A DNA stretch of 64,000 nt, taken from the NCBI RefSeq assembly GCF_002335445.1, contig NZ_BDME01000001.1:372001-436000 (forward strand), in the 5' to 3' direction. A program made the translations under genes and the position numbers. Below the pieces are notes generated by a model. The model saw only the letters and a list, made by a program, of their open reading frames with translations. It did not search any database and was not told where the DNA came from. This DNA comes from Lebetimonas natsushimae (lineage in GTDB: Bacteria; Campylobacterota; Campylobacteria; Campylobacterales; Nautiliaceae). Below, in pieces: positions 1 to 64,000 of this stretch (positions are counted from its first letter, which is position 1; the number at the start of each line of letters is the position of its first letter).

Positions 1-234
1 GAATTTATTCTCCGGTACATCAAAAATTTTTTCAAGCTCTTTTTTAAGTCTGTCTTTGCTTACTTCATTTGGTAATTTGTCTATTATTTTTTCTACCAGG
101 TCATAATCAATATCCGCTTCAATTAAAGCTTCTTCTAGCAAATCTCTTGGCAACTTTTCTTTTTTTTCAATTCCTACTACCTCTTTAATTGCATCTTTTG
201 TTTTTTGCAGACTTTTTTTAATAAATCCAAACAT
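1..234 (-). CDS. ftsY: Signal recognition particle receptor FtsY, N-terminal part (cut by window edge)
   Basis: The reverse strand is open from an ATG at 234 to the window edge, giving 78 residues that begin MFGFIKKSLQKTKDAIKE. A basic, helical start followed by an acidic helical N domain is how FtsY begins in Campylobacterota. FtsY is the membrane receptor that accepts ribosome-SRP complexes; its GTPase motifs would lie beyond the edge and are not visible. The start abuts the stop of the lipoprotein gene upstream with no spacer, so the two are probably cotranslated. Its partner Ffh is encoded separately at 18479. The call rests on the N-terminus and length alone. Confidence 0.8.
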   Translation of the reverse strand, partial: MFGFIKKSLQKTKDAIKEVVGIEKKEKLPRDLLEEALIEADIDYDLVEKIIDKLPNEVSKDRLKKELEKIFDVPENKF

Positions 235-654
235 TTAAAATCCTTTTAATATTTCTATCGGGGTAAAATTTTCAAATTTAATAGTTTTGTTTTTATCTAA
301 AATCACGGTTGTCGGGTATATAGTGATTTTAAAATATTTTTTTAAAAATTCACTGTCTGTTTTGTAATATTTAATTTTGAGATACTTCAATGCATCTTCT
401 TGCATCTTTGAATATCTGGACTCATCATAAAAGAGGATATAAATTTTATTTTTTGGATAAATCAGTTGATTATTTTTGAATGTTAGATTATAATCATTTA
501 ATGTAATAATAGTTGTATTAGTATCAATTGTTTTTTTGTTTATTTTATTTTTGGCTTGTATAAGTTTTTTATTTATTTGGTTATTTACTTCTTTTTTAGT
601 ATTATTATTACACCCTATGAAAAAAATCAATATTATAAAGAAAATATATCTCAA
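235..654 (-). CDS. Small lipoprotein with a cysteine-less thioredoxin-like fold
   Basis: This 139-residue protein starts with a hydrophobic signal ending in the lipobox IFFIGC, so it should be lipidated at Cys15 and held at the outer face of the inner membrane or in the outer membrane. After a Lys/Asn-rich linker, the second half (about residues 70-139) looks like a thioredoxin fold: an IYILFYDES strand, a helix, and the cis-proline type motif ITIYPTTVIL. Where CxxC should sit there is DESRYSKM, so it cannot be a dithiol oxidoreductase. A TlpA-like scaffold or substrate-binding role is possible. It directly precedes ftsY with no gap. No specific function can be assigned. Confidence 0.6.
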   Translation of the reverse strand: MRYIFFIILIFFIGCNNNTKKEVNNQINKKLIQAKNKINKKTIDTNTTIITLNDYNLTFKNNQLIYPKNKIYILFYDESRYSKMQEDALKYLKIKYYKTDSEFLKKYFKITIYPTTVILDKNKTIKFENFTPIEILKGF

Positions 655-695
655 TTTAGTCCTTTTTATGCAATTTTATCAAAAAGGCTTACAAA

Positions 696-1295
696 ATGGA
701 AAAAAGTGAATTTAGGAAAATATGTCTTGGTAGAAAAGTTTATAACAGATATTTGCTTTCAAAAAAAATTTCAAATGAAATTTACAATCTTGCAAAAAAT
801 TATAAAAATATACTTTTATTTATCCCTTTAAAGAACGAAACGGATATAAGGGGGGTTATAAATAGACTCAGGAGAGAAAAAAAGAATATTTTTGTCCCGT
901 TTATGCAAGATTTAAGCTTTAAAATGGTAAAATATCAATTGCCTTTAAAGAAAAAAAAATTCTCAATTTTCGAACCTGTAAATAAACAGCAGACTTTACA
1001 AAAAATTGACTTAGCAATTGTTCCGATTGTCGGAATTACCCTGGATTTTAGAAGAATAGGTTTTGGCAAAGGAATGTATGACAGGTTTTTTGCCAAATTA
1101 AAATATAAACCTAAAGTTATCTTTTTGCAGCTCAGTCCTTGCATAAGCAAGGAAAATGTTGCAGATAAGTTTGATATAAAAGCAGATGAATATATAAGTT
1201 TTAATATAAGGAGAAAAAATGAACGTTTTAATAATTTTAGCCGTTTCGATATTATCCGCTCTCGCGGGTTACTTTATAGCGAAAAAAATGGATGA
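696..1295 (+). CDS. fau: 5-formyltetrahydrofolate cyclo-ligase
   Basis: The protein (199 residues) would convert 5-formyltetrahydrofolate to 5,10-methenyltetrahydrofolate with ATP in the cytoplasm. The family signature is visible near residues 115-132 as VGITLDFRRIGFGKGMYDRF, matching the usual G-x-G-x-G-x-YDR loop that binds nucleotide and folate. Basic residues at the N-terminus (FRKICLGRK) also fit. The gene runs 77 bases into the following rny gene; the last 26 residues (basic, serine-rich) are not typical of the family and look like readthrough in the other frame. The start ATG at 696 follows only a weak purine stretch. Confidence 0.85.
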   Translation: MEKSEFRKICLGRKVYNRYLLSKKISNEIYNLAKNYKNILLFIPLKNETDIRGVINRLRREKKNIFVPFMQDLSFKMVKYQLPLKKKKFSIFEPVNKQQTLQKIDLAIVPIVGITLDFRRIGFGKGMYDRFFAKLKYKPKVIFLQLSPCISKENVADKFDIKADEYISFNIRRKNERFNNFSRFDIIRSRGLLYSEKNG

Positions 1296-2778
1296 GGCTA
1301 AGTATGAAATTTTTGTAGAACAGGCTAAAGCAAAAGCAAAAGCTATTGAGCACGAAGCTGAAATATTACTTGAAAATACTAAAACAAAAGTAAAAGAGAT
1401 GGAGCTTCAGGCTCAAAATGAATTTGAAAAACAAAAATTAGACCTTGAAAAAGAATATGAAAACAAGTTAAATGAAATTTTGAAAAAAGAGGAAGAAATT
1501 GAAAAATTGGTAGAAAAACAGCTTGAAGAATCTCAAAAATTGGAAAATGAAAGAAAAGATTTTGAAAAAGAAAAAACTGTTATTCAAAAACTAAAAGATA
1601 CTTATAATCAAAAAATAAAAATTCTTCAGGAAAAACTTGAAAATGTTGCGGGCCTTACAAAAAATGAAGCAAAAGAGATACTTTTAAACAGTGTAAAAGA
1701 GGATTTGAAAGAAGATGTAGCACATCTTACAAGGAAAATAATAAAAGAAGCTGAAAATGATGCCAAGAAAAAAGCCAATTTTATTATAGCTCAGGCTACT
1801 ACAAGATATGCCGGTGATTTTGCAGGTGAAAGACTTATAAATGTTGTGGCTATCGGAGATGATGAAATGAAAGGCAGAATTATTGGAAAAGAGGGTAAAA
1901 ATATTAAAACCCTTGAAATGGTTACAGGCTGTGATATTATAATTGACGATACACCTGGGGCTATAACAGTGAGCAGTTTTAATATTTACAGACGCCAGAT
2001 TGCAGTTGAAACCATTAAAAGATTAGTAGAAGACGGAAGAATTCAGCCTGCAAGAATAGAAGAGGTTTATCAAAAAGTTACAGAAGAATTTGAAGAAAAA
2101 GTTTTAAGAGAAGGTGAAGATATTATTGTAGATTTAGGTCTTGCAGGAGCCAAAATACATCCTGAAATAGTTAAATTAATAGGTAGGCTCAAATACCGTG
2201 CAAGTTACGGACAAAACGCACTTGCCCATTCTCTTGAAGTGGCGCATTTAGCAGGAATTATGGCTGCAGAAATGGGAGGAGATGAACTGCTTGCAAAAAG
2301 AGCGGGGTTACTTCATGATATAGGAAAAGCCCTGACTCATGATTTTGGGGGAGACCACGTAACTCTTGGATATGATTTATGCAAAAGATACAAAGAACCT
2401 GAAGTTGTGTTAAATGCAATAAAAGCACACCACGGGCATGAAGAAGCTAAAAGTGTTGAAGCAGCTGCTGTTTGTGCTGCAGATGCTCTCTCCGCTGCAA
2501 GACCCGGAGCCAGAAGAGAAGTCCTTGAGGCTTTCTTAAAAAGGGTAGAATCAATTGAAAATATTGCTACAAGTTATCCTGAAGTTATAAATGCATATGC
2601 GCTTAATGCCGGCAGGGAGGTCAGGGTGATAGTTGAAGCCGATTTGGTTAATGATGACGAAGCGGTGCTCTTAAGCCGGGAAATTGCTAAAAGAATAGAA
2701 CAAGAAGTTAGTTTTCCAGGTGAGATTAAAGTAACAGTTATAAGGGAAAAAAGGGCTGTTTCCATTGCAGCGGCATAA
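1219..2778 (+). CDS. rny: Ribonuclease Y
   Basis: RNase Y is a membrane-anchored endoribonuclease that initiates mRNA decay. The 519-residue protein has the family order: an N-terminal transmembrane helix (residues 1-20), a long charged coiled coil (about 25-150), a KH domain containing GRIIGKEGKNIKTLE (about 215-230), and an HD domain with LLHDIGKA (about 370) holding the metal-binding His-Asp pair. Length matches the family. The ATG at 1219 has a good AGGAGA ribosome site, which supports this start even though it lies inside the end of fau. It is probably cotranscribed with fau. Confidence 0.95.
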   Translation: MNVLIILAVSILSALAGYFIAKKMDEAKYEIFVEQAKAKAKAIEHEAEILLENTKTKVKEMELQAQNEFEKQKLDLEKEYENKLNEILKKEEEIEKLVEKQLEESQKLENERKDFEKEKTVIQKLKDTYNQKIKILQEKLENVAGLTKNEAKEILLNSVKEDLKEDVAHLTRKIIKEAENDAKKKANFIIAQATTRYAGDFAGERLINVVAIGDDEMKGRIIGKEGKNIKTLEMVTGCDIIIDDTPGAITVSSFNIYRRQIAVETIKRLVEDGRIQPARIEEVYQKVTEEFEEKVLREGEDIIVDLGLAGAKIHPEIVKLIGRLKYRASYGQNALAHSLEVAHLAGIMAAEMGGDELLAKRAGLLHDIGKALTHDFGGDHVTLGYDLCKRYKEPEVVLNAIKAHHGHEEAKSVEAAAVCAADALSAARPGARREVLEAFLKRVESIENIATSYPEVINAYALNAGREVRVIVEADLVNDDEAVLLSREIAKRIEQEVSFPGEIKVTVIREKRAVSIAAA

Positions 2779-2782
2779 TTTA

Positions 2783-2817
2783 ATAATGGATAATGGAAGA
2801 TGTATAATTAATGAAGG
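2783..2817. repeat. Degenerate 7-base repeat, five units
   Basis: Five consecutive 7-mers (ATAATGG, ATAATGG, AAGATGT, ATAATTA, ATGAAGG) fill the short space between rny and the next gene. The same kind of array recurs at other places in this window, always with a period of seven and a purine-rich strand of the form ATRATGR. Confidence 0.6.
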
Positions 2818-2823
2818 TAAGTT

Positions 2824-3405
2824 ATGGAAGTGTTAGCCAGGCCTTTTGGGGAATTTCAGACAAACTGTTATATAGTGGATAAAAAAATTATTATAGACCC
2901 TGGTATCGGTGCGTTTAAGTGGGTTAAGGAAAATGTTAAAGACCCAATTGCAATAATTAATACCCACGGTCATTTTGACCATGTGTGGGATGATAAAAAA
3001 GTAAACGAATATTTTAATATTCCTCTTTATATTCATAAAGACGATGCTTTTTTTTTGCAAAACGACCCTTTTGGATTTAATCCTCCAAAAGTTGAGCCTG
3101 ATGTTTTACTTGAAGAGGGCAATTATAAAATAGGGGATTACGAAATTTTAATTCGTCATTTTGCAGGGCATACACCGGGCAGTATTACTATAGAAATAGG
3201 TGATAATATGTTTAGCGGGGATTTTGTATTTGACGGAAGTATTGGAAGAGTTGATTTTCCATATTCCAATCCTGAAGCAATGAAAGAATCGATTAAAAAA
3301 TTTTTAAAAATTCCTTATGATAAAATTGTTCATCCGGGGCACGGTTTTTCAACTACAATAAAAAAGGCTCAAAAATTTTTGCCAACTTGGCTTGAATATC
3401 TTTAA
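2824..3405 (+). CDS. MBL-fold metallo-hydrolase, glyoxalase II-like
   Basis: This 193-residue cytoplasmic protein is a compact metallo-beta-lactamase fold hydrolase. Visible metal ligands are the THGHFDH motif (about residues 47-53), HFAGHTPGS (about 114-122, third histidine), the aspartate in MFSGDFVFDGSIGR (about 132-145), and the final HPGHG. These are the dinuclear-metal motifs of glyoxalase II-like proteins, but the C-terminal substrate domain of true glyoxalase II is missing, so the substrate is unknown. The stop overlaps the stop of the convergent radical SAM gene by a few bases. Confidence 0.85.
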   Translation: MEVLARPFGEFQTNCYIVDKKIIIDPGIGAFKWVKENVKDPIAIINTHGHFDHVWDDKKVNEYFNIPLYIHKDDAFFLQNDPFGFNPPKVEPDVLLEEGNYKIGDYEILIRHFAGHTPGSITIEIGDNMFSGDFVFDGSIGRVDFPYSNPEAMKESIKKFLKIPYDKIVHPGHGFSTTIKKAQKFLPTWLEYL

Positions 3406-4343
3406 AATGTAATTCCTTCTTTAAGTAATGCTTTATGAATATGACTCATTTGAGTAGCTTTATTTTTACACCACTCAGGTGCAAGCAGATTTTCTGTTCC
3501 CGCAGTCATTCTCTGGATTGACACATTGTTTGGCAACATTTTAATGGCTTTAATCAAAGTATCGATATAAAGCTCTTCTGTTATAGGTTCAAAATTTCCT
3601 TTTTTGTATTCAAGTGCTAAGAGGGTATTTTCTGTTACATAAAGAGGATGTATTTTTATTGAATCAATTTCAAGTTTTATTACATCTTCAACCGATTTTA
3701 GCATATCCTCCTGTGTTTCCCCAGGAAGTCCGAAAATTAAATGGGCACATACATTAATTCCCAGCTCTTTTGTTTTTTTAATAGTCTGGGCAATATCTTC
3801 AAAAAATTCAGCCCTGTTTATTTTGGCAAGTGTTTTATTGTTAGAACTTTGGACTCCATATTCGACCCAAATTTCATAATCTTGGCTTTTTTCTTTCAGG
3901 TAATTTAGAGTTTTATCATCTATACTGTCAGCTCTTGTGCCTATACTCAGGCCTATAGCATCAGATAATTTTAAAGCCTCTTCATATAAAGTTTTTAAAG
4001 TATCAAAAGGTGCATAAGTATTTGTAAAACTTTGAAAATAGACAATAAATTTTTCACTTTTATATAAATTTTTATAAATCTTTGTAGTTTCATTGTATTG
4101 AATGCGGAGTTCATTTAATTGTTTTTTTAGAATGGGATTTTTTTCGGTATAAGGGTTTAGGGTAAATCTCTCTTTTTTAAAATTAGGTGAAAAGCTTTCA
4201 TTTTCGCAGAAAATACATCCTCCCCTGGCTTTTGTACCGTCAATGTTTGGGCATGTGAAACCCGGGACTGAAATTGGAACTTTTTTTATTTTTTTATTGT
4301 ATTTTTGTTTTAAATATTTACCAAATGTGTATAATTTATCCAT
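3402..4343 (-). CDS. TIGR01212-type radical SAM protein (YhcC-like)
   Basis: The start is set at 4343 (MDKLYTFGKYLKQKYNKKIK) because an AGAGGG ribosome site lies just upstream; a longer reading to 4382 lacks one. The 313-residue product has FTCPNIDGTKARGGCIFCEN, an elongated cysteine pattern (first Cys, then C-x2-C) typical of the YhcC/TIGR01212 radical SAM group that builds a [4Fe-4S] cluster for S-adenosylmethionine cleavage. The core continues through EYGVQSSNNKTLAKINR and HLIFGLPGETQEDM. The E. coli relative has been linked to late arginine/glutamate-synthase-related functions, but the reaction is not settled. Convergent with the MBL gene. Confidence 0.85.
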   Translation of the reverse strand: MDKLYTFGKYLKQKYNKKIKKVPISVPGFTCPNIDGTKARGGCIFCENESFSPNFKKERFTLNPYTEKNPILKKQLNELRIQYNETTKIYKNLYKSEKFIVYFQSFTNTYAPFDTLKTLYEEALKLSDAIGLSIGTRADSIDDKTLNYLKEKSQDYEIWVEYGVQSSNNKTLAKINRAEFFEDIAQTIKKTKELGINVCAHLIFGLPGETQEDMLKSVEDVIKLEIDSIKIHPLYVTENTLLALEYKKGNFEPITEELYIDTLIKAIKMLPNNVSIQRMTAGTENLLAPEWCKNKATQMSHIHKALLKEGITF

Positions 4344-4408
4344 TAACCCTCTTTTTTGCCTTTTTATAACAAAAAAGAGCAAAAAAGTCTAGATATGAAA
4401 TTTTTAAA

Positions 4409-4426
4409 AATGATAATAATTATCAT
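4409..4426. promoter_or_regulatory. Fur-box-like inverted repeat (distal)
   Basis: AATGATAATAATTATCATA is close to a perfect inverted repeat of the ATAAT/ATTAT type used by Fur. It lies about 190 bases before the fur coding region, in the space shared with the divergent radical SAM gene. Seen in sequence; binding is inferred. Confidence 0.55.
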
Positions 4427-4539
4427 AGTATTAACTGTTATTTGAAATAACGATAAAAAAGCCCTTTTACTGATTTTAATATGTTAGAGAGAAACAGATT
4501 TTGAAATGTTAGAGTTAATTTAAAATATTTTTCTTGTGC

Positions 4540-4560
4540 TATAATATAATTATCATTATC
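4540..4560 (+). promoter_or_regulatory. -10 element overlapped by a second Fur-box-like site
   Basis: TATAAT at 4540-4545 is a good -10 element for the fur gene, and it is immediately overlapped by ATAATTATCATTATC, which matches 13 of the last 15 positions of the classical Fur box (GATAATGATAATCATTATC). A repressor bound here would cover the promoter, the usual layout for Fur autoregulation. Confidence 0.6.
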
Positions 4561-4603
4561 AAAGAAAGTAGATAAATGAACTCTGAATATAATAAACTCC
4601 TGG

Positions 4604-5032
4604 ATGAATTTAAGAGAATTCTTAAAAAAGCAGGGCTTAAATTTTACAAAACAAAGAGAAATTATATTTTCTACACTTTATAATAATCCAAATCATTTAA
4701 CAGCGGAAGATTTGTATCTTGTAATAAAAAAACAGCATCCTGAATTAAATATTGGAATAGCTACAGTATATAGAACGCTTGCAATGCTTGAAGAAAACGG
4801 CCTTATCAGTTTTATTCAATGTAGTAACGGGAAAAAATTTGAAATATCAAAATCACATCATGACCATTTAATTTGTACAGCATGTGGTAAAATAGTTGAA
4901 TTCCATAATAATGAAATTGAAAAGCTTCAAGAAAAAATAGCAAAAGAAAACAGTTTTAAATTAACAAACCATATTATGCAGTTATACGGCCTTTGTGAAG
5001 AATGTCAAAAAAAAGAAAAAGAAAAATTATAA
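4604..5032 (+). CDS. fur: Ferric uptake regulator Fur (5' end probably frameshifted)
   Basis: The 142-residue product has the Fur winged helix (KQREIIFSTLYNN to NIGIATVYRTLAMLEENGLI) and the metal-binding, dimerising half with HHDHLICTACGKIVEF and LCEECQKK, whose CxxC pairs hold structural zinc. It resembles Fur of Campylobacter more than PerR or Zur. The ATG at 4604 has no ribosome site. In another frame, an ATG at 4576 encodes MNSEYNKLLDEFKRILKKAG, which matches the extended N-terminus of epsilon Fur proteins and joins this frame if one A is removed from the A6 run at 4624-4629. So either the gene is shifted, slippage is used, or there is a sequence error. Confidence 0.85.
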   Translation: MNLREFLKKQGLNFTKQREIIFSTLYNNPNHLTAEDLYLVIKKQHPELNIGIATVYRTLAMLEENGLISFIQCSNGKKFEISKSHHDHLICTACGKIVEFHNNEIEKLQEKIAKENSFKLTNHIMQLYGLCEECQKKEKEKL

Positions 5033-6364
5033 AATAGGATAATTTCCGTCAAAACATGCAAAGCAGTAATTTTCTTTTTTATCTTTAATGGCTCTTATGA
5101 TTCCGTCAATTGATAAGTAAGCTAATGAATCTGCTTCAATATATTTAGCTATTTCCTCTACACTCATTTTACTGGCAATCAATTCCTCTTTTGTAGGAGT
5201 GTCCACTCCGTAATAACAAGGACCCGTGGTAGCAGGAGAAGCTATCCTCATATGTACTTCTTTAGCCCCGGCTTCTTTTAACATTCTGACAATTCTTTTT
5301 GAAGTTGTGCCTCTTACAATGGAATCATCGATAACTACCAATCTTTTACCCTTTATTTTATCAACAATAGGGGAGAGTTTCATTTTTACTTTTAAATCCC
5401 TTACCTCCTGGGTCGGTTCGATAAAAGTTCTGCCTACATAATGGTTTCTCATAATTCCCATTTCAAAAGGAATGCCGCTCTCTTCTGCATATCCTAAAGC
5501 TGCTGCCACTCCGCTGTCCGGAACCGGCACCACCATATCAGCATCAACAGGTAGTTCTTTTGCAAGTTCTCTTCCCATCTGTTTTCTTACCACATAAACG
5601 TTTTTTCCAAAAACATTGCTATCAGGTCTTGCAAAATAGATATATTCGAAAATACACTGTTTAGGAGCTGGTTCAAAAATCATTTCACTTTTAATTTCAC
5701 CATCTTCAAAAGTTATCATTTCTCCTGGCTTTATATCTCTTATAAATTCTGCTCCGACTAATTCAAATGCACATGTCTCGCTTGCTACTATATATCCGCC
5801 ACTTTTAATTTTTCCAAGCGAAAGCGGCCTAAATCCAAATGGATCTCTTATAGCAAACATTTTATGACGAGAAAGTATTATTAATGAAAAAGCTCCTTTG
5901 ATTTGTTTAACTGCGTCGATAATTCTCTCTTTTAATGTATTTTTTTGATAATTTTTAGCAATTAAATGAATTATATTTTCAGTATCCATATTTGTTTGAA
6001 AAATTGCACCTTTTTTGGTAAGTTCTTCCCTTATTTCTTTGGCATTTACCAAATTTCCGTTATGAACAATTGATATTTCACCAAGTCCGTATCTTGCGAA
6101 TACCGGCTGTGCATCAAGAATAGAATCGTCTCCCGCTGTTGAATATCTTGTATGTCCTATTGCCATATCGCCTTTTAATACTTTAAAATCATCTTCACTG
6201 AATATCTGGGTAACTAAACCCCTGTTTTTAACGGTTTTTATTTTTGCCTCATAACTGCTGCTAATACCTGCCGCTTCCTGACCGCGGTGTTGCATTGAAA
6301 AAAGAGAGTAAAAGCAAAGTTTGCTTGCATTTTCGTTACCATAAACTCCTACTACTGAACACAT
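5027..6364 (-). CDS. purF: Amidophosphoribosyltransferase
   Basis: PurF makes 5-phosphoribosylamine from PRPP and glutamine, the first committed step of purine synthesis. The 445-residue protein begins MCSVVGVYG, so after Met removal Cys2 is the N-terminal nucleophile of the glutaminase half; MQHRGQEAAGIS and GHTRYSTAG are the expected Ntn-hydrolase motifs. The phosphoribosyltransferase half has VVIDDSIVRGTTSKRIV (about residues 340-356), the PRPP-binding loop. No propeptide is present. The gene lies 3 bases downstream of dapB on the same strand and its end overlaps the end of fur. Confidence 0.96.
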   Translation of the reverse strand: MCSVVGVYGNENASKLCFYSLFSMQHRGQEAAGISSSYEAKIKTVKNRGLVTQIFSEDDFKVLKGDMAIGHTRYSTAGDDSILDAQPVFARYGLGEISIVHNGNLVNAKEIREELTKKGAIFQTNMDTENIIHLIAKNYQKNTLKERIIDAVKQIKGAFSLIILSRHKMFAIRDPFGFRPLSLGKIKSGGYIVASETCAFELVGAEFIRDIKPGEMITFEDGEIKSEMIFEPAPKQCIFEYIYFARPDSNVFGKNVYVVRKQMGRELAKELPVDADMVVPVPDSGVAAALGYAEESGIPFEMGIMRNHYVGRTFIEPTQEVRDLKVKMKLSPIVDKIKGKRLVVIDDSIVRGTTSKRIVRMLKEAGAKEVHMRIASPATTGPCYYGVDTPTKEELIASKMSVEEIAKYIEADSLAYLSIDGIIRAIKDKKENYCFACFDGNYPIL

Positions 6365-6367
6365 TTT

Positions 6368-7135
6368 TTAATCCTTTAAATTTAAAGCGTCTTCTATTGA
6401 ATAAAGTCCCGGTCCCTGATTAATAAGCCATTTAGAAACTTTAATTGCACCTCTTGCAAATGTTTCCCTGCTTGTTGCCGTATGGTTGAGTTCTAAAAAT
6501 TCACCGTCATTATAAAATCCAACCGTATGTCTTCCTACAACATCTCCGCCCCTGACGGCAAATACTCCTATTTCATTTTTGGTTCTGGCACCTACATGTC
6601 CGCTTCTGCCCGTAACCATTACTTCTTTTAGATCAAGTCCCCTGGCTTTTGCACAAGATTCAGCCAAAGTCAAAGCAGTTCCGCTTGGAGCGTCAACTTT
6701 ATATCTGTGATGCTGTTCTACAATTTCTATATCAAAATCCCTTAGTTTTTCACTTACCATTGAAACAAGTTTGTTTAAAATGGCAACTCCCAGACTCATA
6801 TTTGTTGCATACAATATAGGTGTCTTTTTGCTAACTTCAATCATGAGATTTTTTTGATGATCATTTAGTCCTGTAGTTGCTATTACAAGAGGTTTTGGGT
6901 TTTCCAGTGCCGCTTCAAGTAATTTTTGTGTTGCAACCGGTGCTGAAAAATCTATAACGACATCTGAATTTTCAAGCAAAGTTTTGGCATCGTTTGTAAT
7001 TACTGTATCACTTGGAAATTCAACAGTTTGCTCTCCTGTAAACATTACAGCTCCAAGTGTGTCTTCTGAATTTTTAATAATATTTACAAGTAGAGTTCCT
7101 ACTCTTCCTGTAGCTCCAACAATACCATATTTCAT
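6368..7135 (-). CDS. dapB: 4-hydroxy-tetrahydrodipicolinate reductase
   Basis: DapB reduces hydroxy-tetrahydrodipicolinate in the lysine/diaminopimelate pathway. The 255-residue protein has the N-terminal Rossmann motif YGIVGATGRVGTLL for NAD(P)H, the EQHHRYKVDAPSGTAL catalytic segment (His-His pair, and Lys of KVDAPSGTA), and the C-terminal FYNDGEFLELNHTATSRETFARGA. Length is normal for Campylobacterota. It overlaps trxB by 4 bases (ATGA) and is followed by purF after 3 bases, so it sits inside a trxA-to-purF run of minus-strand genes. Confidence 0.95.
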   Translation of the reverse strand: MKYGIVGATGRVGTLLVNIIKNSEDTLGAVMFTGEQTVEFPSDTVITNDAKTLLENSDVVIDFSAPVATQKLLEAALENPKPLVIATTGLNDHQKNLMIEVSKKTPILYATNMSLGVAILNKLVSMVSEKLRDFDIEIVEQHHRYKVDAPSGTALTLAESCAKARGLDLKEVMVTGRSGHVGARTKNEIGVFAVRGGDVVGRHTVGFYNDGEFLELNHTATSRETFARGAIKVSKWLINQGPGLYSIEDALNLKD

Positions 7136-8037
7136 TTATTTTCTCCTTCAATATATTTTATTGCATTAATTGCGGCCGTTGCACCGTCACCTGCGGCTGC
7201 AATAACCTGTTTTACACTATCACTTCTTACATCTCCTGCGGCATAAAGTCCTTTTTTAGAAGTTTCCATTTTTAAATTTACTTTTACTTCTCCGTATTCA
7301 TTAAGTTCTGCCAAATCTTTTACCAATTCATTATTAACTTTCATTCCAACAAATACAAAAACTCCATCTAACTTAATTTCTTTATTTGAAGATAGAATTA
7401 TACCTTCTACAAAATCTTTTCCAATAACTTTTTTAACAGTTTCATTAAAAATTATTTCAATATTAGGAGTATTTAATACTTTTTTTTGAGTATGAGGAGC
7501 TGCCCTGAATTTATCACGTCTATGGATTAAATATACTTTTTTTGCAATTTTGCTGAGATACAAAGCTTCTTCAAGTGCAGTATCTCCGCCTCCAATTACC
7601 GCTACAACTCTGTCTTTATAAAAAAATCCGTCACACACGGCACAGTAACTCACACCTCTTCCTGTAAATTCCTCTTCTCCCTCAAATCCTGCTTTTTTTG
7701 GATTAGAACCTGTGGCAAGAATTACTGCTTTTGCTTTGTATTTATTTTTGTGAGTTTCAATTATCCATTTTTCATTTTCCATTGAAAGCTTTGTTACTTC
7801 CTCACTTTTAATCTCGCATCCAAATTTTTTGGCTTGTTCTGGCCAACAGCCCATAAATTCGAGTCCGCTTTTTACTTCACAGATTCCGGGATAGTTTTCT
7901 ATTTCGCTGCTGAGTGTTATCTGACCGCCCGGATTTAATTTTTCTAAGAGTAATGTTTTAGCCCCAAGCCTAGAGGCATATATTCCAGCACTAAGCCCTG
8001 CCGGTCCTCCTCCGATAATAACAATGTCGTATCCCAT
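7132..8037 (-). CDS. trxB: Thioredoxin reductase
   Basis: TrxB passes electrons from NADPH through FAD to thioredoxin. The 301-residue protein has the FAD motif IIGGGPAGLSAGIYASRLG, the NADPH motif VIGGGDTALEEALYLSK, the redox-active pair C132-A-V-C135 (SYCAVCDG), and the C-terminal AAGDVRSDSVKQVIAAAGDG. The thioredoxin gene trxA lies two genes upstream on the same strand, so the pair forms one redox unit. Residues about 86-93 (MENEKWII) are encoded by a copy of the 7-base repeat found between genes, in a surface-loop region before the strand leading to ILATGS. Confidence 0.95.
   Translation of the reverse strand: MGYDIVIIGGGPAGLSAGIYASRLGAKTLLLEKLNPGGQITLSSEIENYPGICEVKSGLEFMGCWPEQAKKFGCEIKSEEVTKLSMENEKWIIETHKNKYKAKAVILATGSNPKKAGFEGEEEFTGRGVSYCAVCDGFFYKDRVVAVIGGGDTALEEALYLSKIAKKVYLIHRRDKFRAAPHTQKKVLNTPNIEIIFNETVKKVIGKDFVEGIILSSNKEIKLDGVFVFVGMKVNNELVKDLAELNEYGEVKVNLKMETSKKGLYAAGDVRSDSVKQVIAAAGDGATAAINAIKYIEGENK
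7761..7781. repeat. Degenerate 7-base repeat inside trxB, three units
   Basis: TTATCCA, TTTTTCA and TTTTCCA follow one another in the trxB coding sequence. This is the reverse complement of the intergenic 7-mer array family. Twenty-one bases keep the reading frame. Confidence 0.5.
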
Positions 8038-8070
8038 TTTTTTCCTTTTTATTTTTTACTTATAATTCTT

Positions 8071-8105
8071 TTAATTATCCATTTTACATTTTTCATTTTA
8101 CATTA
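8071..8105. repeat. Degenerate 7-base repeat at the 3' end of a coding gene, five units
   Basis: TTAATTA, TCCATTT, TACATTT, TTCATTT and TACATTA form a clean period-7 array. It supplies the last codons and the stop of the minus-strand gene ending at 8093, then continues into the spacer before trxB. Confidence 0.6.
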
Positions 8106-8527
8106 ATCACTTTTAAAGGGCTGTCCTGTTTATATAATAATTTATGATATCTCTTAATATTAACCACAACCGGGACTTCATAAATATTCAGGTATTGTAT
8201 AAGTTTAATTATAGTATTTATTCCGGCAGTTGTATAGATTATATTGGGATAAATTTTTCTTTTTTGAAAAATATCTACAGCTAAAATAGGATAGGCTGTT
8301 TTGACATGTTTTATTAGGTTTTCTAAATTGTTCATTCGTGAGCTGAAAATAATTAAAGTATATTCATTTTTTTTAGGGATAAAAATATCATTTTTTGTAT
8401 AAAGTACTATTTTATTAAAATCAATAAATCTATATTCGGAAAATTTATATTTGAAGTAGAAAAAAAATGCAGCTACAAGCAGTGCTCCAAAAAAGGAGCT
8501 GAAAGTATAAAAAAATTTATTTCTCAA
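8093..8527 (-). CDS. Membrane-anchored protein of unknown function between trxA and trxB
   Basis: I do not recognise this 144-residue protein. It has one N-terminal transmembrane segment (FFGALLVAAFFFYFKYKF, about residues 12-30) and then a basic alpha/beta domain, probably facing the periplasm, with alternating strands such as YTLIIFSSRM, AVDIFQKR and VPVVVNIKRY. It has no cysteine, so it is not itself a thiol redox protein, although the last part has a thioredoxin-like strand plus proline pattern (YEVPVVVNI). The start is one base from the trxA stop, and trxB follows, so coexpression with the thioredoxin system is likely. Confidence 0.6.
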   Translation of the reverse strand: MRNKFFYTFSSFFGALLVAAFFFYFKYKFSEYRFIDFNKIVLYTKNDIFIPKKNEYTLIIFSSRMNNLENLIKHVKTAYPILAVDIFQKRKIYPNIIYTTAGINTIIKLIQYLNIYEVPVVVNIKRYHKLLYKQDSPLKVINVK

Positions 8528-8848
8528 TTATGCTAAAAGTGTATTTATTTTTTCTTCATACATTGCTTTAGGAGCAGCACCTATCATAGCATCTACAACT
8601 TCACCGTCTTTAATAAACAATACAGTTGGAATACTTCTGATTCCAAATTGGATAGCAAGTTCTTGCTGTTCATCAGTGTTGATTTTACCTACAGCTACAC
8701 CTTTGTCTTTATATTCTTCTGCTAATTCTTCAATAATTGGAGCAACCATTCTACAAGGTCCACACCAAGGTGCCCAGAAATCCACTACAACTAACTTGTT
8801 GTTTTTTACTATGTCTTCAAAATTCTCTTTTGTAATTTCTAATGCCAT
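8528..8848 (-). CDS. trxA: Thioredoxin 1
   Basis: A 106-residue classical thioredoxin with the active site W28-C29-G-P-C32 in VVDFWAPWCGPCRMVAP, the buried Asp of VVVDFW, and the cis-proline loop IRSIPTVLF. It reduces protein disulfides and receives electrons from TrxB, encoded two genes downstream. The start at 8848 (MALEITKENF) is chosen because AAGGAAATCAA lies just before it; the longer reading from 8899 would add 17 atypical residues and overlap the gene before it. Confidence 0.97.
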   Translation of the reverse strand: MALEITKENFEDIVKNNKLVVVDFWAPWCGPCRMVAPIIEELAEEYKDKGVAVGKINTDEQQELAIQFGIRSIPTVLFIKDGEVVDAMIGAAPKAMYEEKINTLLA

Positions 8849-8891
8849 TTGATTTCCTTTTTTTATTGAATTATACCTAAAATTTTCTAAA

Positions 8892-9080
8892 TTATTCATT
8901 AATTGATGCTGTTTTATGGAATTTTAAAGATAAAATAACAAATCTTATAAATTGCCAAATGATACATTTTCTTTTCCATCTCTCAAAAGGAGTTGGATAC
9001 ATTCCAAATTTTGTTTCATCATATGCTCTTTTTTCCCATTCTTTTATTTTTAATCCAATCTGTGGACTTTTAATTGCCAT
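8892..9080 (-). CDS. Small basic protein of the sulfur-respiration operon
   Basis: This 62-residue protein is preceded by a strong AAAGGAG site and lies 15 bases after the SQR-like gene, so it is a real gene. It has charged amphipathic segments (GLKIKEWEKRAYDE, TPFERWKRK) and one hydrophobic stretch IIWQFIRFVILSL (about residues 40-52) that could sit along or in the membrane. I do not recognise a family. Its position suggests it helps anchor or regulate the neighbouring SQR/Psr proteins; this is inference from context. Confidence 0.6.
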   Translation of the reverse strand: MAIKSPQIGLKIKEWEKRAYDETKFGMYPTPFERWKRKCIIWQFIRFVILSLKFHKTASINE

Positions 9081-9095
9081 TTTTTCTCCTTTATT

Positions 9096-10562
9096 TTAAT
9101 CTGGTATCAACCACCAAAATGGTTTTACTTTTGCTTTGTATAAAAACAGATAATGCATCAGCCATTTAAACCAATGTCCTGCACTACCGACTTCACCGAT
9201 AGTGTATTTAATATCCCTTCCAAAATCCGGATATTTTTTGAAATCCGGAATTGTAGGATATACAGACATACTTCCGGCAATTCCCCTAAAGCCGTAATTA
9301 ATTGAAACAACACATATGCTTGCAATTTCAGCCATACTTGCTTTGTGTTTGAAACTTGGTTTTCCCTCAAGTATCCATTCAGCAATATTAAGTGCTGTGG
9401 CGTGAGCCATAACTGCACTTGGCATTCCAGTTCTAGGCGGTGCAGGTGTTAAAGGTCTGCCTGATTTTGTTTTATTTGGCATTGATATCGGGTGAGGTGG
9501 AGCAAATGCAATACCTACTGCAAAAATATTTTCATATGTTGGATTTTGTAATTTTTTGGGCCAATCTTCACCGCTCCATTCATGGTAAGGTTTGCTTGCA
9601 CTTGAATAATTGGCATCCACTATCATTAATCCGTTTGGTTTAAATAGTTTATCTGTATAATCTTCTCCGTTTGGGCCCACCGCTGTAATCCCAACGCCGC
9701 TAAAGGGGGGAATAAGCATTGCAAAATCATATTCAACTATTTTTTCTTCACCCTCATATGTTTCATAATAAACTTTTCCACTCTCTACTTTATAAACACT
9801 TGCTCTTTTAATCCAATCAACCCCATATTCACTAAACATTGAACGAATAATATTATTTGTATGGGTTATATATCCATTGTTTTTAACATAAGCTCCACCA
9901 AGACCCAAATCACCCAAATCCATTTCATTAGTAATATAAGTTACGTCTATATAATCCATTAAATCCAAATCATATACTAAAGAGGCTACATTCATTGCAT
10001 ATTCAACTGCAGCGCCTTGACAAGTACAACCTCCGTGACCAAGGCCGATTAATACTTTTTGTTTTTTGCCTTTTTTAGCCTTCTCTATAACTTTTTGAAG
10101 TTCACTCCAAGCATGTGCAGCATGGTCATAGCTGCAGACTGAAACAGTGTACCCGGTGTCCGGTCCAAGTCCTGGTGTTGCTGAAAAGTTAAGTTTTGGT
10201 CCAGTTGCATTAATTAAAAAATCATAATAGACTTTTTCCCTCTCGCCAGCTCTGCTTCCACTTGCATATTCAATAGTTACATAAGGTTTGTTTTCCCCTG
10301 CATCTCCTTCAGGGTGAATACTCAAAGCTTTTGCCTGTTTGAATTCAACACCGAATCTGTCATATACAGGTTTTAATTCAAAATAAACCTGTTCCGGTTT
10401 CATATAACCGGTTCCAACCCAAATATTAGAAGGAACCCATTGATATTTAGAATTTGGAGAAACTACAATAATTTCGGCTTTGTTTTTCAGTTTTCTTTTT
10501 AAATTCAGTACTGCTGTGTGTCCAGAAATTCCAGCACCCAAAACTACTACTTTCGGTTTCAT
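9096..10562 (-). CDS. Sulfide:quinone oxidoreductase-family flavoprotein
   Basis: The 488-residue protein starts with an FAD-binding motif (VVVLGAGISGHTAVLNL) and has the SQR-like pattern of YQWVPSNIWVGTGYM. Cysteines lie in VCSYDHAA (about 147), GLGHGGCTCQGAA (about 180) and IASICVVSINYG (about 420); SQR enzymes use three such cysteines. The C-terminus is amphipathic (HWFKWLMHYLFLYKAKVKPFWW), consistent with monotopic membrane binding. SQRs oxidise sulfide to polysulfide and reduce quinone. Being directly downstream of psrABC it may run with polysulfide reductase in a sulfur cycle or handle polysulfide substrate. The exact SQR type is uncertain. Confidence 0.75.
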   Translation of the reverse strand: MKPKVVVLGAGISGHTAVLNLKRKLKNKAEIIVVSPNSKYQWVPSNIWVGTGYMKPEQVYFELKPVYDRFGVEFKQAKALSIHPEGDAGENKPYVTIEYASGSRAGEREKVYYDFLINATGPKLNFSATPGLGPDTGYTVSVCSYDHAAHAWSELQKVIEKAKKGKKQKVLIGLGHGGCTCQGAAVEYAMNVASLVYDLDLMDYIDVTYITNEMDLGDLGLGGAYVKNNGYITHTNNIIRSMFSEYGVDWIKRASVYKVESGKVYYETYEGEEKIVEYDFAMLIPPFSGVGITAVGPNGEDYTDKLFKPNGLMIVDANYSSASKPYHEWSGEDWPKKLQNPTYENIFAVGIAFAPPHPISMPNKTKSGRPLTPAPPRTGMPSAVMAHATALNIAEWILEGKPSFKHKASMAEIASICVVSINYGFRGIAGSMSVYPTIPDFKKYPDFGRDIKYTIGEVGSAGHWFKWLMHYLFLYKAKVKPFWWLIPD

Positions 10563-10820
10563 TTTTAACCTTTTATTTTTATTTCAATTAATTATATCTT
10601 AAGTTTTTATAAATAAGAGAAAAATTATCTTTTTTAATAAAAAGTTATTATTCATTATAAATTAAACTAATAAATAATTAATGTAGAATTGAAATGGAGA
10701 AAGCGGAAAAATATAAAATAAAATATATATTTATTTAATTAATAAAATCTCAGACACTATAATTGAGAAATAATTTTATTTTGATTTTAATGTTATATAT
10801 GCCCAAAGAGGGCAGGAAAA
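10563..10820. other. AT-rich spacer between psrC and the SQR-like gene with 7-base repeats
   Basis: No gene is seen in these 258 bases. The stretch 10685-10726 reads as six 7-mers (AGAATTG, AAATGGA, GAAAGCG, GAAAAAT, ATAAAAT, AAAATAT), and CAGACACT at 10751-10758 resembles half of the palindrome AGTGTCAGACACT found near other 7-mer arrays. A TATAAT on the minus strand near 10596 may be the promoter of the SQR-like gene. Confidence 0.5.
10800..10814 (-). terminator. Hairpin after psrC
   Basis: TGCCC-AAAGA-GGGCA forms a 5-base-pair stem seven bases past the psrC stop codon on the minus strand. The following sequence is AT-rich but lacks a strong run of T, so this may be a weak terminator or an mRNA-stabilising end. 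Confidence 0.45.
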
Positions 10821-12125
10821 TTAATGATGTTCGTAAGAATCTGTTACGTTTCTTATATCTAATATTTTGTCAAGAAGTGCAAATACAGCAATACCTATTC
10901 CCAAACATCCAATAATAATTAACCATTCCATTGTGTGTGGTGCAATATATGCATAAGGAGTTAGGGCATCTAATTGATATACGCTGTTTGCCTGATAACC
11001 AAGTCCGGGAACTCTTTCTGTCATAGGTACAATGTTTCCACCAAAAATAAATGCCTGTCTCATTAAAAATGCACCAATTACAGCTAAAACGGCACCAATT
11101 AATACTCCGCCTTTATTTTTTGAAAGGAACAATATAAAAGGTATAACAATTCCTAAAATTAGCCATCCCCAATACATCCAGCTTATAGGGCTTCCTTTAA
11201 GCATTAAATTTATCCATTTAGGATCTACTACCATAAAATCGATTATTTCATAAACAGCTGCTAAAACAGTTAATATTACTCCAACTTTTGCGGCAAATTT
11301 AATATAGTCTTCAAAATATGGTTTATTTTTAAGTCCTAAGAATGCAAAAATAATAGAACCACTAATTCCAGTAATTCCACCTGTAATTAAGAAATAAATC
11401 CAAAGTTGTGGAATATCAGTCCATAAATGTCTTGGTACGTTTTGGTTGAATAATAGTCCTTGGATAAAAAATTCACCTAAGTCAATTAAAATACCGCAAA
11501 TTACCAAAATACCTGCAATTTTTCTAGCCATTTCTCTTTTGTTTGTAATAAGGAAATAAATTTCAACAAATGTAAATGGAATATAAATTGAATAAAGAGG
11601 TAACATCAACCACATACCGGCTTGAGGTTGTGGATTTAAAAACATCCAATAAATATGTAATAAGTTACCAAGGTCGCTTGCGATTGATACAAGTCCACCA
11701 AAAACCATTGAAATACCAAAAGTAATCATTGCAGCTGCCACTTTTGGAGCTACTTTTACTTTGAAAAGCTCAGCTAAAGAAGTGATAAAAATTAATGCGC
11801 TTCCACCATAAAGTAAATAAACATATTGGGTAACAAATACGCCCCAAGGTTCCGCTTTGTTTACTTCTTCAATTTCCGGTAAATTAAAAATTTGCTCTTT
11901 AAGTGCAATTGCAGCATGTTTAAGTGCTTCTTCATTATCTCCTGCTGCTACAATCCCTGCTTGAGATATAAAATCATGAAAATATCTTAAATGAAACAGT
12001 TCATACCAACCAACCAAACCGATAGCAATTAAAACATATGCAATTAGCATAGTTTTATTAAAAAATAATTCTAATAAACTGACTCTGTTTATATTTAATC
12101 CGCAACAATTAATATAATCTTTCAT
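10821..12125 (-). CDS. psrC: Polysulfide reductase membrane subunit PsrC (NrfD family)
   Basis: A 434-residue integral membrane protein of the NrfD/PsrC family, with about nine hydrophobic helices (for example TMLIAYVLIAIGLVGWY, YLLYGGSALIFITSLAEL, IPFTFVEIYFLITNK). It binds quinone and passes electrons between the membrane pool and the PsrAB subunits. The family's conserved charged positions in helices are present (GGLVSIASDLGNLLH, DLGEFFIQGLLFN). It lies 9 bases after psrB. Together psrABC would reduce polysulfide with electrons from hydrogen or formate, the expected energy metabolism of a Nautilia-like organism. Confidence 0.88.
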   Translation of the reverse strand: MKDYINCCGLNINRVSLLELFFNKTMLIAYVLIAIGLVGWYELFHLRYFHDFISQAGIVAAGDNEEALKHAAIALKEQIFNLPEIEEVNKAEPWGVFVTQYVYLLYGGSALIFITSLAELFKVKVAPKVAAAMITFGISMVFGGLVSIASDLGNLLHIYWMFLNPQPQAGMWLMLPLYSIYIPFTFVEIYFLITNKREMARKIAGILVICGILIDLGEFFIQGLLFNQNVPRHLWTDIPQLWIYFLITGGITGISGSIIFAFLGLKNKPYFEDYIKFAAKVGVILTVLAAVYEIIDFMVVDPKWINLMLKGSPISWMYWGWLILGIVIPFILFLSKNKGGVLIGAVLAVIGAFLMRQAFIFGGNIVPMTERVPGLGYQANSVYQLDALTPYAYIAPHTMEWLIIIGCLGIGIAVFALLDKILDIRNVTDSYEHH

Positions 12126-12134
12126 AGCGGCTCC

Positions 12135-12803
12135 TTACGCTTTTTTCCACTCAGGTTTTTTTGCCTGAGTTGCAGCTTCATATAAAGGTTTTATTTCATC
12201 CCAAGTATGTGTTTTAACATCACCTAATGTTCTTTTTGCATATTCTTCATCTTGAGGTACAAGATAGAATAGTTTAGGCAATGTTCCTTCTTCTTCTTTT
12301 AGGAAGAAGAACTTTCTTTGTTTTAATAATTTTACCAAATCAGAATTTTCATCATCCAAATCACCGAATGTTCTAACTTTAGTAGGACATGTCGCCGCAC
12401 ATGCTGTTGTTCCGTATTCCTGAACCCTTCCGTCACAGAATGTACATTTATCAACTGCATGTTTTGTTTCATCTACAAATCTGGCCCCGTACGGACATGC
12501 CTCCATACAACCTTTACACAAAATACACATTGAAGGGTCAACTTTTACAAGTCCTCCTTCTGCGTAATGGCTTGCCCCTGTAGGACAGACAGTTACACAT
12601 GGTGCGTCAATACAGTGGTTGCATTGAGACGGATAAAAATTTAAAAATATATCGGCAAGTGTAGTTCCGCCTTCAACAATACCAACCCAGATTCTCTGTT
12701 TGTCAGCACCGAGCATTACCCCGTTTTCATCTTTACATGCCACTTCACACGCTCTACAGTCTATACAGTTTTGATATTCAAGTGCAATTGCATAATTAGC
12801 CAT
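12135..12803 (-). CDS. psrB: Polysulfide reductase iron-sulfur subunit PsrB
   Basis: The 222-residue protein carries four cysteine clusters of the DmsB/PsrB type: CIDCRACEVACKDENG (residues 13-28), CNHCIDAPCVTVCPTG, CILCKGCMEACPYGA, and CTFCDGRVQEYGTTACAATCP. They hold four [4Fe-4S] clusters that relay electrons between PsrC and the molybdenum subunit PsrA. There is no signal peptide of its own, so it is probably exported in complex with Tat-dependent PsrA. It starts 3 bases after psrA ends. Confidence 0.92.
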   Translation of the reverse strand: MANYAIALEYQNCIDCRACEVACKDENGVMLGADKQRIWVGIVEGGTTLADIFLNFYPSQCNHCIDAPCVTVCPTGASHYAEGGLVKVDPSMCILCKGCMEACPYGARFVDETKHAVDKCTFCDGRVQEYGTTACAATCPTKVRTFGDLDDENSDLVKLLKQRKFFFLKEEEGTLPKLFYLVPQDEEYAKRTLGDVKTHTWDEIKPLYEAATQAKKPEWKKA

Positions 12804-12806
12804 GAC

Positions 12807-15479
12807 TTACACCTTTCTTATTTTTACAAGAGTTTCATTCATACTTGCTGAACCGATAATCGGATCGATTGTGTTTTCACAAATCATAGCCTGTGAAATA
12901 CCGTTTTTGTATCCAAGTGTCATCATTGGTGACTGGGCACCAAATCCTGTTGCAATAAACGCTGTGTCTTTTCTGATTCTTTTAGTCGGATAAACTTTTG
13001 CTATTACTTTTTTACCCTGTTCACTGGTAAGTTCTACTTCGTCTTTAAATCTAAGTCCTAATTTTTTAGCAAGTTCATCATTTATCCATAGATAATTGTA
13101 ATTCATTAAATCTAATAATAAATAGTTGTTTGGATGGAAACTTTGGGTAAAGTATGCATGTCTTCCTACTACTACCCTGACTTCCCCTTCCTCTGTGTTT
13201 GGAGCTTTATATAAACTGTCTCTCCATAGAGGGAATCTGTGCATTGTTTCAAGTTTGCCTGTTATAGGGTTTGTAAATTTTTTACCTTCAAATGTTTTTT
13301 GAGCGAGTTTTATATATTTTCCTTTTTTAGGAACAATATAATAATCTTTTGGAAGTGTAGTAAATTTTTGATAAATAGTTTCAGCCAATTCGTTTTTATC
13401 AGGAGTTTCTTTTTTAAATGCTTTTAAATGTTCATCTAACAGATCTGATTTAACCGCATTTTCAATACCTGGCCAGTATACTCCCCATTCTTTTGCTATT
13501 TTAGCAGCTTCTTCTCCGTATAGTTCTTTCATTGTTTCTTCGTTGTATTCTTCAACTGTTTTTTCAAAAGCTGCTGTTATTTTGTAAGTGCCTATGTCCA
13601 AGTCATCTTCGCTTGCGTGTTGAAGAATCGCTTTTACTAATTTTTCATCTTTAATATCAGCTTTAAGTTTTTCTTCATCCACTTCAAAATCATCTGTGAG
13701 ATATTTTGCTAAATCAAAATCTTTTGGGAGTTCTGCGCCAAGGTCATCTGCATCCCAAGTGTACTTAAATGTAATTGCTGCAAAAGGTTTTTCTATTCTT
13801 TTTGCAAGTTCTTTACACATAAAATATACATCTTGTGCATATCCTCTTGGTTCAACCGCTTTACTTCTCCATGTAATATATGGCTCGATAGTGTTAAACA
13901 TTTTTATAGGTGACTCTCTTTCCACATAAACAGTATCAGGCAGGATTACATCTGCATAAAGTGCTGTATCTGTGGCCTGAATGTCTATTACAACTACCAA
14001 ATCCATTGTTTCATACATTTTGGCTGTTTTTTCATAATCCGGTACTGATTGAAGCGGATTTTGTTTGTAATGGAATGCCGCTCTTACAGGATATTCATTG
14101 TCAGCTAATTTTTCACCTTTTCTCCATTTAGTATTAACTTCCAAAATTGTATCTCTGATAATAGGCCAGCTACCTTTTTGAGGGTTGGCCAACGGATAAG
14201 TGTTTGGTTTTAAACATGCAATGTCTATTCTTGGTTTTGGATTATCATATACAGGGAAATCTTCATATTCATAACTTTCAAATTTAAGACCTCTTCCTAG
14301 AATTATTCCTCCCGGTCTGTTTACACATCCGTGAATTGCATTAAATATAGCCTGGGCACGTCTGAATTCAAAATCCTGATAATACCAGGTGGATTTTCTG
14401 CTTCTGTAGCAGTTTGCAGCACCTTTATATTTTTCAGCTGCATCTGAGAATTCTTTTGTAAGTCTTCTGATGGTAGAAGCCGGAATTTCAGTAATTTTCT
14501 CAGCCCATTCAGGTGTGTATTTTGCGCCTTCGCCCTTAGTGAAGAATTCTTCAAGTTCTTCAATTCCGTCAACATATTTAGCAATATAATCTGCTTTGTA
14601 TGGAGTTTTGTGATAACCTTTATTGATTGTCTCATGAATCATTGCAAGCATTAAAGCACCGTCAGTTCCAGGTTTGATTGGGATAAATTCATCAGCCTGG
14701 GCTGCTGTGTTTGTATATCTTACATCAATATATACGATTTTTTCTATTCCTCTTTTGTGTGTTCTTTTGAACATATCCATAGTATCAGGAGTTACAATTC
14801 CTTCAGCCCTGTTTGCACCAAGATTTAGTAAATATTTTGTATTTCTAAAATCAGCCTGTCCCCAGCTGCCAAAAGTCAAAGCATTTGCCATAAATGATGG
14901 TGCAAAACATGTTGAAAAGTGGTCGATGAAGTTAGCAGTACCGATTCCGTTTACCAAATTCATAACAACAGGTTCGTCTACTGTTCCAGATGTGGCACCT
15001 ACACCGAAAAGAAATGTACTTCTGTTGTCTTTTTCTTCATCAAGGATTTTAACCATTTTTTTGGCTATATAATCAAACGCTTCATCCCAGCTAGCTTTTC
15101 TGAATTTTCCTTCTCCTCTTTTACCGACTCTGATTAATGGAGTTGTAATTCTATCTGGGTCGTATTCTTCTGCAATACCCGCATTACCTCTTGCACACAT
15201 AAAATTTCTGCTTTTTGGGTAAAGAGGGTTTGGATCTATTTTTTTAACTTTACCGTCAACGCTTCTTACAATTACCCCGCACATATTTACGCACATACCG
15301 CAAACATTCGGGGTAAATTTAGCATTTTTTATTTCTTTTTCTTTTTTTTCTTTTTCATTTGCAGCTTCTTCATAAGGCCCAAATGCAAAAGCTGAAGTGC
15401 TTACCACTGCCGCACCGGCTGCCGCAGCTGCTGAACCTTTTAGGAAGCTTCTCCTTTTTAAATCAACAATTTCAGACAT
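12807..15479 (-). CDS. psrA: Polysulfide/thiosulfate reductase molybdopterin subunit PsrA
   Basis: An 890-residue molybdenum enzyme of the DMSO reductase family. The start at 15479 (MSEIVDLKRRSFLKG) has a GGAGAATCA ribosome site; the Tat signal shows RR at residues 9-10. A [4Fe-4S] site is C60-x2-C63-x3-C67-x27-C95, and C191 in HFSTCFAPS is the likely molybdenum ligand, as in Psr/Phs rather than selenocysteine or serine. It is the catalytic periplasmic subunit. An insert-like acidic region (about 590-730) is longer than in Wolinella PsrA. Thiosulfate or sulfur as substrate cannot be excluded. Confidence 0.88.
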   Translation of the reverse strand: MSEIVDLKRRSFLKGSAAAAAGAAVVSTSAFAFGPYEEAANEKEKKEKEIKNAKFTPNVCGMCVNMCGVIVRSVDGKVKKIDPNPLYPKSRNFMCARGNAGIAEEYDPDRITTPLIRVGKRGEGKFRKASWDEAFDYIAKKMVKILDEEKDNRSTFLFGVGATSGTVDEPVVMNLVNGIGTANFIDHFSTCFAPSFMANALTFGSWGQADFRNTKYLLNLGANRAEGIVTPDTMDMFKRTHKRGIEKIVYIDVRYTNTAAQADEFIPIKPGTDGALMLAMIHETINKGYHKTPYKADYIAKYVDGIEELEEFFTKGEGAKYTPEWAEKITEIPASTIRRLTKEFSDAAEKYKGAANCYRSRKSTWYYQDFEFRRAQAIFNAIHGCVNRPGGIILGRGLKFESYEYEDFPVYDNPKPRIDIACLKPNTYPLANPQKGSWPIIRDTILEVNTKWRKGEKLADNEYPVRAAFHYKQNPLQSVPDYEKTAKMYETMDLVVVIDIQATDTALYADVILPDTVYVERESPIKMFNTIEPYITWRSKAVEPRGYAQDVYFMCKELAKRIEKPFAAITFKYTWDADDLGAELPKDFDLAKYLTDDFEVDEEKLKADIKDEKLVKAILQHASEDDLDIGTYKITAAFEKTVEEYNEETMKELYGEEAAKIAKEWGVYWPGIENAVKSDLLDEHLKAFKKETPDKNELAETIYQKFTTLPKDYYIVPKKGKYIKLAQKTFEGKKFTNPITGKLETMHRFPLWRDSLYKAPNTEEGEVRVVVGRHAYFTQSFHPNNYLLLDLMNYNYLWINDELAKKLGLRFKDEVELTSEQGKKVIAKVYPTKRIRKDTAFIATGFGAQSPMMTLGYKNGISQAMICENTIDPIIGSASMNETLVKIRKV

Positions 15480-15533
15480 TGATTCTCCTTTTAGAAATTT
15501 ACGTAGTAATTGTAGCATAGTATAAGAAAAAAG

Positions 15534-15556
15534 TTATATCCCGAAGAGGGATATAA
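15534..15556 (-). terminator. Rho-independent terminator of the porin-like gene
   Basis: TTATATCCC-GAAGA-GGGATATAA is a perfect 9-base-pair stem with a 5-base loop, downstream of the gene ending at 15578. On the minus strand it is followed by CTTTTTTCTT. It separates this gene from psrA, which is transcribed in the same direction further on. Confidence 0.8.
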
Positions 15557-15577
15557 GAGAAAATTATCTTAATTTAA

Positions 15578-17122
15578 TTAAAAGTTATATCTGATATATG
15601 CTCTTATGTCTTGAGCTTTTTTAACATAACTGAATGCTGTTAAATCTGGATCACCCATATCTCCAAAGAATGCATCACTTCCTGGATGTGCATAATCAAT
15701 ATATGTATATCTTAATTGAGCTGTTAAATGAGGAATGATTTCATGATTATAATATACATCATAAGCATGACCTCTAACTGCCGCAATGCTTCCAGCTAGT
15801 GTATCTTCTCCGTAAGTGAAACTTCTCCAGTATTTGCTTCCATAAACATAAGATACTCCAAATCTGTCGTTATCTCCAAATCCTGGCATATCAGCACCTA
15901 TCCAGAAACTGTGACCTGTTTTTTTCTGAGTAGAACCGAGCATTCTTTTTCCAGATTTAGGTCTTGTTTGAGATAATGCCCATGAAGCAAATGCTGTAGT
16001 ATTATCAAGAAAATCACTTATTCCATCACCGATTCCCTGAGCTGCAAATACAACATTTTCACCAAAATAATTTCCTAATGTATCCATTTTTGCTGGTACG
16101 GAAGTTCCAGTTAAATCCATATTATATGCAAGAGCTTGATTAAATTGGTTTTTAGCCATTTCATAATTTGGAACTTGCATTTCAAAACCTTGTAGGTTAA
16201 ATGCCCAGACAGTTTCTGTTTTTAATGAATATTGTCCGTCATCATAAGGAATTAATAAAAATCCTCCAAAATCTGCATGTCTTGTACCTGTTTTAGTATA
16301 ATCAGGATTTTCGTTACTCATTGACCATTTTCCAGTAGTATCAGTATATCCTCTACCTAAGCAGAATTTCATCCAAGTTCCCCAGTCAGCGAATTTGTCT
16401 GAAAGTTTTGCAAATAAAGGATTTCCAATTTCAAAACTGAATCCGTCAAATTCCATGTTGATTAAGTGTCCAAGAGGGCTGTTTGCAGAGTCTTCATCAA
16501 CCAAATTAGCTGGGAATCCCTGAGTTGCCGGTCTTCTACCTGCACTGAACATTAATCCGTTGTCCGGTCCGAAATAATAGTTAAAGAAAGCTTCTTTAAT
16601 TCTTATATATGCATCATCTGGAGTTTCATTTGCTATCCAGTCATAATTTTGAAATGGTTGATTCATTCCATTAATACTATTTCCACCAAATACTTTATTG
16701 GCTTCAACCCTTACAGTTGCTTTTAAATTGTCTGCAGGTTTATATACACCTGTTAGTATAACTCTGTTTTGTAAAACCTGACCAATATGATGTTTTTCAT
16801 CTGCTGGTTTACCAGTTACATTAACTTTCATTGTCATAGGATCAACACCGTATATATAACCTTTTGTAGTTTCTTTGTTAATGTAATCGAAAGCAGTTCT
16901 TAAATCAAATCCCCAGAATAAATGAGAGTTTGCAACAACTGGAGATACTTTTTTATAATATCTGCTGTTTTGCTCTTCAACTTTTTTTTCAACTTTTTGT
17001 TGACTTGCTTTAAGTTGATTTAATTGTTGTTGTAAAAGTTCGATTTGTTTTTGTAACTGTTCAACAGTTGGTTGTGCAAATAATCCTGCTACAACTGAAG
17101 CTGAAAGTAAAATTTTTTTCAT
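15578..17122 (-). CDS. Outer-membrane beta-barrel protein (DUF3373-like)
   Basis: The 514-residue protein has a signal peptide (MKKILLSASVVAGLFA) followed by a short coiled coil (TVEQLQKQIELLQQQLNQLK) that could tether to or span toward peptidoglycan, then alternating aromatic strands and a C-terminal RAYIRYNF ending in phenylalanine, the usual recognition end for outer-membrane barrels. It matches what I know of the DUF3373 proteins of Campylobacterota. Standing directly upstream of psrABC, it may provide passage of sulfur species or other solutes across the outer membrane; substrate is unknown. It has its own terminator. Confidence 0.7.
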   Translation of the reverse strand: MKKILLSASVVAGLFAQPTVEQLQKQIELLQQQLNQLKASQQKVEKKVEEQNSRYYKKVSPVVANSHLFWGFDLRTAFDYINKETTKGYIYGVDPMTMKVNVTGKPADEKHHIGQVLQNRVILTGVYKPADNLKATVRVEANKVFGGNSINGMNQPFQNYDWIANETPDDAYIRIKEAFFNYYFGPDNGLMFSAGRRPATQGFPANLVDEDSANSPLGHLINMEFDGFSFEIGNPLFAKLSDKFADWGTWMKFCLGRGYTDTTGKWSMSNENPDYTKTGTRHADFGGFLLIPYDDGQYSLKTETVWAFNLQGFEMQVPNYEMAKNQFNQALAYNMDLTGTSVPAKMDTLGNYFGENVVFAAQGIGDGISDFLDNTTAFASWALSQTRPKSGKRMLGSTQKKTGHSFWIGADMPGFGDNDRFGVSYVYGSKYWRSFTYGEDTLAGSIAAVRGHAYDVYYNHEIIPHLTAQLRYTYIDYAHPGSDAFFGDMGDPDLTAFSYVKKAQDIRAYIRYNF

Positions 17123-17201
17123 TTTAATCTCCTTTTTTTTAATTTAATTTTGTTTTAAATTTTAGCCAGTGCAAATTATAGCAAATTTAATAAAATTGTA
17201 T

Positions 17202-17222
17202 ACCTCCTCCGGAGGTTTTTTT
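17202..17222. terminator. Terminator hairpin between two minus-strand genes
   Basis: ACCTCC-TCC-GGAGGT is a 6-base-pair stem with a run of seven T on the plus side (17216-17222), and so a run of A on the minus side. It lies just after the stop of the small secreted protein gene at 17230, so it probably ends that transcript and also blocks antisense transcription. Confidence 0.6.
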
Positions 17223-17229
17223 ATCAAAG

Positions 17230-17568
17230 TCATCCAGGAGGTATTTTTCCTTCTAATATTTTTGTAAAAAATACTTTTAAATAAGGAAGTTCACCTTTTT
17301 CAATTATCTTTTGCAAACCTTTAGCAGCTTTTGGGTTCAGTTTGTTTAGCTTTTCTAACAAAGGTTTTGCATTATCGGTAAATAATGCATTTAATTGATC
17401 AGGTGTGTTGACATCTAGTTTTTTCAATAGTTGCGGAGCTTTTAAGGTATGCCCTCCAGCGTGTTTAATGTATCTTATATATGCTCTGTAACCTTTTGTA
17501 TAAGGATTTATGGCATACGAAAAAGATACCAGTATAACTGCACTGACTAAAATTTTAAAAATGTTCAT
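17230..17568 (-). CDS. Small secreted haem-less cytochrome-like protein (paralogue 1)
   Basis: The 112-residue protein has a signal peptide (FKILVSAVILVSFSYA) and then a compact helical domain starting NPYTKGYRAYIRYIKHAGGHTL and ending EGKIPPG. Its layout follows small epsilon cytochromes c (a KGxKYYxK... opening, an L-F-xx-NAKPL helix, and a closing short peptide), but the CxxCH haem motif is absent and there is no cysteine. The gene at 40179 is a clear paralogue (shared NALF-DNAKPL and GKIP-G). Function unknown. A TTTAAG-type promoter box lies upstream on the same strand. Confidence 0.65.
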   Translation of the reverse strand: MNIFKILVSAVILVSFSYAINPYTKGYRAYIRYIKHAGGHTLKAPQLLKKLDVNTPDQLNALFTDNAKPLLEKLNKLNPKAAKGLQKIIEKGELPYLKVFFTKILEGKIPPG

Positions 17569-17606
17569 AACTTGCCTTTATGAATAAATGTTCATTTGCA
17601 AATAGA

Positions 17607-17640
17607 ATGATACACCATTTTTCCTTAAAGTTTGCTTAAA
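17607..17640 (-). promoter_or_regulatory. TTTAAG-N5-TTTAAG promoter (copy A)
   Basis: On the minus strand TTTAAG-CAAAC-TTTAAG (17640 to 17624) is followed after 11 bases by TATCAT (17612 to 17607), pointing at the secreted-protein gene that starts at 17568. Four other promoters in this window have the same layout. Confidence 0.65.
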
Positions 17641-17738
17641 ATAATTTGAATTTATAATAAAATTAATAAATTTTTGATATTTCTCCAAATTTCATAAATA
17701 ATTCTTATTTGGTATAATTTTAATAAAAAAGGATTTAA

Positions 17739-18479
17739 TTGAAAGAAAAAGCATATATTCTGCTTGCAAAACAGGAGAACATTTCTAATAGAAAAGCAAA
17801 AGAATTAATAGATAGAGGTTTGGTTTACGCAAGAGATAAAAAGGTAAAAATAGCAAGAGGTTTAATGCCTGTTAATACAAGATTTAAAATTATAAAACTT
17901 CCGGATATAAGAAAAATTTATGAGGATGAAAATATTTTAGTGGTGGATAAACCTCCCTTTATTGTAAGTGAAGAAATTGCCCAAAAATTTAAACTGCCTC
18001 TGCTTCACAGACTTGATAAGGAAACAAGCGGTATTTTACTGCTTGTCAAAAACGATGAATTCAAAAGAAGGGCAATTAAAGAATTTAAAAACAAAAATGT
18101 ATATAAGGAATATATTGCCTGGGTTGAAGGAATTGTAGCTGAACCTGAAATTATTGATTTGCCAATTGAAATTAAAAAAACAAAAAGTGGCGCTTTTGCT
18201 AAAATTTCACCAAAAGGTGAAGAAGCTGTAACTGAGATTGAGCCGATTTTGGCTTTTAGGACAAAGTCAAAAATAAAAGCTGTTATCCATACAGGCAGGA
18301 CCCATCAGATAAGAGCTCATTTAAAAGCGATAGACCATCCGATTATCGGTGATATTAAATACGGCGGAAGAGAATATAACAGGGTGATGCTGCACCATCA
18401 TAAATTTAAAATATTTGATTATGAGTTTATTTCGCCTGAACCAAAAGACTTTAAAATGCAAGAAGAGAAAGGGAGATAA
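17739..18479 (+). CDS. RluA-family RNA pseudouridine synthase
   Basis: A 246-residue pseudouridine synthase. The catalytic motif LLHRLDKETSGILLLVKN (about residues 90-107) contains the active aspartate, and the family's KEYIAWVEG and GRTHQIRAHL motifs follow. An S4-like segment is present at the N-terminus (ISNRKAKELIDRGLVYARDKKVK), as in RluC/RluD. The start is a TTG at 17739 with AAGGA 6 bases before it; no ATG fits. The stop overlaps the ffh start by one base (TAATG). Which RNA position is modified cannot be told. Confidence 0.85.
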   Translation: MKEKAYILLAKQENISNRKAKELIDRGLVYARDKKVKIARGLMPVNTRFKIIKLPDIRKIYEDENILVVDKPPFIVSEEIAQKFKLPLLHRLDKETSGILLLVKNDEFKRRAIKEFKNKNVYKEYIAWVEGIVAEPEIIDLPIEIKKTKSGAFAKISPKGEEAVTEIEPILAFRTKSKIKAVIHTGRTHQIRAHLKAIDHPIIGDIKYGGREYNRVMLHHHKFKIFDYEFISPEPKDFKMQEEKGR

Positions 18480-19828
18480 TGTTTGGAAAAATAAGTGAAG
18501 GTTTTAGAAATGCCATTAATAAAATTAAATTAAAAGATGACGAAAAATCGCTTAAAAAAGCATTGGATGAACTTAAAAAAAATCTTTTAAAAGCGGATGT
18601 TCATTTTAAAACAGTAAAGGAACTTATTAAAAAAGTTGAAGTTGAGACTAAAAGAAAAGGTATAGGAAAAGCCAATTTTTTAATGGCACTTGAAGATGCC
18701 CTGAGCGAAATCCTAAAAGCTCCGGGTAATTTTGGATTTATATTTTCAACCAAACCTCCAACCGTTGTAATGATGACAGGGCTTCAGGGTAGCGGGAAAA
18801 CAACAACCACTGCAAAACTTGCATATTATCTTAAAACTTTTAAAAAGAAAAAAGTTTTAATGGTGGCGGCAGACTTACAAAGACTTGCGGCGGTAGAACA
18901 GTTAAAACAGCTGGCCGAAGCTAACGGGCTTGATATATATTATGATGAAAATGCAAAAGACGCTGTTGAGATTGCCAAAAAAGGTGTAGAATTTGCAAAA
19001 GAAAAATTTTATGATGTGGTGCTTATAGATACAGCAGGGCGTCTTGCTATTGATGAAGAGCTTATGAATGAACTTGTCAGAATGAAAGAGGCTGTAAAAC
19101 CAGATGAAATATTTTATGTAGCGGATTCTCTTACAGGTAAAGATGCAATCAATACTGCCAAAACATTTAATGAAAAACTTGATATTACAGGGGTTATTTT
19201 AACCAAATATGACGGTGATTCAAAAGGCGGGGTGGCATTAAGCATTGCCCATCAGGTAGGTAAACCTTTGAGATTCCTTGGAACAGGTGAAAAAATTGCA
19301 GATCTTGAAGTGTTTATTCCCGATAGAATTGTAAGCAGGCTTCTTGGAGCGGGGGATATTGAAAGTCTTGTAGAGAAGACAAATGCAATTATTGATGAAA
19401 AAGAGGCTAAAAAAATATCAAAAAAAATCAGAAAAGGTGAATTTAATTACGAGGATTTTATAAAACAGCTTGAACAGATTAAAAAACTAGGAAGCATGAA
19501 AAATCTTCTTTCAATGATTCCCGGAATGGGAGGAATGCTAAAACAGCTTGGAGATATTGACCTTGAAAATTCTGATGAAATTAAAAAAATAAAAGCAATG
19601 GTTGCTTCCATGACACCAAAAGAGAGAACTAATCCAAAACTTTTAAAAGAGAGTGCAAGCAGGAGAAGAAGAATAGCACAGGGTGCAGGGCTTAGTGTCC
19701 AGGAAGTTAACAGAATTAATAAACAGTTCCAAAATGCGGCAAAAATGGCCAAAAAATTTGCAGGTAAAAAAATTCCAAATATGAATGAAATTATGAATAT
19801 GGCAAAAGGCTTGAATTTTCCAAAATAA
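18479..19828 (+). CDS. ffh: Signal recognition particle protein Ffh
   Basis: The 449-residue GTPase has the N domain, the G domain with TGLQGSGKTTTTAKLA (about residues 99-114), the DTAGR motif, TKYDGDSKGG, and a methionine-rich C-terminal M domain (GMGGMLKQLG, NMNEIMNMAKG) that binds the signal peptide and 4.5S RNA. It pairs with FtsY at the start of the window. It begins one base inside the pseudouridine synthase stop and is followed by rpsP-khpA-rimM-trmD, the usual translation operon. No 4.5S RNA gene was found here. Confidence 0.97.
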   Translation: MFGKISEGFRNAINKIKLKDDEKSLKKALDELKKNLLKADVHFKTVKELIKKVEVETKRKGIGKANFLMALEDALSEILKAPGNFGFIFSTKPPTVVMMTGLQGSGKTTTTAKLAYYLKTFKKKKVLMVAADLQRLAAVEQLKQLAEANGLDIYYDENAKDAVEIAKKGVEFAKEKFYDVVLIDTAGRLAIDEELMNELVRMKEAVKPDEIFYVADSLTGKDAINTAKTFNEKLDITGVILTKYDGDSKGGVALSIAHQVGKPLRFLGTGEKIADLEVFIPDRIVSRLLGAGDIESLVEKTNAIIDEKEAKKISKKIRKGEFNYEDFIKQLEQIKKLGSMKNLLSMIPGMGGMLKQLGDIDLENSDEIKKIKAMVASMTPKERTNPKLLKESASRRRRIAQGAGLSVQEVNRINKQFQNAAKMAKKFAGKKIPNMNEIMNMAKGLNFPK

Positions 19829-19910
19829 TGTATTAAAATTTCACATTATTTTTTAATGGGTAGGCTTGGGCGGGATAGAAAAATAAATAAAAAAATTTAA
19901 GGAGATACGC

Positions 19911-20153
19911 GTGGTAAAAATCAGACTTGCAAGATTTGGTAGAAAAAAAAGACCTTTTTATAGAATAGTTGTAACAGATTCAAGAAAAAGAAGAGATTCT
20001 GGATTTAAAGAAATAGTTGGATATTATAATCCTTTAACAGAACCATCAACAATTAAAATGGATCTAGACAGAGTAAATTACTGGTTAAGTGTTGGTGCAA
20101 AAATGAGTGAAAGAGTTGCTAAACTTAAAAAAATAGCTGAAGAACAAGCTTAA
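19911..20153 (+). CDS. rpsP: 30S ribosomal protein S16
   Basis: An 80-residue S16 protein, recognisable from [30 protein letters not shown] at the N-terminus and the GYYNPL motif. It binds 16S rRNA early in 30S assembly. The start is GTG at 19911, with a strong AAGGAGA 6 bases upstream. It is the first gene of the conserved rpsP-khpA-rimM-trmD string; its stop shares a base with the next start. Confidence 0.97.
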
Positions 20154-20404
20154 TGGTAGAATCTTTCGTAAGAGAATATGCGAAACTTTTAGCATTTGAA
20201 CCTGATGTAATTAAAAGTGAAATTGTACCGCATAGTGATTTTGATGAGATTATAATTTATGCAAAAAAAGCTGATGTTGGAAGAATTATAGGAAAAGACG
20301 GGGCAATGGTTAGGGCCATTAAAACCGTCATCAGCGGTTGCAGGGCAAAAGAAGATAAAAATTATAAAATTACAGTAAAAGCTTATGAAAATACCAATAG
20401 CTAA
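20153..20404 (+). CDS. khpA: KH-domain RNA-binding protein KhpA
   Basis: The 83-residue protein has a single type II KH fold with VGRIIGKDGAMVRAIKTVI (about residues 42-60), whose GKDG loop contacts RNA. KhpA works with KhpB/Jag in RNA chaperone roles in other bacteria. It sits between rpsP and rimM, its usual place, overlapping rpsP by one base and rimM by 20 bases. Confidence 0.92.
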   Translation: MVESFVREYAKLLAFEPDVIKSEIVPHSDFDEIIIYAKKADVGRIIGKDGAMVRAIKTVISGCRAKEDKNYKITVKAYENTNS

Positions 20405-20951
20405 AATTGGTAAAACTTACGGAGTTAAGGGGTGGCAAAAACTTCACCTCTTAACCGATTTTCCAGAACAATTTAAAGCAGGTGTCACTTTTGAATCTGA
20501 TAAAATCACTCTCACAATTGAAAAAATTGATTTAAAAAGAAATTTAGTTAAATTTAAAGGTTACGATACCCCAGAAGATGCTAAAAAACTTACAAACAGA
20601 ATGCTTTATTCCACAACTGAAAAAACAAAACAAGAAATAAAACTTAAAGATGATGAATATTTTTGGTTTGATATAATCGGTTGTGATGTTTTTGAAAATG
20701 AAAAATTGAAAATGGAAAATGGAAAATTTGTCGAAAGTGAAGAAGAAAATCAAATTTTTTTAGGAAAAGTAATTGATATTGAAAGAGTGGATGTTGATTA
20801 TTTAGTGATTAAAACCAATGACGAACTAGTAAAACAAGGATTTCCTAAAAGATTTTTGATTGATTTTAAAAGAAATGTGGATAAAGTAGATATTGAAAGT
20901 AAAAAAATTTATGCAAAAGGTGCAATAGAGCTTCTTGAAAGTCTCAAATGA
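20385..20951 (+). CDS. rimM: Ribosome maturation factor RimM
   Basis: RimM helps assemble the 3' domain of the 30S subunit and binds S19. The 188-residue protein begins with the RimM fold (IAKIGKTYGVKGWQKLHLLTDFPE) and continues into a PRC barrel (DEYFWFDIIGCDVF ... FLGKVIDIERV). Between these PRC strands, residues 104-115 (ENEKLKMENGKF) are encoded by a five-unit copy of the window's 7-base repeat, a loop insertion not expected in the family. The gene starts 20 bases before khpA ends and overlaps trmD by 4 bases. Confidence 0.92.
   Translation: MKIPIAKIGKTYGVKGWQKLHLLTDFPEQFKAGVTFESDKITLTIEKIDLKRNLVKFKGYDTPEDAKKLTNRMLYSTTEKTKQEIKLKDDEYFWFDIIGCDVFENEKLKMENGKFVESEEENQIFLGKVIDIERVDVDYLVIKTNDELVKQGFPKRFLIDFKRNVDKVDIESKKIYAKGAIELLESLK
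20694..20728. repeat. Degenerate 7-base repeat inside rimM, five units
   Basis: GAAAATG, AAAAATT, GAAAATG, GAAAATG and GAAAATT follow one another without gaps in the rimM coding region. It is the most regular copy of the repeat in the window. Confidence 0.65.
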
Positions 20952-21637
20952 AACTAATTTTCGTTACTCTATTTCCGAACCTTATAAAACCTTATTTTGA
21001 AGATTCTATTTTAAAAAGGGCAATGGATAAAAATCTTTTTGAAATAGAATTTGTAAATTTTAGAAATTTTGCTGAAAATAAACATCTTCATGTTGATACT
21101 ACTCCGGCTGGCGGAGGTGCCGGAATGGTTATTGATAATGTAGCACTTCGGAATGCCCTAAATTCTTTAAGAGAGAAATATCCGAGTTCTCGTACTATTT
21201 TTTTAACTCCTGTTGGAAAAGTTTATAATCAAAAAGATGCCATGCGTCTGGCAAAAGAAGAAGTTTTAATTTTAGTTTCAGGCAGATATGAAGGATTTGA
21301 TGAAAGACTGATTGAAGATTTTGCAGATGAAGTAATAAGCATAGGTGATTTTATATTAACGGGGGGAGAGCTTGGAAGTTTAATTATCGCTGACAGTATT
21401 TTAAGAAATATTGAAGGAATTTTGGGTAATAGTGAAAGTTTAAAAGAAGAGAGTTTTAATAATAATCTGCTTGAAGCTCCTCAATTTTCAAAAACAGGGG
21501 AAATTCCATCAATTCTCAAAAGTGGAAATCATAAAAAAATAGAGCAGTGGAAAAAAGAAACCTCAATTTTAAAAACTAAGTTTCATAGACCTGATTTATT
21601 AATAATAGAAAATTTAAAGTTAAAAAATAAAAGTTAA
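20948..21637 (+). CDS. trmD: tRNA (guanine-37-N1)-methyltransferase
   Basis: TrmD methylates G37 of tRNAs to prevent frameshifting. The 229-residue protein has the trefoil-knot signatures TTPAGGGAGMVID (about residues 52-64), LVSGRYEGFDERL (about 107-119) and SIGDFILTGGELG (about 130-142) that bind S-adenosylmethionine and the tRNA. Length is normal. It ends the rpsP operon; rplS, often the next gene, follows after 245 bases with its own promoter. Confidence 0.97.
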   Translation: MKLIFVTLFPNLIKPYFEDSILKRAMDKNLFEIEFVNFRNFAENKHLHVDTTPAGGGAGMVIDNVALRNALNSLREKYPSSRTIFLTPVGKVYNQKDAMRLAKEEVLILVSGRYEGFDERLIEDFADEVISIGDFILTGGELGSLIIADSILRNIEGILGNSESLKEESFNNNLLEAPQFSKTGEIPSILKSGNHKKIEQWKKETSILKTKFHRPDLLIIENLKLKNKS

Positions 21638-21819
21638 TCAGTTTACGTACTGGTTAAATATATATACTTTATGCTATGTTTTATTTAAATTTTGCTAAAA
21701 TTTGTAAAAGCAATGCCTTGAAATGCTAAATACAATTTTTTGATGTAAAATTTTAGTTAAATTTTAAAGTGTTGTTATATTTTACTTCTTTGATAATTTG
21801 TTTTTTTAAGATAATTTGA

Positions 21820-21882
21820 TATAATTACGCTTCAAAATAAAGTGTGAATGCCCAAAGTGGCCAATGGCACAAAGGAGAAATA
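21820..21882 (+). promoter_or_regulatory. rplS promoter and leader
   Basis: TATAAT at 21820-21825 sits about 58 bases before the rplS start, so rplS has its own promoter. The leader contains GCC-CAAAGTGGCCAATGGC-type short complementary pieces (21850-21868) that could fold, and it ends in a strong AAAGGAG. Whether it takes part in ribosomal-protein autoregulation is unknown. Confidence 0.45.
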
Positions 21883-22239
21883 ATGAGAAACAGATACATC
21901 GAAGCATTTGAAGCTAAACAAATTGAAGGAAAAAATTATCCTGAATTCAGACCGGGAGATACTGTAAGAGTAGCGGTTGAAATTAAAGAAGGGGATAAAA
22001 AAAGAATCCAAAATTTTGAAGGTGTAGTTATTGCAATTAAAGGTACTGGTGCTGGTAAAACATTTACTGTAAGAAAAATCGGTGCAAATAATATTGGAGT
22101 GGAAAGAATTTTCCCATTTTACAGTGAAAGTATTGCTGGAATTGAAGTAGTTAGAAAAGGTAAAGTAAGAAGAGCCAAACTTTACTATTTAAGAGGAAAA
22201 ACTGGTAAAAAAGCTAGAATTAAAGAAAGAAGAGATTAA
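21883..22239 (+). CDS. rplS: 50S ribosomal protein L19
   Basis: A 118-residue L19, which sits at the 30S-50S interface. [20 protein letters not shown] and [13 protein letters not shown] are conserved L19 sequences and the end is the usual basic [18 protein letters not shown]. The start is placed at 21883 because AAAGGAGAAATA directly precedes it; an earlier in-frame ATG at 21844... codes for a non-family extension. The stop codon is embedded in a perfect terminator palindrome. Confidence 0.97.
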
Positions 22240-22256
22240 TCTCTTCTTATTTTTGT
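22227..22256 (+). terminator. Rho-independent terminator of rplS
   Basis: The sequence 22227-22248 (AAGAAGAGATT/AATCTCTTCTT) is a perfect 22-base palindrome followed by ATTTTTG. It includes the rplS stop codon. Confidence 0.75.
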
Positions 22257-22267
22257 ATTTAATTATA

Positions 22268-22280
22268 AGTGACAGACACA
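22268..22280. repeat. AGTGACAGACAC-like short palindrome
   Basis: AAGTGACAGACACA is an imperfect inverted repeat resembling the AGTGCCTGGCACT motif at 32039 and others. It lies in the spacer after rplS. Confidence 0.35.
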
Positions 22281-22405
22281 AATTAGTTTATTGAAAATTA
22301 TAATTGCCTAATATGATTATGATATGGGCACTTTATAAACACTTTTATTTTATAAAATATCTTAAATTTAAAAACTTTGATATAATATTTTAAAAAAGGT
22401 TGAGG

Positions 22406-22696
22406 ATGAGAGATTATAATGAGCAGATTTTAAGTTTTGGTGAAATACAAGAACCGCATGAATGCATTACCATTGCATATGGGAGTGTAAGAGTGGAACA
22501 AGGTAGAATGTATGAAGATGTTTTGCCTACTGATGCATTGAAACAGGTAATTATTATGCTTCAGGAACAGGCTAAAGATATGGGTGCCGATGGAGTTAAG
22601 AATATAACAGTAAATATTACCCCTTCAAAAAATAAAGACGGAATAGATGTGTTGGATTATTACGCAATGGGGACTTTAATAAAACTTAAAGATTAA
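22406..22696 (+). CDS. Small protein, possibly of the YbjQ/UPF0145-like fold
   Basis: A 96-residue cytoplasmic protein with no cysteine-rich site or membrane segment. Its last half (MLQEQAKDMGADGVKNITVNITPS ... YYAMGTLIKLKD) follows the pattern of YbjQ-type proteins, where a helix LxxxAxxxGADaV leads into strands and a final GTAvki. The N-terminal half is divergent, so the link is tentative. The start is set at the ATG 22406, which has AAGGTTGAGG upstream. Expressed from TATAAT near 22381. Convergent with purN, overlapping by 11 bases. Confidence 0.5.
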   Translation: MRDYNEQILSFGEIQEPHECITIAYGSVRVEQGRMYEDVLPTDALKQVIIMLQEQAKDMGADGVKNITVNITPSKNKDGIDVLDYYAMGTLIKLKD

Positions 22697-23201
22697 TTCT
22701 TTCAACCACATCGGGTAAAAAAGTCCATTCGGCTTTTTTTAATTCTTTATAATATTCTTCAAAATTTTTAAATTTATTCGGATTTATATGATATTGTAAA
22801 ATAATATCACCGTTGTCAAGTGCTTCTGTGGCATAATGTATAGTGATTCCACATGCTTTTTTTGCTTCAAAAGATTTTTCTGCGGCATGTAACCCTTTAA
22901 AATCAGGCAATATGCTTGGGTGTAAATTTATAATTTTGCCTTTAAATTCGTTTATTATAAATGGAGGCACTATTTTCATAAATCCGGCTAAAACTATTAA
23001 ATCAGGCTTTAATTTTTTTAAATGGTCTAATATTTCATTAAAATCACTGCTTATTAAAATAGGAGGCAGATTTTTTTCTTTAAAAACTTCAGAATCAGCC
23101 CTGTTTGTAACTCCTGCAATCACTTTATAATTATTTTCTTTTTTTATCAGATTTAAAAAATTACTTCCGCCTTTTCCAAAAAACACTACTACTTTTTTCA
23201 T
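22686..23201 (-). CDS. purN: Phosphoribosylglycinamide formyltransferase
   Basis: PurN transfers a formyl group from 10-formyltetrahydrofolate to GAR in purine synthesis. The 171-residue protein is slightly short but keeps the N-terminal VVFFGKGGSNFLNLI phosphate loop, LAGFMKIVPP, and the catalytic NLHPSILPDFKG with the active Asn-His, and GITIHYATEALDNGDII with the catalytic aspartate. It overlaps the preceding thioredoxin-like gene by 4 bases, and converges with the YbjQ-like gene. Confidence 0.92.
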   Translation of the reverse strand: MKKVVVFFGKGGSNFLNLIKKENNYKVIAGVTNRADSEVFKEKNLPPILISSDFNEILDHLKKLKPDLIVLAGFMKIVPPFIINEFKGKIINLHPSILPDFKGLHAAEKSFEAKKACGITIHYATEALDNGDIILQYHINPNKFKNFEEYYKELKKAEWTFLPDVVERINL

Positions 23202-23686
23202 TCTTTTCCTTTGTTTTTAGGAATTTGAAGCCAAATTGGTTTTGGTGAATTAATAGATGCTTCTTTGAATTTTTTATTATATTGTTTAATCATGGTTTTT
23301 AGTACTTTTAAAAATTCATTTTTATTTCTTGCCCCAGTTAAAATGTAAAATGCTTTTCCATTGGGTTTAAAGAAAATTATTGTAGGAGTTACTCCATTAA
23401 AATGTTTTTTTATATTCTTGGGAATAGAATTTTGTTGAATAAAATAAAAAACAGGTATAAAATTTTTGTTTATAAACTCAGAAATTTTTTTGTCCGAATA
23501 TACGTATTTAGACAAATATTTTGAAGGGGGACATTTAATACCCGCTATTTCTATTAACATTAATTTATGATTTTTTTTGGCTAACTTTTGTGCGATATTA
23601 TATGATTTAATCCAGTGAATATTTCCATACCAATTAAATGCAAATAGATTAATCAGTAGAATAAATAGAAGTAAAAATTTTTTCAT
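23198..23686 (-). CDS. Exported thioredoxin-like protein with a single cysteine
   Basis: The 162-residue protein begins MKKFLLLFILLINLFAFNWY, a clear signal peptide, with AAGGATATAT as ribosome site, so the start at 23686 is preferred to 23710. The remainder is a thioredoxin-7/DUF255-like domain: WIKSYNIAQKLAKKNHKLMLIEIAGIKCPPSKYL, then a conserved VTPTIIFFKPNGKA cis-proline loop. Only the first cysteine of a CxxC is kept (KCPPSK), so it could form mixed disulfides but not a dithiol cycle. Likely periplasmic; partner unknown. Overlaps purN start by 4 bases. Confidence 0.65.
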   Translation of the reverse strand: MKKFLLLFILLINLFAFNWYGNIHWIKSYNIAQKLAKKNHKLMLIEIAGIKCPPSKYLSKYVYSDKKISEFINKNFIPVFYFIQQNSIPKNIKKHFNGVTPTIIFFKPNGKAFYILTGARNKNEFLKVLKTMIKQYNKKFKEASINSPKPIWLQIPKNKGKE

Positions 23687-23700
23687 ATATATCCTTAAAT

Positions 23701-23717
23701 TAAGTGTCAAACACTTA
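23701..23717. repeat. TAAGTGT-CAA-ACACTTA inverted repeat
   Basis: A perfect 7+3+7 inverted repeat just upstream of the thioredoxin-like gene. It belongs, by similarity, to the AGTGyCwGrCACT palindromes seen elsewhere, or could be an operator. Confidence 0.4.
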
Positions 23718-23787
23718 TTGTATATGAAATTTATTTAGATATTATAAATATTATCTAATATCCATTTTTAATTTTACGTTAATTAAA

Positions 23788-23863
23788 TGGTGCCCAGGGA
23801 CGGAATCGAACCGCCGACACAGGGATTTTCAGTCCCTTGCTCTACCGACTGAGCTACCTGGGC
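23788..23863 (-). tRNA. tRNA-Phe (GAA)
   Basis: The reverse strand reads GCCCAGGTAGCTCAGTCGG and on through the anticodon loop CTGAAAATC (anticodon GAA), a T arm GGCGGTTCGATTCCGTC, and the acceptor end CCTGGGCACCA with encoded CCA. The acceptor stem GCCCAGG/CCTGGGC is perfect. Length is 76 bases. Confidence 0.97.
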
Positions 23864-23911
23864 TTTTTAATGAAAAATTTAAAGGAAAAATGTATATTAA
23901 TTTGGAATGTA

Positions 23912-23944
23912 ATTTTATTAAAATTTTCTTAAAGTAAGCTTAAA
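23912..23944 (-). promoter_or_regulatory. TTTAAG-N5-TTTAAG promoter (copy B), facing tRNA-Phe
   Basis: On the minus strand TTTAAG-CTTAC-TTTAAG (23944 to 23928) is followed after 10 bases by TAAAAT (23917 to 23912), about 48 bases before the tRNA-Phe gene. The same spacing occurs at the other copies. Confidence 0.6.
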
Positions 23945-23945
23945 T

Positions 23946-24028
23946 TAATGGATAATGTAAAATGGATAATTGATAATTAAAAAATAAATAAATGTTTTCC
24001 ATTCTTCATTCTCCATTTTCAATTAAAT
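23946..24028. repeat. Two facing degenerate 7-base repeat arrays around the murD stop
   Basis: 23946-23980 reads TAATGGA, TAATGTA, AAATGGA, TAATTGA, TAATTAA, and 24001-24021 reads ATTCTTC, ATTCTCC, ATTTTCA in the opposite orientation. The second array provides the last codons and stop of murD. Confidence 0.6.
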
Positions 24029-25178
24029 TTTTAAAAATTTCTCCTCTGTCTTTATAATTTTTAAACTGGTCAAAACTCGCACATGCGGGTGAGAGCAGGG
24101 CAATTGAATTTAAGTTATGTTTTTTATTTATTAAATTTACTGCATTTTTTAAAGTTTTAACATCATCAAAAGGTATTTTATATTTTTTTGCTAAATTGAT
24201 AAACAAATCTCTTTTCTCTCCGATTATGAAAAGTTCAATGTCGAGTTTTTGCATAAATTCAAACAATTCTTCAAAATTTTGTCCTTTATCATCCCCACCT
24301 ATAATTAAATGAATTTTTTTATTTTTATATCTTTTGAGTGCATTTCTTGTTGCATCAATATTTGTAGCTTTTGAATCATCTACCCAAATTCTGTTTTTAG
24401 AGTCTTTAAATTCTTCTAATTTATGAGGGTCTATTTTAAAGTTTTTGAGACCTGCTTCTTTAAAATATAGAATATAATAAACAGCTTTTGCCATTATTTC
24501 ATCAAGCAAAAAAGGAGTTTGAAATTCAAATTCTTTAAATCCAAAATAACTTATTAAATCTTCTTCATTTTCATAAAGTATTTTAAAGGCTTTTGTTTGA
24601 GTGTCAAATTCTTTTGGCATTATTACAATATCCCTCTCACTCATTCTTTTGAGAGGAGATAGTTTTGCATTTACATAATTTTCAAAGTTTCCATGCCATG
24701 ATATGTGGTCTTCTTTAATAGGTAAAACTATAAAAATATTCGGTTTTGCATATCTTGTATAATGAAGTTGAAAACTGCTGGCTTCTATTACCCAGAATTT
24801 TTTGTTTTTGTCCATATTTGCAAGAGGTATTCCAATATTTCCTCCGATATCAGAATTTTCCAGAAGAAAATGAGTCATTTCAGTTGTGGTTGTTTTTCCG
24901 TTGGTACCTGTAACCCATATTTGAAAAGGGGCAGTTTCATAAAAATAGTCAAATTCGCTGATTAAGTTTTTTGCTTTTTTTATCAGCGGATGATAAGGTG
25001 GAATTCCTGGAGATGTTATTTCAAGCGTGCTTTTATTTTCATCAAAGCAGCGGCTTGGGAGCAGGATATTTCCGTATTTATCAAAAGCGGTTTCTTTGAA
25101 ATTATCATCATATATTTCCCAGTCTCCGCTTTTTGCAATTGCTTTTGTGGTTAAGCCGTATCCAAAAAGTGATTTCAT
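24006..25178 (-). CDS. murD: UDP-N-acetylmuramoylalanine-D-glutamate ligase
   Basis: MurD adds D-glutamate to UDP-MurNAc-L-Ala in peptidoglycan synthesis. The 390-residue protein is short, as in other Campylobacterota, but has the ATP loop WVTGTNGKTTTTEMTHFLL (about residues 88-106), EASSFQL (about 132), LPIKEDHISWHGNFENYVNAK, the DDSKATNIDATRNAL motif and a final SPACASFDQFKNYKDRG. It lies 4 bases into the sppA-like gene end and downstream of mraY, a usual murein cluster order. Its last residues ENGE come from the 7-base repeat. Confidence 0.93.
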   Translation of the reverse strand: MKSLFGYGLTTKAIAKSGDWEIYDDNFKETAFDKYGNILLPSRCFDENKSTLEITSPGIPPYHPLIKKAKNLISEFDYFYETAPFQIWVTGTNGKTTTTEMTHFLLENSDIGGNIGIPLANMDKNKKFWVIEASSFQLHYTRYAKPNIFIVLPIKEDHISWHGNFENYVNAKLSPLKRMSERDIVIMPKEFDTQTKAFKILYENEEDLISYFGFKEFEFQTPFLLDEIMAKAVYYILYFKEAGLKNFKIDPHKLEEFKDSKNRIWVDDSKATNIDATRNALKRYKNKKIHLIIGGDDKGQNFEELFEFMQKLDIELFIIGEKRDLFINLAKKYKIPFDDVKTLKNAVNLINKKHNLNSIALLSPACASFDQFKNYKDRGEIFKNLIENGE

Positions 25179-26068
25179 TGATTTAAATATCCTTTTAGTA
25201 AATCATCTAAATCTGTATCAATTTTCACATTTAAAAACGGAAGTTTTTTCTTAGTTAAATTTATTTTTACAAATTCGGTAGCGTTTGTCTCTTTTTTTAT
25301 CTGTTCTTTGAATTTGGTTAAACTTGAAATTTTATCTACTAAAATACCTTTTACACTGTTTGCAATATAAATTTTTCCATCAGCATATTGTTTTAGTTTA
25401 TCAACTGAAATATTTCTCTCTTTTGCCACTGTTTGTAAGAAATTATTATACGTCGGTAACAATAAATGGTTTAAAAGATATTTTTTTTGTTCAGGCGAGG
25501 CTTTTTTAAACCAGCTGATGGGCTCTTTGTATTTTCCAACTGTTATTGTATCTTCTTCAACCCCCAGTTTTTTTGCAAGTTTTTCTATAACAAAATGAGG
25601 CATAATAACCCCGATACTTCCTACAACCGCATTTTTGTTCGCCACCACAGGTTTAACTGCACTGATTATGTAATATCCTCCGCTTGCAGCCATACTTTCA
25701 ATATAGGCATAAACTTTTTTTTCTTTTTGCAGATGTTTAAGGTATGCGTTAAATTCATCACTCCCGCTTGGACTTCCGCCCGGGGTATTGAAAACAAGTA
25801 AAAACGCTTTTAAATTTTTATCCTTTTTGAGTCTGTCCATTTTATCCATAAGTGAATTAATGTATTTTACGGTAATTGTTTTATTTATATTAATCTCGGC
25901 AACATAAGGTTTTGTAATAGGTTTATTGAATGAAAAATTTTTTTTCAAAAACATAAACAGCACTAGCACTTCAGCAAGTAAGATTAAAACAACCCCGATT
26001 AATACAATCTTTTCTTTTAGTGCTTTTAATTTGTAAATTTTAAGTTCAGCCTTTAATTTTTCTTCCAT
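25175..26068 (-). CDS. sppA: Signal peptide peptidase SppA, short S49 type
   Basis: A 297-residue membrane-anchored serine peptidase that degrades cleaved signal peptides. It has one transmembrane helix (IVLIGVVLILLAEVLVLFMFL, about residues 21-41), the NTPGGSPSGSDEF segment, and the nucleophile region YIESMAASGGYYIISA with serine in AASGGYY; a catalytic lysine would come from the region near GKYKEPISWFKK. The start at 26068 (MEEKLKAELKIYK) has an AAGGAA ribosome site; a longer reading would overlap mraY. It lies between mraY and murD. Confidence 0.9.
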   Translation of the reverse strand: MEEKLKAELKIYKLKALKEKIVLIGVVLILLAEVLVLFMFLKKNFSFNKPITKPYVAEININKTITVKYINSLMDKMDRLKKDKNLKAFLLVFNTPGGSPSGSDEFNAYLKHLQKEKKVYAYIESMAASGGYYIISAVKPVVANKNAVVGSIGVIMPHFVIEKLAKKLGVEEDTITVGKYKEPISWFKKASPEQKKYLLNHLLLPTYNNFLQTVAKERNISVDKLKQYADGKIYIANSVKGILVDKISSLTKFKEQIKKETNATEFVKINLTKKKLPFLNVKIDTDLDDLLKGYLNQ

Positions 26069-26076
26069 TTTTTTCC

Positions 26077-27132
26077 TTATCTGATTTTTATTGAAAGTAT
26101 AGCAATAATGTTGGCAATTAAAGCAATTATCCAAAAACGAATAGTGATTTTTGTCTCCTTCCATCCTTTTTGTTCAAAATGATGATGTATAGGTGCCATT
26201 TTAAAAATTCTTTTTTTTCTTGTTTTATAACTCCCAACCTGGAGGATTACAGAGAGGGTTTCCATTATAAATACAAATCCTATGAATATTAACAATATTT
26301 CATTTTTTGTGAGAATGCTTAAAATTCCAATAATTGCCCCTATACTTAAACTACCACTATCTCCCATGAACACTTCAGCCGGATTTGCGTTGTACCATAA
26401 AAATCCAAGAAGCGAACCAATTAAGCTAAAAGCGATAACAGCAAGTTCGCCAACCCCTTTTTCAAAAGGATAAAACAGATAATGTGAATAAATTGCATTT
26501 CCTAAAATATATGAAAAAATGGCGAGTGTTAAAAATGCAAAAACGCTTGGTACTGTAGCTAATCCGTCAAGTCCGTCTGTAAGGTTTACCGCATTGCTCA
26601 TCCCCACAATTACAAAAGCCCAAAAAAATATTGAAAAAATACCCATGTTTAAAATCGGATGTTTGTAAAAAGGAATATATAAATTTGTATCAAAGTGGCA
26701 AAAATAAAGAAGTCCCCCTATTATAAAACCTCCGATCCATTGAAGTATAAATTTTTGCTTAGGGGTTAGTCCCGCATGATTCGAAGCCGCCTTTATTTTC
26801 CCCCAGTCATCAATTATACCAATAATCATAAAAAATATTAATGTAAATAGTGTTATTAATACATAATTGTTGAATTTTACAGTTAATATTATGGCAATCA
26901 GGGCTGAGAGGATAAAAACTACACCTCCCATCGTGGGTGTTTCTGATTTTGCTTTGTGATTTTGTGGAGCCAGCTCGTAAATAGGCTGGGTGGCTCTGTT
27001 TTTAGCCCATTTTATAAATTTCGGATATGCAAAAAGTGAAATAAAAAATGATATAAAAAAAGCCACAATACTTCTGAAAGAAAGATAATGGAAAAGATGA
27101 ATATGAAAATGCTCATATAAAAAATATAGCAT
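26077..27132 (-). CDS. mraY: Phospho-N-acetylmuramoyl-pentapeptide transferase
   Basis: MraY makes lipid I by moving phospho-MurNAc-pentapeptide to undecaprenyl phosphate. The 351-residue polytopic membrane protein has the family sequences [20 protein letters not shown] with the two aspartates, [25 protein letters not shown] and the terminal [18 protein letters not shown]. Roughly ten transmembrane helices are visible. It starts the minus-strand mraY-sppA-murD cluster, divergent from fabG. Confidence 0.97.
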
Positions 27133-27176
27133 AAAATCCCTTTTTTGGGTAAAATTGTATCAAAAAAAGGGTTAAA

Positions 27177-27920
27177 ATGACTTTTAGCGGTAAAAATGTT
27201 TTAATTACTGGCGCGAGCAGGGGAATCGGTGCAGAGATTGCAAGGGTGTTGGCTGAAAAAGGTTTAAAAGTTTGGATAAATTACAGAAGCTCTGCAGAAC
27301 TTGCAGATAAATTGAAAGAAGAAATTGAAAACGCCGGGGGAAGCGCAGCTGTAATTAAATTTGATGTAAGTGATGAAAAAGAATTTGTTGAAGGTATTAA
27401 AACAATTATTGATGCTGACGGAGAACTAAGTTACTTGGTAAACAATGCCGGAATTACAAATGACAAACTTGCTATGAGAATGAGTGTTGAAGATTTTAAA
27501 AAAGTAATTGATGCAAATTTAACTTCCACTTTTATAGGATGCAGGGAGGCACTTAAAGTAATGGGCAAAAAAAGATTCGGATCTGTTGTAAATATTGCAA
27601 GTGTAGTGGCTGAAAGCGGAAATATAGGTCAGGCCAATTATGTGGCAAGCAAAGGTGGAATCATTTCTATGACAAAAACATTTGCGCTTGAAGGGGCTGC
27701 TAGAAATATAAGATTTAATACTGTAACTCCTGGGTTTATAAAAACAGATATGACTGAAAAATTAAATGAAAAAGTAAAAGAAGAAATACTTAATAAAATC
27801 CCATTAAAAAGAATGGCAGAGCCAGTTGAAGTGGCAAATGCGGTTGCATTTCTTTTAAGTAATGAGGCTAGTTATATAACAGGTGAAACTCTTAAAGTAA
27901 ACGGCGGAATGTATATGTAA
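27177..27920 (+). CDS. fabG: 3-oxoacyl-[acyl-carrier-protein] reductase
   Basis: FabG reduces 3-ketoacyl-ACP with NADPH in fatty acid synthesis. The 247-residue short-chain dehydrogenase has LITGASRGIGAEIARVLAEKG, NNAGIT, the catalytic serine and YVASKGG (Tyr-x3-Lys), and RFNTVTPGFIKTDMT. Length and the terminal GETLKVNGGMYM are characteristic of FabG. A promoter lies in the short divergent space before mraY. No acpP follows, contrary to many relatives. Confidence 0.95.
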   Translation: MTFSGKNVLITGASRGIGAEIARVLAEKGLKVWINYRSSAELADKLKEEIENAGGSAAVIKFDVSDEKEFVEGIKTIIDADGELSYLVNNAGITNDKLAMRMSVEDFKKVIDANLTSTFIGCREALKVMGKKRFGSVVNIASVVAESGNIGQANYVASKGGIISMTKTFALEGAARNIRFNTVTPGFIKTDMTEKLNEKVKEEILNKIPLKRMAEPVEVANAVAFLLSNEASYITGETLKVNGGMYM

Positions 27921-27962
27921 TTTGATAATTGAAAATGAATAATGGAGAATTAAAAATTATGT
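27921..27962. repeat. Degenerate 7-base repeat between fabG and thrC, six units
   Basis: TTTGATA, ATTGAAA, ATGAATA, ATGGAGA, ATTAAAA and ATTATGT follow one another directly after the fabG stop. Confidence 0.6.
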
Positions 27963-27975
27963 TAAAAGGATTGAT

Positions 27976-29493
27976 ATGAAATTTATAGGAACTAGAGGTA
28001 CTCATAAAGAAAAAACATTCAGCGAAGTTATATTAGACCCGGCTGCTCCAAACGGCGGGCTTTATGTACCCAAAAAATTTCCAAAAATTAATGAAAAATG
28101 GCTTTTAAAATATTATGATGTTATGGGTGAAAGACCTTATACCCACATTGCCAGAGGTATTTTAAAGCTGTTTAAAATAGATATTGATGAAAAACTTATA
28201 GAAAAAGCGCTTTTTACTTATTTAAAAAATTTTGACACTCAGGAGGTTGTACCGGTTGTAAGAATTAAAGAAGGGCTTTTTGCAGGTGAGCTTTGGCATG
28301 GACCGACACGTGCATTTAAAGATATGGCACTTCAGCCTTTTGGGGTGATTTTATCTAAACTGGCACAGGAGAGAGATGAAAATTATTTAATTTTAGCCGC
28401 TACCAGCGGAGATACAGGGCCGGCGACTCTTAAAACTTTTGAAAACAGAGAAAATATAAAAGTTGTATGTATTTACCCTCATGAAGGAACCAGTGAAGTT
28501 CAAAAACTTCAAATGGTAACCACTGATGCCAAAAACGAAAAAGTGCTTGGTATAAGGGGAAATTTTGACGATGCTCAGAGTGCTCTTAAAAATTTGTTAA
28601 AAGATGAAGATTTCAGGAAAATTTTAAAAGAAAATGAAATTAAACTATCAGCCGCAAACAGTGTCAATTTTGGAAGAATTATTTTTCAAACTGTTTATCA
28701 TTTCTGGGCGTATTTGAAACTGCTTGAGAGACTTGAAATAGAAATGGGAGAAAAAATAGATGTAATAATTCCAAGCGGAAATTTCGGAAACGCCCTTGGG
28801 GCTTATTATGCGAAAAAAATGGGGCTTCCGATTGATAAAATCGTAATTGCAAGTAATAAAAACAATGTTTTATATGAATTTGTAACTTATGGAAAATATG
28901 ATTTAAGGGATAAAAATTTAATTAAAACAATCTCTCCCGCAATGGATATTTTAAAATCTTCAAATGTTGAAAGACTGCTATTTGATAAATTTGGGGAAAA
29001 CAGATGCCGTGAGCTTATGGAAAATCTTGAAAATCATGGATATTTTGAATTGAAACCTGAAGAACACGAAAAAATAAAAGAAGATTTTATTGCAGATTTT
29101 GCAACCGACGGTGAATGTGAGGAAATTATTAAAAGATATGTGAATGAATACAATTATTTAATGGATCCCCACACTGCAACTGCTATTAAAGCCTATGAAT
29201 ATTTAAGCGAAAAGGGCCAACTTGATAAAAAAGTAGTGGCTTATTCTACTGCCGAGTGGACAAAATTTGCACCAAGTATCTATTATGCTCTTACAAATGA
29301 AGATTTGGATAGGGAAATTGCTGAGGTTGAAGAAAAAACTATTAGCGATAAAGATGCCATTGCATATATTGAGGCCACTTTGGATGAAAAAGCGCCTGAA
29401 ATGATAAGAGAACTTTTTGAAAAAGAGATTAATGAAACAGTAATAAATAAAGACGAAATCAAAGATGAAATTATTAAATTTATTGCTAAATGA
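27976..29493 (+). CDS. thrC: Threonine synthase
   Basis: ThrC converts O-phosphohomoserine to threonine. The 505-residue PLP enzyme has the GTRGTHKEKTFSEVIL opening, the PLP lysine in GPTRAFKDMALQPFG (about residues 110-124), the AATSGDTGPATL loop and the VIIPSGNFGNALGAYYAKK segment. Length fits the long Gram-negative type. It overlaps the next gene's start by 4 bases. Confidence 0.95.
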   Translation: MKFIGTRGTHKEKTFSEVILDPAAPNGGLYVPKKFPKINEKWLLKYYDVMGERPYTHIARGILKLFKIDIDEKLIEKALFTYLKNFDTQEVVPVVRIKEGLFAGELWHGPTRAFKDMALQPFGVILSKLAQERDENYLILAATSGDTGPATLKTFENRENIKVVCIYPHEGTSEVQKLQMVTTDAKNEKVLGIRGNFDDAQSALKNLLKDEDFRKILKENEIKLSAANSVNFGRIIFQTVYHFWAYLKLLERLEIEMGEKIDVIIPSGNFGNALGAYYAKKMGLPIDKIVIASNKNNVLYEFVTYGKYDLRDKNLIKTISPAMDILKSSNVERLLFDKFGENRCRELMENLENHGYFELKPEEHEKIKEDFIADFATDGECEEIIKRYVNEYNYLMDPHTATAIKAYEYLSEKGQLDKKVVAYSTAEWTKFAPSIYYALTNEDLDREIAEVEEKTISDKDAIAYIEATLDEKAPEMIRELFEKEINETVINKDEIKDEIIKFIAK

Positions 29494-30359
29494 AAACTGT
29501 TTTAGGAATTTATCTGTTTATTTTAATTGGATTTGTTGCAAAAAAGGGTTTTGAAGAAATTGAAGCTAAAACACTTGTAATTTTATCAACCTATTTTCTT
29601 CAGCCCTTTCTTACCCTCTGGGGTATTATGCTAATTCCTCTGAATAAAGAACTTATTTTAGCCCCGATTGTTTATTTAGTAACTGTTTTTGTTGCTTTAA
29701 TTTTTACATACCTCTTTTCTGCTAAACTTGAGAAAAAAGAAAAAATTATAGCTTCACTCACCCCTCTTATAGGAAATACGGGAAATCTTGGGATTCCTTT
29801 AAGTTATGCCATTTTTGGGGAAGTAGGGGCAAGTGTGGCAACTTTAATTAATTTAGCTAATATATTTTTTATTTATTCTTTTGGTATTTTTTTCTTTGCT
29901 AGCGGAAAATACAATTTTAAGAATGCATTTAAAAAAATAATTAAGATTCCGGTTATCTGGGTTGGAATTTTGGCATTAACGCTTAATCATTATCATATAA
30001 CTTTTGATAAAGAGACAATGAAAATTTTACAGATGGGAGCGTTTGCATCTATTGTAACCCAGCTTCTTATTTTCGGGATTTATATAGCAGAGATTAAAAT
30101 AAGGGAAGTTTCTTTTAAACTGGCTTTCCTTACCACTTTTAATAAATTTGTAATTTTTCCTTTAACCGCTTTTATTGTTTTAAAATTTTTTAATTTTAAT
30201 GAAAGTGTTTATAAAACAATTTTGCTTGAAGTGTTGACTCCCCTTGCAATTACAAATGTAAATTTAGCGGCCCTATTTGATTTATATCCACGAAAAGTTG
30301 CTTTTTTAATTTTGCTTACCACATTTTTATTTTTAATTGTTTCTTTTTTATTTATTTGA
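29490..30359 (+). CDS. AEC-family transporter
   Basis: A 289-residue inner-membrane protein with about ten hydrophobic helices in the auxin efflux carrier (AEC) fold: five plus five helices, with the conserved GNTGNLGIPLSYAIFGEVGAS in helix four and a second similar stretch TPLAITNVNLAALFDLYPR. AEC proteins export small carboxylates or amino acids; no substrate can be read here. It overlaps thrC by 4 bases, so it may be linked to threonine or related amino acid export, which is a guess. Confidence 0.8.
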   Translation: MKTVLGIYLFILIGFVAKKGFEEIEAKTLVILSTYFLQPFLTLWGIMLIPLNKELILAPIVYLVTVFVALIFTYLFSAKLEKKEKIIASLTPLIGNTGNLGIPLSYAIFGEVGASVATLINLANIFFIYSFGIFFFASGKYNFKNAFKKIIKIPVIWVGILALTLNHYHITFDKETMKILQMGAFASIVTQLLIFGIYIAEIKIREVSFKLAFLTTFNKFVIFPLTAFIVLKFFNFNESVYKTILLEVLTPLAITNVNLAALFDLYPRKVAFLILLTTFLFLIVSFLFI

Positions 30360-31080
30360 TTCCTCTTAGTTTTAAACTTAAAAGTCCTAAATATTCATGA
30401 ATTGCCCTGTAGCTTTTATGAAAATTGTTCTCATTTGGAAATATATCCCAATACGTATAATAAGGCTTATAAAAAAATCCTACAGGTTTTGGGATGATTT
30501 TAAAGTCAAAGTGTTTAAAAAGTTTTATAGCCCTTTTCATATGATACGCACTTGTGACTAAAAAAATTTCTTTTTTTAATTTTAATTTTTTAAATAGTTT
30601 AGCAGTAAATTTTGCGTTTTGATATGTATCGAGTGAATTTTTTTCATAAAAATCTTTGATTTTACAATTGCATATTTCTTTTATTAACATGACATCTTTT
30701 TTTACGTAGTCGGCTTCTTTTATTTTCATCCCTCCACCTGTATAAACAAAAGGTAAATTATATTTTTTTGCAAGCAAAACTCCGTAAATTTCTCTCTTAA
30801 ATGTTTCTGGATAAGATCTTAATACATCTTTTGGGTTTACTGCCCCTCCTAAAACAACGACAGCTTTTGGAGTAATCTTGTCTTTATAATAATTGTGTTC
30901 CAGCGGATATAAAAGTATATTTGCAAAAAATTTGTTTGAGAGCAGATACAGGGTTAGAGCTGAAATATAAAAAAGCCATTTTAATTTTTTGGCATAAATT
31001 CCGGCAATTATTAGTATAATTATAAAAATTCCAGGCGGCAGTAAAAGATATGTAAAAAGTTTTGAAATTACAAAAACCAT
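30352..31080 (-). CDS. YdcF/DUF218-family membrane protein
   Basis: The 242-residue protein has two N-terminal hydrophobic helices (LFTYLLLPPGIFIIILIIAG and LFYISALTLYLLSN) and a DUF218 domain with AVVVLGGAVNP (about residue 75), LPFVYTGGGMKIKEADYV, KNSLDTYQNAKFTAKLF and FLVTSAYHMKRAIKLF. The SanA/YdcF/ElyC group acts near the cell envelope, with ElyC linked to murein precursor metabolism; the biochemical role is unproven. It converges with the transporter gene, overlapping by 8 bases, and is divergent from the SDR gene. Confidence 0.85.
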   Translation of the reverse strand: MVFVISKLFTYLLLPPGIFIIILIIAGIYAKKLKWLFYISALTLYLLSNKFFANILLYPLEHNYYKDKITPKAVVVLGGAVNPKDVLRSYPETFKREIYGVLLAKKYNLPFVYTGGGMKIKEADYVKKDVMLIKEICNCKIKDFYEKNSLDTYQNAKFTAKLFKKLKLKKEIFLVTSAYHMKRAIKLFKHFDFKIIPKPVGFFYKPYYTYWDIFPNENNFHKSYRAIHEYLGLLSLKLRGIK

Positions 31081-31091
31081 AAGGAGCCTTT

Positions 31092-31805
31092 TTGAACGTA
31101 ATTATAACAGGTGCAAGCAGGGGAATAGGCGGGGAACTTGCCAAACATTATGCAAAAAAAGGAAAAGTTTACGCAGTTGCAAGAGATGAAAAAAGATTAA
31201 AAGAATTGCAAAAAGAAAATAAAAATATAATTCCAATAGTTTGCAATTTAAGCAATATTGATGAAGTTAGAAAATTAAAATTTAGTGATATTGATTTGGT
31301 TATATGCAATGCCGGTATTTCTCTGCCGCACGCACCGGATTTTACTCCCTATGTTGAATTTGAAAAACTTTTTAAAATAAATTTTTTAAGTATTCACGCA
31401 CTTTTAGAGAGAATTGTTCCTGATATGCAAAAAAGAAAAAAAGGTAAAATTGTGTTTATTTCATCTCTTGCGGGAGTTGTAGCATCTCCAACTTCTCTTC
31501 CATATTCTGCTTCAAAAAGAGCTCTTAATTCATACGCCCAGAGCCTTAGAAATATGTTAGCAAAATACAATATAAAAGTTATAAATATATTACCCGGGTT
31601 TATAAAAACAGATTTGACAGCAAAAAATGATTTTTATATGCCATTTTTAATGGAACTTGACGAAGGGGTAAAAAGAATAATAACAGCAATAGAAAAAGAA
31701 AAAAAAAAAGAATATGCTTTTCCTAAAAGATTTTATTATATTTTAAAAATTTTTAATATGCTGCCTATTTCGATTCAGGATAAAATTTTGCAAAAATTTG
31801 CTTGA
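31092..31805 (+). CDS. Short-chain dehydrogenase/reductase
   Basis: A 237-residue SDR with IITGASRGIGGELAKHYAKKG as NAD(P) loop, VICNAGI, a serine in IVFISSLAGVV, and the catalytic YSASKRA. It most resembles the DltE/YqjQ-like classical SDRs; substrate unknown. The start is TTG at 31092, with AAGGAG upstream. The stop codon lies in a hairpin TTGAAAT-ATTA-ATTTCAA (31802-31819) followed by T-rich sequence, which may serve as terminator. Confidence 0.82.
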   Translation: MNVIITGASRGIGGELAKHYAKKGKVYAVARDEKRLKELQKENKNIIPIVCNLSNIDEVRKLKFSDIDLVICNAGISLPHAPDFTPYVEFEKLFKINFLSIHALLERIVPDMQKRKKGKIVFISSLAGVVASPTSLPYSASKRALNSYAQSLRNMLAKYNIKVINILPGFIKTDLTAKNDFYMPFLMELDEGVKRIITAIEKEKKKEYAFPKRFYYILKIFNMLPISIQDKILQKFA

Positions 31806-31830
31806 AATATTAATTTCAATGCTTTATTTT
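31802..31830 (+). terminator. Weak hairpin terminator after the SDR gene
   Basis: TTGAAAT-ATTA-ATTTCAA forms a perfect 7-base-pair stem around the stop codon and is followed by TGCTTTATTTTC. Confidence 0.4.
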
Positions 31831-31870
31831 CATTAATATTTTATTTTTATTATTAGCTCAGTATATTTTC

Positions 31871-31899
31871 TTGACATTATAAATTTTTTTTCTTATAAT
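31871..31899 (+). promoter_or_regulatory. Consensus sigma-70 promoter of tRNA-Asn
   Basis: TTGACA at 31871-31876 and TATAAT at 31894-31899 are both perfect and are separated by 17 bases, ending 16 bases before the tRNA gene. Most promoters in this window lack such a -35 element. Confidence 0.85.
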
Positions 31900-31915
31900 T
31901 TCAATCCGCAAACAT

Positions 31916-31991
31916 TCCGGCGTAGCTCAGTCGGTAGAGCAGACGGCTGTTAACCGTCGGGTCAGAGGTTCGAGTCCTCTCGCCGGAGCCA
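31916..31991 (+). tRNA. tRNA-Asn (GTT)
   Basis: TCCGGCGTAGCTCAGTCGG starts a complete cloverleaf with anticodon loop CTGTTAACC (anticodon GTT), T arm AGAGGTTCGAGTCCTCT, acceptor TCCGGCG/CGCCGGA, discriminator G and encoded CCA. Length is 76 bases. Confidence 0.97.
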
Positions 31992-31998
31992 CTTATCA

Positions 31999-32115
31999 GT
32001 GAAAAGTTTAAAATGTAAAATTAAAATTTGTTTTATATAGTGCCTGGCACTGATTGAAATAGTTTTTATTAATTTTTTTATTTTTCACTTTTCATTTTAT
32101 ATTTTTAATTTAATA
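31999..32115. repeat. Composite repeat: 7-mer array, AGTGCCTGGCACT palindrome, inverted 7-mer array
   Basis: 31999-32026 reads as four 7-mers (GTGAAAA, GTTTAAA, ATGTAAA, ATTAAAA). A perfect 13-base palindrome AGTGCCTGGCACT sits at 32039-32051. Then 32081-32115 reads as five 7-mers of the opposite strand type (TTTTTCA, CTTTTCA, TTTTATA, TTTTTAA, TTTAATA). The whole is roughly symmetric about the palindrome and lies directly after tRNA-Asn. Confidence 0.6.
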
Positions 32116-32174
32116 TATCCTTTTCTTGCAAAAATCCTTAAAATAAGATATATTAAATCCAAAAAAGGCTTTTA

Positions 32175-34211
32175 ATGAAATCTGTTTGCACATATTGCGG
32201 TGTGGGGTGTGAAATAGATGCCAAAATTCAAGATGATAAAATAGTAAAAATAAAACCTGTTAAAGACGGTATTTCAAGTGGTGGTGAACTTTGTATAAAA
32301 GGAAGATATGGGTTTGAATTTTTAAACAATAGGCTTAAAAAACATTTAATTAACTATAAATTTATTAAAAAAAATGCTCCTAATATGCCGCTTGAGCTTC
32401 AGGTAAGACTTGCCAACTTAACTCCTTACAATGAAAATTTTTATGAAGCGCCTTTGAGTTTAGCTGTTGATATAACTGCTTGGAAACTCAAAGAAATTAT
32501 AAAAAATTTTTCTTCTCATTCAATTGCCTGCATTGGAGGTGCTAGGACAAGTATTGAAAGTGCCTGGTTTTTTCAGCATTTTGCTAGAAAAGTTTTAAAA
32601 ACACCACATATAGACAACTGTGCGAGGGTTTGTCACGGTCCGAGTCTGAGCGGTCTTAAAATGAGTATAGGTGAGGGGGCAAGCAGTGTGGATTTTGATG
32701 CCATTTTTGATACGGAGGTTATTTTTATAATTGGTTCTAACACCACAGAAGCACACCCGATGGTTGCAAGCAGAATTATAAAAGCAAAAAAAAGAGGTGC
32801 TAAAATAATAATTGCTGATGTTAGAGAAATTCCTGTTATGAAATTTGCCGATATTAAGGTTATTTTACCATTTGAATCAAATCTTTTATTTTTAAATGCA
32901 ATTGCAAAAGAGTTAATTGAAAATAATCTAATAGATGAAGAATTTATAAAAAATAGATGTGTTAAGTTTGAAGATTATAAAAACTTATTACTTCACGATA
33001 AATATGATAAGCATTTTTTTGAAAAATTAAACGGGTTTAAACAGATAAAAACCAAGATTGAAGAAATAGCGAAAATTATTACTAAAAAAACAATTTTTGT
33101 CTGGGGGCTTGGGGTTACAGAACATATTGACGGAACAGAGGCAGTTAACGCCATAAGTAATCTGGCAATGCTTACAGGTAATATAGGTAAAAATGGGGCT
33201 GGAGTTTTACCTCTTAGGGGGCAAAATAATGTCCAAGGTGCGTGTGATGTGGGATGTCTTCCATATTATGGGCCGGATTATCAAATACCTGAAGAAATAG
33301 GATTAATGACACCTGATGTAATTGAAGAGATGTTAAAAGGTAAAATAAAAGCACTTGTGAATATGGGGGAAGATATTTTACACATTCATCCGAATCAAAA
33401 TAAAATTAAAAAAGCTTTTGAAAATTTAGAATTTTTAGCAGTTTTGGAAGTAATGGAAAATGAAATTACAAAAAAAGCTGATATTGTATTTGGCGTAAAA
33501 AGTGCATATGAAAAGAGCGGAGTTTATATAAATGCCGAGCGAAGACTTCATCTCTCAAACCCTTTAATTGAATCCGATTTGCCGGATGATTGGGAAATAT
33601 TGCAAAAAATAGCAAATAGATTTGATAATATATTTAATTTTAGTTCCAGTGAAGAAGTATTTGAAGTAGTTAGAAAAGAAGTAAAGAGATTTGAGGGTGC
33701 CACATATGAGAGATTAAAAGAAAAATCTCTTCAATGGCCAATAGACAAAAATGGAAATGATTCTCCAATTTTACATACCCAAAATTTTTCAACACCTGAT
33801 GGAAAAGGGCATTTTCATTATCATAAATATCATTTAAGAGGAGAAGTTAAAGATTTGGTAGAAAATAAAAAAAGATGGTGGTTAAATACAGGCAGGGCAT
33901 TGCCACAGTATAACAATGCAGCCCAGACAAAACATTCAGATAAACTTTCAAAAAGATACGGTGATGATATATTACTTGTTAATCCAATTCACAAAAATGA
34001 AATAGGAGAATTTGTCAAATTAAAATCAGTTTATGGAGAAAGTGCTCCAGTTAAAGTAAAATTTAGTGAATCTGTCAGACCTTATACTCTTTTTACAACT
34101 TTTCATTTTGCAAAAAATAAAATAAATTATCTTTTTGGAGACGCTCACGACCATAAAGTAAAAACAGCTAGATTTAAAGCAGTGGAGGTGGAAATAATAA
34201 ATGTTGATTGA
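32175..34211 (+). CDS. Formate dehydrogenase-like molybdopterin protein, cysteine type
   Basis: A 678-residue cytoplasmic protein without signal peptide. A [4Fe-4S] site is C5-x2-C8-x3-C12-x27-C40 (SVCTYCGVGC), and C153 in NCARVCHGPS stands exactly where FdhF has selenocysteine, so this is a Cys-form formate dehydrogenase alpha-like protein. The bis-MGD motifs GSNTTEAHPM and LRGQNNVQGACDVG are present, with RWWLNTGRALPQYN near the end. It lacks the N-terminal ferredoxin domain of larger NAD-linked enzymes. It overlaps mnmH by 11 bases. It may reduce CO2 or oxidise formate; partner subunits are not adjacent. Confidence 0.8.
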   Translation: MKSVCTYCGVGCEIDAKIQDDKIVKIKPVKDGISSGGELCIKGRYGFEFLNNRLKKHLINYKFIKKNAPNMPLELQVRLANLTPYNENFYEAPLSLAVDITAWKLKEIIKNFSSHSIACIGGARTSIESAWFFQHFARKVLKTPHIDNCARVCHGPSLSGLKMSIGEGASSVDFDAIFDTEVIFIIGSNTTEAHPMVASRIIKAKKRGAKIIIADVREIPVMKFADIKVILPFESNLLFLNAIAKELIENNLIDEEFIKNRCVKFEDYKNLLLHDKYDKHFFEKLNGFKQIKTKIEEIAKIITKKTIFVWGLGVTEHIDGTEAVNAISNLAMLTGNIGKNGAGVLPLRGQNNVQGACDVGCLPYYGPDYQIPEEIGLMTPDVIEEMLKGKIKALVNMGEDILHIHPNQNKIKKAFENLEFLAVLEVMENEITKKADIVFGVKSAYEKSGVYINAERRLHLSNPLIESDLPDDWEILQKIANRFDNIFNFSSSEEVFEVVRKEVKRFEGATYERLKEKSLQWPIDKNGNDSPILHTQNFSTPDGKGHFHYHKYHLRGEVKDLVENKKRWWLNTGRALPQYNNAAQTKHSDKLSKRYGDDILLVNPIHKNEIGEFVKLKSVYGESAPVKVKFSESVRPYTLFTTFHFAKNKINYLFGDAHDHKVKTARFKAVEVEIINVD

Positions 34212-35187
34212 TATGGAGGATTATTTAAAAACTGATTTTGATGTTATTATTGATGTCAGAAGCCCGAAAGAATTTGAAGAGTCACATATTCCTGGAAGTA
34301 TAAATCTTTATGTGTTAAATGATGAGGAACATCACGAAGTAGGGTATTTATACAAGCAGGTTTCAAAAAAAGCCGCTAATAAAAAAGGGGTTATTTATAT
34401 CTTAAAAAATATTTCCCATCATCTTGCAAACAATGATTTTGAAAATAAAAAAATTCTTATTTACTGTGCAAGGGGAGGAAAGAGGTCCGAATCTTTTTAT
34501 ACTATTTTAAGACAGCTTGGATATGATGTTTACAGATTGAACAAAGGTTACAAGGGATATAGAAAATATGTTACTAATTATTTACAAAATATAGAGCATA
34601 ATTTTTTGGTACTTAGGGGTCCTAGCGGCTGTGGTAAAAGTGAATTACTGCAAAATTTAACCCCTAGCCTTGATCTGGAAGGTTTTGCCAATCATTACGG
34701 CAGTTCTTTTGGTGCAAGGGGAGAGCAGCCCTCTCAAAAAATGTTTGAAAATATGATTTTTGAAAAATTAAGGAAAATAGACAAAAACGATTATGTTTTT
34801 ATAGAGGCTGAGAGTTCAAGGATTGGAAATTTACTGCTCCCCGGAAATTTGACAAAAAAAATAAAATCATCACCCCAGATAGAAATAAATGCGCCTCTGG
34901 ATGACAGAATTGAAAGGATTTTGAAATATTACGGAGATATTGATAAAAATGAATTTGTTAATAATTTAAATAAAATAAAAAAATATATATCAAATGAAAG
35001 CTATGATGAAATACTTTATAATTTTGAAAAAGGCAACTTAAAAACTGTTGCCAAAATTTTGCTTGTGGATTATTATGACAAAGTATATAAGAAAAAAGAT
35101 GCTGATTATTTTATATTAAATAATAATTTAGAAGAAACTTTAAAAAAAATAAAAGAAATAAAAGAAAAATTTGTTAAAATTTTTTAA
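34201..35187 (+). CDS. mnmH: tRNA 2-selenouridine synthase MnmH (SelU)
   Basis: MnmH exchanges sulfur for selenium in wobble 2-thiouridine of tRNAs, using selenophosphate from SelD. The 328-residue protein has an N-terminal rhodanese domain (FDVIIDVRSPKEFEESHIPG, catalytic cysteine in LIYCARGGKRSE) and a C-terminal P-loop domain (LRGPSGCGKSELLQNL) with GQP-type EQPSQKMFENMIF and EAESSRIGNLLLP. Length is close to the usual 350-370. GGAGG lies 12 bases before the ATG, which is inside the end of the upstream formate dehydrogenase-like gene. It shows that selenium is also used in tRNA here. Confidence 0.92.
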   Translation: MLIDMEDYLKTDFDVIIDVRSPKEFEESHIPGSINLYVLNDEEHHEVGYLYKQVSKKAANKKGVIYILKNISHHLANNDFENKKILIYCARGGKRSESFYTILRQLGYDVYRLNKGYKGYRKYVTNYLQNIEHNFLVLRGPSGCGKSELLQNLTPSLDLEGFANHYGSSFGARGEQPSQKMFENMIFEKLRKIDKNDYVFIEAESSRIGNLLLPGNLTKKIKSSPQIEINAPLDDRIERILKYYGDIDKNEFVNNLNKIKKYISNESYDEILYNFEKGNLKTVAKILLVDYYDKVYKKKDADYFILNNNLEETLKKIKEIKEKFVKIF

Positions 35188-35198
35188 AAAGGAGATTT

Positions 35199-35516
35199 AT
35201 GAAAATAGAAAATTTAGGACTTTTAAAACAACTTGGATACAGTGAAGATAATTTAAAAGAACTTAATGCAGTAAAACAGAACACTCCAAATTTTGAAAAA
35301 ATTAAAAATCATTTGGTTTCTTTAAATGATAAATTAAAACATTTAAACGGATTTATTGCTTTTTCAAATTCAGTGCCGCATTTAAAAATAAAAGTTGAAA
35401 ACAGCGGGGAATTATTGGAAGAAGCAAAAGAAATTATTGAAAAATGGGCTAAAAAATATAACGTAATTTTGGAAAAAGTAAAAGAAAATGTTTTTTATAT
35501 AAAAAAGGTTAATTAA
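35199..35516 (+). CDS. Small conserved-looking protein downstream of mnmH
   Basis: I do not recognise this 105-residue acidic/basic helical protein. It has no cysteine, signal or membrane segment. It begins MKIENLGLLKQLGYSEDNL, has an LKHLNGFIAFSNSVPHLKIKVE strand region, and ends with an alpha-beta pair (EEAKEIIEKWAKKYNVILEKVKENVFYIKK), a ferredoxin-like or ACT-like arrangement being possible. A strong AAAAGGAG precedes it and it follows mnmH by 11 bases, so it is probably translated with mnmH. It converges with moeA, overlapping by 8 bases. Confidence 0.6.
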   Translation: MKIENLGLLKQLGYSEDNLKELNAVKQNTPNFEKIKNHLVSLNDKLKHLNGFIAFSNSVPHLKIKVENSGELLEEAKEIIEKWAKKYNVILEKVKENVFYIKKVN

Positions 35517-36735
35517 ACATATTGTTTTTATTGCTGAACTGATTTACAAAAGGTATGATTTTTAAAATTGTATCTTTTGTAATTATTTCATTTCCTTTTT
35601 GAATAATAGCCACAGAATTTGATTTAATGAGGGGTTTTAACATACCGGAGCCGTATTTGTAGTTATTATATACTTCCCATTGCCCGTTTTCATAAAATCC
35701 AAGTGCGGTATGGTCTTTTTTAGAATTTACTTTAAAATCGTTTATGTTTTTTGCTAAATAAGTTTGGTGATAATAATTTTTGGCTCCGCTTATTTTTCTT
35801 AAAACAGGTATTCCTATACAGAACATATTTAAAAAGCTGCTTAGTGGATTTCCTGGCATTGCAAAAACAAATTTTTTGCCTATTTTCCCTATCATTGTAG
35901 GGCGTCCCGGTTTTACTAAAATACCGTGAAAAAATTCTTTTAATCCTAAATTTTTAAAAATTTCAAACATATAATCTTTTTCACCAAAACTTATTCCGCC
36001 GCTTGTGATAATTACGTCATAAGAATTTAATATATTTTTTATTTTATTTAATGTATCTTCATACGAATCTTCTGCAATACCTATAATATCTGTATCAAAA
36101 TTGTATTGTTTTAAAAGTGAATAAATAGAATAAGAGTTTATATTATATATTTCGTCTTCATCTGCTTTTTCGTAAGGTTCTTTTAATTCATTACCGCTTG
36201 AGAGGATTGCAATTGATGGTTTCTTATAAACAGTTACATTAGTAATTCCCTGACTTGCAAGAAGAGCTATGATTTCAGGTGTTATTTCTTCGCCTTTTTT
36301 TACTAAAATTTCTCCTTTTTTTATATCTTCGCCCTGTTTTCTTACATTTGCACCTTTTTTTATTTCGGGAATTTCAATATATTCATCTGTTACTTTTAAA
36401 CACTTTTCAATAGGAATTACAGTATCTACATTTTTTGGTATTTTTGCCCCGGTCATAATTTTGACGCAATTCTCTTCTTTTATGTCAAAGTCTTCAAATT
36501 TGTCACCGGCATAAATTGCTTTTATTATTTTTAATTTTTTACTACCTGAGTGTTTAAATCCGAATCCGTCCATTGCGGAATTGTCAAAAGATGGGTTGTT
36601 TTTGGTAGCTTTAATATCCTGGGCTAAAAAATATCCCAAAGCTTCATTTATAAATATATTTTTAGAAGATAAAAAAGAAGCTTCTTTTAATGAAATTTCC
36701 AAAGCTTCTTTATAAGAAATGTTATTTAGAATCAT
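35509..36735 (-). CDS. moeA: Molybdopterin molybdenumtransferase MoeA
   Basis: MoeA inserts molybdate (or tungstate) into adenylylated molybdopterin. The 408-residue protein has NPSFDNSAMDGFGF near the N-terminus, KIMTGAKIPKNVDTVIPIEK, the MoeA/MogA domain IITSGGISFGEKDYM, and the GKPGRPTMIGKI and FAMPGNPLSSFLNMF cofactor-binding loops. It serves the formate dehydrogenases and polysulfide reductase of this window. It overlaps infC by 4 bases, an unusual operon partner. Confidence 0.93.
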   Translation of the reverse strand: MILNNISYKEALEISLKEASFLSSKNIFINEALGYFLAQDIKATKNNPSFDNSAMDGFGFKHSGSKKLKIIKAIYAGDKFEDFDIKEENCVKIMTGAKIPKNVDTVIPIEKCLKVTDEYIEIPEIKKGANVRKQGEDIKKGEILVKKGEEITPEIIALLASQGITNVTVYKKPSIAILSSGNELKEPYEKADEDEIYNINSYSIYSLLKQYNFDTDIIGIAEDSYEDTLNKIKNILNSYDVIITSGGISFGEKDYMFEIFKNLGLKEFFHGILVKPGRPTMIGKIGKKFVFAMPGNPLSSFLNMFCIGIPVLRKISGAKNYYHQTYLAKNINDFKVNSKKDHTALGFYENGQWEVYNNYKYGSGMLKPLIKSNSVAIIQKGNEIITKDTILKIIPFVNQFSNKNNMFN

Positions 36736-37262
36736 TTTTTCTTTTTTTTCTTAATAGGGGTTACTAATAAATTTATATAATTTCCTTCTAATTTTGGTTC
36801 TCCCTGTTTTTCTGCAACATCTTTTACCATATCCCAAACCCTGTTTATTACCTCAAAACCTTTCTCAGGTGTTGCAAGTTCCCTGCCTCTTAAAAATACT
36901 CTTAATTTTACATGTTTACCTTTTTCAAGGAAATCTTTAACATGTTTTACTTTATAGTTTATATCGTTATCCTGGATTTTACTTGTAAATTTAACTTCTT
37001 TTACTTCGATTTTAACCTGTTTTTTCTTGGCTTCTTTTTTCTTTCTTTCCTGTTCATATTTGTATTTTCCATAATCCATTGCTTTGGCAACAGGCGGATT
37101 TGCATTTGGGGCAACACATACTAAATCAAGCCCTTTGTTATAAGCGATTTCAAGTGCTTTAGCTGAATCAATTATTTTTGGCTCTCCTTCAGTATCTACA
37201 AATCTTACTCTGTCTGTAAAATCTATAATTTCTTCATTTAATAACACTTTATCTTTACTCAT
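36732..37262 (-). CDS. infC: Translation initiation factor IF-3
   Basis: IF-3 keeps ribosomal subunits apart and checks start-codon pairing. The 176-residue protein has the N domain (LLNEEI ... AYNKGLDLVCVAPNANPPVAKAMDYGKYKYE) and the C domain (VKFTSKIQDNDINYKVKHVKDFLEKGKHVKLRVFLRGRELATP), ending in a lysine tail. The start is a normal ATG rather than the rare AUU used for autoregulation in E. coli. It overlaps thrS by 4 bases and moeA by 4 bases. Confidence 0.95.
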   Translation of the reverse strand: MSKDKVLLNEEIIDFTDRVRFVDTEGEPKIIDSAKALEIAYNKGLDLVCVAPNANPPVAKAMDYGKYKYEQERKKKEAKKKQVKIEVKEVKFTSKIQDNDINYKVKHVKDFLEKGKHVKLRVFLRGRELATPEKGFEVINRVWDMVKDVAEKQGEPKLEGNYINLLVTPIKKKKKK

Positions 37263-39094
37263 AGTTTAACCTCGCATAATTTTTTAATCATTTCCACAAA
37301 TTCTCCTTTTGTCATTTTGTATTGTTCTCTTTTTTTTCTGTCTCTAATAGCAACTAAATTATTTTCTACCTCTTCATCACCTACGATTACTACATATCCT
37401 ACTCTTTGTTTTTCAGCATTTCTGATTCTTTTGTTTAGCGAATCGTTACTGTCATAAATTTCAGTTACTATATCGTCTTCTAATAATTCTTTTTGAATTT
37501 CTTTAGCATAATTTACGTGTTTTTCATTAATCGGAACAAATATAGCTTTAATTGGAGCTATAAATGTTGGAAATTCTGCTGCGTAATGTTCTGTGAGAAT
37601 GGCAATAAACCTTTCAAAACTTCCGATTATGGCTCTGTGAATCATTACTGGACGGGCTTTTTCATTATTTTCATTAATATATGTAATATCAAATCTTTCA
37701 GGCAGGTTAAAATCAACCTGAATAGTTCCGCACTGCCATTTTCTGCCTATTGCATCAGTAATTTTTATATCAATTTTTGGCCCGTAAAAGGCTCCACCGC
37801 CTTCGTCAATACCATATTCTCTATTAAGTCTGTTTAGCGCCCCTTTTAGAGCCTCGGTTGCTTTTTCCCAGATTTCATCGCTTCCGATTGATTTTTCAGG
37901 TCTTGTTGAAATTTCCATTTCATAAGTAAATCCAAATCTTTGCATTATAGAATCAACAAATTCCAAAACTTTTATAACTTCATCTTCAATCTGGTCTGGT
38001 CTGCAGAAAATATGGGCATCATCCTGGGTAAATTCTCTAACTCTAAGTAGTCCATGTAATACACCTGATTTTTCATGTCTGTGAACCGTTCCAAATTCAA
38101 AAAATCTAAGTGGAAGTTCTTTATAACTTCTTACTTTATGTCCGAATATTTTAACATGGGCTAAACAGTTCATAGGTTTAATGCCGTATTCTTCCGCAGG
38201 TTTGTTTGGATCGTCGTTTTCAATTTCTGTAAAATACATATTTTCTTTGTAGTTATAATAATGCCCAGAAATTTTCCACATATGGCTTCTTAAAAGTTCG
38301 GGTCCACGTACCGGCAGATAATTCCTTCTTATGTGAGCAGAATAAAGCAGTTTTTCAAGGTTACCTCTTAAAAGCGCACCTTTTGGGAGCCATATAGGCA
38401 TACCTGCACCGATTTCCTCATCAAACATCCAAAGTTCAAGTTCAGTTCCAAGTTTTCTGTGGTCTCTTTTTTTTGCTTCTTCAAGCATTTTAAGATATTC
38501 CTGCAATGCTTCTTTTGTGGCAAATGCAGTACCGTAAATCCTTGTCAACATTTCATTTTGACTGTCACCTCCAAGATAGGCGCCGGCAACTTTTTGAAGT
38601 TTTACATTTTGAAGATATTTTGTATTAGGCACGTGAGGTCCACGGCAAAGGTCTTCAAAATCGCCCTGTTTATAAATTGAAACTTTATCTTCGTCAATCA
38701 TATCAAGAACTGCCTGTTTTAGTTCGTCATCTTTAAATTTTTCCCTTGCCTCTTGTTTTGAAATATAGTATTTTTCAATAGGAATTTTTTTCTTTGCAAG
38801 GGCTTTCATTTTTTTTTCAATGTTTTTCAAATCTTTGTCTGTAATAGTTTCTTTTGTTTTTAAATCATAATAAAATCCGTTTTCTATTGTAGGTCCTACA
38901 TAAAATTTTGCATCGGGATAGAGTTCTTTTATAGCCTGGGCCATAAGGTGAGCGGCAGAGTGTCTTATTATTTCAAGAGCTTCAGGGGAATTGTCAAAAA
39001 AAACAGGTTCGGCATTTTCAATACCTAATTCTTCGGCTGTTTGTGTATCAATAATTTTATCATTATATTTATAGGCGATTATATCATTATGCAT
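37259..39094 (-). CDS. thrS: Threonyl-tRNA synthetase
   Basis: ThrS charges tRNA-Thr. The 611-residue class II synthetase starts with a reduced TGS region and a full editing domain (HSAAHLMAQAIKELYP, and HVPNTKYLQNVKLQKVAGAYL), then the core with MNCLAHVKIFGH, RFFEFGTVHRHEKSGVLHGLLRVREFTQDDAHIFC, RKWQCGTIQVDFNLPERF and HRAIIGSFERF. The anticodon domain ends the protein. It is shorter than the E. coli enzyme (642) because the N-terminal domain is reduced, as in other Campylobacterota. It begins the thrS-infC-moeA minus-strand operon. Confidence 0.97.
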   Translation of the reverse strand: MHNDIIAYKYNDKIIDTQTAEELGIENAEPVFFDNSPEALEIIRHSAAHLMAQAIKELYPDAKFYVGPTIENGFYYDLKTKETITDKDLKNIEKKMKALAKKKIPIEKYYISKQEAREKFKDDELKQAVLDMIDEDKVSIYKQGDFEDLCRGPHVPNTKYLQNVKLQKVAGAYLGGDSQNEMLTRIYGTAFATKEALQEYLKMLEEAKKRDHRKLGTELELWMFDEEIGAGMPIWLPKGALLRGNLEKLLYSAHIRRNYLPVRGPELLRSHMWKISGHYYNYKENMYFTEIENDDPNKPAEEYGIKPMNCLAHVKIFGHKVRSYKELPLRFFEFGTVHRHEKSGVLHGLLRVREFTQDDAHIFCRPDQIEDEVIKVLEFVDSIMQRFGFTYEMEISTRPEKSIGSDEIWEKATEALKGALNRLNREYGIDEGGGAFYGPKIDIKITDAIGRKWQCGTIQVDFNLPERFDITYINENNEKARPVMIHRAIIGSFERFIAILTEHYAAEFPTFIAPIKAIFVPINEKHVNYAKEIQKELLEDDIVTEIYDSNDSLNKRIRNAEKQRVGYVVIVGDEEVENNLVAIRDRKKREQYKMTKGEFVEMIKKLCEVKL

Positions 39095-39414
39095 AAAAAT
39101 CCTTTTGAAATTTTTTGAAGAGAGTGTAGCAAAATAGAAGTCAAATGTAAATTCCTAATTTTGTAATTTTATATTGTCTATTAATTTTCAAGTAATTTAA
39201 TCCTTTTTTAGGTGAATTTTAACTTAATTAAGTTTTAATGTCAACAAAAAAATAATTAAAAATGTGCAAAGGAGAACGGAAAAATTAAAAATGCAAAGAG
39301 AAAAATTGTGAATGAAAAATTTTAATTAAATGTTTTGAAATTCATTCACTATTCTAAAGTACATATTTTAATTAAATAAAAGTGTCAGAGAGTTTGATTG
39401 TTTAAAAAGGAAAA
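39095..39414. other. AT-rich spacer between thrS and atpE with 7-base repeats and a palindrome
   Basis: No gene is seen. A perfect 14-base palindrome AACTTAATTAAGTT lies at 39221-39234. The stretch 39284-39325 reads as six 7-mers (ATTAAAA, ATGCAAA, GAGAAAA, ATTGTGA, ATGAAAA, ATTTTAA). AGTGTCAGAGAGT at 39381-39393 is a degenerate copy of the AGTGyCwGrCACT palindrome. Confidence 0.5.
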
Positions 39415-39433
39415 AATCCCAAAAAAAGGGATT
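39415..39433 (-). terminator. atpE terminator
   Basis: AATCCC-A7-GGGATT forms a 6-base-pair stem overlapping the atpE stop codon. On the minus strand it is followed by TTTTCCTTTTT. Confidence 0.7.
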
Positions 39434-39734
39434 ATCCTAAGAAAGGATTTGCATAAAGTGCGATTAATGCAAGAACTAGCGCATAAATAACTTGTGCTTC
39501 GATCATCGCTAATGCGATGAACATTGTACCCATTAATTTACCACCAAGTTGAGGGTTTCTTGCAGTACCAGCAATAGTTGCAGCCGCAGTGTGTCCCATC
39601 CCGATTGCACCACCAAGAGCTGCAAGTCCTAGACCTACAACAGCAGCTACTACGCTGTAAGCTTGAATCATAGTAGAATCACCTGCAAATGCGAATGCTA
39701 AAAATCCTGCCATTAAAAGAGCGATTTTTTTCAT
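39432..39734 (-). CDS. atpE: F-type ATP synthase subunit c
   Basis: The 100-residue c-ring subunit has an N-terminal hydrophobic extension (KKIALLMAGFLAFAFAG) resembling a signal sequence, as usual in Campylobacterota, and two helices: VVAAVVGLGLAALGGAIGMGHTAAATIAG and IALAMIEAQVIYALVLALIAL. The ion-binding glutamate is in MIEAQ; the lack of the Na+ motif residues suggests protons. The loop ARNPQ has the conserved Arg-Asn-Pro that contacts the gamma/epsilon stalk. The gene is alone, away from other atp genes, with its own terminator. Confidence 0.97.
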   Translation of the reverse strand: MKKIALLMAGFLAFAFAGDSTMIQAYSVVAAVVGLGLAALGGAIGMGHTAAATIAGTARNPQLGGKLMGTMFIALAMIEAQVIYALVLALIALYANPFLG

Positions 39735-39757
39735 ATTTTTCTCCTAATATTTTATTA

Positions 39758-39801
39758 CGCTATGCCCGTTCGGCTTGCGTATCCCTACTTATCACATAGC
39801 G
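39758..39801 (-). promoter_or_regulatory. Structured 5' leader of atpE
   Basis: CGCTATG (39758-39764) and CATAGCG (39795-39801) are perfect 7-base complements closing a 30-base loop in which GCC-GAAC-GGGC-type pairing is possible (minus strand). It ends about 24 bases before the atpE start. It may stabilise this very abundant mRNA; no known RNA family is recognised. Confidence 0.4.
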
Positions 39802-40065
39802 CAATGAAATTATAAATAAAAATTAATTTTTTTGCAAGTTATTGATTGTTGGATATTGGTTGAATATCTTAATAAAGGATTAAATTTTTTAATATTTCAA
39901 AAAAACTATGAACAATTTTTTAATGTTTTTTATTTGTGAAAACTGCAGTTATTTTTTCATTAATGCCGATTATAAAAGGTGTGCAAAAATGTTAACAAAA
40001 AATTATAATGTAATGATGGAAATAAAAAAGATTGTTTTTATATTATATTTGTGATATAATTATTA
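39802..40065. other. Spacer between atpE and the secreted-protein gene
   Basis: About 260 AT-rich bases with no gene seen. TATAAT at 40055-40060 could be an additional promoter toward 40179. Confidence 0.4.
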
Positions 40066-40086
40066 AAGATAAGTTTAACTTATCTT
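40066..40086. promoter_or_regulatory. Perfect 10+1+10 inverted repeat upstream of copy E promoter
   Basis: AAGATAAGTT-T-AACTTATCTT is a perfect inverted repeat that directly adjoins the TTTAAG-type box. It has the size of a dimeric repressor or activator operator. Confidence 0.55.
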
Positions 40087-40116
40087 AAGCTTTGTTTAAG
40101 CTTTGAGCTGTATAAT
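40084..40116 (+). promoter_or_regulatory. TTTAAG-N5-TTTAAG-like promoter (copy E)
   Basis: CTTAAG-CTTTG-TTTAAG (40084-40100) has one mismatch to the box and is followed after 10 bases by TATAAT (40111-40116). It points at the secreted-protein gene starting at 40179. The core also reads as a tandem 11-base direct repeat of TTAAGCTTTG. Confidence 0.6.
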
Positions 40117-40127
40117 TACAACTTGAA

Positions 40128-40156
40128 TGTGTATTCATTAGGTTAATGAATGCACA
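40128..40156 (+). promoter_or_regulatory. Strong hairpin in the 5' untranslated region
   Basis: TGTGTATTCATTA-GGT-TAATGAATGCACA forms 13 pairs with one mismatch around a 3-base loop, near the expected transcript start and 22 bases before the ATG. Such a 5' hairpin typically protects an mRNA from decay. Confidence 0.55.
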
Positions 40157-40178
40157 CATAAAAAATAAAGGAGCAATC

Positions 40179-40523
40179 ATGAGACGCTTAGCAAAAATGT
40201 TAGTAGCTGGAGCGCTACTTGCAAGTGTCACAGCAACAATGGCATTTGCTGATTACAATAAAGGGTACAAATATTATGAAAAATATGTGAAAAGAGCTTC
40301 ACATGTTAAAGGTACCGATTTTCTTAAAATAATTGGTGCTAAAACACCTGATGACATTAATGCATTATTCAAAGATAATGCAAAACCGTTAATTAGCCTA
40401 TTAGAAAAAAAAGGTCAAAAAAAAGCTGCAAAAGCTATTGAAAAAATCGCTAAAAAACACAAACTTAACGATTTAAAAGACTTTTTAGTAGGAATGGTTA
40501 ACGGTAAAATTCCAGCTGGCTGA
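40179..40523 (+). CDS. Small secreted haem-less cytochrome-like protein (paralogue 2)
   Basis: The start at 40179 (MRRLAKMLVAGALLASVTATMAFA) has an AAAGGAG site and a clear signal peptide cleaved near AFA-DYNKG. The mature part (about 90 residues) is lysine-rich and helical: DYNKGYKYYEKYVKRASHVKGTDFLK, then PDDINALFKDNAKPLISLL and a closing DFLVGMVNGKIPAG. It follows the pattern of small Campylobacterota cytochromes c, but the CxxCH is replaced by a sequence without cysteine. It is paralogous to the gene at 17230. Strong promoter, 5' hairpin and terminator suggest high expression. Function unknown. Confidence 0.65.
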   Translation: MRRLAKMLVAGALLASVTATMAFADYNKGYKYYEKYVKRASHVKGTDFLKIIGAKTPDDINALFKDNAKPLISLLEKKGQKKAAKAIEKIAKKHKLNDLKDFLVGMVNGKIPAG

Positions 40524-40534
40524 TAACGCTTAAC

Positions 40535-40568
40535 AGGGCTTCGGTGAAGCCTTACTATTTTTTTAATT
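40535..40568 (+). terminator. Rho-independent terminator
   Basis: AGGGCTTC-GGT-GAAGCCTT (40535-40553) makes an 8-base-pair stem with one G-U pair, followed by ACTATTTTTTT. It ends the secreted-protein transcript just before selC. Confidence 0.8.
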
Positions 40569-40594
40569 ATTTTGATATAATTTTATCCTCATAT

Positions 40595-40693
40595 GGAGGG
40601 GATGTGATCCTGGTGGACACCTCGGGCTTCAAACCCGATGGGGCGGTAGGTGACTACTTGCCCGGAAGGTTCGATTCCTTCCCCCTTCCGCCA
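40595..40693 (+). tRNA. selC: Selenocysteine tRNA (anticodon TCA)
   Basis: A 99-base tRNA with the anticodon stem-loop TCGGG-CTTCAAA-CCCGA (anticodon TCA, reading UGA), a long variable arm (GGGC..GTAG-GTGA-CTAC..GCCC), T arm GGAAGG-TTCGATT-CCTTCC, and an extended acceptor GGAGGGG ending in CCTTCCGCCA with encoded CCA. Length, long variable arm and TCA anticodon identify it as tRNA-Sec. TATAAT at 40576-40581 is its promoter. selA, selB and selD lie within 6 kb. Confidence 0.95.
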
Positions 40694-40996
40694 AAACTTC
40701 TTATTTATCCAATTTATAATTTAAATTTATTTGTTTAATAAATTTTTCTAACTAATAATTTATTGTATTAAATGAAATATTAATGTTTTTAAAAAAATTG
40801 AGAAGTATGCTATTCTTTTATTAATAGTATAAAACATTAATAAAAATAATCTAACAATAATATTGGCGGATTATGATAAAAGATATAAGTATTTTATTAT
40901 ATATAAGGATGCTAAATAAATCTTTTTGGTTTTATATTGGTGACTGGCACTATATTAAACATCAATGTTAAACAGGTAAAAAAAGAAAAGGGAAGT
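40694..40996. other. AT-rich spacer after selC
   Basis: These 303 bases hold no convincing gene. GTGACTGGCACT at 40940-40951 is an imperfect copy of the AGTGCCTGGCACT palindrome. TACTATTAATA-type inverted sequence (40810-40833) is weak. A 32-codon frame at 40873 lacks a ribosome site. Confidence 0.5.
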
Positions 40997-41866
40997 TTAT
41001 TGTTGATGAATAGTTTTGATAGCTTTTTCTTTGAATTCTTTAATTTTTTTGAGTAAGTCTTCAAAAATACTTCCTGTTTTATGACCTTTTTTAATTTCAC
41101 TTTCAAGTTTAGTAATTTCATCTTTTAACATTTTGTATGTTGTGTCACTTTTACTTGTATATCCGAGAGTTTCGGCAAGTACTAACTGATGTTTTGCTTC
41201 ATCTAAATATTTTAAAGCCTGTTTTTTGTCTTTTTTAACACTTTCCTGTGCTTTAGCAACAAGAGCCTGAGCTTTAATTAATGGGATTGGAATAATTGTT
41301 TTAGTTTCAACCAAAGTAGATAAAGCCATGGCTAAAACATCTTCCGCTTCTTTTACTTTGTTTTCATTTATATATTTTAACGCCAGATTAAGTGCAGCCG
41401 GATATGTGGCTATTGGCAGATTAATTGTATTTATAATAATTTCGCTTCTTAATGAATTTAGGATTTCTCTAGCTTCTGGTAATTTATTCTCAGCAACTAA
41501 AAATTTAGCTTCATTTACTAATTTTGCCACATCTTTTACATCACCTTCAAATTGATAAGCATTAATTTGTACATCTACCGGTAACAAATACGGTGTATTT
41601 GGTTTATTTAACAAATCGCTTAATTCTCCTATTGCTTTTTTGATAGATTCTTTTGCTTTTTTTATATTTTTACCGTTTAAATAAACTAATGCATCCTGAG
41701 TATATTGAATTGCTTTTACCGCTTCACTGATAAGTTCTGTGTTTTGAGCCTTTTTTTCAGCTTTAATTACAGCATTTTTACTTACCTGATTTGTTTTTGC
41801 ATCAGCTGCCAATGATGTTGTAATTATTAGTGATGCCAAAGCTACTGATGTTAGAATTTTTTTCAT
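40997..41866 (-). CDS. Secreted YfdX-family protein
   Basis: The 289-residue protein has a signal peptide (MKKILTSVALASLIITTSLAADA) and a helical YfdX domain: EAVKAIQYTQDALVYLNGKNIKKAKESIKKAIGEL, LPVDVQINAYQFEGDVKDVAKLV, NTINLPIATYPAALNLALKYI and KEAEDVLAMALSTLVETKTI are close to the E. coli YfdX pattern. YfdX is a periplasmic protein linked to acid/multidrug stress with an unknown activity. Here it lies alone on the minus strand between selC and the selA region. A consensus promoter is directly upstream. Confidence 0.85.
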   Translation of the reverse strand: MKKILTSVALASLIITTSLAADAKTNQVSKNAVIKAEKKAQNTELISEAVKAIQYTQDALVYLNGKNIKKAKESIKKAIGELSDLLNKPNTPYLLPVDVQINAYQFEGDVKDVAKLVNEAKFLVAENKLPEAREILNSLRSEIIINTINLPIATYPAALNLALKYINENKVKEAEDVLAMALSTLVETKTIIPIPLIKAQALVAKAQESVKKDKKQALKYLDEAKHQLVLAETLGYTSKSDTTYKMLKDEITKLESEIKKGHKTGSIFEDLLKKIKEFKEKAIKTIHQQ

Positions 41867-41909
41867 TTGTCCCTCCTAAAAAGTTTTTAAAATTTTTAAT
41901 TCGTTTAAA

Positions 41910-41938
41910 ATTATATATTATTAGTCTATCGTTGTCAA
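41910..41938 (-). promoter_or_regulatory. Consensus sigma-70 promoter of the YfdX-family gene
   Basis: On the minus strand TTGACA (41938 to 41933), 17 bases, then TATAAT (41915 to 41910). Both hexamers are perfect. It lies inside the end of, and just downstream of, the NifX-like gene. Confidence 0.75.
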
Positions 41939-41950
41939 TGTTTTTTATTA

Positions 41951-42253
41951 CTATATATTTAAACTTTCTAAAAATTCTATTAGAACTTCTTCAATGGTTG
42001 CCTCTTTTTTTTGAGGTATATATATTTTGAAATATTTGTCATCTATATCTTTGCCGGTTATTATATTTTTCATAAAAATTGCTTTTAAGAAACTTATTAA
42101 TTTGTTTTTATCTTTTGTCTGGTATGCAGGTGATTTCATGGAAGAGTATTCTTTTGTTTTAGTATCATAAAGAATTATATATTTGCATTCTTCAAAATGC
42201 GGGCAGAATTTTGAATTCATCCATTCTCCGTCACTTGTTATTATTATTTTCAT
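41951..42253 (-). CDS. NifX/MTH1175-like small protein
   Basis: A 100-residue protein beginning MKIIITSDGEWMNSKFCPHFEECKYIILYDTKTKEY, which follows the pattern of the dinitrogenase iron-molybdenum cofactor-binding family (SDG, then a conserved HF with ..YFlIYD). Two cysteines (C17 and C23, in FCPHFEEC) flank the histidine and could bind metal. The usual C-terminal GG-x-G loop is not evident, so the family link is tentative. It is divergent from selA across a 62-base region with a perfect 17-base palindrome, so it may be coregulated with selenium genes. Confidence 0.5.
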   Translation of the reverse strand: MKIIITSDGEWMNSKFCPHFEECKYIILYDTKTKEYSSMKSPAYQTKDKNKLISFLKAIFMKNIITGKDIDDKYFKIYIPQKKEATIEEVLIEFLESLNI

Positions 42254-42284
42254 AATAATCCTTTTTTTGTTAAAATATTAACAA

Positions 42285-42301
42285 AAATACCGGCGGTATT
42301 T
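42285..42301. promoter_or_regulatory. Perfect 17-base palindrome upstream of selA
   Basis: AAATACCG-G-CGGTATTT lies 15 bases before the selA start and about 30 bases before the divergent gene. It could be an operator for both genes, or form a 6-base-pair hairpin in the selA leader. Confidence 0.6.
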
Positions 42302-42315
42302 AACAAAGGGAAAAA

Positions 42316-43665
42316 ATGAATCTGTTTAGACAAATTCCAAAAGTAGATAAACTTTTAAAAAATAAAAATCTTCAGGATATTCCGGAAAATGTTTTGATTT
42401 ATTCAATACATTCAGTTTTGGATGAATTAAGGGAAAAAATAAAAAACAGTCAAATTGATAAAATTGATGAAGAAAAAATAATTAATAATATTGTAAAAAA
42501 GGCAGATGATATACTTTCTCCTTCTTTAATCAATGTAATTAATGCCACAGGTGTGACAATTCATACAAATCTTGGCAGAAGTTTGATTGACGAAGAAATT
42601 TTTAACGCGGCCAAAAAAGTCAGTACACATTATTGCAATTTGGAATATGATTTAAATAAAGGCAAAAGGGGGGACAGGTATCATCACAGTGCAAAACATT
42701 TAAGTTTTTTATTTAATTGTGAAGATGCTCTGATAGTAAACAATAACGCAGCAGCCGTGTTTTTGATATTAAATACTTTTGCAAAAGAGAGGGAAGTTGT
42801 GGTATCAAGGGGAGAGCTTGTTGAAATAGGCGGAAGTTTCAGGGTGCCTGAGGTTATGAAAGCAAGCGGTGCAAAACTTGTGGAAATCGGTACTACCAAT
42901 AAAACTAAACTCAAAGATTATGAAGAGTCTATTAATGAAAATACAGCAATGCTTATGAAAGTTCATAAATCAAACTATACTATAGAAGGATTTACCGAAG
43001 AAGTTTATATTGATGAAATTATCAAGCTTTCCCGTAAATATAATCTTCTTGATTATTATGATTTGGGAAGTGCTTACATTCCAAAGCTTCCTTACGGACT
43101 TTCAAATACTGAACCATCTATCAATGATATTATGAAACTATCCCCCTCACTTGTGAGTTTCAGCGGAGATAAACTTTTCGGAGGTGTTCAGGCGGGAATA
43201 ATTATTGGTAAAAAAGAATTAATCAATAAACTCAAAAAAAATCAGATATTAAGAATGTTCAGGGTGGATAAAATTACACTTTCTTTGATCCAAGCCACGA
43301 CACTTGCATATATTAAAAAAGAATATGAAAAAATTCCAACCCTAAAGCAGATTTTTACTTCAATAGATACTCTTAAACAAAAGGCAAAAAAAATACTTTC
43401 TCTAACTCCGAGCTTAAGGGCTAATATAAAAGAATCAAAGACTTATGTAGGCGGAGGAACGATGCCAAATAAGGAAATACCTACAGTGGTGATTGAAATT
43501 GAGGGAAATGCCCTTAGTTGGGAGAGAAAATTTAGGGAAAAACTGGTTATCGGCAGAATAGAAAATGACCGTTTTGTTTTGGATATGAGAACAATTCAGG
43601 ATGATGAAATAGAAAAACTAGCTAGTATTATAAACGAATTAATAAGCTGTGAGGTGAAAAAATGA
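42316..43665 (+). CDS. selA: L-seryl-tRNA(Sec) selenium transferase
   Basis: SelA is the decameric PLP enzyme that turns Ser-tRNA(Sec) into Sec-tRNA(Sec) with selenophosphate. The 449-residue protein has the family's VINATGVTIHTNLGRSLI (about residues 74-91), GKRGDRYHHSAKHL, VNNNAAAVFLILNTFA, and the PLP lysine in VSFSGDKLFGGVQAGIIIGK (about residues 276-295). It follows a likely TAAAAT promoter and a 17-base palindrome, and overlaps selB by 4 bases. Confidence 0.97.
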   Translation: MNLFRQIPKVDKLLKNKNLQDIPENVLIYSIHSVLDELREKIKNSQIDKIDEEKIINNIVKKADDILSPSLINVINATGVTIHTNLGRSLIDEEIFNAAKKVSTHYCNLEYDLNKGKRGDRYHHSAKHLSFLFNCEDALIVNNNAAAVFLILNTFAKEREVVVSRGELVEIGGSFRVPEVMKASGAKLVEIGTTNKTKLKDYEESINENTAMLMKVHKSNYTIEGFTEEVYIDEIIKLSRKYNLLDYYDLGSAYIPKLPYGLSNTEPSINDIMKLSPSLVSFSGDKLFGGVQAGIIIGKKELINKLKKNQILRMFRVDKITLSLIQATTLAYIKKEYEKIPTLKQIFTSIDTLKQKAKKILSLTPSLRANIKESKTYVGGGTMPNKEIPTVVIEIEGNALSWERKFREKLVIGRIENDRFVLDMRTIQDDEIEKLASIINELISCEVKK

Positions 43666-45491
43666 GGAATATAATTATCGGAACCGCAGGACATGTAGAC
43701 CACGGAAAAACATCTTTGATTGAAGCAATGACAGGATATAACGGGGATGAGCTAAAAGAAGAAAAAGAAAGAGGAATTACGATTGATCTGAGTTTTACAA
43801 ATATGAAAAGAGGGGATGTAAATGTTGCGTTTATTGACGTACCGGGTCATGAAAAGCTTGTAAAAAATATGATTAGCGGTGCGTTCGGATTTGATGCAAC
43901 TCTTTTTGCAATTGATGCAAATGAGGGTATTATGCCTCAAACCATAGAGCATTTGGAAGTTTTGGATATTTTAAAAGTAAAAAACATTATTGTGGCTTTG
44001 ACAAAAATAGATTTAGCAAGCGAAGAGATTATTGAAAAAAGAAAAAAAGAGATAAAAGATTTAATAGCTAAATTTAAAAATTTAAAACTGCTTGATATTA
44101 TTCCAACTTCAACCAAAATGCCGGAAACCATAGAAAATCTTAAAAATTATCTTTTTAATCTGCCTCCAAGAAACATAACCCATTCTAAGTTTTTCAGATA
44201 TTATATAGACAGGGTGTTTTCCCTAAAAGGTATAGGTACTGTTGTAACGGGAACGGTTTTGAGCGGTAAAATAAGGCTTAAAGATAAAGTTTATGTTAAT
44301 GAAACGGGAACTATCACAACAGTTAAAAATTTGCAGGTACACGGTGAAAATGTAGCCGAAGCCCATACACACCAAAGACTTGCAATTAATCTTAATATTT
44401 CCCACAATGAACTTAAAAAAGGATATTTACTAAGTACGAAAGGTTACCTCAGGGGATTTAAATTAATAGATGTGTATATTGCTCCGGTAGAAGGTAAAGA
44501 AATTAAGCACAATATGGAAGTTTTATTTATTAGCGGGGCAAAAAGAATACCTGCAAAAATTTTGATGTTTGATCAAAATGCAAAAGAAGGATTTGCAACA
44601 ATTAAACTTGAAGAAAAAGCATTTTTAGTTTATGGCGATCCTTTTGTAGTTCTTTACAAAGGTAGGGTAGTAGGGGGAGGAGAAGTGCTAAATCCTATAA
44701 GCGACCCTATTAAGAAAAATAAAAAATTGGAACTTTTAAAAGCATTACATAAAAAAGATTTTCAAACTGCGTTTTCTATTTTGGTGGAAAATCACAAACG
44801 AGGATTTGGCCTAATTCAAAGTTATCAAAGATTTAATTTTTCGCCTGATGAAGCTTTAGGAATTGCAAAAACATTAAAAAATGTATTTATTGATGAGGAA
44901 AATTACAATGTTTTTTCTCTTGATGTAAAAAAAGAAATAGAAAATGTAATTAAAGAAACATATGAAAAAAACAAATTTGCATTTTTATCTCCTGCATCGC
45001 TTAAGCTGAGGTTAAAATGGGCGAGTGAAAAACTGATAGAAACTGTTTTAAATGAATTTGTAGAAGATGGATTTTTAATAAAAGAGGGAAATATTTACAA
45101 AAGAAAAGATTTAGGAAACGTTAATATTGAAAAATCGGTAGAACACAGATTATACACCCTTTTGGATAATTCAGGGTTGACCCCGGAAGCACCTTATAAT
45201 ATATACGAAAAGTTAAATATTGACAGAAAAGTGGGCGACCAGGCTATGAAGAACCTTACAAAAGCCAAAAAAGTGGTAAGACTTGCCCATAATCTGTTTG
45301 TTACTGATAAAAATATAAATTTAGCCATTAAAAAAATGAAAGAAATAATAAAAAAAATTGGATATATTGATATTAAAACATTTAAAGAAGAGATGCCGAT
45401 GAGCAGAAAATATATCGTGGCTTATCTTGATTATCTCGATAATATGGGCGACATAATAAAAATAGAAAATAAAAGGTATTTAAAAAAATAG
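43662..45491 (+). CDS. selB: Selenocysteine-specific elongation factor SelB
   Basis: SelB brings Sec-tRNA to UGA codons marked by a SECIS hairpin. The 609-residue protein has EF-Tu-like GTPase motifs GTAGHVDHGKTSLIEAMTG, ERGITIDLSF, DVPGHEKLVKNM and ALTKIDL, then barrel domains and a C-terminal series of winged helices (about residues 380-609) that bind SECIS RNA. Length matches SelB, not the shorter EF-Tu. It overlaps selA by 4 bases and converges with selD across a 180-base inverted-repeat spacer. Confidence 0.96.
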   Translation: MRNIIIGTAGHVDHGKTSLIEAMTGYNGDELKEEKERGITIDLSFTNMKRGDVNVAFIDVPGHEKLVKNMISGAFGFDATLFAIDANEGIMPQTIEHLEVLDILKVKNIIVALTKIDLASEEIIEKRKKEIKDLIAKFKNLKLLDIIPTSTKMPETIENLKNYLFNLPPRNITHSKFFRYYIDRVFSLKGIGTVVTGTVLSGKIRLKDKVYVNETGTITTVKNLQVHGENVAEAHTHQRLAINLNISHNELKKGYLLSTKGYLRGFKLIDVYIAPVEGKEIKHNMEVLFISGAKRIPAKILMFDQNAKEGFATIKLEEKAFLVYGDPFVVLYKGRVVGGGEVLNPISDPIKKNKKLELLKALHKKDFQTAFSILVENHKRGFGLIQSYQRFNFSPDEALGIAKTLKNVFIDEENYNVFSLDVKKEIENVIKETYEKNKFAFLSPASLKLRLKWASEKLIETVLNEFVEDGFLIKEGNIYKRKDLGNVNIEKSVEHRLYTLLDNSGLTPEAPYNIYEKLNIDRKVGDQAMKNLTKAKKVVRLAHNLFVTDKNINLAIKKMKEIIKKIGYIDIKTFKEEMPMSRKYIVAYLDYLDNMGDIIKIENKRYLKK

Positions 45492-45508
45492 AAATAAAAA
45501 TTATTGAT

Positions 45509-45662
45509 AATGACTAAATGCACTCAACAAAAATGCAAATTATTTTTCGCGACGAAAAAGCTAAAAAGTATAAACAGCTTCGCAGCCCTACGGGTTAAGT
45601 GTACTTTTTTTAACGCTTTTTCTCTGCTTAAATTTGCAATTGTTTCGCTTTATTTAGTCATT
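45509..45662. repeat. Long imperfect inverted repeat between selB and selD
   Basis: The ends AATGACTAAAT (45509-45519) and ATTTAGTCATT (45652-45662) are exact complements. Further in, TGCAAATT pairs with AATTTGCA and GAAAAAGC with GCTTTTTC, and the centre holds CCC-TAC-GGG. No coding sequence or target-site duplication is visible. It may act as a bidirectional terminator for the two converging genes or be a relic of a small mobile element. Confidence 0.6.
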
Positions 45663-45672
45663 AGCTTTTTAT

Positions 45673-46716
45673 TTATTTAACGACTAAAGGAACTTCTTTA
45701 AATTCTTTAACGATTGCTATTGCCTTTGCGTTTATTCCTTTATCTTCCATTCTTTTTAAAAGTTTTTCCGCTTTTTCCTGAGATATACTGATTAAAAGTC
45801 CCCCGCTTGTCTGTGCGTCAAATAAAATCATCTGTTCTTCAAAACTTAAGTTTTTTTCAAATTTTACTTTTCCTTCTAAAAACATTTGATTATTATAACT
45901 TCCGGCAGGTATAATTCCCATAGCGGCCTGATTTATTGCTTCTTTTAAGAAAGGTACATTTTCAAATTCTATCTCTATTGTAAAATTATTTGCACTCATT
46001 TCATATAAATGTCCCAAAAGTCCAAAACCTGTAACGTCAGTCATTGCATTTACGCCAATTTCCCTGGCAATAAGGCTTGGTTTATAATTTAGCGTTCTTA
46101 AAATATCAGCGACTTCGGCGGCTGTGTTTTCATCCACTAAATCGGCTTTTATTGCCGTTGTTAAAATTCCCATTCCAAGAGGTTTTGTAAGAATAATTAC
46201 ATTATCTTTTTTTAAAGTGTTGTTTCTTATTATTTTTTGCGGATGAATTGTGCCTGTAACACTTAGACCGTAAATCATCTCCGGTGTTTCTATTGTATGA
46301 CCTCCTGCCAGTACCCCGCCGCACTCTTTTATTTTACTTTCCCCGCCTTTTAATATTTCATTTAAAACTTCTTTTCCGTGATGGCAGTTGTCAAATCCGA
46401 CAAGATTAAGGGCAGTTTTTACATCCCCTCCCATTGCAAACACATCGCTTAGGGAATTGGCAGCCGCAATCTGTCCGTAAACAAAAGGGTCGTCAACCAC
46501 AGGCGTTATAAAATCGGCTGTTTGCACAAGTGCTAAATCATCTGTTAATTTATATACACTTGCATCTTCATTTCCCTCAAATCCGACTATTAAATTTTCA
46601 TTTTTGCCATCAAGAACTTTTGTCGCTTTGTTTAGCTCCTCCGGAGCCAGTTTTCCTGCTCAGCCAGCTGCTCTTACATATTTTGTGAGTTTTGCACTGT
46701 TGTTTAGTTTAAGCAT
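45673..46716 (-). CDS. selD: Selenide, water dikinase SelD, itself a selenoprotein (UGA at codon 19)
   Basis: SelD makes selenophosphate from selenide and ATP. Read from the ATG at 46716 (AAAGGAAATAT upstream), the 347-residue protein starts MLKLNNSAKLTKYVRAAG, then UGA (46662-46660), then AGKLAPEEL. SelD proteins have Cys or Sec exactly here, so UGA is selenocysteine 19. A SECIS hairpin follows. Later motifs are QTADFITPVVDDPFVYGQIAAANSLSD and GGDVKTAL and GGHTIETPE. A gene caller would wrongly begin it at 46527. It is the last gene of the minus-strand operon. Confidence 0.95.
46634..46648 (-). promoter_or_regulatory. SECIS element of selD
   Basis: On the minus strand GGCTCC-GGA-GGAGCT forms a 6-base-pair stem (one G-U at its base) starting 12 bases after the UGA codon. 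GG of the loop is 18-19 bases after UGA, where bacterial SECIS loops sit. Confidence 0.75.
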
Positions 46717-46725
46717 ATATTTCCT

Positions 46726-47082
46726 TTAAAATGTTATTACTTTGTCTGCTTCTTCTACCCAGGCTGCTAAATCTTTCATAGTGGCTTTTATTTCCGGTGC
46801 AAAATATGGTTCGTTTTTAAATAATCCGCATCTTGCCTGACAAGTTCCGCATACTTTTAGTTTTATTCCGTTTTGATACATTTCTTTAAGCATTGCAACC
46901 AAATCGTTATCGTAATTTTCAGGTTTTTTATTACAGTCCCTTGCCATATCCACTGCGTCATTCATTAGAAAAATTCTTACATCATTTCCTTTTTCAAATA
47001 AAACTTTTGCAAGTCTAAGTCCGTTCCATGCTACATCGCTTCCATCATATGGCTCATGATTAAAAATAATTAGAATTTTCAT
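46726..47082 (-). CDS. DsrE-family protein of the selenium operon
   Basis: A 118-residue cytoplasmic DsrE/DsrF-like protein. It starts MKILIIFNHEPYDGSDVAWNG with the typical nucleotide-like fold, and has a cysteine group C78-G-T-C81-Q-A-R-C85 on the expected active loop (DsrE family uses a cysteine at this place to carry sulfur). The family relays persulfide sulfur between TusA-type carriers. Here it lies 9 bases before selD and overlaps the MerP-like gene by 4 bases, so a role in carrying selenium or sulfur to SelD is inferred. Confidence 0.8.
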   Translation of the reverse strand: MKILIIFNHEPYDGSDVAWNGLRLAKVLFEKGNDVRIFLMNDAVDMARDCNKKPENYDNDLVAMLKEMYQNGIKLKVCGTCQARCGLFKNEPYFAPEIKATMKDLAAWVEEADKVITF

Positions 47083-47360
47083 TTTACCTCCTTTATTTGT
47101 TGTATTTTTCCTTTATAACCCACAACTTCTATTGCATGTAAAAGTTTTTTTGGAGTTGTTTTTGTATTATCAAAAATCACTGCTGCAGTTTTTGTATGCA
47201 GCAATACTTTTGCTTTTATAACTCCAGGTGTCATTTTTAAACTTCTTTTTATTGCCGTTGTGCACAGAGGACAAGTCATTCCGCTTACTTGAATAATAGC
47301 CACTTTTTCAGCACTAAAAAGTGAGTTTAATAATATTAAACTTAAAAATATTTTTTTCAT
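47079..47360 (-). CDS. MerP-like periplasmic heavy-metal-associated domain protein
   Basis: The 93-residue protein has a signal peptide (MKKIFLSLILLNSLFS) and an HMA domain with G-M-T-C30-P-L-C33 (VSGMTCPLCTTAIKRSL), the soft-metal binding motif seen in MerP and copper chaperones. In mercury operons MerP hands Hg2+ to MerT. Here the neighbouring gene is a MerT fused to a TusA domain, and the operon ends in selD, so I infer that the pair carries a selenium species. It follows the fusion gene with no gap and overlaps dsrE by 4 bases. Confidence 0.8.
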   Translation of the reverse strand: MKKIFLSLILLNSLFSAEKVAIIQVSGMTCPLCTTAIKRSLKMTPGVIKAKVLLHTKTAAVIFDNTKTTPKKLLHAIEVVGYKGKIQQIKEVK

Positions 47361-47942
47361 TTACTCTCCCATAAACAGATATTGTGCCCAAAAAGGGTAG
47401 GTTAGCATAATTAATACAAAGACTGTGCCGATGCTTAAATATTTTACATAATTTTTGCAAATGCTGCCGCTGCAAACAGGCCTTTTTCTTAATTTTAAAA
47501 AATAATTCAGCCACAAATAAATAATAATAGTAGCGGCCGCAATTGTAAAATAAATTCTATAAGGTGCAAAAATATGTAAAAACGAAAGACTTCCGACACT
47601 CACTCCAAAAATTAAAAATAATAATGGTCCTAAACAGCAGGTGCTTGCCAAAATTGCAGTTATTGCGGCACCAGCTATAAGAGCCCAGAAAGATTTTGAT
47701 TCTTTACTTTCCGGAATTTCGCAAGAATAACCTTTTATGGCGTTAATTATTGTATTTTTCCCTTCTTTTTTTTCATTAAAATAAATTCCCTGGTTTTGTA
47801 AAAATCTTTTTACATTTTGGATTGAAGAGAAGGAATTAAGTTTTATTTCCAAAATTCCTTCCTCCATTTCTTCTAATGCCTCTTTTGTTTTAAGTACAGG
47901 TTCCGGACAAGCTAAATTTCTTAAATCCAGTTTTTTTACCAT
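47361..47942 (-). CDS. TusA-MerT fusion membrane protein
   Basis: The 193-residue protein joins two families. Residues 1-78 are a TusA/SirA domain with C12 in ACPEPVLKTKEALEEM and C74 in GYSCEI; they closely follow the TusA half of the YedF protein at 49076. Residues 85-193 are MerT-like: three transmembrane helices (85-110, 128-149, 166-188), a vicinal C102-C103 in ASTCCLGPLLFLIFG, and C157-x4-C162 in the second loop, as in MerT. TusA would be cytoplasmic. I infer that it takes up a selenium compound from the MerP-like protein and passes it to a TusA-type carrier. Mercury is an alternative ligand. Confidence 0.85.
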   Translation of the reverse strand: MVKKLDLRNLACPEPVLKTKEALEEMEEGILEIKLNSFSSIQNVKRFLQNQGIYFNEKKEGKNTIINAIKGYSCEIPESKESKSFWALIAGAAITAILASTCCLGPLLFLIFGVSVGSLSFLHIFAPYRIYFTIAAATIIIYLWLNYFLKLRKRPVCSGSICKNYVKYLSIGTVFVLIMLTYPFWAQYLFMGE

Positions 47943-49066
47943 TAAAACAGTTCCTGAGAAGTAATTTTATATTCAAAACTTTTTGGTACGTAATAATTTA
48001 ATACATCGTCATTTACCTCAGCATATGGATAACCGAACATATTAAGAGGATATTGCACCGGTTTTGGATAAAGCACAAAATCTCTTGCATGGTTAAATCC
48101 AACCCAGTTCATTTCCCATGAGTGAAGATATTTTTTAACCAATTTTTGCACTTTTGGATTGTCGTAAGAATATTTTTCCACTAATTCAAGTTTTGTAACA
48201 TCCGCCGGATCTGTTGGTATCCAACCGGCACCCGGAATGTAATATTCAGCCCTGCAGTGCTGCCATGTTGTAATATTTGCAAAACCTTTGCTATCGCTTT
48301 TTCCAAGTGCTTTGTCAAAATGGCTTTTTCCAAGTCTGATACCAAAAACTTCTCTTGCTGGAATCCCCGCCGCTCTTGTCAGGGCTGTAAAAAGTGAGCT
48401 TAAATCTGTACATTTTCCTCCAAACCATCCGTTTTTATAAATATATTCGGCAGTCGGTTGTTTTTGTTCCTGCATCATTTTCCCAACTTCACCTTTTCCA
48501 CATCCTACTACTTTAGGATTTCTGAAAGTGTGAGCCGTACACCACAAATAAATAGCTTTTACTTTTTGGAATCTATCTTTTTTACCTTTGGTAATAAGTT
48601 CCGCCACTTCTTTAACAAGCCCGTTTGTTGGAATATGAGCAGTCGGTTTTAGATATTTAAGCACCTCTTTTGGATACGGCAGATTTTTTTTGCTGGCTTC
48701 TTTAATCAGTTCTAAAGGAACGCTTCTGTCTTTTGTTTCAATTTCCATTTCCATTGTCAAAATTTTTGGCATTGCTGATTTTTCCCACTCGGCATAAAAA
48801 GTATTTGCATTATATTCATTTTTATTATTTATATCGTAATCGTTGTAATTTCCACCAAATCTTAAAAATTTTATTTTTTGATAAGGTGCGTTGTATGGAA
48901 GAGGGTTCCAAAGTCTGGCCGGATAAACCGGTTCGTCGTATTTTATATTGAAATAATATTCAACTCTGAATCTTCTAACCTTTTCATCATTAGCACTTGC
49001 AATACTCGGCAGTGATGCCGTCAGTCCTAAAGCTGCACCTGTTTTTAAAAATTCTCTTCTTTTCAT
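47942..49066 (-). CDS. Tat-exported transglutaminase-like protein
   Basis: The 374-residue protein starts MKRREFLKTGAALGLTASLP, a Tat signal with RR at residues 3-4. A transglutaminase-like catalytic triad is visible: C219 in GWFGGKCTDLSSLFTALTRAAGIPAREVFG, H270 in WQHCRAEYY, and D286 in WIPTDPAD. Such domains act as cysteine peptidases or peptide-bond transferases. A second cysteine group (C176, C189, in AIYLWCTAHTF and KVVGCGKGEV) is not part of the family core. Its presence between yedF and tusA-merT is unexplained. Its stop overlaps the next start by one base. Confidence 0.75.
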   Translation of the reverse strand: MKRREFLKTGAALGLTASLPSIASANDEKVRRFRVEYYFNIKYDEPVYPARLWNPLPYNAPYQKIKFLRFGGNYNDYDINNKNEYNANTFYAEWEKSAMPKILTMEMEIETKDRSVPLELIKEASKKNLPYPKEVLKYLKPTAHIPTNGLVKEVAELITKGKKDRFQKVKAIYLWCTAHTFRNPKVVGCGKGEVGKMMQEQKQPTAEYIYKNGWFGGKCTDLSSLFTALTRAAGIPAREVFGIRLGKSHFDKALGKSDSKGFANITTWQHCRAEYYIPGAGWIPTDPADVTKLELVEKYSYDNPKVQKLVKKYLHSWEMNWVGFNHARDFVLYPKPVQYPLNMFGYPYAEVNDDVLNYYVPKSFEYKITSQELF

Positions 49067-49075
49067 TTTGCTTCC

Positions 49076-49666
49076 CTATAAACTTATTGTATTTTTGTGA
49101 AGTAAAAAGTCCATTGTATCGTATGCGTTTCCAATTTCTCCGACTTTAAGTTCTTCAGGCGGAATTTTGTAATAATTCATACATACGCCGCAGGAATAGA
49201 TTTTTACACCCCTTTTTTCAAATTCTTTTAGAATTTCTATTGTTTTTTCATTTTTTGAAGTTAAAAACACACCTCTGTTTACACATACTATAATTTCCGG
49301 AAGTTTATTAAATTCAAGTGTGGTTTTTAAAAATCCCTCCATCAATATATGACCAAGCTCACCTTCTCCTACTTTATCATCTTTTATGAACAGAACTTTA
49401 TCTAAGAATTTGTCGCTATCATCTTCTTGTGGGGCGATGCTGCACTCATATCCTTTTACAATTCTGATTATGGTTTCACCGTTGTCAAGTTTTTCTTCTT
49501 CTGCCACAAGCCCCTGATTTGCTGCAAATCTTTTAACATTTTGAACAGATGATACAGCATTTACCAAAACTTCTAAAATTCCTTCATCCATACTTTCCAA
49601 TGCTTTTTTTGTTTCAAGTACCGGTTGTGGACATGCCATATTTCTGCAATCTATTTTTTTATTCAT
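49076..49666 (-). CDS. yedF: Selenium metabolism protein YedF (TusA plus DsrE-like)
   Basis: The 196-residue protein has an N-terminal TusA domain (C12 in NMACPQPVLETKKALESM, C75 in KGYECSI) and a C-terminal DsrE-like domain (KVLFIKDDKVGEGELGHILMEGFLKTTL, C128, and C159-G-V-C162). This two-domain form is the YedF family that co-occurs with SelD across genomes. It is thought to carry selenium or sulfur as a bound persulfide/selenide. The TusA half is paralogous to that of the MerT fusion. Overlaps the ATPase gene by 8 bases. Confidence 0.88.
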   Translation of the reverse strand: MNKKIDCRNMACPQPVLETKKALESMDEGILEVLVNAVSSVQNVKRFAANQGLVAEEEKLDNGETIIRIVKGYECSIAPQEDDSDKFLDKVLFIKDDKVGEGELGHILMEGFLKTTLEFNKLPEIIVCVNRGVFLTSKNEKTIEILKEFEKRGVKIYSCGVCMNYYKIPPEELKVGEIGNAYDTMDFLLHKNTISL

Positions 49667-50426
49667 TTATTCCTCCTTTTAACATTTCATATCCGCTTAA
49701 AGCCGCTCCGAATGCCCCCATCATCTGAGGATATTCGGGAGTGTATATTTCTTTTTTTAGTTTTTTTGAAAGCAATTCTTTTAAAAGTGAATTTTTAGCG
49801 CCTCCTCCTGTGAATACCACTTTATCTTCCGGTCTTATGCTTTTAGCCATTCCCGCAAGTCTATTGGCAATTGAATCAATAATTCCGTATCCTATATTTT
49901 CAGGCTTTTCTTTTTTTGCTATAAGAGAAATTACCTCAGATTCGGCAAATACCGCACACATTGAAGATATTTGTATAACTTTGTTGGCTTTTTTACAAAA
50001 ATCTCCAAATTCATCAAGCGGAATCTGTAGTTTTGCAGCTGCCATTTCTATAAATTTTCCTGTCCCGGCTGCGCATTTATCGTTCATTTTAAAGTTGTCA
50101 AAATTTCCGCCTTCAGTTACTTTTATTACCTTGCTGTCTTGTCCTCCTAAATCAATAACTGTCCTAACATCTGGAAAGAAAAAATAAGCCCCTTTCGCAT
50201 GGGCTTTGATTTCACTTATAACCGGCACGTCAAATGCTTCTTGTATCATGTATCTTCCATACCCAGTGGCGACAAGAGTTTCAATTGGTTTATCTTTTAA
50301 ATACTCTTTTACCTGTTCGTCAGGATTTATAACTGTATCTAATACTTTAATGTCTATAATATTTTTGTTTTCATCAATTCCCACAATTTTTGTATAGGTT
50401 GAGCCTATGTCAACTCCGTAATACAT
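49659..50426 (-). CDS. ATPase activator of the double-cubane reductase (YjiL/HgdC-like)
   Basis: The 255-residue protein belongs to the BadF/BadG/BcrA/BcrD ATPase family: GVDIGSTYTKIVGID as phosphate loop, VIDLGGQDSKVIKV, and two cysteines C118 (NDKCAAGTGKFIEMAA) and C157 (SSMCAVFAESEVISL) that bridge a [4Fe-4S] cluster between two subunits. Such activators use ATP to push low-potential electrons to a partner dehydratase-like protein. Size and partner match E. coli YjiL, the reductase of double-cubane cluster proteins. One base overlaps the partner gene. Confidence 0.85.
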   Translation of the reverse strand: MYYGVDIGSTYTKIVGIDENKNIIDIKVLDTVINPDEQVKEYLKDKPIETLVATGYGRYMIQEAFDVPVISEIKAHAKGAYFFFPDVRTVIDLGGQDSKVIKVTEGGNFDNFKMNDKCAAGTGKFIEMAAAKLQIPLDEFGDFCKKANKVIQISSMCAVFAESEVISLIAKKEKPENIGYGIIDSIANRLAGMAKSIRPEDKVVFTGGGAKNSLLKELLSKKLKKEIYTPEYPQMMGAFGAALSGYEMLKGGINE

Positions 50427-51739
50427 TAAAATCCTTTAAATTTCACATTCTTTTTAAATGAAATGCTTTCTAAAAATGCTTCAACCCTTGTTTTAATCTG
50501 GCCCATATCTTCCATTGAATAATCTGATTCAATTCTTAAAATCGGTATATTTTCAGCCTGGAGTCTGTCTATTACTTTTTTTGATTCAACATTATATGTA
50601 TGACAGAAAGAGAGTGAATAATAAATGATTCCGTCTGCTTCTCTTTCTTTGTACATTTTGATAATTTTGTCTATTCTCCCCTCATTCGGTGTAAAACATG
50701 CACAGTCTATTTTCATGTATCTCTCAAGCATTCTTTCCATTAAATCATCAACATTTTCAGCCCATTGTGTATCTATATTGTCTTTATAGTATCTGTGACC
50801 GATACATGCTTCTTCGTTTATAATAACGCCTCCTGTTGTTTCGACTATATGGTGAAGTTTCCAGTTTGGAGGCGCCATAGGCGTACCTATTACCATAATT
50901 CTTGGAGTGTCTTTTGGTACTACAGAGACTTTATTTTTTATTCTCTCTTCAAGTTCATCACATAGTTCGTTAACTTTTTGCGTAAATCTTTCTGGGTCGT
51001 CATAAAAAGAGATTTGATTAATTAAAAGTCCGTCTTTTCCGCTGATTGGCACTACATCAGGATACATTCCTCTGAGTTTGTCAAGACGCTGCATTGCCTC
51101 TCTTTTTTTATTGATAATTTCAATTCCTTTTTTAAGTTCTTCAAATGTCAGTTCTCTTCCTATTATTGATTCTATGTGTTTTTTAAAATCATATATTTCG
51201 CTTTTCCATAGTTCTTTTTCTTTTTCCCTTTTCATTTGAGGAATATGCATTACATGGGTTGGATGGATTTCATTTAAAATTTCCCACGTTTTTTTCTTTG
51301 CCTCGCAGCTTGTTTCACCGTAGATAAAATCTGAAGCCTGTGTATAAGGGCATGTTCTTTGGACTTTAAACCCGTAAGCGGATTTGATTAAAGGACATAT
51401 GTTTCTTGGTAAATCCCTTTCGGCATCTGCAATTGAAAATTCAGCCCCGCCGCATAAACCATAACAAGCACCGTCAGCCCCGACAATTATCTCTTCTGGT
51501 ACAAAAATACAAAAAGTTCCAACTAAAGGTTTTCCTTCTTTTTTCTTTTCCATAAGCTCTTCTATTCTTTTACCGTGTATTTCACTCATTACATAATCAA
51601 AATATTCCATTGCTTTTGGTCTGTTTTCCTGTTTTAAATAAAATTCGGGATATATTTCACCAAGTGCAGCCAATAATTCATTATGTTTTTCTATATCCAT
51701 ACCTAATTCTTGATATAAAGGTGTGTAATCTTTAGACAT
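50426..51739 (-). CDS. Double-cubane cluster protein, 2-hydroxyacyl-CoA dehydratase family (YjiM/HgdB-like)
   Basis: The 437-residue protein is of the 2-hydroxyacyl-CoA dehydratase D-component family: [25 protein letters not shown] gives C77, C92 and C96, with C115, C130 and C145 next, and later cysteines in [18 protein letters not shown] and SFCHTYN. The number of cysteines fits a double-cubane [8Fe-9S] cluster protein, rather than an acyl-CoA enzyme, since no alpha-subunit or CoA-gene neighbours exist. Together with the ATPase it may reduce a small molecule; in this selenium operon, reduction of an oxidised or elemental selenium species is inferred. Longer than YjiM (about 383). Confidence 0.75.
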
Positions 51740-51880
51740 ACTTATCCTTTTTTAATTTTTTTATTTTTTTTCTTAGGATAAGCCTTATCCTTTTAAACAA
51801 TAAATTTTGTAGAGGTTTTAAAGAAGTACATCATGAAGTTTTTTGCGGACTTCATGTGTTTCCCACCCTGGGAACTTGCT
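51740..51880 (-). promoter_or_regulatory. Structured leader of the selenium operon with a possible translational switch
   Basis: On the minus strand the roughly 140-base leader holds two stable hairpins, TTCCCA-GGG-TGGGAA (51875 to 51861) and CATGAAG-N11-CTTCATG (51855 to 51831). Further down is AGGATAAG-G-CTTATCCT (51791 to 51775), then an A/T linker of about 26 bases, then a second AGGATAAG (51748 to 51741) that is the ribosome-binding site right before the ATG. The middle CTTATCCT can pair either with the first or the second AGGATAAG, so it could hide or free the ribosome site. Confidence 0.55.
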
Positions 51881-51886
51881 GTAGAA

Positions 51887-51920
51887 ATTATAACTATATT
51901 TTCCTTAAAGTTAGCTTAAT
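51887..51920 (-). promoter_or_regulatory. TTTAAG-N5-TTTAAG-like promoter (copy C) of the selenium operon
   Basis: On the minus strand ATTAAG-CTAAC-TTTAAG (51920 to 51904) is followed after 11 bases by TATAAT (51892 to 51887). It differs from the copy in front of the formate dehydrogenase cluster (58706) by only one base in 17. Confidence 0.7.
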
Positions 51921-51959
51921 TACTAATATTTTTTTTTACTTTTTTGGATTTAATTTTTG

Positions 51960-51965
51960 TATAAT
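51960..51965 (+). promoter_or_regulatory. -10 element of fdhD
   Basis: TATAAT at 51960-51965 on the plus strand sits 18 bases before the fdhD start, so the fdhD mRNA would have a leader of only about 12 bases and would not include the hairpins. Confidence 0.55.
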
Positions 51966-51983
51966 ACATTTAAAGGAGATTAA

Positions 51984-52772
51984 ATGGATGCTACATATAA
52001 TTTTGAAATTACAAAAATTAAGGGTGATAAAAAATTTAGATTCAATGATACCTTAATTAGGGAAATAAGACTCGATATTTATGTAAATAATGAAAAAATT
52101 GTCTCAATGATGGCAACCCCTGTTGACCAGGAAGCCTTGGCAATAGGATATCTGATAAGCGAAGGGATTATAAAAAATGTTAATGATATAGATGATTTGA
52201 AATTAAAAGAAGATGGACTTATAGTTGATATAAAAGCAAAAATAAATGAAGATAAGGCTAAAAAACTAAATGAAGAGGGTATAATTGTCAGCGGATGCGG
52301 AAAAAGCATCAGCGCAAACCTGGATATAGACCCGGAAAAAATAGATGCTGCAAAAATAGAGAGTGATTTTAAGATTAAAGCCAGTGAAATTTCAAAACAG
52401 ATGGATGAGTTTTATAAATCATGTCCTTTGTATGAAAAAACAGGATGTGTGCATACCGCAAGGATCTATTTTGATGAAAAGAATTATTTTGATGCGGAAG
52501 ATATAGCCCAGCATTCCACCATTGATAAAGCGGTTGGAAAAGCTCTGATAAACGGATTTAATCCTCAAAATGGTATAATGATGGTTAGTGGGAGGCTTAG
52601 TAGTGAAATGGTTGTAAAAGCCGTTATGCATAAAATTCCGATTTTAATTTCAAGGACTGCTACTACGTGTCTCGGGCTTAAAATTGCTGATAAATTTAAT
52701 TTGACACTTGTGGGTTTTGCTAGGGGTGATAAAATGAATGTTTATACCCATGATGAGAGAGTGATTGTTTAA
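51984..52772 (+). CDS. fdhD: Formate dehydrogenase accessory sulfurtransferase FdhD
   Basis: FdhD transfers sulfur from IscS to the molybdenum cofactor of formate dehydrogenase to form its terminal sulfido ligand. The 262-residue protein has the family pattern: TPVDQEALAIGYLISEGII (about residues 46-64), GCGKSIS (about 105), the cysteine pair region CPLYEKTGCVHTAR (about 143-157), and DIAQHSTIDKAVGKALINGF and ISRTATTCLGLKIA. A strong AAAGGAG precedes the ATG. The Sec formate dehydrogenase it would serve is at 61429. Confidence 0.93.
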   Translation: MDATYNFEITKIKGDKKFRFNDTLIREIRLDIYVNNEKIVSMMATPVDQEALAIGYLISEGIIKNVNDIDDLKLKEDGLIVDIKAKINEDKAKKLNEEGIIVSGCGKSISANLDIDPEKIDAAKIESDFKIKASEISKQMDEFYKSCPLYEKTGCVHTARIYFDEKNYFDAEDIAQHSTIDKAVGKALINGFNPQNGIMMVSGRLSSEMVVKAVMHKIPILISRTATTCLGLKIADKFNLTLVGFARGDKMNVYTHDERVIV

Positions 52773-52781
52773 GGAGTAAAA

Positions 52782-53519
52782 ATGGTAAAAGAATTAATAG
52801 AAAAGTATAAAAATGATGAAAATAAATTAACCTGTGCTAAAGCTTATGTGGTGGCTAAAAAAGCCGGTGTTGAGCCTATTGTCGTGGGTAAAACGGCTGA
52901 TGAAATGGGGGTTAGAATAACCGACTGCGGACTTGGTCAGTTTGGAAAACTTGATTTTACAGACAATTATGAAAAAGAGATTGTTGATGAACTTGAAAAA
53001 TTAAGTGATGATAAAAAAAGGGTTTTTTGCAAAGATGCAAGAAAATTAGCCGAAAAATACAATCTTAAAAAAGTAAGAAGTGCGATAAAAGATAATGGTT
53101 TTGAGGTGATTTACTGCGAGCTTGGTGTGTTTAAAGAAAAAAAACGTCCTCGTGCTTATATTAAAACTAAAATTTGGATAGAAAATCAAAAGGGTGATTT
53201 ATTATTTGGAAAAGGTAAAACGGAAATATTGGAACTGATTGAAAAAGAAGGTTCCATTGCAAAAGCTGCTGAAAAAATGGGACTTAATTATAAAAAAGCA
53301 TGGTCACATATAAAAACGCTTCAAAAAAATCTCGATGACGAATTAGTAATTGTGGAAAAAGGTGTAAAAGGCGGCACCTACTTAACTCCTAAAGCAAAAG
53401 AATATATTGCAATTTTTAAAGAATTGGAAAATGAAATTCAGGAGTTTGCAAACAAAAGATTTAAAGAGTTGTTTTTAAAAAAATTAAAAGGTCCTAAGAA
53501 GCATCAAAAAAATAGTTAA
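52782..53519 (+). CDS. ModE-like regulator with a duplicated cysteine-containing N-terminal domain
   Basis: The 245-residue protein ends in a LysR-type winged helix typical of ModE (GKTEILELIEKEGSIAKAAEKMGLNYKKAWSHIKTL, about residues 145-180), followed by QKNLDDELVIVEKGVKGGTYLTP. The usual molybdate-binding Mop domains are absent. Instead residues 10-117 hold two tandem units: LTCAKAYVVAKKAGV ... RITDCGLGQFG (C18, C49) and VFCKDARKLAEKYNL ... VIYCELGVFK (C83, C112). The cysteines could bind metal, or sense selenium or redox state. It lies 9 bases after fdhD, so it may regulate formate dehydrogenase or molybdate genes. Confidence 0.7.
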   Translation: MVKELIEKYKNDENKLTCAKAYVVAKKAGVEPIVVGKTADEMGVRITDCGLGQFGKLDFTDNYEKEIVDELEKLSDDKKRVFCKDARKLAEKYNLKKVRSAIKDNGFEVIYCELGVFKEKKRPRAYIKTKIWIENQKGDLLFGKGKTEILELIEKEGSIAKAAEKMGLNYKKAWSHIKTLQKNLDDELVIVEKGVKGGTYLTPKAKEYIAIFKELENEIQEFANKRFKELFLKKLKGPKKHQKNS

Positions 53520-53606
53520 TTACATGCATATTAATAATGTTTCCTCTTTTTTTTATATATCTGAGATGTTTAGATGTTTTATTTTAAAAGTGAGAAATAT
53601 TATATG

Positions 53607-53658
53607 TATAATGTATATTATTACTATTTTTATGGTTTTTCATGATTATATTTAATCA
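53607..53658 (+). promoter_or_regulatory. Promoter and hairpin leader of the minimal SUF operon
   Basis: TATAAT at 53607-53612 precedes TGATTA-TATT-TAATCA (53643-53658), a perfect inverted repeat just before AAAGGA and the ATG at 53673. It may be an operator or an mRNA hairpin next to the ribosome site. Confidence 0.5.
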
Positions 53659-53672
53659 TAAAGGAAATATTA

Positions 53673-54431
53673 ATGAATAAAAATTTATTGGAAATTAAAG
53701 ATTTATGGGTAAATATAAATGATAAACCAATCCTTAAAGGAATAAATTTATCTATAGCCAAAGGAGAATCACATGTAATATTTGGTAGGAACGGTTCTGG
53801 TAAGTCCACACTTTTAGGAAGTATAATAGGGCTTCCTCATCTTAAAATAGTAAAAGGAGATATCCTTTTTAAAGGAAAATCTATATTAAATCTGCCTATG
53901 TATGAAAGAATAAAAATGGGCATAGGAATAATTTTTCAGCGTCCTCCTACAATAAAAGGGGTAAAATTAGAAAAACTTCTGCAAATTATAAATAGATCTA
54001 AAGAAAATATACAAAATATCGCTAAAGAACTTAAATTACATGAACTCTTAAAAAGAGATGTAAATGACGGATTTTCCGGAGGGGAAATAAAAGCTTCCGA
54101 AATTATGCAGTTATTTTTGCAAAATCCTGATTTGCTGCTGTTGGATGAGCCAGATGCGGGAGTTGATGCAGATAATATAAAAATTATTTCAAATTATATA
54201 AATAAATTATTACAAGCAGATTTGCCAAAAGAGAGAAGAGAAAAATCGGCAATAATAATAGTTCACAGTGGAATTATTTTGGAGTATGTAAATATAGATA
54301 TCGGACATGTAATGGTTGATGGAAAACTTACCCCACCTGCCAATCCTTATGAGATTTTAGACATGATAAAAAAATTTGGCTATAAAAAATGCTATGAATA
54401 TTTCAGTAAAGGTAAAAAAAATGGAGAATGA
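53673..54431 (+). CDS. SufC/SmsC-like ATPase of a minimal SUF system
   Basis: The 252-residue ABC-type ATPase has Walker A GRNGSGKST (about residues 38-46), signature FSGGEIKASEIMQ, Walker B LLLLDEPDAGVD and a His loop VHSG. SufC-type ATPases of this kind (no transmembrane partner, SGGE followed by K rather than R) act in cytosolic iron-sulfur cluster assembly with SufB. Only two genes occur here, so this fits the minimal SmsCB system. The gene ends 11 bases inside the next gene. An ABC transporter ATPase is less likely because of the partner. Confidence 0.88.
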   Translation: MNKNLLEIKDLWVNINDKPILKGINLSIAKGESHVIFGRNGSGKSTLLGSIIGLPHLKIVKGDILFKGKSILNLPMYERIKMGIGIIFQRPPTIKGVKLEKLLQIINRSKENIQNIAKELKLHELLKRDVNDGFSGGEIKASEIMQLFLQNPDLLLLDEPDAGVDADNIKIISNYINKLLQADLPKERREKSAIIIVHSGIILEYVNIDIGHVMVDGKLTPPANPYEILDMIKKFGYKKCYEYFSKGKKNGE

Positions 54432-55455
54432 AAAAATTCTCTCTTCAGTAGGATTTGAGTGTTCTGACAATAAACGTTCAGGTTCTTTTCTTGTTGTTGA
54501 TGAGGATATTGCCAAAATGAAAAATTTGAATAAAAAACTAGAAATTATGCCTTTAAGCGAGGCTGTTGAAAAATATCCGTGGTTAAAAAATCATTTAAAA
54601 TCTGTTTCTAAAAATTTATTGGGATATTTTATAAGAGTATTGCCTGATAGCGAGATAGATTATCCTATTCAAACGGGATTTTATATGGAAAAAAATAAAC
54701 AGCAGATTATTCATAATGTTTTGGTAGCAGAACCAAACAGTAAGGTTCATTTAATATCTGGCTGTGTATCTTCTGTAAACGGAGAAAAACATGTTGGAAT
54801 TAATCATTATTTTATTAAAAAAAACGCATCGCTTACCCTTACTAAAATTCATAATTGGCCGGATGTTATTACTTCGTTTTCAAAAGATAATGTAGTGGTA
54901 GGAGAAAATGCAACTTTTATTTCAAATTATGTAGGCTTGACTTTAGGTAAAAAGAATAAATCTAATTTAGTTATTAATATTGGAAAAAACGGTGTAGCTG
55001 TAATAAATTCGATTGTTTATGCAAAAGAGAATAATACTTTATATATAAATGATAAAATATTCTTAAATGAAGAAGGTGCAAGGGCTGATATTTTAAGCAG
55101 AACTATTTCTAACGGCGGAAAATGTTTTGTTAAAGAATGTATTTCAGGGCGCGGTAAAAATACAAAAGGGCATATTGAATGTGACGGTCTTTTGCTTAAT
55201 AACAACGGAATAATATATTCAATGCCGGCTTTAGAGGCTATGCATTCACAGACAGATTTGTCCCATGAAGCGGCTGTGGGAAAAATATCTGAAGAAGAAT
55301 TGATTTATTTAATGTCTAAGGGAATAGATGAAGAAAGTGCAAAAACTCTTATAATTCAAGGCTTTTTGGAAAATAAAATCCAGGATTTACCAATGGATTT
55401 ACAAAAATCTGTTGAAAATTTAATACAAAGAATTTCTACTGAAGGCGCTATATAA
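54421..55455 (+). CDS. SufB/SmsB-like iron-sulfur cluster scaffold of a minimal SUF system
   Basis: The start at 54421 (MENEKILSSVGFECSDN) is preceded by AAAGGTAAAA; an upstream ATG at 54376 would lie inside the ATPase gene. The 344-residue protein has the SufB beta-helix core and the C-terminal SufB motif KGHIECDGLLLNNNGIIYSMPALEA, in which the cysteine corresponds to the scaffold Cys of SufB, followed by DLSHEAAVGKISEEELIYLMSKGIDEESAKTLIIQGF. The N-terminal extension of full SufB is missing. With the ATPase it would build Fe-S clusters for the ferredoxin and formate dehydrogenase subunits. Confidence 0.88.
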   Translation: MENEKILSSVGFECSDNKRSGSFLVVDEDIAKMKNLNKKLEIMPLSEAVEKYPWLKNHLKSVSKNLLGYFIRVLPDSEIDYPIQTGFYMEKNKQQIIHNVLVAEPNSKVHLISGCVSSVNGEKHVGINHYFIKKNASLTLTKIHNWPDVITSFSKDNVVVGENATFISNYVGLTLGKKNKSNLVINIGKNGVAVINSIVYAKENNTLYINDKIFLNEEGARADILSRTISNGGKCFVKECISGRGKNTKGHIECDGLLLNNNGIIYSMPALEAMHSQTDLSHEAAVGKISEEELIYLMSKGIDEESAKTLIIQGFLENKIQDLPMDLQKSVENLIQRISTEGAI

Positions 55456-55470
55456 AAAATTTTAAAAAGA

Positions 55471-56130
55471 CTAAAAAAGATGGTTAATTGCGTGCATATT
55501 TAATTTATATCTTCTTTTTGGCAATTTGGTGATGATGTTTTTATCCTGAAGTTCTTTAAAAATTTTTATAAGGGTAGGTTTGCTTATATCTATTCTTTTC
55601 ATTATTTCGGGGTAAGAGAGTGAAAAAGTATAATCTTCGTCCAATGCATTTACTATCACTTTAATAACTTCTAACTGTTTGCTCTCACACATCAGTGAAG
55701 CTATTTTAAATAATATAGTTGAGTTTTCAAGTTCTTTTTTTTGATATTTTGGCAAAAGTACTTCATACATGCTGTCTAATAATTCTTTTATTTTTACAGG
55801 TTTTACAAGATAGTTTGATGCTTTTTGTTTTATAGCTTCAAGCAGATAATCAGTTTCTGTATAGGCAGTTGTTAATATAAAAGGAATATTGTAGCCCTGT
55901 TTTTTTAAAAATGAAATAAACTCTATTCCGTTTTTGTCTTCTATTAGAATATCACTAATAATTAAATCGATGTGATTTTCTTTTAGTATTTTATAAGCTT
56001 CTTGTGTATTGCTGGCTAAAAATATTTTTTTTACAAAATCCTGGAGGATTTCTCCTAAATTTTCAAGTAAATTTTTATCATCTTCTATATATAAAATGTT
56101 AAAATTTTTTAAAATATCATAATTCTTCAT
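55471..56130 (-). CDS. Response regulator with a winged-helix output domain
   Basis: The 219-residue protein has an N-terminal receiver domain with YIEDDKNLLENL, the phospho-acceptor aspartate in IDLIISDILIEDKNG (about residue 60), and the lysine of VKPVKIKEL. The C-terminus has a helix-turn-helix (SYPEIMKRIDISKPTLIKIFKELQDKNIITKL, about 170-205). It is transcribed last in the minus-strand trio, its start inside the kinase gene (14-base overlap). It is likely partner of that kinase, and may regulate the nearby formate dehydrogenase and SUF genes. Confidence 0.85.
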   Translation of the reverse strand: MKNYDILKNFNILYIEDDKNLLENLGEILQDFVKKIFLASNTQEAYKILKENHIDLIISDILIEDKNGIEFISFLKKQGYNIPFILTTAYTETDYLLEAIKQKASNYLVKPVKIKELLDSMYEVLLPKYQKKELENSTILFKIASLMCESKQLEVIKVIVNALDEDYTFSLSYPEIMKRIDISKPTLIKIFKELQDKNIITKLPKRRYKLNMHAINHLF

Positions 56131-57601
56131 TATTGTCCTTTGGAAGTATTATTTCAAACATAGCGCATTTGTAAAATTTATCTGTACCCATTTTATGAAT
56201 AATGTTTTTAGCTTTTATTTTACCTCTCATATGTGAAATAATCTGATTTGCCATATACAATCCAATTCCAGTGCCCTGCTGTTTTGTTTTTGTTGTGAAA
56301 TAGGGGTCGAATATTTTATCTATTATGGATTCATCTATACCACCTGCATTATCTATTACACTGATAATTATATCTTTTTTTGTTTCTTTTATTGTTATTA
56401 ATATTTTTTTTTCTTTTGTTTTTGAATTCAAAAGTGCATCAATGGCATTTGTTATTATGTTAATACATACGTGAGATAGTTCATTGGGATAACCTAAAAT
56501 TTGAATATCTTTTTTAATATCTATTTTTAAATCAATATTGTTTTTTTGTAAAATAAAAGAAAGCAGTTTTTTTGTTTTTTCTAAGCATTGTTTGATAGAA
56601 AATCTTTTTTTTATTTTGTCAGGTTTAAAAAAGTTTCTGAAATCCTCTATAGTTTTTGACATATTTTCCGCAATCATTAAAGCTTCTTTTGTTTTTGTTT
56701 CAATATATTTACTATCAAGTTTTCCAAGTTCGTTTTTTATCTGAAAAGATTCGATAATCATAGATAAATTTGCAAGAGGCTGTCTCCACTGGTGTGCGAT
56801 GTTTTGGAGCATTTCACCCATTGCTGCAAGTTTGCTTTGTTGAAACATAATTTTGTCTTTTTTTCTGATTTCTTTAAGTTTTTTTTCTATTCTTTTCTCA
56901 AGTGTTTTATTGATTTCCTGCAGTTCTTTAGTTTTCTCTTCTACTTTTCTTTCAAGCAGTAAATTTATATTTTTAAATTTTTCAATTATCAAAATTAAAA
57001 GGGTAATGGTTATAATAAATACAATTATGATGCTTATAATTGATGCTTTTATTGCAAAAGAAAATTTTCTGTCGGTATTGTTTTTTTGTATGATGGCTTT
57101 TTTAAGATTTATATTAATTAAATCAGATAAATAGATATTTATTAAATTTATTTCATTATAAAGTTTGTTTATGTCAATACGTTTTGTTGTTAAAAATTTA
57201 TTTAATTCGTTGTCTATTTCTTTTTTTAATTGTTCTATGTTTTTGAATATCAGATACTCAAACGTTTCTTTTTTTATAGATTCAATATTTAAATATTCGT
57301 TCCATTTTTTCTGGATTAAAATATTTGCAAGTTTTATAACATTTTTAGCTTCATCATAATTAATTTCTTTTCTTTTGTATTGTAATACAGTTTCATAGAT
57401 ATTTGTTTTATATAAATCTTTTATGTGGGAGAGTAAGATTGAAGTAACAAGTCTTTTTTGAAAAAGTGTATCGATATCATGTTTAAATGAAAATATAGTA
57501 TATTGGGAAGCAAAAATAATGCTTAAAAGAAGTGTCGCTGTTATAAAGATAATTAATTTTGTTTTTTTTATAAAATTTGTTTTTATAAATCTGTTAATCA
57601 T
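56117..57601 (-). CDS. Membrane sensor histidine kinase
   Basis: The 494-residue protein has two transmembrane helices (IIFITATLLLSIIFASQYTIF near residue 16, and ASIISIIIVFIITITLLILII near 188) flanking a helical periplasmic domain of about 150 residues, then a coiled coil (KEIRKKDKIM), a HisKA domain with NIAHQWRQPLANLSMIIESF, and a HATPase domain (NAIDALLNSKTKEKK, DNAGGIDESIIDKIFDPYFTTK, GTGIGLYM). The signal is unknown, but a periplasmic binding protein gene lies directly upstream with a 4-base overlap, so it may hand ligand information to the periplasmic domain. Confidence 0.92.
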   Translation of the reverse strand: MINRFIKTNFIKKTKLIIFITATLLLSIIFASQYTIFSFKHDIDTLFQKRLVTSILLSHIKDLYKTNIYETVLQYKRKEINYDEAKNVIKLANILIQKKWNEYLNIESIKKETFEYLIFKNIEQLKKEIDNELNKFLTTKRIDINKLYNEINLINIYLSDLININLKKAIIQKNNTDRKFSFAIKASIISIIIVFIITITLLILIIEKFKNINLLLERKVEEKTKELQEINKTLEKRIEKKLKEIRKKDKIMFQQSKLAAMGEMLQNIAHQWRQPLANLSMIIESFQIKNELGKLDSKYIETKTKEALMIAENMSKTIEDFRNFFKPDKIKKRFSIKQCLEKTKKLLSFILQKNNIDLKIDIKKDIQILGYPNELSHVCINIITNAIDALLNSKTKEKKILITIKETKKDIIISVIDNAGGIDESIIDKIFDPYFTTKTKQQGTGIGLYMANQIISHMRGKIKAKNIIHKMGTDKFYKCAMFEIILPKDNNEEL

Positions 57602-58683
57602 TTTATCTCTTTGAAAGTATTGTTTTCAAATTTATATAAGTATGTTTTATTTAATAATTGGTTATTTTTAAAATTTATTGTTAACCCTTTTAAAAAATTT
57701 TCAGGTGTATTTATAATTATTTTTTTTAAATGGTTTGTCGTATATGGAAAATTTAATTTATTTAATGCATTAATTAAAATTTTTGTTGCAAGATACGATT
57801 CAAATCCGTAAAATGTGGGTTTGATATTAATATTTAATTTTTTTAAATCTTTTAAATAATTTTTAGCTTCGGGTATACTGCTGTTATAATAAGGTACAAC
57901 TTCTGAGAAAAGAATATTTTTTTTATTTTGAATCAGCGTAATGAGTTTATCCGGATTAGCAAATGATATTGTAACGAAAAATGTGTTTTTGTCTATTTTT
58001 CTGTATTTTGTAATAAATTTAGCAGCAATTTCCGCGGTAGAGCCAAGTATTATAACCTGAGGTTTTGATGCAGATATAGAATTTAGGGCAGAATCTATTA
58101 AATAGGTGTTTCTTTCGTATGTGCCTATACTGGAGAGGGTTAAATTTTTTTCTTTTAATTTATTATATAAATGCAGGTATATTTCATTTCCATAATCATC
58201 ATTTTGATATAAAAGTGAAATGTTTTTAATGTGTTTTTTTAACAGATAATTTACAATTGTTGAAATTTCATCTTTATATGAAGCCCTGAAATTAATAATG
58301 TTTTTATTTTTTCTTAGAAATTCAGCTCCGGTAAAAGGTGCAAAGATAAAAATTGAATGCTCATTCACAAAAGGTAAAATTTCTTTTACCGTTGGTGTTC
58401 CTGTCAAACCGTAAAATAAAAATGATTTATTATAAAGTTTTATAATATTTGCTTTCATTAAATCAGGCTCGTATTTGTCATCTTTAAAAATAAATTTTAT
58501 TTTTTCTTTACTATGGTGGTTTTTTAAATATGCTAGAGTTCCATATTTTATGTTTTCTCCCATATTTTCCATGATACCGCTAAGAGGCAGTGAAGATGAT
58601 ATTACATACTCTTTTGGATGTTTATTAATAATATAAATTAATGAAATTATCAAAAATAAAAAAAGAATTAATAATTTTTTCAA
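57598..58683 (-). CDS. Periplasmic ligand-binding protein (Peripla_BP_6 type) linked to the kinase
   Basis: The 361-residue protein has a hydrophobic N-terminal anchor (KKLLILFLFLIISLIYII) that may remain uncleaved, and an amino-acid/branched-chain-type binding fold (SSSLPLSGIMENMGENIKYGTLAYLKN, SLLYQNDDYGNEIYLHLYNKL, PQVIILGSTAEIAAKF). No ABC permease or ATPase genes are nearby, so it is not an importer subunit. Gene order binding protein-kinase-regulator recalls TorT-TorS-TorR-like and related three-component sensing. It is divergent from the formate dehydrogenase cluster, across the TTTAAG box. Ligand unknown. Confidence 0.85.
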   Translation of the reverse strand: MKKLLILFLFLIISLIYIINKHPKEYVISSSLPLSGIMENMGENIKYGTLAYLKNHHSKEKIKFIFKDDKYEPDLMKANIIKLYNKSFLFYGLTGTPTVKEILPFVNEHSIFIFAPFTGAEFLRKNKNIINFRASYKDEISTIVNYLLKKHIKNISLLYQNDDYGNEIYLHLYNKLKEKNLTLSSIGTYERNTYLIDSALNSISASKPQVIILGSTAEIAAKFITKYRKIDKNTFFVTISFANPDKLITLIQNKKNILFSEVVPYYNSSIPEAKNYLKDLKKLNINIKPTFYGFESYLATKILINALNKLNFPYTTNHLKKIIINTPENFLKGLTINFKNNQLLNKTYLYKFENNTFKEIK

Positions 58684-58705
58684 AATACCCCTTTAAATTT
58701 TACTT

Positions 58706-58739
58706 TTTAAGCTAACTTTAAGTTTTAAAGTGTTATAAT
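58706..58739 (+). promoter_or_regulatory. TTTAAG-N5-TTTAAG promoter (copy D) of the formate dehydrogenase cluster
   Basis: TTTAAG-CTAAC-TTTAAG (58706-58722) is a perfect copy, followed after 11 bases by TATAAT (58734-58739). It points at the gene at 58770 and also lies 23 bases from the start of the divergent binding-protein gene. Confidence 0.75.
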
Positions 58740-58769
58740 AGCATTAATCAAAAATTAAAAGGTTTTTAA

Positions 58770-60431
58770 ATGATTGAATATGCTTTTTATACAACCAAGC
58801 CTTTGGAATTTCCACTAAGCGATAATATAACAGTAATAAACGATTCAAACACTCCTACAATTATATCAAATTCAAAAAAAACCAACCCAATAGTTTATGC
58901 TCCAGAAATTAATTTTTATATCAATTCTTCAAATGCTGAAGTTTTGGAAAAAATCGATGTAATAAACAGGCTTTATGAAATAAGGGGTATTAAATTAGAT
59001 TATGCAAAATTTAATGAATATAAAAAAGAAATTAAAAACAGGCTTTTAATAATTGGAAATAAAGAAGAGGCCGAGCAATTTGATGATTTAAAAGAATTCG
59101 AAAAATATTATGCCTTGCCTGAGTGGATAAAAGATATTGAAGGTACTATTGGAAATTTAAAGTTTATAATCCAAAAAGGAAATGAATTAATTAATCTTGA
59201 AGTAGACCAGGCAATATGGTTTAATGCCCCGGAAGTTGCCTTTAAACAAAGGGGAATTGTAGACCCTAGTGATGTAGGAATTGAAAAAGCAAAAGAAATA
59301 ATAAGAAAAAGAGTTGGAATTTATGAATACAGAAATTATATAACATATAATAAAGATGTTTGTCAGTATCATCACAGGGTATTAAAAGAAACATGCGGAA
59401 ACTGCGCAAATGTATGTCCTACAAACGCAATTATCAAAGATGATGAAACTAAAGAGCTTGTTTTTTCCCATATAGACTGTGACGGATGCGGCGGATGTGT
59501 AAGTGTGTGTCCAAGCGGGGCGCTCGATTTCAGTGCAATTCCAAGGGATGGTTTTTATGAAATTTCAAAACTTTTTGAGGGATTTATTCCTTTTATTATC
59601 CCGGAAGATATGGTTGAAAATTTGGAAATTGAATTGCCTAAAAATATAATGCCTTTTGTAATAGAGGGGAGAAAATTTTTGGATGAGGTTCATTTACTCA
59701 CTCTATTTCAGGACAGCGGCGCTCAGATTGTGTTTTTAAATGATAATTTTTCAAAAGGTGAAAAAGAGGCTATTAAATTGATAAACGAAATAACAAACAG
59801 AAAATTTGGCAAAAGTGCTGTTTTATTTACAGATAATCCAAAAGAAGCAGAGGAACTTTTAAACAGGGCGGAAAAAATTTCTGAAGCAAAATATGTCATT
59901 AATGAAAATAATTTAAGTAAAAGGGAAATTTTTTCAATCAGACTTTCACATTTGATTGAAAACGATGATTTGGGGGTTATTGATTTAGGGAAAAATAACT
60001 ATATCCATTATGGAAAAATTGAAATTGATGAGAGTAAATGTACCTTATGTATGGGGTGTGTGAGTGTATGTAATGTCGGAGCATTAACCGCCCATGATGA
60101 AGACGGGACTTTGAAATTTGATGCCTCAATGTGTACAGCATGCGGATACTGTGAAGTTGCATGTGCTGAAAAATGTTTGAAAGTAATTCCTGATAAGCTT
60201 GAATTAAACAAAGACTTTTTCGGACAAAAAGTTATGGCAAAAGATGAACCGTTCTGTTGTATAATGTGTGGAAAGCCGTTTGCTCCGAAAAAAGCGATTG
60301 AAAAAATTGCAGCTCAGCTTCTTCCGATTTTTACTGATGAACTTAAGAAAAAATCAATTTACTGCTGTCCTGAGTGTAAATCAAAACTTTTATTTAATGA
60401 GTATATAGAAAGGAAAACAAATGCTAAATAA
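58770..60431 (+). CDS. Multi-cluster ferredoxin-type protein of the formate dehydrogenase locus
   Basis: The 553-residue cytoplasmic protein has a divergent N-terminal half, then four ferredoxin-type cysteine groups: CQYHHRVLKETCGNCANVCP, CDGCGGCVSVCPSGAL, CTLCMGCVSVCNVGAL and CTACGYCEVACAEKC. It ends with two CxxC pairs (CCIMCGKPF, CCPECKSKL) that may hold zinc. Such proteins are found next to formate dehydrogenase genes in Campylobacterota, where their role (assembly or an electron link) is unclear. It overlaps the chaperone gene by 11 bases and is the first gene of the locus. Confidence 0.75.
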   Translation: MIEYAFYTTKPLEFPLSDNITVINDSNTPTIISNSKKTNPIVYAPEINFYINSSNAEVLEKIDVINRLYEIRGIKLDYAKFNEYKKEIKNRLLIIGNKEEAEQFDDLKEFEKYYALPEWIKDIEGTIGNLKFIIQKGNELINLEVDQAIWFNAPEVAFKQRGIVDPSDVGIEKAKEIIRKRVGIYEYRNYITYNKDVCQYHHRVLKETCGNCANVCPTNAIIKDDETKELVFSHIDCDGCGGCVSVCPSGALDFSAIPRDGFYEISKLFEGFIPFIIPEDMVENLEIELPKNIMPFVIEGRKFLDEVHLLTLFQDSGAQIVFLNDNFSKGEKEAIKLINEITNRKFGKSAVLFTDNPKEAEELLNRAEKISEAKYVINENNLSKREIFSIRLSHLIENDDLGVIDLGKNNYIHYGKIEIDESKCTLCMGCVSVCNVGALTAHDEDGTLKFDASMCTACGYCEVACAEKCLKVIPDKLELNKDFFGQKVMAKDEPFCCIMCGKPFAPKKAIEKIAAQLLPIFTDELKKKSIYCCPECKSKLLFNEYIERKTNAK

Positions 60432-61158
60432 AGACTTAGAAAAAGCAAGGGCTTTTTATTACGGATTTTTTTCAAAACTGTTTACTTTTATTGATGATGT
60501 TAACAGATTTGAAGGTGTAAAAGAGGCTGCAAAAATATTATATCAAAACGCAATAGAACCGAATTCAAAAGAGGCTCTAAAACATTTTATTGAAAATTTT
60601 GATGAAAAAAAACTTGTGCAGGAATTTGATGATATTTTTTATGATTTGGCAAACGATCCGGTGCCCACTACTGCTTCTTTTTATGATGAAGAGATAGAAA
60701 ATGGAAAAATGAGGGTTAAAATGGTTGATATTGTTTTGGCTTCTAAATTTAGGAAAAATGAAAAATTCAGTGACACTGAGGATGATATAGGATTTATTTT
60801 GCCGTTTATGCATTATTTAATTTTGGAAAAAATAAACGGTGATGAAAAAGCTGCATGGCTTGAAGAAAAAACATTTGATGTTTTAAATACTTTTATCGAT
60901 GATTTTATTGAAAATGTTTATATGCATACAGCCGCCAACCTTTATAAAGATGCAGCAGTTGTTTTAAAAGCTTTTATAGAAACTGAGAGAATGTATCTTG
61001 AAAAACCAAAACCGAATATTGAAAAAGTTTCTAAGAAAATTGATATTAAAACTGTTCAGGATGAAGAGGCAAGAATTAGAAAAGCTAAAAAGAAAAAAAG
61101 TGAAGAAAACCTTGTATGTAACTTGGAAGAAGGCGGTGATGTCGAAGATGAAGTTTAG
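60421..61158 (+). CDS. TorD-family chaperone for formate dehydrogenase
   Basis: The 245-residue all-helical protein fits the TorD/DmsD/NarJ family that binds Tat signals of molybdoenzymes and helps cofactor insertion: RAFYYGFFSKLFTF at the N-terminus, EFDDIFYDLANDPVPTTASFYDEE (the conserved loop after helix four), and EDDIGFILPFMHYLI. A lysine-rich tail of about 50 residues follows. Located three genes before the Sec-containing catalytic subunit, which has a Tat signal, it is probably its specific chaperone. No cysteine except one near the C-terminus. Confidence 0.88.
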   Translation: MLNKDLEKARAFYYGFFSKLFTFIDDVNRFEGVKEAAKILYQNAIEPNSKEALKHFIENFDEKKLVQEFDDIFYDLANDPVPTTASFYDEEIENGKMRVKMVDIVLASKFRKNEKFSDTEDDIGFILPFMHYLILEKINGDEKAAWLEEKTFDVLNTFIDDFIENVYMHTAANLYKDAAVVLKAFIETERMYLEKPKPNIEKVSKKIDIKTVQDEEARIRKAKKKKSEENLVCNLEEGGDVEDEV

Positions 61159-61212
61159 GGATATCCGCAGGGCTTTATGAGCCTTGCTGTTATCTCTAAA
61201 TGAGATAAATCC
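61159..61212 (+). promoter_or_regulatory. Possible three-way-junction RNA before the formate dehydrogenase genes
   Basis: GGAT (61159-61162) can pair with ATCC (61209-61212), enclosing GCAGGGCT-TTATG-AGCCTTGC (61167-61187) and TTATCTC-TAAAT-GAGATAA (61190-61208). It lies between the chaperone stop and the ribosome site of the next gene, and could stabilise the downstream mRNA. Confidence 0.5.
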
Positions 61213-61227
61213 AAAAAAGGAGTTTAA

Positions 61228-61419
61228 ATGAAAAGAAGAAGTTTTTTAAAAGGTGCACTGGGGATTGGTGCCTTGAGTGTTGCTTCTTCTACATTGGCTT
61301 TTGCAAAGCCTGAAGAAGGAGATTATGGAAACGGAGTGGTCAGAGGCCATTCTCCAAAAAAAGAAATCCTTTACAAAAAAACCAAAAATTGGGAAATTTA
61401 TTACAAAAATGCAATATAA
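61228..61419 (+). CDS. Small Tat-signal protein upstream of fdhA
   Basis: A 63-residue protein starting MKRRSFLKGALGIGALSVASS, a full Tat signal with RR at residues 3-4, followed by only about 35 mature residues (KPEEGDYGNGVVRGHSPKKEILYKKTKNWEIYYKNAI), no cysteine. Similar short Tat proteins precede fdhA in Campylobacterota. It has an AAAAAAGGAG site and is 9 bases ahead of fdhA. It may be a structural or chaperone subunit of the exported complex. No enzymatic role is apparent. Confidence 0.7.
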   Translation: MKRRSFLKGALGIGALSVASSTLAFAKPEEGDYGNGVVRGHSPKKEILYKKTKNWEIYYKNAI

Positions 61420-61428
61420 GGAGAGAAA

Positions 61429-64000
61429 ATGAGCTCACAAGAAAAATTAAACGTTAAAGTGGGCAGAAGGGCATTTTTAAAAATGGCTGCACTCTCAGGA
61501 GTTGCAGGTGCAACAATGCTAAATGCTGCACCGGCTGTTAGAAGTGCAAGCGATGAAGAATTAAAAAGCCCTTACCCAGGTAGTAAAAAAGTTAAAACTG
61601 TATGTACTACATGTTCAGTTGGGTGTGGAATTATTGCAGAAGTTTACAATGGTGTGTGGGTAAGACAGGAGGTTGCTCAAGACCATCCAATCAGTCACGG
61701 AAGCCACTGTTGTAAAGGTATCGATTCAATCGATAATGTAAGAACAGAAAAAAGAGTTAAACATCCTTTAAAAAAAGTTAACGGAAAATGGCAAAGAATC
61801 AGTTGGGATCAGGCCATTAACGAAATTTCAGAAAAAATGCTTAAAATCAGAAAAGAGAGTGGTCCTGATGCAGCAATGTTTTTAGGGTCTGCAAAAATGA
61901 GTACAGAGCAGGCTTATTATTTTAGAAAATTTGCTGCAATGTGGGGGACAAACAATATAGATCACCAAGCACGTATTTGACACAGCGCAACAGTCGCGGG
62001 GGTCGCGAACACATGGGGTTATGGCGCTATGACAAACCATTTGGGAGATATTCAAAATTCTAAAGCAATTATAATTTTTGGTGCTAACCCAGCAGTTAAC
62101 CATCCGGTAGGATTTAAACACATTTTAAAAGCAAAAGAAAGAAATAATGCTACTTTAATTGTAATAGATCCAAGATATACAAAAACTGCTGCAAAAGCAG
62201 ACCTTTATGCAAGAATTAGACCGGGTACTGACATTCCATTTATGTACGGTATGCTTCATTTAATATTCAAACACGGCTGGCATGATGAGTCATTCATTAA
62301 AGACAGAGTGTTTGGTATGGAACATGTAATAAAAGAAGCAAAAAAATGGACTCCGGAAAAAGTTGCAGATGTAACAGGTGTTGATGTTGATACATTAATT
62401 GAAATTACAAGAGCTTATGCTACAAGTAAACCTGGAACATTAATTTGGGCAATGGGTCTAACTCAGCATTCAATTGGTTCATCTAATACAAGAATGGCTC
62501 CTATATTACAGCTTTCTTTAGGCAATATGGGTAAATTCGGTGGTGGATGTAACATTTTAAGAGGACATGATAATGTTCAGGGTGCAACAGATATGTGTTG
62601 TTTATCACATTCACTTCCTGGATATTACGGATTAAGTGAAGGAAGTTGGAAATATTTTGCACATAACTGGGGAGTTGATTTTAAATGGCTACAAAGAAGA
62701 TTTGATACTCCAAAAATGATGCATACAAAAGGATTTACACTTGCTAAATGGTGGCAAGGAGTACTTAGAGAAGAAAAAATTTATCAAAGAACACCAATAA
62801 GAGCTCTATGGGTACAAGGAAACGGTATCACTTCAATTGCCCAGACAGCAAAAGTACAACAGGCTCTTGATAAATTGGATTTATTGGTTGTTGCAGAACC
62901 GTTTGCAAACGAAGCTGCGGTAATTACAAATAAAAAAGACAATGTTTATATTTTACCAACTGCAACTCAGTTTGAAAGTGAGGGAAGTGTTACTGCTACA
63001 AACAGAACTGCTCAGTGGAGAAGTAAAGTAGTAGATCCACTTTATGAATCTAAAACTGACGAAGAAATTATGTTTGCATTTGCTAAAAAATTCGGTTTTT
63101 ATGATGAATTTGTACGTGGTATGATGATGGGTGTAAGAAACGGAAAAGCCGTAAAAGTTAAAAATACATTCAAATGGCCAGAAGATGCTACAAGAGAAAT
63201 TGCAAGAATTATTAAAACTATCGGTTTAACAGGTTGGACACCTGAGAGACTAAAAAGACATCAGCAAAACTGGCATATGTTTGATGAAGTAACCCTTAAG
63301 GGTATAGGTCCTATGAAAGGCGAATATTACGGATTGCCATGGCCATGCTGGACTGAAGATCACCCTGGAAGCCCAGTATTGTATAACATAGATATTCCAG
63401 TAATGGAAGGTGGAATGGGATTCAGGGCAAGATTCGGTACTGAATATAAAGGTCAGGATTTATTGGCAGGACCTCATGCAACTATTAAAGGTGCAAAAGT
63501 AAAAGGCGGATATCCTGAACTCACAAAAGACAATATTGAAAAAGTTCTTGGTATTAAACTTTCACCAAGAGAAAAAGCTATTATGGGTAAAAACTGGAAA
63601 GTCGACTTAAGCGGTCTTATTGCAAAATATGCTCTTAAAGCAGGAGTTGCACCATACGGTAATGCAAGAGCAAGGGCTTATGTATGGACATTCCCAGATA
63701 AAATCCCAATGCACAGAGAACCGCTTCATACACCAAGATATGATTTGGCTAAAAAATATCCGACATATCCTGATAAAAAGAACCATTACAGGGTTGATAC
63801 AAAATATATGTCAATTCAAAAAACAGATTGGGCAAAAGAATTCCCAATTATTCTTACAACAGGAAGACTTGTTATGTACAGCGGTGCCGGAATTATTGAA
63901 AGAAGTAGTAAATACCTTGCTGCATTGGTTCCTGAAATGTTTGCAAGTATTAACCCAGAACTTGCTTACAAATATGGAATTAAAGACGGTGATATGATTT
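61429..64000 (+). CDS. fdhA: Selenocysteine formate dehydrogenase catalytic subunit FdhA (cut by window edge)
   Basis: The frame is open from 61429 to the window edge except for UGA at 61978-61980, codon 184, in NIDHQARI-U-HSATVAG, the exact place of Sec in formate dehydrogenases, so it is read as selenocysteine. The Tat signal has RR (GRRAFLKMAALSG). The [4Fe-4S] site is C59-x2-C62-x3-C66-x27-C94. FGANPAVNHPVG and RGHDNVQGATDMCC are bis-MGD-binding. 857 codons are visible; the C-terminus and Fe-S and cytochrome partners would be beyond 64000. It oxidises formate in the periplasm. A gene caller would split this gene at UGA. Confidence 0.95.
61984..62030 (+). promoter_or_regulatory. SECIS element of fdhA
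   Basis: TCGCG-GGGGT-CGCGA (61994-62008) is a perfect 5-base-pair stem starting 13 bases after UGA. GG of the loop is 19-20 bases after UGA, as in E. coli fdhF. AGCGC (61984-61988) can pair with GCGCT (62024-62028) as an outer helix. Confidence 0.85.

Follow-up and report, generated by a model that had tools for sequence, protein, structure and literature searches.

The link of YedF to selenium is already known, and the YedE-YedF system (FdhT-FdhU; TIGR04112/TIGR03527) combines a membrane protein with a TusA/DsrE carrier linked to SelD. We know of no proven dedicated bacterial selenide importer; to our knowledge, soft metal ions, Hg(II) foremost, are the sole known substrate class of the permease MerT, and no physiological role is known for the double-cubane cluster protein (DCCP). 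The supply of selenium to SelD while avoiding free toxic selenide is a long-standing question. YeeE-YeeD provides an earlier example of a transporter that is joined to a protein of TusA type (PMC11073785), and DCCP has already been provisionally tied to selenium (PMC10418091). For Slackia heliotrinireducens, Table 1 of PMC5322559 prints STRING links of YedF with SelD, an activase, a subunit of 2-hydroxyglutaryl-CoA dehydratase and a transglutaminase-like enzyme, and the study leaves these partners undiscussed.

A locus combining several of these proteins is found in Lebetimonas natsushimae, a hydrothermal-vent type bacterium, within a window of 64,000 nucleotides (contig NZ_BDME01000001.1, positions 372,001 to 436,000; Table 1). 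A sequence-only reading had proposed a packed operon of eight minus-strand genes at 45673-51739, and this was borne out in place and strand: the DCCP and activase genes have 1 nt in common (50426), as do the genes for the transglutaminase-like protein (TGL) and the TusA-MerT fusion (47942), activase and YedF overlap by 8 nt and MerP and DsrE by 4 nt, TusA-MerT and MerP abut, and gaps of 9 nt separate YedF from TGL and DsrE from SelD. As the gene order is kept in relatives, the eight-gene arrangement is not due to chance. Promoter and terminator scans gave no more than expected by chance.

Table 1. Features of the operon and of selenium use in the window.
Feature	Position	Strand	Evidence
DCCP-type reductase (double-cubane cluster protein)	50426..51739	-	NF040772 479 bits (cut-off 350)
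ATPase activase, partner of DCCP, BadF/BcrAD family	49659..50426	-	TIGR00241 247 bits (cut-off 125); PF01869
YedF, TusA + DsrE-like domains	49076..49666	-	TIGR03527 195 bits (cut-off 110)
TGL, Tat-signal transglutaminase-like protein, cysteine-protease fold	47942..49066	-	PF01841; invariant residues; AF2; Foldseek
TusA-MerT fusion, 193 aa	47361..47942	-	TusA and MerT Pfam domains; three-helix model
MerP-like HMA protein, likely signal peptide, GMTCPLC motif	47079..47360	-	PF00403; TIGR02052 54 bits, below cut-off (92.6)
DsrE-family protein	46726..47082	-	PF02635 75 bits
SelD, selenide water dikinase, selenoprotein	45673..46716	-	TIGR00476 357 bits (cut-off 125); read-through of one TGA
selD codon 19, TGA for selenocysteine	46660..46662	-	in-frame, selenocysteine position
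selA	42316..43665	+	TIGR00474 543 bits
selB	43662..45491	+	TIGR00475 315 bits
tRNA-Sec (selC)	40595..40689	+	
mnmH/selU, tRNA 2-selenouridine synthase, uses SelD product	34201..35187	+	TIGR03167 318 bits, over cut-off
fdhA, formate dehydrogenase catalytic subunit, selenoprotein	61429..64000 (continues beyond window end)	+	in-frame TGA 61978-61980

When the proposed gene identities were tested with profiles, DCCP, activase, YedF and SelD all scored over their cut-offs. YedF is full-length, and DCCP, which adjoins its activase, matches the solved 6eno/7yyl with 510 bits over near full length and keeps the motif cysteines. The standard ORF call of SelD gives 284 aa only, the full gene being obtained through the in-frame TGA, which falls in the N-terminal active site; the SelD of close relatives also carries a TGA. 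The MerT and MerP-like labels stand at the level of the Pfam domains, but both proteins score below the mercury equivalog cut-offs (MerT PRK13751, 48.5 bits against 150). In the fusion, a YedF-type TusA domain (residues 1-64; 55.6 bits, versus 16.6 for TusA and 17.9 for YeeD) precedes MerT (residues 80-189), and cysteines C12, C102, C103 and C157 are invariant. Its AF2 model, being of middling quality (pLDDT 73, pTM 0.41), was not used to judge whether C12 docks to C157. TGL has a papain-like transglutaminase fold, with residues Cys219-His270-Asp286 invariant and an AF2 model (pLDDT 88.6) for which Foldseek matches 3isr and TgpA (6g49); its sequence, searched against solved structures, matched none.

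That the host uses selenium is certain, as selA, selB, tRNA-Sec, mnmH and a Sec-containing fdhA lie in the window together with a SelD that itself contains Sec. The search for further Sec genes covered stretches amounting to ~48% of the genome, and the selenoprotein list is accordingly partial; a SECIS check by single-sequence folding gave z values of -0.8 and -1.7.

The conserved core of the locus is not the whole operon; it is the trio of TGL, (TusA-)MerT and the MerP-like protein, and MerT and SelD have no better-conserved partner than TGL, to which no role had been given earlier. Among 298 Campylobacteria genomes (223 SelD-positive, 75 SelD-negative), TGL is present at E<1e-70 in 88, all of which, in 20/20 genera, have SelD (p ~4e-5 at genus level, the only level to which phylogeny was accounted for). 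The fused TusA-MerT occurs in 11 genomes of this sample, each SelD-positive, a co-occurrence that is not significant for the fusion alone (p 0.07). Its presence in selD-less genomes had been set beforehand as the observation that would speak against a selenium role, and it was found in 0/75 SelD-negative Campylobacteria; in Nautiliaceae, the host's own family, it occurs in 7/8 SelD-positive and 0/12 SelD-negative genomes, a count that excludes a genome in which SelD is only a fragment.

Neighbourhoods point the same way. Among the best 80 of 251 TGL loci found, which are the named ones, MerT comes after TGL in at least 51 of the 56 evaluable loci, and SelD lies within ~3 kb in 26/61. In Arcobacteraceae, selB-selA-selD, DCCP-activase, YedF-C and TGL-MerT-MerP all stand together. 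Outside Campylobacterota, Methylobacillus has TGL beside selD and Tepidiphilus has it beside selB/selA, both without MerT, and SelD is present in the TGL genomes of Aquificota and Alphaproteobacteria; counting against selenium, one Nitrosospira/Nitrosovibrio clade has TGL without SelD. Together, co-occurrence and neighbourhoods strongly support the link of the trio to selenium, and with it the earlier assignment of the operon to selenium metabolism.

Two parts of the earlier proposal fared less well. The double-cubane pair, taken as a fixed member of the pathway, is accessory: it is absent from five relatives (G002, G005, G008, G013 and G017) that retain the remaining operon genes, and DCCP is missing from most relatives, although its high-scoring clade is SelD-linked (SelD in 35/35 genomes, TGL in 34/35). 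MerT had been suggested to replace YedE (TIGR04112), and YedE is indeed absent from the genome and its family and occurs in just 2 of the 41 genomes whose TGL is of the closest type. As a general substitution this was rejected, since 43 of the 88 TGL genomes, Campylobacter-like and others, have YedE as well; some SelD-positive genomes have neither.

The reading we prefer, with a probability of about one half, is that the operon serves to acquire selenium and deliver it to SelD, with TGL-(TusA-)MerT-MerP at its core. We infer import by the trio, and with it the direction, the chemical form of the substrate, the order of hand-over and the roles of TGL and DCCP, as follows. The periplasmic MerP-like protein, aided by exported TGL, would bind a reduced selenium species through its CxxC motif, either selenide or Se(0) as perselenide or selenotrisulfide, and hand it over to C102/C103, the Cys-Cys pair of MerT helix 1, from there to C157 in the cytoplasmic loop, and then to C12 of the CPxP motif in the fused TusA domain. 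YedF and the DsrE protein may relay the protein-bound selenium inward to SelD, which would make selenophosphate, to be used by SelA for the Sec of FdhA and SelD and by MnmH for tRNA selenouridine. Help from the double-cubane pair would be optional; it is perhaps a low-potential reductant, driven by ATP, that releases selenide from oxidised selenium or from selenium bound to carriers. The selenium demand in the window from fdhA, selD and mnmH was counted for this explanation, as were the conserved cysteine relay, the YedF-type score of the fused domain and the YeeE-YeeD example. More tentatively, and at somewhat short of even odds, the trio may be an undescribed Campylobacterota selenium importer in which a soft-metal permease has been retooled for selenium and fused to the cytosolic selenium carrier, an exported cysteine-protease-fold enzyme releases selenium outside, and a double-cubane reductase finishes the reduction in some lineages.

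It is unlikely, though less so than the other alternatives, that the trio moves sulfane sulfur (persulfide, polysulfide or thiosulfate-derived) for sulfur metabolism or respiration, with selD sharing the operon owing to the promiscuity of chalcogen carriers. Proteins of the TusA and DsrE kinds chiefly carry sulfur, and thiosulfate is imported by YeeE-YeeD (PMC11073785). Moreover, in three relatives (G005, G013 and G007) YedF (or DCCP-activase) is separated from TGL by a molybdenum reductase that is TtrA-like, B+A-fused and Tat-exported, and sulfur compounds are the substrates of TtrA and Phs; however, this reductase is broken in G001 and gone from the L. natsushimae operon while the trio stays, the SelD link in Campylobacterota is strict, selA, selB and selD lie close by, and the TusA domain is YedF-type. 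The same reductase could instead act on selenium oxyanions, and YedE itself has been suggested as an exporter (PMC5322559); both count for a system that exports or detoxifies selenium. This is the least probable of the alternatives, as the carrier chain points to SelD, and the joint loss with selD within the own family is predicted by a supply function and not by detoxification. MerT, moreover, is an importer family.

A role in handling mercury or a different soft metal, such as shielding selenoproteins from Hg(II) or trapping HgSe, would explain the SelD link through selenol enzymes as the target, and it fits the kept cysteine motifs of the MerT and HMA/MerP domains. Hydrothermal vents are metal-rich. 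MerT selenoproteins have also been listed (PMC9312934) and modelled (NF045683). Against this, TusA is fused to MerT with no evident use for Hg, and its constant companion, TGL, is not known as a part of mer systems; the reading is improbable. An ordinary mer operon was rejected, being unlikely given that YedE is absent from the own family and MerA is over cut-off in none of 41 relatives' genomes, a lack that also counts against the soft-metal reading. More improbable still are two independent functions in one operon, with selD, YedF and DsrE serving selenium and the trio and the double-cubane pair unrelated to it. Gene content does vary, DCCP-activase and the molybdenum reductase coming and going, and in G025 and Campylobacter-like genomes the trio stands alone at a distance from selD, but the complete co-occurrence of TGL with SelD and an adjacency that recurs across several families whose gene orders differ argue otherwise.

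The module offers a concrete, recurrent candidate for supplying SelD. It is found in cultured relatives (Sulfurospirillum, Arcobacteraceae), where the candidate importer is ready for knock-out; an exported transglutaminase-like family joins the selenium gene list, and DCCP gains genomic context. The earlier reading knew of no account of the gene combination, and we found none for either the TGL-MerT-MerP module or the TusA-MerT fusion.

Among known systems, the locus shares with YedE-YedF a true YedF, while its membrane protein is a three-helix MerT with fused TusA in place of the ~ten-helix YedE. YeeE-YeeD (TsuA-TsuB) likewise pairs a transporter with a TusA-type protein, the two being fused in Spirochaeta thermophila (PMC11073785), but its membrane protein is unrelated and the TusA domain here is not of YeeD type. 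The Cys-Cys and CxxC motifs are those of MerT/MerP mercury uptake, from which the present proteins differ in their sub-threshold scores, TusA fusion, lack of a MerA over cut-off and ties to SelD and TGL. The MerT/CopZ fusion-like heavy metal transport selenoprotein NF045683 also joins a MerT-type permease to an HMA partner in selenium users, whereas MerT here has no Sec and reaches 37 bits where the cut-off is 375. For the Slackia heliotrinireducens selenium cluster, no MerT/MerP is listed in Table 1 of PMC5322559. The Carboxydothermus double-cubane cluster protein (6eno/7yyl) resembles the DCCP described here along nearly its whole length and in its activase partner, and the homologue here differs in lying in a selenium operon of Campylobacterota.

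Eight genes are packed on the minus strand (45673-51739), with junctions that overlap or leave gaps of at most 9 nt, as the sequence-only reading had described, and in family searches the double-cubane cluster protein (DCCP), its ATPase partner (activase), YedF and SelD exceed their curated cut-offs. The same searches identified a DsrE protein, a transglutaminase-like protein with a Tat signal (TGL), a single protein carrying MerT and a YedF-type TusA domain, and a MerP-like HMA protein scoring under the MerP cut-off. Codon 19 of selD is an in-frame TGA, and SelD is therefore itself a selenoprotein. Upstream lie tRNA-Sec, previously noted in Nautilia profundicola (PMC2628731), selA, selB and, farther away, mnmH; the downstream side has fdhD, a ModE-like regulator and the formate dehydrogenase gene with an in-frame TGA (61978-61980). 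The organism, which groups with Nautiliaceae MAGs, uses selenium for selenocysteine, and its mnmH gene suggests tRNA selenouridine as a second use; given mnmH behind the Cys-type formate dehydrogenase gene, both traits lie within about 30 kb. After fdhD and the regulator come SufC- and SufB/SmsB-like genes for iron-sulfur assembly.

Coordinates of features in the window and in compared loci (L) and genomes (G)
Feature	Position	Strand	Remark
Second formate dehydrogenase catalytic subunit gene	61429-64000	+	selenoprotein by in-frame TGA 61978-61980, context QARI-U-HSATVAG
Cys-type formate dehydrogenase relative	32175-34211		
mnmH, tRNA 2-selenouridine synthase	34201-35187	+	after the Cys-type gene
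SufC- and SufB/SmsB-like genes	53673-55455	+	
TtrA-like reductase within selenium operon	L074 6490-9260		G001
TtrA-like reductase within selenium operon	L076 9269-12736		
TtrA-like reductase within selenium operon	L078 4174-7605		
Short YedF match, no TusA match	L184 8881-9222; L183 7788-8132		Arcobacteraceae, between activase and TGL genes
selD, TGL, divergent TusA-MerT-like gene	L186 6519-9250		G239, overlapping or nearly abutting, one strand
Tandem TGL copies (279 and 385 bits)	L191 7640-10122		G233, ahead of MerT and MerP

Selenium is strongly linked to this operon. Of 298 Campylobacteria genomes, 88 carry TGL (E<1e-70), and all 88 are SelD-positive against a background of 223/298, counts in which kinship below genus level is left in; each of the 20 genera with TGL is also one of the 39 with SelD (p about 4e-5). 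Among the best 80 of 251 TGL loci, 61 are from Campylobacterota; MerT follows TGL in 51 of the 56 evaluable ones (25 fused, 26 unfused), and a 52nd case, L106, escaped the count through a wrong start. In 26 of the 61, SelD is no more than about 3 kb away. Arcobacteraceae combine selB-selA-selD, DCCP-activase, a YedF fragment that is a stand-alone DsrE-type piece, and TGL-MerT-MerP at one site, and the L186 layout is an independent arrangement of the selD/TGL/TusA-MerT set.

Within Nautiliaceae, excluding one genome with a SelD fragment, the fusion is present in 7 of 8 SelD-positive versus 0 of 12 SelD-negative genomes; its presence without selD, part of what the earlier reading had named as evidence against selenium, was thus not seen. 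The commonest order is YedF-TGL-TusA-MerT-MerP-DsrE-SelD, in some with selA-selB next. Some relatives also carry a molybdenum reductase that resembles TtrA (515 bits versus a cut-off of 1750) and has its iron-sulfur subunit fused to it. In G005, G013 and G007 its gene separates TGL from YedF or DCCP-activase; the G007 contig stops within the gene, and we infer its position before TGL there. The reductase is intact in G005 and G013, a decayed or broken remnant in G001 and absent from the window genome.

The DCCP-activase pair is found in only three Nautiliaceae members. Across the 298 genomes, DCCP scoring at least 440 bits is accompanied by SelD in 35/35 cases and by TGL in 34/35, and lower-scoring DCCP by SelD in 9/17, again with kinship below genus level left in. 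The protein aligns with the solved Carboxydothermus protein, motif cysteines included, and has been "provisionally" tied to selenium (PMC10418091); a reducing role of the pair is plausible, more weakly so than import.

Four cysteines, C12 (CPxP), C102, C103 and C157, do not vary across 29 fused TusA-MerT proteins, and C74 is almost invariant. The predicted model places a TusA fold before three helices; because basic residues precede helix 1 and follow helix 2, the positive-inside rule suggests a cytoplasmic location for TusA and for the loop with C157. TGL, closest in fold to a cysteine protease (3isr) and TgpA, retains Cys219-His270-Asp286 and invariant cysteines 189 and 271.

We put selenium import at about 0.5. 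MerP and MerT would import selenium, MerT would pass it to the fused TusA domain, and YedF/DsrE would relay it to SelD; this is the simplest candidate mechanism that gives each conserved part a use and accounts for the missing YedE in this genome. MerT, which the earlier reading had suggested may replace YedE, is not a general substitute for it: YedE is absent from Nautiliaceae and from 39 of the 41 genomes whose TGL is of the closest type, yet TGL and YedE occur together in 43 genomes, Campylobacter-like and other. Beyond Campylobacteria, 27 of 34 TGL genomes searched have SelD; the other seven form a single Nitrosospira/Nitrosovibrio clade, where MerT was not found beside TGL (neighbourhoods of L153, L157, L158, L160, L162, L165 and L167). 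Import of sulfur instead of selenium is unlikely; metal handling is less likely again, and MerA had no match above its cut-off in 41 relatives. Unrelated functions sharing one operon rank below it, and selenium export is the least probable.

Literature on MerT with SelD and selenium, or with TusA, its subscription papers thinly covered, yielded no description of a TGL-MerT-MerP module. The partnership of YedF and SelD, taken as established beforehand, is on record (PMC5322559), and Table 1 of that paper lists, undiscussed, an activase, a 2-hydroxyglutaryl-CoA dehydratase subunit and a transglutaminase-like enzyme as YedF partners in Slackia. A transporter fused to TusA has its precedent in thiosulfate uptake (PMC11073785).

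Follow-up and report, generated by a model that had tools for sequence, protein, structure and literature searches.

In E. coli, selA is preceded by a CGUGU-loop hairpin, and Thanbichler and Bock are said to have described in 2002 a SelB-dependent control acting at this selA/selAB leader hairpin. To our knowledge, little is understood of how bacteria detect that selenium is sufficient. The selenium regulatory network was described as unclear in a comparative-genomics study (PMC5322559). Among the papers searched, none dealt with a selenium riboswitch or with the leader studied here.

In the window, i.e. the whole 64-kb stretch of DNA analysed in this study, a hairpin is present at selA at a place equivalent to that of the E. 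coli hairpin. Such hairpins were found at selA in five Nautiliaceae genomes; the leader studied here precedes a different gene. It is a 141-nt leader on the minus strand, located 5' of a gene for a double-cubane-cluster reductase, and it contains a three-way junction of the stems P1, P2 and P3. Our analysis suggests that this leader is probably a selenium-status switch of the selenium regulon in Campylobacterota.

Results

Gene cluster and promoter of the leader

The leader stands before a cluster of selenium-related genes (Table 1), which also includes genes for a MerP-like protein and a DsrE-like protein. The spacing of the genes suggests that the cluster is one transcript. The genes selA, selB and selC lie close to the cluster on the plus strand. 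In the 5' to 3' direction, the hairpin UUCCCA-GGG-UGGGAA is followed by the segment ACACAUGA and by a second hairpin; after a spacer come AGGATAAG-G-CTTATCCT and then an A-rich stretch that leads to the AGGATAAG ribosome site.

Table 1. Coordinates of the leader features and of the neighbouring selenium genes in the window.
Feature	Coordinates	Strand	Evidence or remark
TATAAT, -10 box of the promoter; transcript predicted to start near 51880	51887..51892	-	spacing to P1 common to 38/39 homologous sites
Three-way-junction leader element; P1 = AAG(U) 51877-51874 with (A)CUU 51827-51824	51824..51877	-	homologue alignment, class covariation
P2 hairpin UUCCCA-GGG-UGGGAA, SECIS-like GG loop	51860..51874	-	descriptor match; loop conserved in class
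P3: ACA-CAUGAAGU ... ACUUCAUG-(A)-UGU, conserved ACACAUGA segment	51828..51859	-	U-A to C-G compensatory change in G016
P3 inner hairpin	51856-51832	-	lengthened by ACA/UGU with bulged A
Decoy AGGATAAG copy, G, then CTTATCCT, complement of ribosome site	51775..51791	-	exact in sister genome G016
AGGATAAG, first copy	51791-51784	-	
CTTATCCT	51782-51775	-	
Second AGGATAAG, ribosome-binding site of reductase gene (ATG at 51739)	51741..51748	-	
Double-cubane-cluster anaerobic reductase, first gene of cluster	50426..51739	-	NF040772, 479 bits, cut-off 350
Activase of reductase	49659..50426	-	TIGR00241 over cut-off
YedF, selenium metabolism protein	49076..49666	-	TIGR03527, 195 bits, cut-off 110
Transglutaminase-like secreted protein	47942..49066	-	PF01841; Sulfurospirillum homologues with own leader copy
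TusA domain fused to MerT-like membrane domain	47361-47942	-	adjoins MerP-like protein, within selenium cluster
SelD with in-frame UGA (selenocysteine)	45673..46716	-	TIGR00476
UGA codon of selD	46660-46662	-	
SECIS hairpin of selD, UGGCUCC-GGA-GGAGCUA	46633-46649	-	
Hairpin AAAUACC-GGC-GGUAUUU then AACA, start of selA-selB transcript	42285..42301	+	compensatory variants in four more Nautiliaceae genomes

Analysis of the homologous sites revealed a -10 box (at least 5 of 6 bases matching) about 6 nt before P1 in 38 of 39 sites, compared with 11% at random positions. Because the box lies just 5' of P1, the junction probably forms the 5' end of the transcript. A leader peptide with an in-frame UGA was also considered and was rejected, since no conserved upstream frame with a UGA was found in the leaders.

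Structure and covariation of the three-way junction

In orthologous reductase leaders from other genera of Campylobacterota, P1 is for example UGCUGU/ACAGCA and P2 is GUCUAA-GGC-UUAGAC; AUACAUGA after P2 opens a long P3, which is closed by CAUGUA. Further variants were read directly for P1 (GCACGA/UCGUGC in L061, GAGCAA/UUGCUC in L009 and GAAAGUUU/AAACUUUC in L030) and for P2 (GUCCGG-GGA-CCGGAC in G017, GCCUUA-GGU-UAAGGC in L003 and ACCUAU-GGA-AUAGGU in an Arcobacter-like genome). The P2 loops of the class are GGC, GGT, GGA, GGG, AGTT and similar. The sister genome G016 retains the leader, with its base-pair change in P3.

Among 37 distinct sequences, both sides were changed in 20 of the 23 pairs and 93.1% of the pairing cells were paired, against 77.0% in shuffles and 24-44% with slid partners; none of 500 shuffles attained any of the covariation measures, and all these counts lean toward the model because the alignment was fitted to it. 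Covariation among homologous leaders, a check proposed in an earlier note on this DNA, strongly supports the upstream junction, which that note had seen merely as two stable hairpins. Comparison of the window leader and six homologues with Rfam 15 at the gathering score gave no convincing family match. We are close to certain that the leader belongs to a real class of cis-regulatory RNA of selenium genes that is absent from Rfam 15.

Variation in the number of hairpins was also observed. One leader located 5' of a reductase gene (L021, genome G242) has an extra hairpin, AUACCAACC...GGUUGGUAU, between P1 and P2, and two leaders (L011 and L113) each have a tandem pair of P2-type hairpins.

Octamers and ribosome site in the window's genus

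The earlier note had placed its emphasis on the octamer AGGATAAG, present twice with a single complement CTTATCCT between the copies, on two hairpins upstream of these and on a transcript start near 51880. The octamers are indeed present on the minus strand (Table 1), the two hairpins are UUCCCA-GGG-UGGGAA and CAUGAAGU-(9 nt)-ACUUCAUG, and the predicted start agrees with the TATAAT box and its equivalent spacing in the homologous sites. The leader folds more stably than its shuffles (z -2.7). When the 141-nt leader was shuffled 20,000 times with its dinucleotides preserved, an 8-mer present twice and flanking its own complement arose in 17 shuffles, which makes the octamer triple improbable by chance; CTTATCCT itself arose in 28. 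As the note had stated, CTTATCCT can pair with either copy of AGGATAAG; at 37 C both sister species have a preference of about 3.5 kcal/mol for pairing with the ribosome site rather than with the decoy.

The octamer triple is identical in the sister genome G016 and is not kept beyond the genus. A complement comparable to CTTATCCT was sought in the other 37 sites and none was found (mean z about 0). A general anti-ribosome-site sequence across all leaders was rejected, as it was not found in other genera. The octamer arrangement is real and conserved between sister species, but it is specific to the genus, and the feature found across the phylum is the upstream three-way junction.

Distribution and associated genes

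Two covariance models were used, R1 built from five sequences and the broader R2. R1 and R2 matches were found in 24 and 29 of 397 Campylobacterota genomes, at E 0.01 and 0.1. Of the 34 closest reductase loci, which are mostly from Campylobacterota, 27 have an R2 match (E 0.05 or better) just 5' of the gene; in the reductase-adjacent sequence of 46 loci from other phyla none was found (0/46). The leader of the window scores weakly with R2 (16 bits, E 0.54), and the G016 leader reaches a slightly higher score (20.8 bits). Membership of these two leaders in the class rests on their position, promoter spacing, P2 loop and ACACAUGA segment, together with intermediates from Nautiliaceae. These intermediates (L058, L107 and L267) have good R2 scores and a common GCUUCAUGAUGU arm. 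Weak matches in G054, G155, G291 and G117 were left out of the class. In G155 (L076, near 1510) a P2-like hairpin followed by AACA, without P1 and P3, precedes two genes, one acyl-CoA dehydrogenase-like and the other for an ABC binding protein.

The genes located 3' of the RNA or of its P2 core are those for the reductase, yedF, selD, the transglutaminase/MerT genes and three kinds of ABC transporter, represented by a TIGR04553 putative selenate ABC binding protein (matches of 330 and 342 bits, cut-off 250), a PstS-like and a MetN-like transporter. Reductase and transglutaminase genes form one cluster in the window and are apart in Sulfurospirillum-like genomes, where a separate copy of the RNA accompanies each of them. 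Two Sulfurospirillum-like loci (L060 and L164) have duplicated reductase genes with the RNA at each and a divergent copy of the RNA 5' of a MetN-like ABC transporter.

A descriptor consisting of a stem of at least 6 pairs, a GG-type loop, ACA and an upstream -10 box was applied to selected loci; 78 of 87 sites lie before one of these regulon genes, a result that describes placement and not genome-wide specificity, since genes of this kind had guided the choice of loci. Applied to the complete 64-kb window, the same descriptor gave three matches (the leader, selA and 40129), against 0.5 in shuffles. The match at 40129-40155 (+), a long hairpin with GG in its loop, stands upstream of selC and is followed by the ORF of a small secreted protein that starts at 40179; it is probably due to chance.

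SelB, SECIS elements and the selA hairpin

SelB over the cut-off was found in all 42 sampled genomes with the RNA and in 33 of the 58 without it (Fisher p 1.4e-7, with no correction for kinship; these counts place G017 among the genomes without the RNA, although a copy was found there later). Co-occurrence with SelB may be a mere sign of selenium use.

Analysis of the fdhA and selD SECIS hairpins in Campylobacterota genomes revealed a small loop with G as second and G or U as third base, and ACA downstream in most of them. The two sets have different alignment registers, so a mixed covariance model was abandoned. A G among the first two loop bases of a short hairpin, a criterion for SECIS elements, is also found in P2; the likeness is short, and in fdhA it is partly dictated by the protein sequence. 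The formate dehydrogenase alpha subunit gene of the window has an in-frame UGA at about 61978 (+) and a SECIS element, UCGCGGGGGUCGCGA followed by ACACAUGG.

The selA hairpin of the window lies between promoter and ribosome site, and its compensatory variants, with GGC or GGU loops and a following ACA, were found in G016, G003, G017 and G018. No such hairpin was found in the selA leaders read from Sulfurospirillum-like and Arcobacter-like genomes. Likeness of P2 to both SECIS and selA hairpins makes SelB the leading candidate effector.

Discussion

We give a probability of about 0.5 to the reading that the leader is a SECIS-like element bound by SelB with Sec-tRNA, which would restrain the selenium genes at selenium sufficiency. 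The junction at the 5' end of the transcript would present P2 as a SECIS-like hairpin with its GG loop and ACA just downstream; when selenium is sufficient, SelB with GTP and Sec-tRNA would assemble on P2, and this complex would reduce the translation of selD and of genes that serve selenium uptake and trafficking. The distance from the end of P1 to the start codon is about 20-25 nt in most genera, so that a bound complex would stand directly in the way of the ribosome. In the genus of the window this distance is longer, with the junction about 80 nt away, and there the pairing of AGGATAAG and CTTATCCT at the ribosome site would probably relay the signal. Points against a role of SelB are that known SECIS elements have nothing equivalent to P1 and P3, that the hairpin is missing from the selA leaders read in Sulfurospirillum-like and Arcobacter-like genomes and that the element of the window scores weakly. 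The earlier note had considered a selenium- or metal-responsive RNA or a protein-binding leader; gene context and covariation give good support to a selenium-responsive or protein-binding leader, and no pointer to molybdate or another metal was found.

The same junction might act without a protein, as a riboswitch whose ligand would be a small selenium metabolite such as selenide, selenophosphate, selenocysteine or a similar compound, and which would change how accessible the ribosome site is. This would fit the conservation of the junction, in which the GG, ACAU and AUGU positions hardly vary, its restriction to selenium genes and the presence of P1 and P3 in addition to a bare SECIS hairpin. 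The invariant bases are, however, few for a ligand pocket, P2 is retained where P1 and P3 are strongly altered, and a P2-like hairpin occurs alone at selA; hence we regard a riboswitch as unlikely. If true, it would control selenium uptake and assimilation across Campylobacterota, and as we know of no selenium riboswitch described before, the junction would be the first. It is likewise improbable, in our judgement, that another RNA-binding protein acts on P2, or that the junction serves mainly as a stabiliser of the mRNA 5' end, in either case with no link to SelB. The place of the structure at the very 5' end of the transcript favours such a role; a general stabiliser, however, would not be expected to be confined to selenium genes and to SelB-encoding genomes.

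Two further readings concern parts of the leader. The mutually exclusive pairing of AGGATAAG and CTTATCCT might alone be the main device, for example as a thermosensor, with the upstream hairpins incidental. Its energetic preference for the ribosome site and its exact conservation in G016 would fit, but it is the junction and not the octamers that the phylum shares, and this reading is very unlikely. P2, a near-perfect inverted repeat near the -10 box, could also be taken for a palindromic DNA operator of a transcription factor just 3' of the promoter. Against this, the P2 stem carries paired substitutions around a constant GG loop (UUCCCA/UGGGAA, GUCUAA/UUAGAC, GUCCGG/CCGGAC), and covariation extends to P1 and P3. 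Since stem covariation under a constant loop fits an RNA and does not fit a fixed DNA site, we consider an operator highly improbable.

Selenium sensing becomes directly accessible to study through an RNA that, throughout the phylum, precedes genes for selenium transporters, trafficking proteins and SelD. If SelB with Sec-tRNA is the effector, autoregulation of the E. coli selAB type would widen to a regulon-wide sensor of charged Sec-tRNA. Furthermore, the double-cubane reductase, YedF, the transglutaminase/MerT pair and the TIGR04553 transporters become tied to selenium supply, which makes their functions testable.

Comparison with known systems

Like riboswitches and other cis-regulatory RNAs of Rfam, the leaders are covarying 5' structures before functionally related genes; they differ in having no convincing Rfam match and no assigned ligand. 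With the bacterial SECIS elements of fdhA and selD, P2 shares a short stem, a small loop with G as second and G or U as third base, and ACA downstream. Unlike these elements, P2 is located in an untranslated leader, enclosed by P1 and followed by P3, and has no in-frame UGA upstream, because the predicted transcript start is at P1 and no conserved UGA frame precedes it. The E. coli selAB leader resembles the leader studied here in its hairpin with a small G-containing loop, which in both cases lies 5' of the gene, close to the ribosome site, and belongs to a genome that encodes SelB; the window's own selA has such a hairpin. The present leader differs in that the hairpin, a candidate SelB site, is part of a three-way junction and in that the RNA stands before a regulon of genes for selenium uptake, for trafficking and for SelD, and is not limited to selAB.
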